DNA from: a bacterium
Lineage (GTDB): Bacteria; JAMCPX01
NCBI GenBank assembly: GCA_021789095.1
Contig: JAJYJX010000025.1
Coordinates: 1-18,695 of the forward strand
DNA: 18,695 nt
Reading direction: 5' to 3'
Made by a program: the position numbers and the translations under genes
In this document: positions 1 through 18,695 of the stretch, piece after piece
Position numbering within the stretch: the first letter of the stretch is position 1
Layout: each line of letters starts with the position of its first letter
Notes under the pieces: model-generated
The model's database searches: none
The model's input: the letters and a program-made list of their open reading frames with translations, nothing else
What the model was told of the DNA's origin: nothing

Positions 1-349
1 TGTTAGTGGCGATAATCTGTGTGTCCTGCTTATCGTTGTATTTTTTCCTGAGTATTGTTTTCCTCGGCAATACATGATGGATAATCGCTCTCTCTTTATC
101 CAATACGGCTATTGCAACCCAATCGCCGACAGCCGGGTAGTCCGCTCTTTTCGCTGCATTGAACATTTGTTTCCCCGTGATCCTGGCCAGGAATTCGCCG
201 TGAGTATTTATTACTTTATATGCTTCTTTATGTTCGGCAGTAACGCGGGCAGCCAATAAATTATTGAGTTCCAAAGATTTCCATTTTAAGTCAAAGAAAT
301 CGTCATAGCCGAGATCCTCAAGTTTAATTTTTGCAATTTCATCAGTCAT
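1..349 (-). CDS. rsgA: RsgA-like ribosome small subunit-dependent GTPase, N-terminal part
   Basis: This is the 5' end of a minus-strand gene; 116 complete codons are visible and the rest lies beyond position 1. RsgA is a circularly permuted GTPase that helps late 30S ribosome maturation. The visible part matches the N-terminal OB-fold region of the longer RsgA variants. It opens MTDEIAKIKLEDLGYDDFF, contains AVGDWVAI near residues 80-87, and ends in the family-typical LPRKTILRKK followed by QIIATN, just before the GTPase domain would begin. The ATG at 349 is preceded by TGAGGT six bases upstream, so the start is well supported. Copy 1 of a 101-bp cruciform repeat begins about 17 bp upstream of the start. 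The GTPase motifs cannot be seen, so the call rests on the N-terminal pattern only. Confidence 0.82.
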   Translation of the reverse strand, partial: MTDEIAKIKLEDLGYDDFFDLKWKSLELNNLLAARVTAEHKEAYKVINTHGEFLARITGKQMFNAAKRADYPAVGDWVAIAVLDKERAIIHHVLPRKTILRKKYNDKQDTQIIATN

Positions 350-366
350 AATATTACCTCAGTAAA

Positions 367-467
367 CCCCGTTAGAAAGGACGTGGCTTTAAACCACACC
401 CTTTCTATAAGGAATTTAACAATTATCGTTTTGACCCCTCCATAAATGGTGGGGCTTTCTAACGGGG
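367..467 (+). repeat. 101-bp cruciform repeat, copy 1
   Basis: The element is bounded by perfect 13-bp inverted repeats, CCCCGTTAGAAAG at 367-379 and its complement at 455-467, and is flanked on both sides by TAAA. Inside are a 14-bp imperfect stem (373-407, 7-nt loop) and a 9-bp stem with one mismatch (435-454, 2-nt loop). Copy 2 at 2733-2833 has exactly the same length and differs at 17 of 101 positions. No protein is encoded. Copy 1 sits directly upstream of rsgA, ending 17 bp before the rsgA start and next to its Shine-Dalgarno sequence. It may be a miniature non-autonomous transposable element or a structured dispersed repeat; no transposase is present here. Confidence 0.85.
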
Positions 468-597
468 TAAAAAGGCATGGAAAGGACCAAATCTTTCATA
501 TTGACAAATGGCCCCTTGTCTCTTTGAATCCGTTCGATGCGATCGGATATTTGCCGGGGAAAGTACGGAATGACCATGGGGAGTAATGCCCTCTTTT

Positions 598-615
598 CCC
601 TCTTATATAAGAGGG
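598..615. repeat. 18-bp perfect palindrome
   Basis: CCCTCTTATATAAGAGGG is a perfect palindrome. A similar module, CCCCTCT-TGAT-AGAGGGG, occurs at 902-919. Both are embedded in non-coding repeat-like DNA. Neither is followed by a T-tract on either strand, so they do not look like ordinary intrinsic terminators. Confidence 0.6.
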
Positions 616-901
616 ATGACGCAGAAGTGCGGGCATGTGCGGGAAGCTGGATGTCCATGAACTCCGTATATCAAACCGGGCGGGAAAGGACAAGTTCGGT
701 TGAGATAAATAAGATGTCGCGGAAACAAGGCCTCACCCTCCCTAACTCCCTCCCGTCAAGGGCGGGAAATAAATAATTGAGAAGCGGAACTGGAGCCTGA
801 GCCGCAAAGGTGCCGGATGTTGACCTTTGACAGAACACTCCTCTTTTTTTAGAAGAAGAAGTCTGCCCATCTAAATAAATGGCGGTGTTTTACGCACCCT
901 G

Positions 902-953
902 CCCCTCTTGATAGAGGGGAGGCAGACTGGATTCTCCCGCATCAAGTGCGGGA
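902..953. repeat. Tandem hairpins of a dispersed-repeat type
   Basis: Two hairpins follow each other: a 7-bp stem with loop TGAT (902-919), and TCCCGCA / TGCGGGA with loop TCAAG (935-953). They are joined by AGACTGGATTC and followed by CACGGAATGACGG near 968-980. The order CTGGATTC, CCCGC hairpin, GGAATGAC resembles a dispersed intergenic repeat found in many proteobacterial genomes. The resemblance is from memory and was not tested. Confidence 0.5.
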
Positions 954-1133
954 CAGGCTGTGTCAAGCACGGAATGACGGAGAAGGGGGAACAATACCCC
1001 GTCTGCTACACAGCCGCCCTTTGCGAAAGGGGAATGAAAAACAACTTACCGCCTCACCCTGCGGCATTCTCAAGGGCCCCGTCATTGACTTACCGTCAAT
1101 GGGTCATTATATCCTGTATAAGCTGAACAGAAC

Positions 1134-1147
1134 GGAGCTGCAGCTCC
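1134..1147. repeat. 14-bp palindrome in the SDR leader
   Basis: GGAGCTGCAGCTCC is a perfect palindrome lying 33 bp before the SDR start codon. Flanking AACGG and CCGTT extend the pairing with a small offset, and TTTT follows. A second hairpin, CATTGAC-TTACC-GTCAATG, lies at 1083-1101. Together they could act as an attenuator-like or regulatory leader, but nothing in the window confirms this. Confidence 0.35.
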
Positions 1148-1180
1148 TTCCGTTTTCAGCGGATAGCAGTGGAGGCGGAT

Positions 1181-1981
1181 ATGGATGTAAAAGACAAAGT
1201 GGTATTGATAACAGGTGCATCCGGCGGCATAGGGAGCGAACTCGCACGCCTGCTCGCACGCAAAGGCGCTTTGCTTGCTTTGATGTCAAGGAACGTGAAT
1301 ACCCTTAACAAGCTGAAGGAAGAACTGGGCAACAGCGCTATTGTGGTTGCAGGAGACGTGGGCGATGAAAAGAGCGCCGAAAAGGCCGTCAAGGACACCC
1401 TCGGCCATTTCAAAAGGCTCGATATTCTTATAAACAACGCCGGCTCCGCGTACCACGGCTCCATAGAGCACATGGACATGAAGGCCTTTGACAGCATGAT
1501 GAAGACGAACGTCTATGGCGTGATAATCATGATACAGCATTCGCTGCCCTTCCTCAAGAAAACAAAAGGCATGGTCGTCAACATATCGTCCGTTGCGAGC
1601 AAGCGTGCAATACCCATGCTCGGCGCATACTCAGGATCGAAGAGCATGGTGGACGCTATATCGGACGCCCTCAGGGTGGAGACCATGGGCTACGGCATAA
1701 AGGTCCTGAACTTCTGTCCTCCGGAGGTCGATACGGACTTTGCGAAGAATGCGGCGAAAGAGCGGGGGATCGATTTCGAGGCACAGAAGAACCTGCGGCG
1801 TGCAATGACCCTGAAGCCGGACAAGGTGGCACGGATGATCGTGAACGGCATAGAAAAAGAGAAACGGGAGATCGTTGCAATGAAGTCGATCCGGCCGGTA
1901 AACTATTTTATGCCCGGGGTGCTCGATAAATTGTTTTACAGGTTTATCATGAAGCCGTACAAGGACAGGTACTCGTCCTAA
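1181..1981 (+). CDS. Short-chain dehydrogenase/reductase (SDR)
   Basis: A classical SDR of 266 aa, cytosolic, expected to use NAD(P)(H) to interconvert a hydroxyl and a ketone. The Rossmann glycine motif TGASGGIG is at residues 11-18 and NNAG at 85-88. The catalytic Ser lies in NISS (134-137), and Tyr150 and Lys154 form YSGSK. All catalytic residues are present and the length is normal. The ATG at 1181 is chosen because GGAGG (1171-1175) sits five bases upstream; an in-frame GTG at 1169 would overlap that site. The C-terminal 85 residues carry a basic tail (MKPYKDRY) seen in membrane-associated lipid-type SDRs, but the substrate is unknown. A 246-bp gap separates it from the next gene. Confidence 0.9.
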   Translation: MDVKDKVVLITGASGGIGSELARLLARKGALLALMSRNVNTLNKLKEELGNSAIVVAGDVGDEKSAEKAVKDTLGHFKRLDILINNAGSAYHGSIEHMDMKAFDSMMKTNVYGVIIMIQHSLPFLKKTKGMVVNISSVASKRAIPMLGAYSGSKSMVDAISDALRVETMGYGIKVLNFCPPEVDTDFAKNAAKERGIDFEAQKNLRRAMTLKPDKVARMIVNGIEKEKREIVAMKSIRPVNYFMPGVLDKLFYRFIMKPYKDRYSS

Positions 1982-2025
1982 ACCCGGGAAGAAGGCGTGC
2001 AGTCCGGCTGTCCGCACCTTATGAA

Positions 2026-2051
2026 ACGGGGTCAGCGTCCTATGTCCCCGT
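2026..2051 (+). terminator. Possible weak hairpin downstream of the SDR gene
   Basis: ACGGGG (2026-2031) can pair with CCCCGT (2046-2051) about 45 bp after the SDR stop codon, with a 14-nt loop. There is no T-run directly behind it, only CTATTCCC, so it is at best a weak terminator. It could instead be part of a dispersed repeat. Confidence 0.25.
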
Positions 2052-2227
2052 CTATTCCCTGATTGCGCTTCTCAAGAAAATCCTCAGCTTTTCAGCAGCA
2101 TATCCTTCTTACTCTTTCTTGATACCGACCCTTTTGATGCACAATATATGCTCATTACTGGAAGGGCATGGTTTTTTAACGTGTCTTGGGGATCGCGGGA
2201 CACGATAAAAAGCAAGGAGGTACGATT

Positions 2228-2731
2228 ATGACGCATAAAACAGGTAGAATTGCGGGTTCGTTAATAATTCTTACAGCCGCAACGTTTGCACTTGCTCTTA
2301 CGGCAGGCGCAAGGTCATTGAGATTTACAGCACATCTCTCGGGCAAGGCACAGGTGCCGAAAAAAATAGACACAAAGGCGACCGGCACAGCCGTGTTCCG
2401 TTTAAGCAAGGATGGCAAGGAGCTTTCCTACAAGCTTACAGTACGCGACATAGACAATATAACAATGGCGCATATACACATGGCACCTGTAAACAAGAAT
2501 GGCCCGCCTGTTGTGTGGCTTTATCCCAGCAGGGGCATGGCACCACAACAGAAGCCGGGTAAGTTCAGCGGCATACTTTCAGAGGGTAAAATCACGGCCG
2601 GTGATCTTATTGGTCCGCTTGCAGGCAAGCCTCTCGGTGCACTGATGGATGCAATAAAGTCAGGAGACATGTACGTTAACGTGCACACAGTAGCATACCC
2701 TGACGGCGAGATCAGGGGCCAGATAAGATGA
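2228..2731 (+). CDS. Exported CHRD-domain protein
   Basis: A 167-aa protein with an N-terminal signal peptide: a basic start (MTHKTGR), a hydrophobic stretch to about residue 25, and a likely cleavage after AGA near residue 28. The rest is one CHRD domain (named after chordin), beginning with RFTAHLSGKAQVP and ending with the family-typical YPDGEIRGQIR. The central histidine-rich stretch MAHIHMAP and the later VNVHT are typical of the domain. CHRD proteins are secreted or periplasmic, and their bacterial function is not established. The ATG at 2228 has AGGAGG seven bases upstream; an upstream in-frame start at 2186 would lack this and spoil the signal peptide. Copy 2 of the 101-bp repeat starts one base after the stop codon. 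Confidence 0.87.
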   Translation: MTHKTGRIAGSLIILTAATFALALTAGARSLRFTAHLSGKAQVPKKIDTKATGTAVFRLSKDGKELSYKLTVRDIDNITMAHIHMAPVNKNGPPVVWLYPSRGMAPQQKPGKFSGILSEGKITAGDLIGPLAGKPLGALMDAIKSGDMYVNVHTVAYPDGEIRGQIR

Positions 2732-2732
2732 A

Positions 2733-2833
2733 CCCCGTTAGAAAGGACGTGGCTTTGAACCATGTCCTTTCTATAAGGAATTTAAATGCTACCCTATTGT
2801 CCCCGCCATACATGGCAGGGCTTTCTAACGAGG
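2733..2833 (+). repeat. 101-bp cruciform repeat, copy 2
   Basis: Same length and plan as copy 1 at 367-467. The ends are CCCCGTTAGAAAG and CTTTCTAACGAGG, one mismatch from perfect inversion. The first 24 bases are identical to copy 1; in all, 84 of 101 positions agree. The left hairpin (2739-2773) pairs over 14 bp with a single G-T wobble, better than in copy 1. The right hairpin (2801-2820) changes a T-T mismatch of copy 1 into a G-C pair. It fills almost the whole space between the CHRD stop codon and the methyltransferase start, ending 11 bp before that ATG. Confidence 0.85.
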
Positions 2834-2844
2834 TAAACAGGTAA

Positions 2845-3432
2845 ATGCCCCAACATAGCTTATTTGATACGATTGCGCCTGTATACAGCCTTTTCTTCAG
2901 CTACCAGGAAAAGGCATTCGGTACAATACTCGAAAGGGCAAGACAGCATTTATTGGCACCCGAAGGCTCCAGGGTCCTTGATATAGGCTGCGGAACAGGC
3001 GCTCTCGCTTCATGCCTTTCAAAGATGGGCTACAGGGTGACGGCAGTGGATGCCTCTGCAAAGATGATAGAGCATGCAAGGAAGAATAACAGGGCAAACA
3101 ACGTCGATTTCTTGGTGGCTGACGCACTCAACGGCCTGCCGTATAAGGACAAAAGTTTTGATCTTGTAATGTCCTCGTATGTCGCGCACGGCCTTAAAAG
3201 AGAACCGAGGCACACGTTCTTTGCAGAAGCAGGCAGGCTTGCAGGAAAGCAGATGATCCTTCATGACTACAACAGGAGAAGAAAGCTGTTTTCGGATATC
3301 GTTGAATGGGCTGAAGGAGGGGATTATTTTTATTTTATACAGCATGCCGAGGAAGAACTGAAAGCACTGTTCCCAAAAGTAGAGGTAATTTCCTTTGCAG
3401 CACAGATAGCATGGTACATCTGCACGCCGTAA
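2845..3432 (+). CDS. Class I SAM-dependent methyltransferase
   Basis: A 195-aa soluble methyltransferase of the UbiE/Methyltransf_11 type. The SAM-binding motif I, VLDIGCGTG, is at residues 44-52. An acidic residue that should hold the ribose hydroxyls is Asp69 in VDAS, and motif III-like VADAL is at 91-95. The N-terminus (LFDTIAPVYSLFF) resembles the helix that covers SAM in UbiE-like enzymes. The substrate cannot be told from sequence. It may be the first gene of a short plus-strand operon with the aldo/keto reductase and the amidohydrolase. The 101-bp repeat ends 11 bp before the ATG, so the repeat must form the leader or carry the promoter if the gene has its own. Shine-Dalgarno-like GAGG and CAGG both lie between the repeat end and the start, neither at ideal spacing. 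Confidence 0.88.
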   Translation: MPQHSLFDTIAPVYSLFFSYQEKAFGTILERARQHLLAPEGSRVLDIGCGTGALASCLSKMGYRVTAVDASAKMIEHARKNNRANNVDFLVADALNGLPYKDKSFDLVMSSYVAHGLKREPRHTFFAEAGRLAGKQMILHDYNRRRKLFSDIVEWAEGGDYFYFIQHAEEELKALFPKVEVISFAAQIAWYICTP

Positions 3433-3466
3433 TTGCATTATACTATATTCCGGCCGGGAAGTACTT

Positions 3467-4459
3467 ATGGAATTTGTAAAAATAGCAGGCACCAATATCA
3501 GGGCCTCAAGGATTGGCATCGGCACATGGGCCATAGGCGGATGGATGTGGGGAGGAACGGACGAGCAGACATCCGTAAAAACCATACTGGCTGCACTCGA
3601 ATCCGGTATTAGCCTCATTGACACCGCACCCATATACGGGTTCGGCCGTTCAGAGGAGATCGTCGGGAAAGTGCTTGCAGAGTACAAAAAAAGAGACAAG
3701 GTGGTCATTGCAACAAAGGCCGGGCTTGAATGGATTGACAGCAGGGTGTGGCGCAACTCGAGCAGAGAGCGCATACTCAAGGAAATAGAGGATTCGCTGA
3801 AACGCCTGAGGACGGATTATATAGATATCTACCAGATCCACTGGCCTGATCCCGCTGTCCCTTTCGAGGAAACCGCTGAGACAATGTTGGAACTCTACAG
3901 ACAGGGAAAGATCAGGGCAATCGGTGTAAGCAATTACTCCACCGGACAGATGGATGCATTCAGAAAGACGGCCATGCTCAACACTTCACAGCCGCCGTAC
4001 AACGTATTTGAAAGGGCAATCGAAAAAGACGTACTGCCGTACTGCATGAACAATGGTATAACAATACTGGCATACGGCGCTCTCTGCAGGGGCCTGCTCA
4101 GCAACAGGATGAGACCTGATACAAGTTTTACGGGAGATGATCTGCGCAAGATCGATCCGAAGTTCAAACAGCCGCGCTACGGACAATACTTAAAGGCCGT
4201 TCAGGCACTCGATGAACTGGCAAAGAAAAATTACGGGAAACGGGTGATCCATCTCGCCGTACGGTGGATGCTTGATCAGGGCGCTGACATAGCACTCTGG
4301 GGCGCAAGAAGACCGGAACAGTTAGAGCCGATCAAGGAAATAACAGGGTGGTCGATCAACGAGAATGCTAAAAAGGCCATCAACAGGATCCTCGAGGACA
4401 CGATCAAAGACCCTGTTGGCGCGGAATTCATGGCACCGCCTGCACGGAAGCAGGGATAA
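3467..4459 (+). CDS. Aldo/keto reductase
   Basis: A 330-aa NADP(H)-dependent oxidoreductase with the (beta/alpha)8 AKR fold. The catalytic tetrad is complete: Asp52 and Tyr57 in IDTAPIYG, Lys84 in ATKAG, and His125 in QIHWPD. GVSNYS (about residues 153-158) is the usual substrate and cofactor loop. The C-terminal cofactor part carries LWGARRPEQL instead of the commoner IPG-type text. No Cys cluster for an iron-sulphur C-terminal extension is present. The start at 3467 has only a weak GGGAAG upstream. It lies 34 bp after the methyltransferase and 80 bp before the amidohydrolase on the same strand, so co-transcription is likely. The natural substrate is not apparent. Confidence 0.92.
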   Translation: MEFVKIAGTNIRASRIGIGTWAIGGWMWGGTDEQTSVKTILAALESGISLIDTAPIYGFGRSEEIVGKVLAEYKKRDKVVIATKAGLEWIDSRVWRNSSRERILKEIEDSLKRLRTDYIDIYQIHWPDPAVPFEETAETMLELYRQGKIRAIGVSNYSTGQMDAFRKTAMLNTSQPPYNVFERAIEKDVLPYCMNNGITILAYGALCRGLLSNRMRPDTSFTGDDLRKIDPKFKQPRYGQYLKAVQALDELAKKNYGKRVIHLAVRWMLDQGADIALWGARRPEQLEPIKEITGWSINENAKKAINRILEDTIKDPVGAEFMAPPARKQG

Positions 4460-4539
4460 TATAATACAAACAATGCATTCAACCCAAAAAGTTCATTTGC
4501 AAAGTAGCGAGGTTTATGAAGTGAGAAAAGGAGGTTTTT

Positions 4540-5415
4540 ATGATTATTGATTGTCACTACCATCTTGACGAACGCCTGCTCAAGACGGACGAGCTTATCA
4601 GCAGGATGGATGCAAACGGCGTGGACAAAGTAGCGCTCATGGGGGCCATGGTTGAACCATTTAAAGAGCCTCCGGCTTTTCTTGTGGGACTTTTGCAGTT
4701 CCTTTTAACGCATAAAGCCCTGAGGGCCATCGGGAAATCCCTGGTGGCAACCTTCGATGATCGGGGTGATATAAAAATACTGGGCAAGGTCTATAAAATC
4801 GACAAGGACCCTGATAACGAAGAAGTTTTTAATGCGGTAAAGAAGCGCCCCGGCAGGTTTTTGGGCTGGATATTTGTAAACCCGAGGGGAAAAAATGATC
4901 CTGTTAAAGAGTTTGAAAAATGGAAGGGCAGCCAGGGGGTCATAGGCATAAAAGCACATTCATTCTGGCACCACTTTAAACCTGTTGAGCTTGCGCCTGT
5001 TGCAAGCGAGCTTGTAAAGATTGGCAAACCCCTGCTTATACATGTTGGATTCGGGGAAGAGGGTGATTTTTACAACCTTCTGAAAGAGGTGCCGAAGCTG
5101 AAACTGATACTTGCACACGCAGGGTTTCCCGTGTACCGGGAAACATGGGAGAAGATCAAAGACAAAAAAAATGTATATGTTGACCTGTCACAGACAAGCT
5201 ACGTCGGCGATAGCATTACACGGCAGGCCGTTGAATACCTTGGCGTGGAACGCTGTCTGTTCGGCACAGACGGACCGTTCGGGTTTTATGCAGCGGACGG
5301 AAAATTCGATTACGGGTTTATCAAGAGGAGGATAGAAAGGCTTTTCCCGGATAAGGGAGTAAGGGAAAGGCTGTTCGGCGGCAACTTTGCAGAGCTTGCA
5401 GGGGTAAGGCAGTGA
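4540..5415 (+). CDS. Amidohydrolase family (Amidohydrolase_2) TIM-barrel protein
   Basis: A 291-aa metal-dependent hydrolase or decarboxylase-like protein. The metal ligands expected for the family are visible: His6 and His8 in DCHYHLD, His168 in LLIHVGFG, His193 in LAHAGFP and Asp244 in FGTDGPFG. Family members include ACMSD-type decarboxylases and assorted hydrolases; the actual reaction is unknown. A segment around residues 45-75 (FLVGLLQFLLTHKALRAIG) is unusually hydrophobic and may form a lid or membrane contact. The ATG has AAGGAGG five bases upstream, a strong site. The gene ends only three bases from the stop codon of the convergent kinase gene, so no terminator can fit between them. 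Confidence 0.88.
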   Translation: MIIDCHYHLDERLLKTDELISRMDANGVDKVALMGAMVEPFKEPPAFLVGLLQFLLTHKALRAIGKSLVATFDDRGDIKILGKVYKIDKDPDNEEVFNAVKKRPGRFLGWIFVNPRGKNDPVKEFEKWKGSQGVIGIKAHSFWHHFKPVELAPVASELVKIGKPLLIHVGFGEEGDFYNLLKEVPKLKLILAHAGFPVYRETWEKIKDKKNVYVDLSQTSYVGDSITRQAVEYLGVERCLFGTDGPFGFYAADGKFDYGFIKRRIERLFPDKGVRERLFGGNFAELAGVRQ

Positions 5416-5418
5416 GGG

Positions 5419-6498
5419 TTAAAGCCCGGAATGCTCTATGACCCTTACTGCTGCCTGTTCCAGGGCCTTTACTGCAAATATAAGTAATGCAAAACGTTCA
5501 TCCTTTGTCTGTTTGTGAAAATAGCGGTAGTATATCTGCTGGGCAATGCCCGCAAGCCTGAACAAGCCGAAGCAGTAATAGAAATCAAATGCATTTTGGG
5601 GGTTATCAATACGCATGCCTGATTTCTCGGCATACCGCCTGACAAGTTCGTCCCTTGTCATGGCACCGGGCATATCGGTTGGCATCATGCGTATTGCCTG
5701 AAATTCAGGCGGATCTTCGGCCTGTATCCAGTAGGCAAGAGAGCTCCCGAGGTCCATGAGAGGGTCCCCTATTGTTGCCATCTCCCAGTCCAGCACCCCG
5801 ATGATCTTAAGCGGGTCCTCCGGTGACAGTACAATATTATCAAATTTATAATCGTTATGTATAATGCACGGCCTGTCGCTGTCCTTCTGCATATTTTCCT
5901 GCAGCCATGCCATTACAGGCTCGAAATCCGGTGCATCTTCCGTCCTTGCATTCCTGTATCTCTCAGACCATCCGTCTACCTGTCTCTTTACATAGCCCTC
6001 CGGCTTGCCGAAATCAGCAAGCCCTATCTTTTTATAATCAATCGAATGGAGCTCAAGATGTACATCGAGCAGGTTTTCGCAAAGCCTTCGTGCATCCCCG
6101 GATTTAAACACAAGGCCGTCCGGCAGGTCCCTCCTCAGGATGATGCCTCTTATGCGCTCCATAACATAAAAGGGACAGCCCATTATTGAGGGATCTTCCG
6201 TGTACAAAAGCGGCTTCGGACAATAGTGGAAAACGGGGTTCAGCGCATTGAGTATTGTATATTCCCTTTTCATGTCGTGCGCGGTTTTCGCCTTGGTGCC
6301 GAAAGGAGGTCTTCTGAGGACAAGTTCCTTTTCACCGACCTTTATCATGTAGGTGAGGTTCGAATAACCGCTGGGAAACTGCTCTATAACAAGGCTCCCC
6401 CGGAACCCTGGTATACTATCTTTGAGGAACTTCTCTATCTTCGCTCTGTCGAGCTGCTCGCCTTCGCGTATCTTTTTCGGTTTGTCCGTAAGATCCAT
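5419..6498 (-). CDS. APH-fold kinase, ACAD11-kinase/LvaA-like
   Basis: A 359-aa phosphotransferase of the APH family, the type fused to the N-terminus of human ACAD10/ACAD11 and found alone as bacterial LvaA. The nucleotide loop region FPSGYSNLTY is at 41-50, followed by VLRRPP. The catalytic loop IIHNDYKFDN is at 212-221 (His214, Asp216, Asn221), and the metal-binding Asp237 is in GVLDWEMATIGDP. In characterised relatives the kinase phosphorylates the 4-hydroxyl of 4-hydroxyacyl-CoAs. Here that role is inferred from the neighbouring ACAD11-type dehydrogenase. The ATG at 6498 is chosen because GGAG lies five bases upstream; an in-frame GTG at 6504 overlaps that site. A 245-bp gap with an inverted-repeat element separates it from its partner gene. 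Confidence 0.88.
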   Translation of the reverse strand: MDLTDKPKKIREGEQLDRAKIEKFLKDSIPGFRGSLVIEQFPSGYSNLTYMIKVGEKELVLRRPPFGTKAKTAHDMKREYTILNALNPVFHYCPKPLLYTEDPSIMGCPFYVMERIRGIILRRDLPDGLVFKSGDARRLCENLLDVHLELHSIDYKKIGLADFGKPEGYVKRQVDGWSERYRNARTEDAPDFEPVMAWLQENMQKDSDRPCIIHNDYKFDNIVLSPEDPLKIIGVLDWEMATIGDPLMDLGSSLAYWIQAEDPPEFQAIRMMPTDMPGAMTRDELVRRYAEKSGMRIDNPQNAFDFYYCFGLFRLAGIAQQIYYRYFHKQTKDERFALLIFAVKALEQAAVRVIEHSGL

Positions 6499-6550
6499 AA
6501 TCACTCCATTCTTAGGATTCTTCCCAAATTAAAAATATTAAATTAAATCC

Positions 6551-6733
6551 GGAAGAAAGAGTTTGATACGAAGCGAAGTGAAACACCTACGGACTGCTTG
6601 ATACACCCTCATACTACTCTGCGTGGACAACTTCTCTTTCAGTGTCAAAGAATACACAATGCATGTTATGGGAACAACCCCCTTTCGCAAAAAGAGCGTT
6701 GTTTTACGAGCAGAGGAGAAAACTCTTTCTTCC
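6551..6733. mobile_element. 183-bp element with 14-bp terminal inverted repeats (MITE-like)
   Basis: GGAAGAAAGAGTTT (6551-6564) and its exact complement (6720-6733) bound a 183-bp segment between the ACAD11-type gene and the kinase gene. Inside, 6673-6703 folds into a hairpin with two six-bp stems separated by one mismatch and a 5-nt loop. A minus-strand open frame of 71 codons runs through the element, but it starts inside the acad coding end, has no known motif and reads across both repeat ends, so I do not call it a gene. No target duplication is clear at the borders. It may be a miniature transposable element, or a long-range RNA stem in the operon transcript. Confidence 0.6.
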
Positions 6734-6749
6734 ATTGTATTTTTGGGTT

Positions 6750-7958
6750 TCAACGTACATCTCTTCCCTCATATGTTTTGAGTATCCTTCCTGCAACCGA
6801 CATCTTGTGCACCTCGTCTGCACCGTCGTATATCCGTGCGGCGCGCTCATGCCTGTAGAAGAACGCGAGCACCGTGTCATCGGTCATGCCGAGCCCGCCG
6901 TGCACCTGCAGCGCCCGGTCGACGACGCGCTGGAGAACACCGGCGACAAAGAACTTGATGAAGGAGACATCGTCACGCGCTTCCTTCTGTCCCAGCTTCT
7001 CTATCTTCCACGCCGCATTGAGTACCATCAGCCGCGCAGCGCTGATCTCCGCGGCGGAATCGGCGATCCATTCCCGGATGATCTGCTTTGTCGCAAGCGT
7101 CTTTCCGTCGGGAGACATGATCCGCTTTGATGCCCTTGAGCACATAAGGTCGAACGCCCTGTTGCATATGCCTATCCACCGCATGCAGTGGTGTATCCTG
7201 CCCGGACCCAGCCGTTCCTGTGCGACCACAAAGCCCATGCCCTCGGGCCCGAGCAGGTTTTTCTGCGGCACCCTGCATGACTGGAACGATACCTCCCCAT
7301 GCGAAAAATAATCCTCGCCTGTGTGTCCCATAACAGGGATGTTCCTCACGAGGGTATAGCCCTTTGTGCCTGTAGGGACTATAATCATGCTTGCCCTCAT
7401 GTAAGGGTGTGCATCCGGGTTTGTTATTGCCATGACTATGGTAAATGCAGAACCGTCTGCTGCTGTGGAGAACCACTTCTGCCCGTTTATCACGTAGTCA
7501 TCGCCGTCCTTGACAGCGGTCGTCTCAAGCATGACCGGGTTCGAACCCGGCATCTCGGGCTCGGTCATGCTGAAGCAGCTCCTGATCTTTCCATCAACAA
7601 GCGGCTTGAGATACTTCTCCTTTTGCTCATCCGTTCCATGCAGGTAGAGTATTTCCATGTTCCCTGCATCGGGGGCCTGGCATCCAAAAACATAATGGCC
7701 GAGCGGGGTCCTGCCAAGGGCCTCGGATACAAGTGCATGCTCAACAAGATTAAGTCCCATGCCTCCGTACTCCTTTGGCTGGTTCGGCGCCCACAGCTCC
7801 ATTCTCTTTACCATCTGCCTTTTTTCTTCAAGCACGGGAAGCATGCTTTTAATGCTCTTGTTTACGAATTCAGGCTCGAGCGGGATGAGCTCTTTGTCCA
7901 CAAATTCATTGATCATGCCGGTTATTGTCTTCATTTTTTCCGATACTTCAAAATCCAT
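6750..7958 (-). CDS. ACAD11/LvaC-type acyl-CoA dehydrogenase-family protein
   Basis: A 402-aa flavoprotein of the acyl-CoA dehydrogenase family. The signature GPGRIHHCMRWIG (251-263) and the C-terminal AARIYDGADEVHKM match the ACAD domain of human ACAD10/11 rather than ordinary fatty-acid dehydrogenases. The flavin-contact motif CFSMTEPEMPGSNP is at 128-141 and QVHGGLGMTDD at 351-361. In MCAD the catalytic Glu precedes Gly in YEG; here that site is Asp378 (YDG), as in ACAD11. Relatives eliminate phosphate from 4-phosphoacyl-CoA made by the partner kinase. GGGAGG five bases before the ATG supports the start. The histidine-phosphatase-like gene ends 10 bp upstream, and the APH kinase gene follows downstream, so a joint role is likely. 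Confidence 0.9.
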   Translation of the reverse strand: MDFEVSEKMKTITGMINEFVDKELIPLEPEFVNKSIKSMLPVLEEKRQMVKRMELWAPNQPKEYGGMGLNLVEHALVSEALGRTPLGHYVFGCQAPDAGNMEILYLHGTDEQKEKYLKPLVDGKIRSCFSMTEPEMPGSNPVMLETTAVKDGDDYVINGQKWFSTAADGSAFTIVMAITNPDAHPYMRASMIIVPTGTKGYTLVRNIPVMGHTGEDYFSHGEVSFQSCRVPQKNLLGPEGMGFVVAQERLGPGRIHHCMRWIGICNRAFDLMCSRASKRIMSPDGKTLATKQIIREWIADSAAEISAARLMVLNAAWKIEKLGQKEARDDVSFIKFFVAGVLQRVVDRALQVHGGLGMTDDTVLAFFYRHERAARIYDGADEVHKMSVAGRILKTYEGRDVR

Positions 7959-7968
7959 AAATCCTCCC

Positions 7969-8679
7969 TTATCGGTACGTTATAAGCGTATTACCGCCGT
8001 TCAGTTCAAGATGGCAGATAGCGTTAAATCCTGCAAGCGTTATGCGCTCTTCGTTATACATGAAGCGGGTCATGGACGCGTTGATGATCTGCCAGTTCAG
8101 CCGTATGGCGTTTTCATTTGAAAGACCAAGGAACGTCTGCAGTGCAGCAGCAATGGGCCCTCCGGATGTAAACACGACGATCGTTTTGCCCCGGCCTCCG
8201 GCCTTCATGATCGTTCCCATACCGTTTTTTACCCTTGATACCAGGCTTCCCCATGTCTCGACACCCGGGGCGTCATGCCTGCCTGACACCCATTTTAACA
8301 GTGCTTTTTCAAAGACCTGCTTGAACGCCTCTTTGTCGGCAAAGATGTTCTCAATGTCTATTTTCAAAGAAGGCTCGTCTTCAAGCACGTGCGGTATCTG
8401 CGATGTCAGGACTGCCACGGGATCGTATTCGTTGAATTCTTTCATAACGGAAACATCCGGGAAGGGAAGCCCTTTTTTTTTAAAACAGCCCGCGACCTCA
8501 TCCGCCGTTGCCTTCTGTCTGCTCAAGGGACCTGTGTACGCGGAGTCAAAGCGCATGCCCGTGCCTGCAAGGTACTCGCCGAGCATCCTTGATTGCACAA
8601 TGCCGGTATCCGATATTCTGTCATAGTTGTCGTGACCGAACGATGCCTGGCCGTGCCTGACCAGATAGATCATGCTCAT
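7969..8679 (-). CDS. Histidine phosphatase superfamily protein lacking the second catalytic His
   Basis: A 236-aa protein of the phosphoglycerate-mutase/histidine-phosphatase superfamily. The phospho-acceptor motif LVRHGQ is present (His9), as is the phosphate-binding Arg54 in GPLSRQKATA and the acidic EFNEYD (81-86). The second conserved histidine, normally in SHGG, is replaced by Ser172 in VVFTSGGPIAAAL. Such enzymes remove phosphate from small molecules or proteins; loss of this His could lower or alter activity, though the same change may be normal in this subfamily. The ATG overlaps the mtnA stop codon (ATGA), and an alternative ATG lies two codons later. The ACAD11-type gene follows after 10 bp, so this protein is probably made together with it. 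Confidence 0.85.
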   Translation of the reverse strand: MSMIYLVRHGQASFGHDNYDRISDTGIVQSRMLGEYLAGTGMRFDSAYTGPLSRQKATADEVAGCFKKKGLPFPDVSVMKEFNEYDPVAVLTSQIPHVLEDEPSLKIDIENIFADKEAFKQVFEKALLKWVSGRHDAPGVETWGSLVSRVKNGMGTIMKAGGRGKTIVVFTSGGPIAAALQTFLGLSNENAIRLNWQIINASMTRFMYNEERITLAGFNAICHLELNGGNTLITYR

Positions 8680-9722
8680 GGTATTCCGAGCAGTTTTTTT
8701 ATGCCCTTTTTGTAAGGCGGAAAGAGAACGCCCTTTTCCGTTATAATCGCTGTAACGTACTTCGCTGGCGTTACATCAAACGCAGGGTTGCGCACCTTTA
8801 TCCCGTCGGGCGCTATTGCCCTTCCTGCTATCGTTAAAACCTCTTTATCGGGACGCTCCTCTATTACAATCTCTCTGCCCGAGGTAATAGCCGGATCAAA
8901 CGTTGAAGACGGCGCAGCTACATAAAACGGTATATTGTGCGCGTGTGCCAGGATCGCAACGCTGTATGTCCCGACCTTGTTGGCAACATCGCCGTTCGAT
9001 GCAATCCTGTCAGCACCGACTATGCAGGCATTGATAAGTCCCTGCTTCATCATCCACCCGGCCATATTGTCCGTAATGAGCGTTACATCAAAACCATCCT
9101 GCTGAAGCTCCCACGCAGTCAGCCTTGCACCCTGCAGAAACGGCCTCGTTTCGTCTGCAAAGATCCTGATCTTCTTGCCGGAGTTCTTTGCAGAGCGCAG
9201 CACTCCAAGGGCAGTGCCGTAGCCTGCAGTTGCAAGAGCACCGGCATTGCAGTGCGTAAGAACAGTCCATCCGTTTTTTATGAGCCCGGCGCCAAAACCG
9301 CCCATCTTCATGTTTGCATCTATGTCCTCATGGTATATACGGAGTGCCTCTCTGTACAGCCTGCGGGTAATTTCAGCAGGGCCTGCCTGCCCGGCACGGG
9401 CAAAGGAAAGCATCCTGTTCACGGCCCACGACAGATTGTGGGCGGTAGGTCTTGCATTTATAAGATGCTCCCCCATCTTCCCAAGCATTGAGAAGTACCT
9501 TGTCCGGTCATTTGTTTTTATTGACCTTGCTCCAAGCCACACGCCGAATGCCGCTGTTACACCTATCGCAGGCGCACCTCTTACAGCCATGTGTTTTATA
9601 ACGGCATAAGCGTCCCTGTATGTTTTCATTTTTATGTAGTGCATCTTTCCGGGCAAAAGCCTCTGGTCCAGAATAAGCACGTGGTCCCTTTTCGGGAGGA
9701 GTGTATAAAAAGACGTGTTCAT
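8676..9722 (-). CDS. mtnA: S-methyl-5-thioribose-1-phosphate isomerase
   Basis: A 348-aa isomerase of the MtnA/eIF-2B-alpha family, converting 5-methylthioribose-1-phosphate to the ribulose form in methionine salvage or in DHAP-shunt variants. Family blocks are intact: AVRGAPAIGVTAAFG (46-60), LTHCNAGALATAGYG with catalytic Cys158, DETRPFLQGARLTAWEL, ITDNMAG, and GADRIASNGDVANKVGTY with catalytic Asp238. The length is normal. The start codon overlaps the AsmA-family stop, and the stop overlaps the next start (ATGA at both ends), implying tight translational coupling. No other methionine-salvage gene (mtnN, mtnP, mtnK, mtnB) is in the window. Its neighbours, gatB and an AsmA-family gene, are not metabolically related. 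Confidence 0.95.
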   Translation of the reverse strand: MNTSFYTLLPKRDHVLILDQRLLPGKMHYIKMKTYRDAYAVIKHMAVRGAPAIGVTAAFGVWLGARSIKTNDRTRYFSMLGKMGEHLINARPTAHNLSWAVNRMLSFARAGQAGPAEITRRLYREALRIYHEDIDANMKMGGFGAGLIKNGWTVLTHCNAGALATAGYGTALGVLRSAKNSGKKIRIFADETRPFLQGARLTAWELQQDGFDVTLITDNMAGWMMKQGLINACIVGADRIASNGDVANKVGTYSVAILAHAHNIPFYVAAPSSTFDPAITSGREIVIEERPDKEVLTIAGRAIAPDGIKVRNPAFDVTPAKYVTAIITEKGVLFPPYKKGIKKLLGIP

Positions 9723-12436
9723 CTGAACAACTGTTCTATGGCTTTTTTGCCCTTTTCCTGGATGTTCTGCTGAAGCTGCTGCGCGGGCTTGTTTGTCTGA
9801 AGTTCCTTATTGAGCTGCTTGTTGAGCTCCTGTATGACCTTTTTCTTTGCAACCTCTTTCAGCCTCTGTTCGAATGCCGCTTGATCCAGTTTGAACACCG
9901 GTCTTTTTATATCGCCTGTCAGTGTAAACGGCACCTCGACTTCGCCCTGTTCATTCTTTATGAGCTGCCCTGTTGTCCCGCCGACCCTGGTTGAAAGTGA
10001 CCTGGAAAAAATGCCGGTGCCGTGGTAATTAAGGTTGGAATCAAGGTCGAAATACCCGTTTGCATTCACATTAACGTCATCGCTTATAAGCTTCAGATCG
10101 TTTGTCGTTATCTTGCCATTGTCAATGGACCCCGTAAGTTTCATATTCTTGATTCTTGTCGTATTGCCTGTGCCGATGTTTGCAAGCCTGGCAATGTCCG
10201 TAAGCTTTGACAATACCGAGAATGTCTTTATCTCGCCGTTCGTAACGGTAATAACGCCGTTGCCCGACACCGTCTGCTTCAGCTCTTTTGCATTTCCATG
10301 CAGTGCAACATCCGTCCCGAGCCTGCCGGACATAATATCCTTATACGATGTAAACGTATTCAGCATATCACCCAGGTTCAGTTCTGTTGTCTTCAGTTTG
10401 AGATTGTACGGCTCTTCGCCTTTCATACCAACGGTGCCGTTTGCAGCCAGAACGCCGGAAAATGCCCTGACATTAAATTTATCAAGTATAAGAGAACCCT
10501 TTACAATCCTTGCTACAGCGGTCAGGTCGCTGAACAATGCTTTCTTTACAATACCCTTTTTTACATTTGCATTGACCGTTATATCCGCTTTGTCCATGAT
10601 GGAAGGTTGCTGTTGTTCTTTTGCCTGTCCGGCCTTCGCAGGCTCTTCAGGCTTTTTCTCCTGTTTTGATGCAGGCATAAGCTCATCTATATTAAGATAA
10701 GGTGATGCGATATTAAACCTGCCGTGCGGTGCCGAAAAATCCGTGACATCGCCGCTGGCCTTAATTACGGACTGGCCGATCTGCGCTGTCATGGATTTTA
10801 ATGCAAGGCTGTTGCGCGTAAAAGAGGCGTTCATGTCGAACGATTTCAAGGGTTTCGGCAGCGAGGAGATCTGCGCGGATACATTCTTTACCTGCAAGCT
10901 GCCCGTAACTGCGAGCTCTTTCGGGTTTTTGAATGCGCCTTTCGCCCGTGCGGACAATGCAACGTTGCCCGAGGCGTTGTATGATTTGATCAAGGGTACG
11001 ATGTCCTCCATTGTCTGGAGCTGGATGGTATTCGAGTTTATGCTGACATCGCCGTCCATGCTGCCAGACGCAAGCATCTTCCCGGTAAGGACCACGGAAA
11101 GCTTATCCAGCACGAGTTTGACATCCTTCATGGTTATATAGCTGCTCTGTTTGGATATGTCGTAAGACAGGCTGAACGGAACGGAGTCCGGCTTTGCAAA
11201 CATCTTCTGCTTGCCTGACTGATAGCCTATCCTGGCATTGGTAAGATCCACAATGCCTTTGATGCCCATGGTGCTGCCGTCGGCAGTAACATCCGTCTTT
11301 ATGCTGCCGTTGCCGCTGATGTCCATATCCTGCGGCAGCATTTGTTTCAAAGGACTGTAAAAATCAAGCAGGCCGCTGATGGGCAGCTTTCTTGAAAAGA
11401 GGCTTATGTGTGCCGACTTGCCGGAGATATCCGCATCACCCTTCAATCCAAGGTCTATGCCCTGTGATTGAACGGTAATATCGTTTATGGACAGCTGCTT
11501 CTTATCGGAGTGGAACTGCAGGTTATCGGTAATGTTGACCGCCGCGATGGTCGCGTTTGTAAGCGCAAGCCCGGAAAGTCCGATCCTGCCGTTAATGTCC
11601 GTTACGCCTGCTTTCGATTTTAAGGCCTCCTCGACATCGAGCGTGCCGGACTTGAGAACCTGCTTTTTCTGGCCTGCAAGGGAAATCATGTAGGGTATGT
11701 CTATGTGTTTCATGGACACCTTGATATTAAGCGGAAGTGTTTCAGGAGAGAGCTGTTCGCCTATGGGGCCTACCATGCCGTTCACATCAAGCCGTGCATC
11801 TTTCAGGTTGCCGAAAGTAACACCGAGGGATACTTTGAACGGCTTTGTGACATTGAAGTCCTGCACCCCGAGGTTTATATGGTCGATAACATAGCTGTGC
11901 TCTTTTTTGTTATCAATGTCTGTAATACTGACCCTGCCGTCTGTTATTGCAAGCTTACCCAGGGAAAAGCCTTGGGGTATGCCCGATGTCCCGCCTTTTT
12001 CTTCCGGCTTGGCAGCAGTGGTTTCCGTGGGCTTTTCAGAAGTTTTCTTCATCAGGTCCGAAAAATTATACGTGCCGTCGGCATACCGTATAATATTTAT
12101 GTCGGGTTTTGTGATGATCACCTTGCTTATGGCGATCTCCTTCTTCAATAACGGCAGGAGCTTGACACCGACATCAACGCCTTCAATATGCACAAACGGG
12201 GTCTTTGAAGGCTTTGTTTCTGCCACTGAAACGCCTTTTAACTCTACCCCCAGGCCCGTGAGTATGGTCAACCTCAGATGATCGATCGATACCTGTCTGC
12301 CTACAGCCTTGCTTGCAGGCCCTGTTATCTTGCTTATGTACTTGTCGAGATTGACAACAAAAGGAAGCACAAGCAGGACAACGATGATCATTAACAGTGT
12401 GATTGCAGAATAGATAAGAACCTTTTTTATCTTCAT
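9719..12436 (-). CDS. AsmA-family envelope protein
   Basis: A 905-aa protein anchored in the inner membrane by one N-terminal helix (about residues 7-28), with the rest in the periplasm. AsmA-like proteins have repeated beta-strand modules and are linked to outer-membrane assembly and lipid transport. The N-terminal AsmA signature covers the anchor and following 100 residues (NLDKYISKITGPASKAVGRQVS). Two low-complexity linkers rich in Lys, Glu and Pro occur at about 131-156 and near residue 590-620. The C-terminal AsmA-like region contains MLNTFTSYKDIMSGRLGTDV and ends in a Gln/Lys-rich amphipathic helix. The ATG directly abuts the gatB stop (TAA then ATG), and the gene overlaps mtnA by four bases. 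This protein indicates a two-membrane cell. Confidence 0.9.
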   Translation of the reverse strand: MKIKKVLIYSAITLLMIIVVLLVLPFVVNLDKYISKITGPASKAVGRQVSIDHLRLTILTGLGVELKGVSVAETKPSKTPFVHIEGVDVGVKLLPLLKKEIAISKVIITKPDINIIRYADGTYNFSDLMKKTSEKPTETTAAKPEEKGGTSGIPQGFSLGKLAITDGRVSITDIDNKKEHSYVIDHINLGVQDFNVTKPFKVSLGVTFGNLKDARLDVNGMVGPIGEQLSPETLPLNIKVSMKHIDIPYMISLAGQKKQVLKSGTLDVEEALKSKAGVTDINGRIGLSGLALTNATIAAVNITDNLQFHSDKKQLSINDITVQSQGIDLGLKGDADISGKSAHISLFSRKLPISGLLDFYSPLKQMLPQDMDISGNGSIKTDVTADGSTMGIKGIVDLTNARIGYQSGKQKMFAKPDSVPFSLSYDISKQSSYITMKDVKLVLDKLSVVLTGKMLASGSMDGDVSINSNTIQLQTMEDIVPLIKSYNASGNVALSARAKGAFKNPKELAVTGSLQVKNVSAQISSLPKPLKSFDMNASFTRNSLALKSMTAQIGQSVIKASGDVTDFSAPHGRFNIASPYLNIDELMPASKQEKKPEEPAKAGQAKEQQQPSIMDKADITVNANVKKGIVKKALFSDLTAVARIVKGSLILDKFNVRAFSGVLAANGTVGMKGEEPYNLKLKTTELNLGDMLNTFTSYKDIMSGRLGTDVALHGNAKELKQTVSGNGVITVTNGEIKTFSVLSKLTDIARLANIGTGNTTRIKNMKLTGSIDNGKITTNDLKLISDDVNVNANGYFDLDSNLNYHGTGIFSRSLSTRVGGTTGQLIKNEQGEVEVPFTLTGDIKRPVFKLDQAAFEQRLKEVAKKKVIQELNKQLNKELQTNKPAQQLQQNIQEKGKKAIEQLFR

Positions 12437-13870
12437 TTATTTTTCCTCTTTTAATGTTTTTTTTAAAAGCTCATTTACCATACCTGGGTTGGCTTTGCCA
12501 ACAGTTGCCTTCATCACCTGCCCCACAAAAAAACCGAACACCTTTTCCTTGCCCGATCTGTACTGCTCGACCTCTTTTGGGTTTTTGGCAATGACGGACA
12601 TGATTACCTCTTTTATGGCGGATTCATCCGAGATCTGCTCAAGCCCCAGTTCCTTTACAAGAACATCGGGCTCCTTGCCCGTTGCTACCATCTGCTCATA
12701 AACACCCTTCGCAATCTTTCCGCTTATTGTCCCGTCCTCTATCAGCTTTAAAAGCCTTGCTGTTTGGTCATGGGTGACCTTGAAACTCTTTATTCCGGTA
12801 TCGATGTCCTTTATGAATCTCAGCATTTCGCTCATGATCCAGTTGCTTACCGCCTTTGGCTTGCCGAGCAGTTTTACGGCTGCTTCGAAATAATCGGCGA
12901 GATCTTTTGATGCCGTAAGTACATCGGCGTCGTACACCGGAAGGCCGTATTCACCGATAAACCTCTTTGCTTTTGCATCGGGCAGTTCCGGCACACCGGC
13001 CTGCGCCTCCTTTAAAATCACGTCGTCCACTTCGAGTGTGAGAAGATCGGGCTCCGGGAAGTATCTGTAGTCATGTGCCTCTTCTTTCGATCTCATGGAT
13101 TTTGTTGTTCCTGCTGCCTCATCCCATAACCTTGTTTCCTGCACAATGACGCCGCCTTCTTCCAGAACATCCGTCTGCCTTTTTATCTCATAGTCGAGGG
13201 CCTTATGGATAAACCTGAAGGAGTTCATGTTCTTCAGCTCTGTTTTCACGCCAAGCTGCGTTTCTCCCCTGGGCCTTACGGAAACATTTGCATCGCAGCG
13301 CAGGGAGCCTTCCTCCATGTTCCCGTCGCTTATGCCGAGATAAAGCAGGAGCGTCCTGAGCTTCTTAAGGTATGCAACGGCCTCGTCCGGACTTGACATG
13401 TCGGGCTCGGAAACAATCTCGAGCAGCGGAATACCGGACCTGTTGAAGTCCACAAAGCTCGTGCCGTCCGGGTTGTGCATGAGCTTGCCCGCGTCTTCTT
13501 CTATGTGGATGCGGTTGAGCCGCACGTCCTTGGCTGCGCCGTTCACCTGCACACCGATCGTGCCGCTTTTGTTGATGGGCAGCTCGTACTGGGAGATCTG
13601 GTAGCCCTTCGGCAGGTCCGGATAGAAATAGTTTTTCCGCGCAAATACGCTGCGTCCCGATATGCTGCCCTTGACCGACATTGCGAGCATGCAGGCATAC
13701 ACAACGACCTTCCTGTTCAGTACAGGCAGGACCCCGGGAAGCCCGATGCACACAGGACATACATTTATATTGGGCTCGAGTGCAAATACGGTCGAACAGT
13801 CACAGAATGTCTTTGACTGCGTTTTAAGCTGTGCATGCACCTCGAGTCCTATTACTGCTTCGTATTCCAT
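12437..13870 (-). CDS. gatB: Aspartyl/glutamyl-tRNA amidotransferase subunit B
   Basis: A 477-aa GatB, the kinase/transamidase subunit of GatCAB, which converts Glu-tRNA(Gln) and Asp-tRNA(Asn) to the amidated forms. The N-terminus EAVIGLEVHAQLKTQSK is diagnostic. Four zinc-site cysteines are present: Cys23 and Cys25 in TFCDC, Cys38 and Cys41 in NVCPVC. ARKNYFYPDLPKGYQISQYE and DFNRSGIPLLEIVSEPD are highly conserved GatB blocks, and the C-terminal YqeY-like tail ends in VGKANPGMVNELL. The ATG at 13870 gives the standard MEYEAVIG start, with AAGG about eight bases upstream; a longer in-frame start at 13912 would add 14 atypical residues. gatA and gatC are not in the window. It is the first gene of a six-gene minus-strand operon. 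Confidence 0.97.
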   Translation of the reverse strand: MEYEAVIGLEVHAQLKTQSKTFCDCSTVFALEPNINVCPVCIGLPGVLPVLNRKVVVYACMLAMSVKGSISGRSVFARKNYFYPDLPKGYQISQYELPINKSGTIGVQVNGAAKDVRLNRIHIEEDAGKLMHNPDGTSFVDFNRSGIPLLEIVSEPDMSSPDEAVAYLKKLRTLLLYLGISDGNMEEGSLRCDANVSVRPRGETQLGVKTELKNMNSFRFIHKALDYEIKRQTDVLEEGGVIVQETRLWDEAAGTTKSMRSKEEAHDYRYFPEPDLLTLEVDDVILKEAQAGVPELPDAKAKRFIGEYGLPVYDADVLTASKDLADYFEAAVKLLGKPKAVSNWIMSEMLRFIKDIDTGIKSFKVTHDQTARLLKLIEDGTISGKIAKGVYEQMVATGKEPDVLVKELGLEQISDESAIKEVIMSVIAKNPKEVEQYRSGKEKVFGFFVGQVMKATVGKANPGMVNELLKKTLKEEK

Positions 13871-13987
13871 AAACAAACCTTGTGAACCTTTCAAATGATG
13901 CCATATTCGCACGTTTTTTATTTTAAATCAATGAACAAGGCAAGCTATCAAAAACTCTGCTTTTCATGTTTTAACGATACCAATGTA

Positions 13988-13993
13988 TATAAT
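13988..13993 (+). promoter_or_regulatory. Possible -10 box of the amrS promoter
   Basis: A perfect TATAAT lies in the 176-bp divergent space between gatB and amrS. It would give a leader of about 45 nt before the amrS ATG at 14047. No good -35 hexamer is found at 16-18 bp spacing (the bases there read CATGTT), so this rests on the -10 alone. The surrounding DNA is AT-rich. Confidence 0.35.
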
Positions 13994-14046
13994 TGATTTT
14001 GTGGAAATGGACCGGCAAACCGTGCTATTCATTGAAAGGGCAAATC

Positions 14047-15036
14047 ATGAAGGTACCTGCCAAATATTCCGTAAAAGAAAAGGACAACAGGGTCAGGTGT
14101 GTTCTCTGCCCGTACAACTGCCTGATATCGGAAGGCCACAGGGGCGTCTGCGGGATAAGGAGCAATGACCACGGCGTGTTGATCGCTGAAACCTATAACA
14201 CAGTCAGCGCAATGCATCTTGATCCCATAGAAAAAAAACCCCTTTATCACTTCTATCCAGGCTCATCCATACTCTCTGTCGGAACTATCGGCTGCAGTTT
14301 CAACTGCATGTTCTGCCAGAACTGGGAGCTTGTGGAGGGCGAAGTCCCAACACATGAAATGACCAAGGAGCAGCTTTATGATTATGCGAAACAGATGGAT
14401 TCAATAGGCCTTGCCTATACATACAATGAGCCGCTCATCTGGTTTGAGTTTGTGGAGGATACCGCAAAATTCTTCCGTGAAAAAGGCATGGCCAATATTC
14501 TTGTGACCAACGGGTTCATAAACCCGGGTCCTCTCGAAGATATTGTGCCCTTAATCGATGCCATGAACGTAGACCTCAAGGCGATTGATGATGATTTCTA
14601 CAAGCGGCTATGCAAGGGCAAGCTCGACCCTGTAAAGCACACCATTGAATACGCCCTTAAAAAGGGCGTGCATGTGGAACTGACAAACCTGCTTGTAACA
14701 GGCTACAACACCTCCGAGGATCAGATAAAAAAGCTTGTGGACTATGTTGCTTCCCTTGGTAAGGATACCATCCTTCATTTTTCGCGCTATTTCCCAAGCT
14801 ACAAGCTTGATGCACCTCCTACCCCGCTGGGGGTACTGGAATTTGCCTACACCTATGCAAGCAGGAATCTTAATTATGTATATGTGGGCAATGTGATAGA
14901 CAGCAAAACAGACAGCACCTACTGTCCGAAATGCAAAAACACGTTGATCGAGAGGGTCGGATACACGGTCAAGGTGACCGGCCTCAAAAACGACAAATGC
15001 AACAAGTGCGGCGAGAAAATCACTATCAGGGTATAA
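14047..15036 (+). CDS. amrS: AmmeMemoRadiSam system radical SAM enzyme
   Basis: A 329-aa radical SAM protein related to pyruvate formate-lyase activating enzymes. The [4Fe-4S] motif CxxxCxxC is Cys83, Cys87 and Cys90 in GCSFNCMFCQNWEL. A separate N-terminal Cys set is at 18, 21, 25 and 35, as is usual for AmrS, and a C-terminal zinc ribbon has Cys293, 296, 318 and 321. AmrS is normally encoded with or near Memo and AMMECR1 homologues; neither is present here. The family's substrate is not settled. The ATG at 14047 is chosen for AAAGGG seven bases upstream; a start at 13993 would fall inside the predicted -10 box. The product should be oxygen sensitive, which fits an anaerobic host. Confidence 0.9.
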   Translation: MKVPAKYSVKEKDNRVRCVLCPYNCLISEGHRGVCGIRSNDHGVLIAETYNTVSAMHLDPIEKKPLYHFYPGSSILSVGTIGCSFNCMFCQNWELVEGEVPTHEMTKEQLYDYAKQMDSIGLAYTYNEPLIWFEFVEDTAKFFREKGMANILVTNGFINPGPLEDIVPLIDAMNVDLKAIDDDFYKRLCKGKLDPVKHTIEYALKKGVHVELTNLLVTGYNTSEDQIKKLVDYVASLGKDTILHFSRYFPSYKLDAPPTPLGVLEFAYTYASRNLNYVYVGNVIDSKTDSTYCPKCKNTLIERVGYTVKVTGLKNDKCNKCGEKITIRV

Positions 15037-15080
15037 AAGTTATATCATGATTAAGGATTGGTGAGATGAACGAAGGATAG

Positions 15081-15240
15081 GCGTCAAATAGGGTCCCCAT
15101 CGAATTTATCAAAAATGATAATACAAAAGACTCGCATATAAACTTACAGAGGACGTAAGCATGAGTATAAGCATAAAATCGGGTATGAAGGATGGATCGA
15201 CTATCCGAGCGAATATGACAATCCTTATTCATATTTGAAA
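15081..15240 (+). pseudogene. Possible short frameshifted coding remnant
   Basis: Between amrS and endoQ, one frame reads RVPIEFIKNDNTKDSHINLQ and, after a shift near 15145, another frame reads EYKHKIGYEGWIDYPSEYD up to NPYSYL just before the endoQ start. Both stretches have a protein-like composition, but neither has a good start codon, and no family is recognised. It may be chance. The 205-bp gap also holds a small AT-rich hairpin (TTATCA-AAAA-TGATAA, 15106-15121). Confidence 0.2.
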
Positions 15241-15241
15241 T

Positions 15242-16513
15242 ATGAAGATAATAGCCGATCTGCATGTTCATTCAAAATACAGCAGGGCAACAAGCAAAGA
15301 CATGGATAGTGACAGTATTGCCCTCTGGGCGCACCGCAAGGGCATAAACCTTGTTGGCACAGGTGATTTTACCCATCCCACATACCTTAAAGAGCTAAAG
15401 AAAAATCTCGCACCGTCTGCAAACGGCCTGTTTAAATTAAAGGAATCGAACAATAATGTGCATTTCATGCTTACGACGGAGTTAAGCAATATTTACTCAT
15501 ACAGGGGTAAAACAAGGCGCATACACAACATCCTTACAGCTCCGTCTTTTGAGGCAGTAGATAAAATCAACAGCGCGTTATCAAGGTTCGGCAGGCTCGA
15601 TTACGACGGAAGGCCCATATTCGGATTCAATGCAAAAGAGCTTGTAAAGCTTGTTATGGATGTTTCTGATATGTGCATGGTCATACCGGCTCATGCATGG
15701 ACACCGTGGTACTCGGTCTTCGGCTCAAACTCAGGGTTCGATTCCATTGAAGAATGCTTTGAAGAACAGTCAAAACATATCCATGCAATTGAGACAGGCC
15801 TTTCATCCGACCCGCCCATGAACTGGAGGCTTGAAGCCCTTGACAGGATCACGCTCATATCCAATTCGGATGCCCATTCTCCGGAGAAATTAGGCAGGGA
15901 GGCGAATGTATTGGAATGCGGGATGAGCTACAGCGACATAATATCGACGATAAAGACCAAAGACAATAAACGGTTCCTTTATACAATCGAGTTTTTCCCG
16001 GAAGAGGGGAAATATCATTTTGACGGCCACCGCAACTGCAAGATCAGTTTCTCGCCGGAGCAAACCAATCAGCATGCAGGATTATGCCCAGTCTGCGGCA
16101 GGCCGCTGACCATAGGCGTCTTAAACAGGGTTGAAAAACTGGCAACGAGGAAAGATGGCATAGTACCTGACAACGCGATCCCGTTTAAACATCTTATACC
16201 CCTTAAAGAGATCATGGCAGACATATTGGCCGTAGGGGTAAATACAGTAAAAGTAAATAAAATGTACACCGAGTCTGTGATAGACAAAGGTATATCCGAG
16301 CTTGATATTCTGTTGAACATACCTGAACAGGAGTTGAAGCATATTATGCCTGATACTATGGCAAACAGCATCATAAGCTCCAGGAACGGCATGGTTAAGC
16401 GCGTACCGGGATATGACGGCGTATACGGCAGGATAAGCGTGTTAAAAAATATGAAGCAGGAGAAGCAGCAGAGTCTTTTTCAATCAAAAGGAGGCAATGA
16501 TGGGACTTGTTAA
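15242..16513 (+). CDS. Endonuclease Q family protein (PHP domain, deaminated-DNA repair)
   Basis: A 423-aa protein matching endonuclease Q in length and motif order. EndoQ nicks DNA 5' of deaminated bases (uracil, hypoxanthine) and abasic sites; it was characterised in Pyrococcus and found in some bacteria. The PHP metal-site motifs are DLHVHS (6-11), GTGDFTHP (39-46), Glu80 in TTELS, His151 in PAHAWTPW and NSDAHSP (208-214). A small zinc site follows with Cys266, Cys282 and Cys285 (LCPVCGRPLTIGV). The C-terminal VKRVPGYDGVYG is like the helical DNA-binding tail of the family. The ribosome binding site at 15242 is poor. The last 14 bp overlap the start of the aldolase gene, and the aldolase Shine-Dalgarno lies inside endoQ. 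Confidence 0.87.
   Translation: MKIIADLHVHSKYSRATSKDMDSDSIALWAHRKGINLVGTGDFTHPTYLKELKKNLAPSANGLFKLKESNNNVHFMLTTELSNIYSYRGKTRRIHNILTAPSFEAVDKINSALSRFGRLDYDGRPIFGFNAKELVKLVMDVSDMCMVIPAHAWTPWYSVFGSNSGFDSIEECFEEQSKHIHAIETGLSSDPPMNWRLEALDRITLISNSDAHSPEKLGREANVLECGMSYSDIISTIKTKDNKRFLYTIEFFPEEGKYHFDGHRNCKISFSPEQTNQHAGLCPVCGRPLTIGVLNRVEKLATRKDGIVPDNAIPFKHLIPLKEIMADILAVGVNTVKVNKMYTESVIDKGISELDILLNIPEQELKHIMPDTMANSIISSRNGMVKRVPGYDGVYGRISVLKNMKQEKQQSLFQSKGGNDGTC
16488..16494 (+). promoter_or_regulatory. Shine-Dalgarno for the aldolase gene, inside endoQ
   Basis: AAGGAGG lies within the last codons of endoQ. Two in-frame ATGs follow: the one at 16497 is only two bases away, while that at 16500 is five bases away and is therefore preferred. 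This arrangement makes aldolase translation likely to depend on ribosomes finishing endoQ. Confidence 0.75.
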
Positions 16514-17423
16514 TCTCAGCCATGTATTGCTCAAAGCAAAAGAGCGCGGCTATGCGGTCGGTGCGTTCAATTTCGTCAACATGGAGATGCTTCAGGGTAT
16601 TCTGGACGCCGCCGTTGAGACACATTCGCCTGTAATTATCCAAACAACAGAAGGTGCAATAGAATACGCGGGCATTGATTATCTCGCTTCAATGGCACGG
16701 ATGGCTGCAGAAAAGGCAAATATAGAAGTTGTGATCCATCTTGACCATGGTAAATCCCTCGATACGGTCATGCTTGCGCTCGAGCACGGCTACACATCTG
16801 TCATGATCGACGCCTCGGACAAGCCTTATAAGGAAAACCTGTCTCTGACAAAAGAGGCTGTGGACCGCGCGCACAAGTTCAATGCGTCCGTTGAAGCCGA
16901 GCTCGGCAGGCTGAAAGGCATAGAGGACAACGTGAATGTGGATGATGCAGGCTCAACGCTTGTGGATCCGGAGCAGGCCAAAGAGTTTGTAAAAGCAACG
17001 GGTGTTGACGCACTTGCCCCTGCAATCGGAACATCGCACGGCGCATTCAAGTTTAAAGGGACGCCAAGGCTTGACATGAAAAGGCTCGAACTTGTTGCAA
17101 GCCTTACGGGCATACCGCTTGTACTGCACGGCGCTTCAAGCGTGCCGAAGGGTTCGATAGAAAAGGCAAACAAGTACGGCGCAAATATCAAGGGCGCGGC
17201 AGGTGTGCCCGACGACATTATCAAACAGGCGATCAAGCAAGGCATATGCAAGGTGAACACGGACACGGATCTCAGGCTCGCCTTTACTGCGAGTGTACGG
17301 GAGGAGCTTGCAAAACATCCGGAAGAATTCGACCTGCGCAAGATACTCGGTCCAACAAGGCAGGCCGTGAAGGCAATAGTCCTGAACAGGATAGGGGTCT
17401 TCGGCTCTGGAAACAGGGGATAG
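16500..17423 (+). CDS. fba: Class II fructose-bisphosphate aldolase
   Basis: A 307-aa zinc-dependent aldolase that cleaves fructose-1,6-bisphosphate to DHAP and glyceraldehyde-3-phosphate, or makes it in gluconeogenesis. HLDHG (80-84) carries catalytic Asp82 and the zinc ligand His83. The other zinc ligands are His180 in GTSHG and His210 in LHGASS; Glu134 lies in VEAELG. The phosphate-binding KVNTDTDLR is at 251-259. The length and the C-terminal DLRKILGPTRQAVK are standard for the FbaA class IIB group. Tagatose-bisphosphate aldolase is a close relative and cannot be fully excluded, but no sugar operon is present. It overlaps endoQ by 14 bp and ends 30 bp from the convergent dehydrogenase gene with no clear terminator. 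Confidence 0.93.
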   Translation: MGLVNLSHVLLKAKERGYAVGAFNFVNMEMLQGILDAAVETHSPVIIQTTEGAIEYAGIDYLASMARMAAEKANIEVVIHLDHGKSLDTVMLALEHGYTSVMIDASDKPYKENLSLTKEAVDRAHKFNASVEAELGRLKGIEDNVNVDDAGSTLVDPEQAKEFVKATGVDALAPAIGTSHGAFKFKGTPRLDMKRLELVASLTGIPLVLHGASSVPKGSIEKANKYGANIKGAAGVPDDIIKQAIKQGICKVNTDTDLRLAFTASVREELAKHPEEFDLRKILGPTRQAVKAIVLNRIGVFGSGNRG

Positions 17424-17453
17424 TTTTCTCCAATGTATTTTCAGGGTTAATGA

Positions 17454-18590
17454 CTACTTCAGCAGTTCCCGTGCTATGATGAGTTTTTGGATCTCGGACG
17501 TGCCTGCACCTATTTCAAGCAGCTTTGCGTCCCTGAAGTACCTTTCCACCTTGTACTCCCGCATGTACCCGTATCCGCCCATGATCTGGATCGCCTCGCG
17601 TGCAGCCCTGTTCACCATGTCCGATGCAAACAGCTTTGCAATCGAGGCCTCTTTTGTGATCCGTTTGCCCATGACCATGAGTTCGATCAGATGATAAACA
17701 TACCTGCGTGCGACCTCGAGTTCCGCAGACATGACCGCAAGCTTTTCCTGTATAAGCTGGAACTCTGATATATACTGGCCGAACTGTTTTCTTTGTTTTG
17801 CGTACAGGATTGCCTCATCAAGACACGACTGTGCTATACCAATGCTTGAAAGCGGCGTATAAGCCCGCTCAATATCAAGGGACGAGAACATGTCCTTAAA
17901 CCCGCTCCCCTCTTTTCCCAGCAGGTATTCTTTTGAAATCCTTACATCTTCAAGTACGATCTCCCCTGTTGGTGAACATCTTCCACCAAGCTTTTTGAAC
18001 GGCTGGCCGGTTGATAAGCCTTCCATACCTCTTTCAAGGATAAACGCACACCCTCCCTCTGCTTTTATTGAGTCTGGTTTTCTTGCTATTACAATAAAGA
18101 AATCGGCTATAGGTGCATTTGTTATAAATGTTTTCCTTCCGTTTATAATATAATGATTGCCGTCCTTTTTCCATGTTGTTCTTATTGATAGCGCATCCGA
18201 ACCTGCATCAGGTTCTGTCAATGCCCAGCAGCCTATCTTTTCTCCCTTGATGACACCGGGCAGGTATTTTTGCCTTTGTTCTTCGGTCCCGTGGCGTGCG
18301 ATATTGTTTGCAAAGATCAGGTCTGACGCGTTCAATGACAGGTTGTACCCAAAGCATACCCTGCAATTTTCCTCGTACACGACAGCCTTTGCGTAATAAT
18401 CGCCCATGCCTCCGTACTGCTCCGGCAGGTGCGGTCCAACGTATCCGAGTACCCCTGCATTTTTTAGTACAGATACCGGGAAGGCCTCTTTTTCGTCGCT
18501 CTCGTCCGCAACAGGGGCAAGTTCTTTCAGGTTGAACTTGTGCACCTCGTTTCTTAATTTGATATATTCTTCTTTGTCAGCAAATATCAT
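17454..18590 (-). CDS. Acyl-CoA dehydrogenase, isovaleryl-CoA dehydrogenase-like active site
   Basis: A 378-aa FAD enzyme that introduces an alpha,beta double bond into an acyl-CoA and passes electrons to electron-transfer flavoprotein. WALTEPDAGSD (122-132) and the flavin/adenine motif QIMGGYGYM (335-343) are standard. The C-terminal catalytic position of MCAD is not Glu here but Ala362 in EIGAGTSEIQ. Glu241 in SSLDIERAYTP sits at the place of the catalytic Glu of isovaleryl-CoA dehydrogenase, so this is the IVD-type arrangement, often used for short or branched acyl-CoAs. The ATG at 18590 gives a typical N-terminus but has no strong Shine-Dalgarno. It is separate from the ACAD11-type paralogue at 6750-7958 and not close to it in motifs. 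Confidence 0.93.
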   Translation of the reverse strand: MIFADKEEYIKLRNEVHKFNLKELAPVADESDEKEAFPVSVLKNAGVLGYVGPHLPEQYGGMGDYYAKAVVYEENCRVCFGYNLSLNASDLIFANNIARHGTEEQRQKYLPGVIKGEKIGCWALTEPDAGSDALSIRTTWKKDGNHYIINGRKTFITNAPIADFFIVIARKPDSIKAEGGCAFILERGMEGLSTGQPFKKLGGRCSPTGEIVLEDVRISKEYLLGKEGSGFKDMFSSLDIERAYTPLSSIGIAQSCLDEAILYAKQRKQFGQYISEFQLIQEKLAVMSAELEVARRYVYHLIELMVMGKRITKEASIAKLFASDMVNRAAREAIQIMGGYGYMREYKVERYFRDAKLLEIGAGTSEIQKLIIARELLK

Positions 18591-18616
18591 TTAGCGCTTT
18601 TTTATTGGATAGCTGG

Positions 18617-18653
18617 AATAGGGGCGTCCCGCGTTCTGCGGGACGCCCCTATT
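18617..18653. repeat. 16-bp perfect hairpin upstream of the acyl-CoA dehydrogenase
   Basis: AATAGGGGCGTCCCGC (18617-18632) pairs perfectly with 18638-18653 across the loop GTTCT. Neither side has a real T-tract, only TTTATAAT on the plus strand, so it is more like a dispersed GC-rich hairpin repeat than a canonical terminator, although a bidirectional terminator is possible. It lies 26 bp upstream of the minus-strand ATG at 18590. TATAAA, read on the minus strand just outside the hairpin, could be a -10, but no matching -35 was found. The remaining bases to 18695 show no recognised gene. Confidence 0.7.
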
Positions 18654-18695
18654 TATAATGGTATGTTTATTTGTAGTTGCCTTCACGTTTACCCT

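Follow-up and report, generated by a model that had tools for sequence, protein, structure and literature searches.

Miniature inverted-repeat elements at gene ends in a draft bacterial genome, and a small GIY-YIG nuclease element as their candidate partner

Introduction

Miniature elements of the IS630 and IS5 type, such as Correia and Nezha, are palindromic and occupy TA-rich targets. The known chemistries of DNA transposases are few, comprising DDE enzymes, HUH enzymes, tyrosine or serine recombinases, and Cas1. Known GIY-YIG enzymes hydrolyse DNA, and to our knowledge none transposes. Prokaryotic MITEs, as characterized in the sections of a review drawn on here (PMC10969869), are short, bounded by terminal inverted repeats (TIRs), flanked by a target-site duplication (TSD), multicopy, devoid of an open reading frame (ORF) and mobilised in trans, with type II MITEs having only the TIRs in common with their partner. 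GIY-YIG domains occur in selfish elements as the homing endonucleases I-TevI and Seg, and in mobile elements as the endonuclease of Penelope-like retroelements (both from the portions used of PMC1564403). A 2024 study of rRNA genes of the CPR describes, in the part used here, GIY-YIG inserts that are not introns and seemingly do not spread by homing, as well as many unexplained, short, ORF-less inserts of less than 200 bp (PMC11270868).

The window, i.e. the whole stretch of 18,695 nucleotides analyzed, contains two 101-bp repeats that belong to a family with the MITE traits of being short, TIR-bounded, TSD-flanked, multicopy and ORF-less (PMC10969869). Unlike those MITEs, the apparent partner is a 280-bp GIY-YIG element and not an insertion sequence, and one TIR is common to many phyla with unrelated interiors. 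The family differs from IS630/IS5-type MITEs in its 4-bp TSD (TVAA) and in that no DDE transposase was found with these ends. I-TevI and Seg share the domain family, but here there is no intron or cognate allele, and the nuclease gene, enclosed by TIRs with 4-bp TSDs, occupies many unrelated sites. In contrast to Penelope-like elements there is no reverse transcriptase, the TIRs are short and the TSD is of fixed length. The CPR rRNA-gene inserts resemble the present elements in combining non-intron GIY-YIG inserts with short inserts in the same phyla, a likeness by description only, as TIRs and TSDs are not reported in the part of PMC11270868 used.

Results and Discussion

Two MITE copies in the window

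The following features were assigned (positions are those of the window).

363-366, no strand: left TSD of copy 1, TAAA (from the sequence, the TSD rule seen in 120/211 elements, and empty sites)
367-467, plus: copy 1, 101-bp MITE
367-379, plus: left TIR of copy 1, CCCCGTTAGAAAG
380-400, plus: inner hairpin 1 of copy 1, covarying
435-454, plus: inner hairpin 2 of copy 1, covarying
455-467, minus: right TIR of copy 1
468-471, no strand: right TSD of copy 1, TAAA, 4 bp
2729-2732, no strand: left flank of copy 2, TGAA, in which TGA is the stop codon of a CHRD-like gene
2733-2833, plus: copy 2, 101-bp MITE
2733-2745, plus: left TIR of copy 2, CCCCGTTAGAAAG
2746-2766, plus: inner hairpin 1 of copy 2
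2801-2820, plus: inner hairpin 2 of copy 2
2821-2833, minus: right TIR of copy 2, CTTTCTAACGAGG, 1 mismatch
2834-2837, no strand: right flank of copy 2, TAAA, one transition from TGAA

The two copies align without gaps over their equal length and are identical at 84 of 101 bases, as the initial annotation had described. The inverted ends, also as described there, are 13 bp long (CCCCGTTAGAAAG/CTTTCTAACGGGG); the right end of copy 2, CTTTCTAACGAGG, introduces a single mismatch. Each copy stands close to a start codon, with 17 bp between copy 1 and the ATG of rsgA (minus strand, 349) and 11 bp between copy 2 and the ATG of a methyltransferase gene (2845). Upstream of copy 2, the stop codon of the CHRD-like gene (TGA, 2729-2731) falls inside the left flank. 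Between the two copies, a 660-bp intergenic stretch (480-1140) holds many degenerate REP-like pieces, e.g. CTGGATTCTCCCGCATCAAGTGCGGGACAG near 928-957.

Copy number and distribution

The host genome is a draft of 2.15 Mb in 203 contigs, of which about 1.0 Mb was examined in stretches. The 101-mer yielded 23 BLAST matches in this genome, and with up to 2 mismatches allowed the end motif TAAACCCCGTTAGAAA occurred 134 times compared with 0 for the reversed control, so that the repeats constitute a family and not a chance recurrence. Within the approximately 1.0 Mb of host contigs, these ends pair in the correct orientation into many elements, mostly of 30-140 bp, with widely different interiors. 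The high-copy family suspected from two copies alone is therefore supported, and a member length of 101 bp, the 23 family matches, the 134 end motifs and the lack of a transposase gene agree with a MITE.

The pattern ACCCCGTTAGAAAN{58,88}TTTCTAACGGGGT was found in at least 116 stretches of genome contigs, spanning Deltaproteobacteria/Syntrophaceae, Nitrospirota, Nitrospinota, Omnitrophota, Sedimentisphaerales, Stahlbacteria, and many Patescibacteria. Across these lineages the TIRs stay exact and the element interiors are completely different (MAGs of many phyla). Viral contigs contained neither such elements nor GIY-YIG relatives.

Target sites and insertion

Flanking sequences were compared for 211 distinct elements that carry the GTTAGA core. 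In 120 of them the flanks were identical over exactly 4 bp, against about 0.8 expected, while identity extended over only 3 bp in six and over 5 bp in one. The target consensus was (R)T[AGC]AA, represented by TAAA (71), TGAA (25), and TCAA (11). A multicopy host repeat supplied an empty site, ...GCATA TAAA CTTAC... as opposed to ...GCATA TAAA [element] TAAA CTTAC..., and in a second comparison a TTTA target was likewise single when the element was absent. These empty sites, a comparison proposed in the initial annotation, confirm the 4-bp duplication, and with the 120 of 211 identical flanks they support the reading given there of the TAAA on either side of copy 1 as a target duplication. The window elements are non-autonomous miniature transposons (MITEs) that insert at (R)T[AGC]AA with a 4-bp duplication, and they belong to a TIR/TSD mobile family spanning phyla.

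More than 10 copies of a second dispersed repeat, approximately 230 bp long, are present in the host genome, with TIR elements nested in this repeat at a single site (GTAAG TTTA TATGC). Copies lie at L054 2943-3180, L111 4771-5009, L068 6331-6552, and L081 12231-12449, with further loci at L107, L096, L126, L097, L063, L093, and L116.

Insertions lie preferentially at the ends of genes, and often they fall on the stop codon, e.g. copy 2. In 33 cases the exact end of an ORF of at least 90 codons lay within the flank; a stricter set gave 21 of 129 insertions exactly at a stop codon, compared with 3.8 to 6.4 expected. For elements of the host genome the median distance was 68 bp to the neighbouring gene start and 32 bp to the gene stop. 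The adjacency to start codons pointed out for the two window copies is thus not general.

Structure of the 101-bp subfamily

For the covariation analysis, 24 sequences of the 101-bp subfamily were taken from Deltaproteobacteria, the host genome and its relatives. Covariation was present in the TIR stem and in two inner hairpins, with 26 two-sided changes versus 10.2 after shuffling (0/500), and was far lower in slid controls. The helix formed by the 13-bp TIR (helix 1) was 95.8% paired among the 24 sequences. Wobble pairs were equal on both strands (31 GU versus 32 AC), which favours a constraint and role at the DNA level, as a single strand or a cruciform, over one on a single RNA. Two stretches compared with Rfam gave no match at E values up to 0.1. 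An attC-like reading was discarded on inspection, the motif orientation being inverted.

Small GIY-YIG elements with the same TIR core

TIR pairs in 1.7 Mb of sequence, a set in which loci fetched by GIY-YIG similarity are overrepresented, fell into size classes of 60-120 bp without a gene and 260-300 bp with a GIY-YIG gene. No ORF for a DDE or other transposase was found inside TIR pairs in this set. A long transposase-bearing element was considered and rejected; TIR pairs of more than 1 kb are few and all enclose ordinary host genes (rpsC, subtilase, glycosyltransferase, and radical-SAM, named from translations), and no transposase of a classical DDE insertion sequence was among their ORFs. 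The full element with shared ends that the initial annotation anticipated was found insofar as the TIR core is shared, but its gene encodes a GIY-YIG nuclease instead of a classical transposase.

In the host genome this element measures 278 bp (contig C172, 298-575), has the ends CCCCGTTAGAGAT...ATCTCTAACGGGG, and is filled by one ORF for an 86-residue GIY-YIG endonuclease. The copy is the only TIR-bounded GIY-YIG element among the host contigs, which were fetched for the element ends. The larger elements with the TIR core (C/T)CCCGTTAGA are 276-295 bp long, and nearly every one is filled by a single small GIY-YIG ORF. The protein matches the Pfam family at an E value of 6.5e-16 with invariant Y3, Y5, Y16, G18, R26, and E50. 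The domain and catalytic residues of homing endonucleases (invariant Y, Y, R, E) are therefore present, but in place of gene conversion into one conserved cognate site there are unrelated flanks within one genome and many TIR/TSD sites.

GIY-YIG relatives were sought in 50 genomes reached via MITE loci; 47 gave matches at E values up to 1e-6 and three gave none. Most of the closest relatives are bounded exactly by the GTTAGA-type TIR core, with the left TIR 17-28 bp 5' of the start codon and the end of the right TIR 0-33 bp past the last aligned codon. Direct flanks include TGAA/TGAA, TTGA/TTGA, and TATG/TATG. Most ORFs end in ...SLTG, their stop codon being the TAA or TGA of the duplicated target (TAAA or TGAA). 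A start codon supplied by the target (ATGAA) was also considered and dropped, being in frame in some copies only. Pairs of elements from the same genome were 85% and 79% identical within the TIRs, with flanks at the random level.

A main weakness of the proposed partnership lies in the host genome itself, where the TIR of the C172 element (...GTTAGAGAT, GAGAT) and that of the window MITEs (...GTTAGAAAG, GAAAG) have the core in common but differ beyond it. GIY-YIG elements elsewhere carry GAAAT and GAAAC, and exact GAAAG was seen in none. The C172 copy occupies the same locus in a relative (G001), which also counts against the proposed partnership. The pattern CCCCGTTAGARAN{216,246}TYTCTAACGGGG had no match in nine genomes of the family, its range excluding the gap of 252-254 in known copies (276-278 bp). 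The class-level GIY-YIG search covered nine genomes, and plasmids and phages gave no GIY-YIG match at E values up to 1e-15.

Relatives contained GIY-YIG copies with an internal deletion and both gene ends retained (L137, about 1480-1560, and L138, about 1490-1621), exemplified by MYVFLLGKRYLKNRLKRFLSLTG and a remnant of 33+10 codons. Such copies are possible intermediates toward MITEs.

TIR type and GIY-YIG phylogeny

Among 72 GIY-YIG proteins placed in a tree, one clade (support 98/86) carried the GTTAGA TIR in 19 of 19 members, including two truncated copies missed by the automatic label. The GTAGT TIR (5/5) and the GTTAAA TIR (4/4) each corresponded to one clade, and all TIR labels together required 16 changes on the tree versus 36.5 when shuffled. 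A further GTTAGA-type element (L277) was placed beside the GTTAAA clade. TIR type and GIY-YIG protein thus co-segregate. TIRs of other GIY-YIG subfamilies (CCCCGTAGTAGAA, ACCCCGCCCAAATTTT, and ACCCCGCACCTTTTGG, at L293, L296, L285, L284, L321, L325, and L326) have 4-bp direct flanks and the same spacing.

Proposed mechanism and alternative explanations

The window MITEs are probably mobilised by a GIY-YIG nuclease acting on its TIRs, with the 276-295-bp element as the likely autonomous partner. That the nuclease itself catalyzes mobility is about equally probable. Judged from the sequences, the protein would recognise the TIRs, cut at the element ends, make the 4-nt staggered cut in the target, and mobilise the element that encodes it and, in trans, short elements retaining the TIRs. 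Copies tend to land at gene ends, often at a stop codon, and leave the coding sequence intact; the process could be cut-and-paste or copy-type. The broader proposition, a class of transposons down to 276 bp with an 85-residue GIY-YIG protein as the only enzyme, trans-mobilised MITEs, a stop-codon preference, and a distribution over many mostly uncultured phyla, is favoured by a small measure.

Should the GIY-YIG gene instead be a passenger or a defence gene, a separate TIR-recognising transposase would have to move the elements in trans. TIRs with a 4-bp TSD are classical for DDE enzymes, the part assigned to the nuclease rests on sequence, 3 of the 50 MITE genomes had no detected GIY-YIG partner, and the host assembly is a draft of which about half was examined; even so, this alternative is considered rather unlikely, since GIY-YIG is the only gene and no TIR pair in 1.7 Mb holds a transposase ORF. 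Furthermore, several TIR types each have their own GIY-YIG subfamily, a correspondence that a passenger would not explain.

Covarying hairpins and a position near gene ends would also suit regulatory or RNA-processing elements (terminators or mRNA stabilisers), with mobility ancient or irrelevant. The equal GU and AC wobbles leave no strand preference, the two stretches were without an Rfam match, and interiors differ completely between lineages with exact TIRs, all of which make such a role very unlikely for the 101-bp repeats. RAYT/HUH elements are not known to make a TSD. REP-like palindromes that owe their spread to a RAYT transposase would be short, palindromic and intergenic as these repeats are, but direct 4-bp TSDs are present and no RAYT was found between GTTAGA-type TIRs. 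This origin and a local duplication only, the fallback named in the initial annotation, are together extremely improbable given 134 end motifs versus 0 in the reversed control, with copies genome-wide and elements in other genomes.

If mobilisation by the GIY-YIG nuclease holds true, a TIR/TSD element with this nuclease alone would represent an additional transposase chemistry and be among the smallest autonomous transposons, and would explain the multicopy small GIY-YIG genes of CPR and other uncultured genomes. It could also account for the unexplained short inserts and GIY-YIG inserts of CPR rRNA genes, which fit this reading as far as they are described in the part of PMC11270868 used. Such elements are not described in the sections drawn on of the 2006 GIY-YIG survey (PMC1564403) and the MITE review (PMC10969869). 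Among open-licence PubMed Central papers, the TIR motif of the short elements gave one string match, in an unrelated paper. The apparent partner element points to a kind of transposon undescribed in the open-licence PubMed Central papers covered, preprints excluded, with an earlier description elsewhere being possible.

GIY-YIG genes beyond the GTTAGA-type elements

A second set comprised 27 GIY-YIG loci from genomes not selected by MITEs. Inverted repeats scoring at least 11 were present near the ORF in six of the 27, with one more farther out, compared with 3 of 702 cross-locus pairings that reached 11. Most GIY-YIG genes of this set were without a TIR, so TIR-bounding marks a part of the small GIY-YIG genes and not all. 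In a set of 386 genomes, three from outside the host's family contained MITEs. Strong GIY-YIG matches were present in 21 genomes, which included two of the three, and of those matches only one was TIR-bounded. Co-occurrence across the 386 genomes is weak, and suggestive at best.

Within the host's family of genomes, small GIY-YIG genes without the GTTAGA TIR were flanked by the REP-like palindromes TCATTCCCGCGAAAGCGGGAATCC or GTCATTGCGAG (L132, at G000 C59:5773-5991, and L136, L140, and L141), a hint that GIY-YIG genes and palindromic repeats may be more widely linked.
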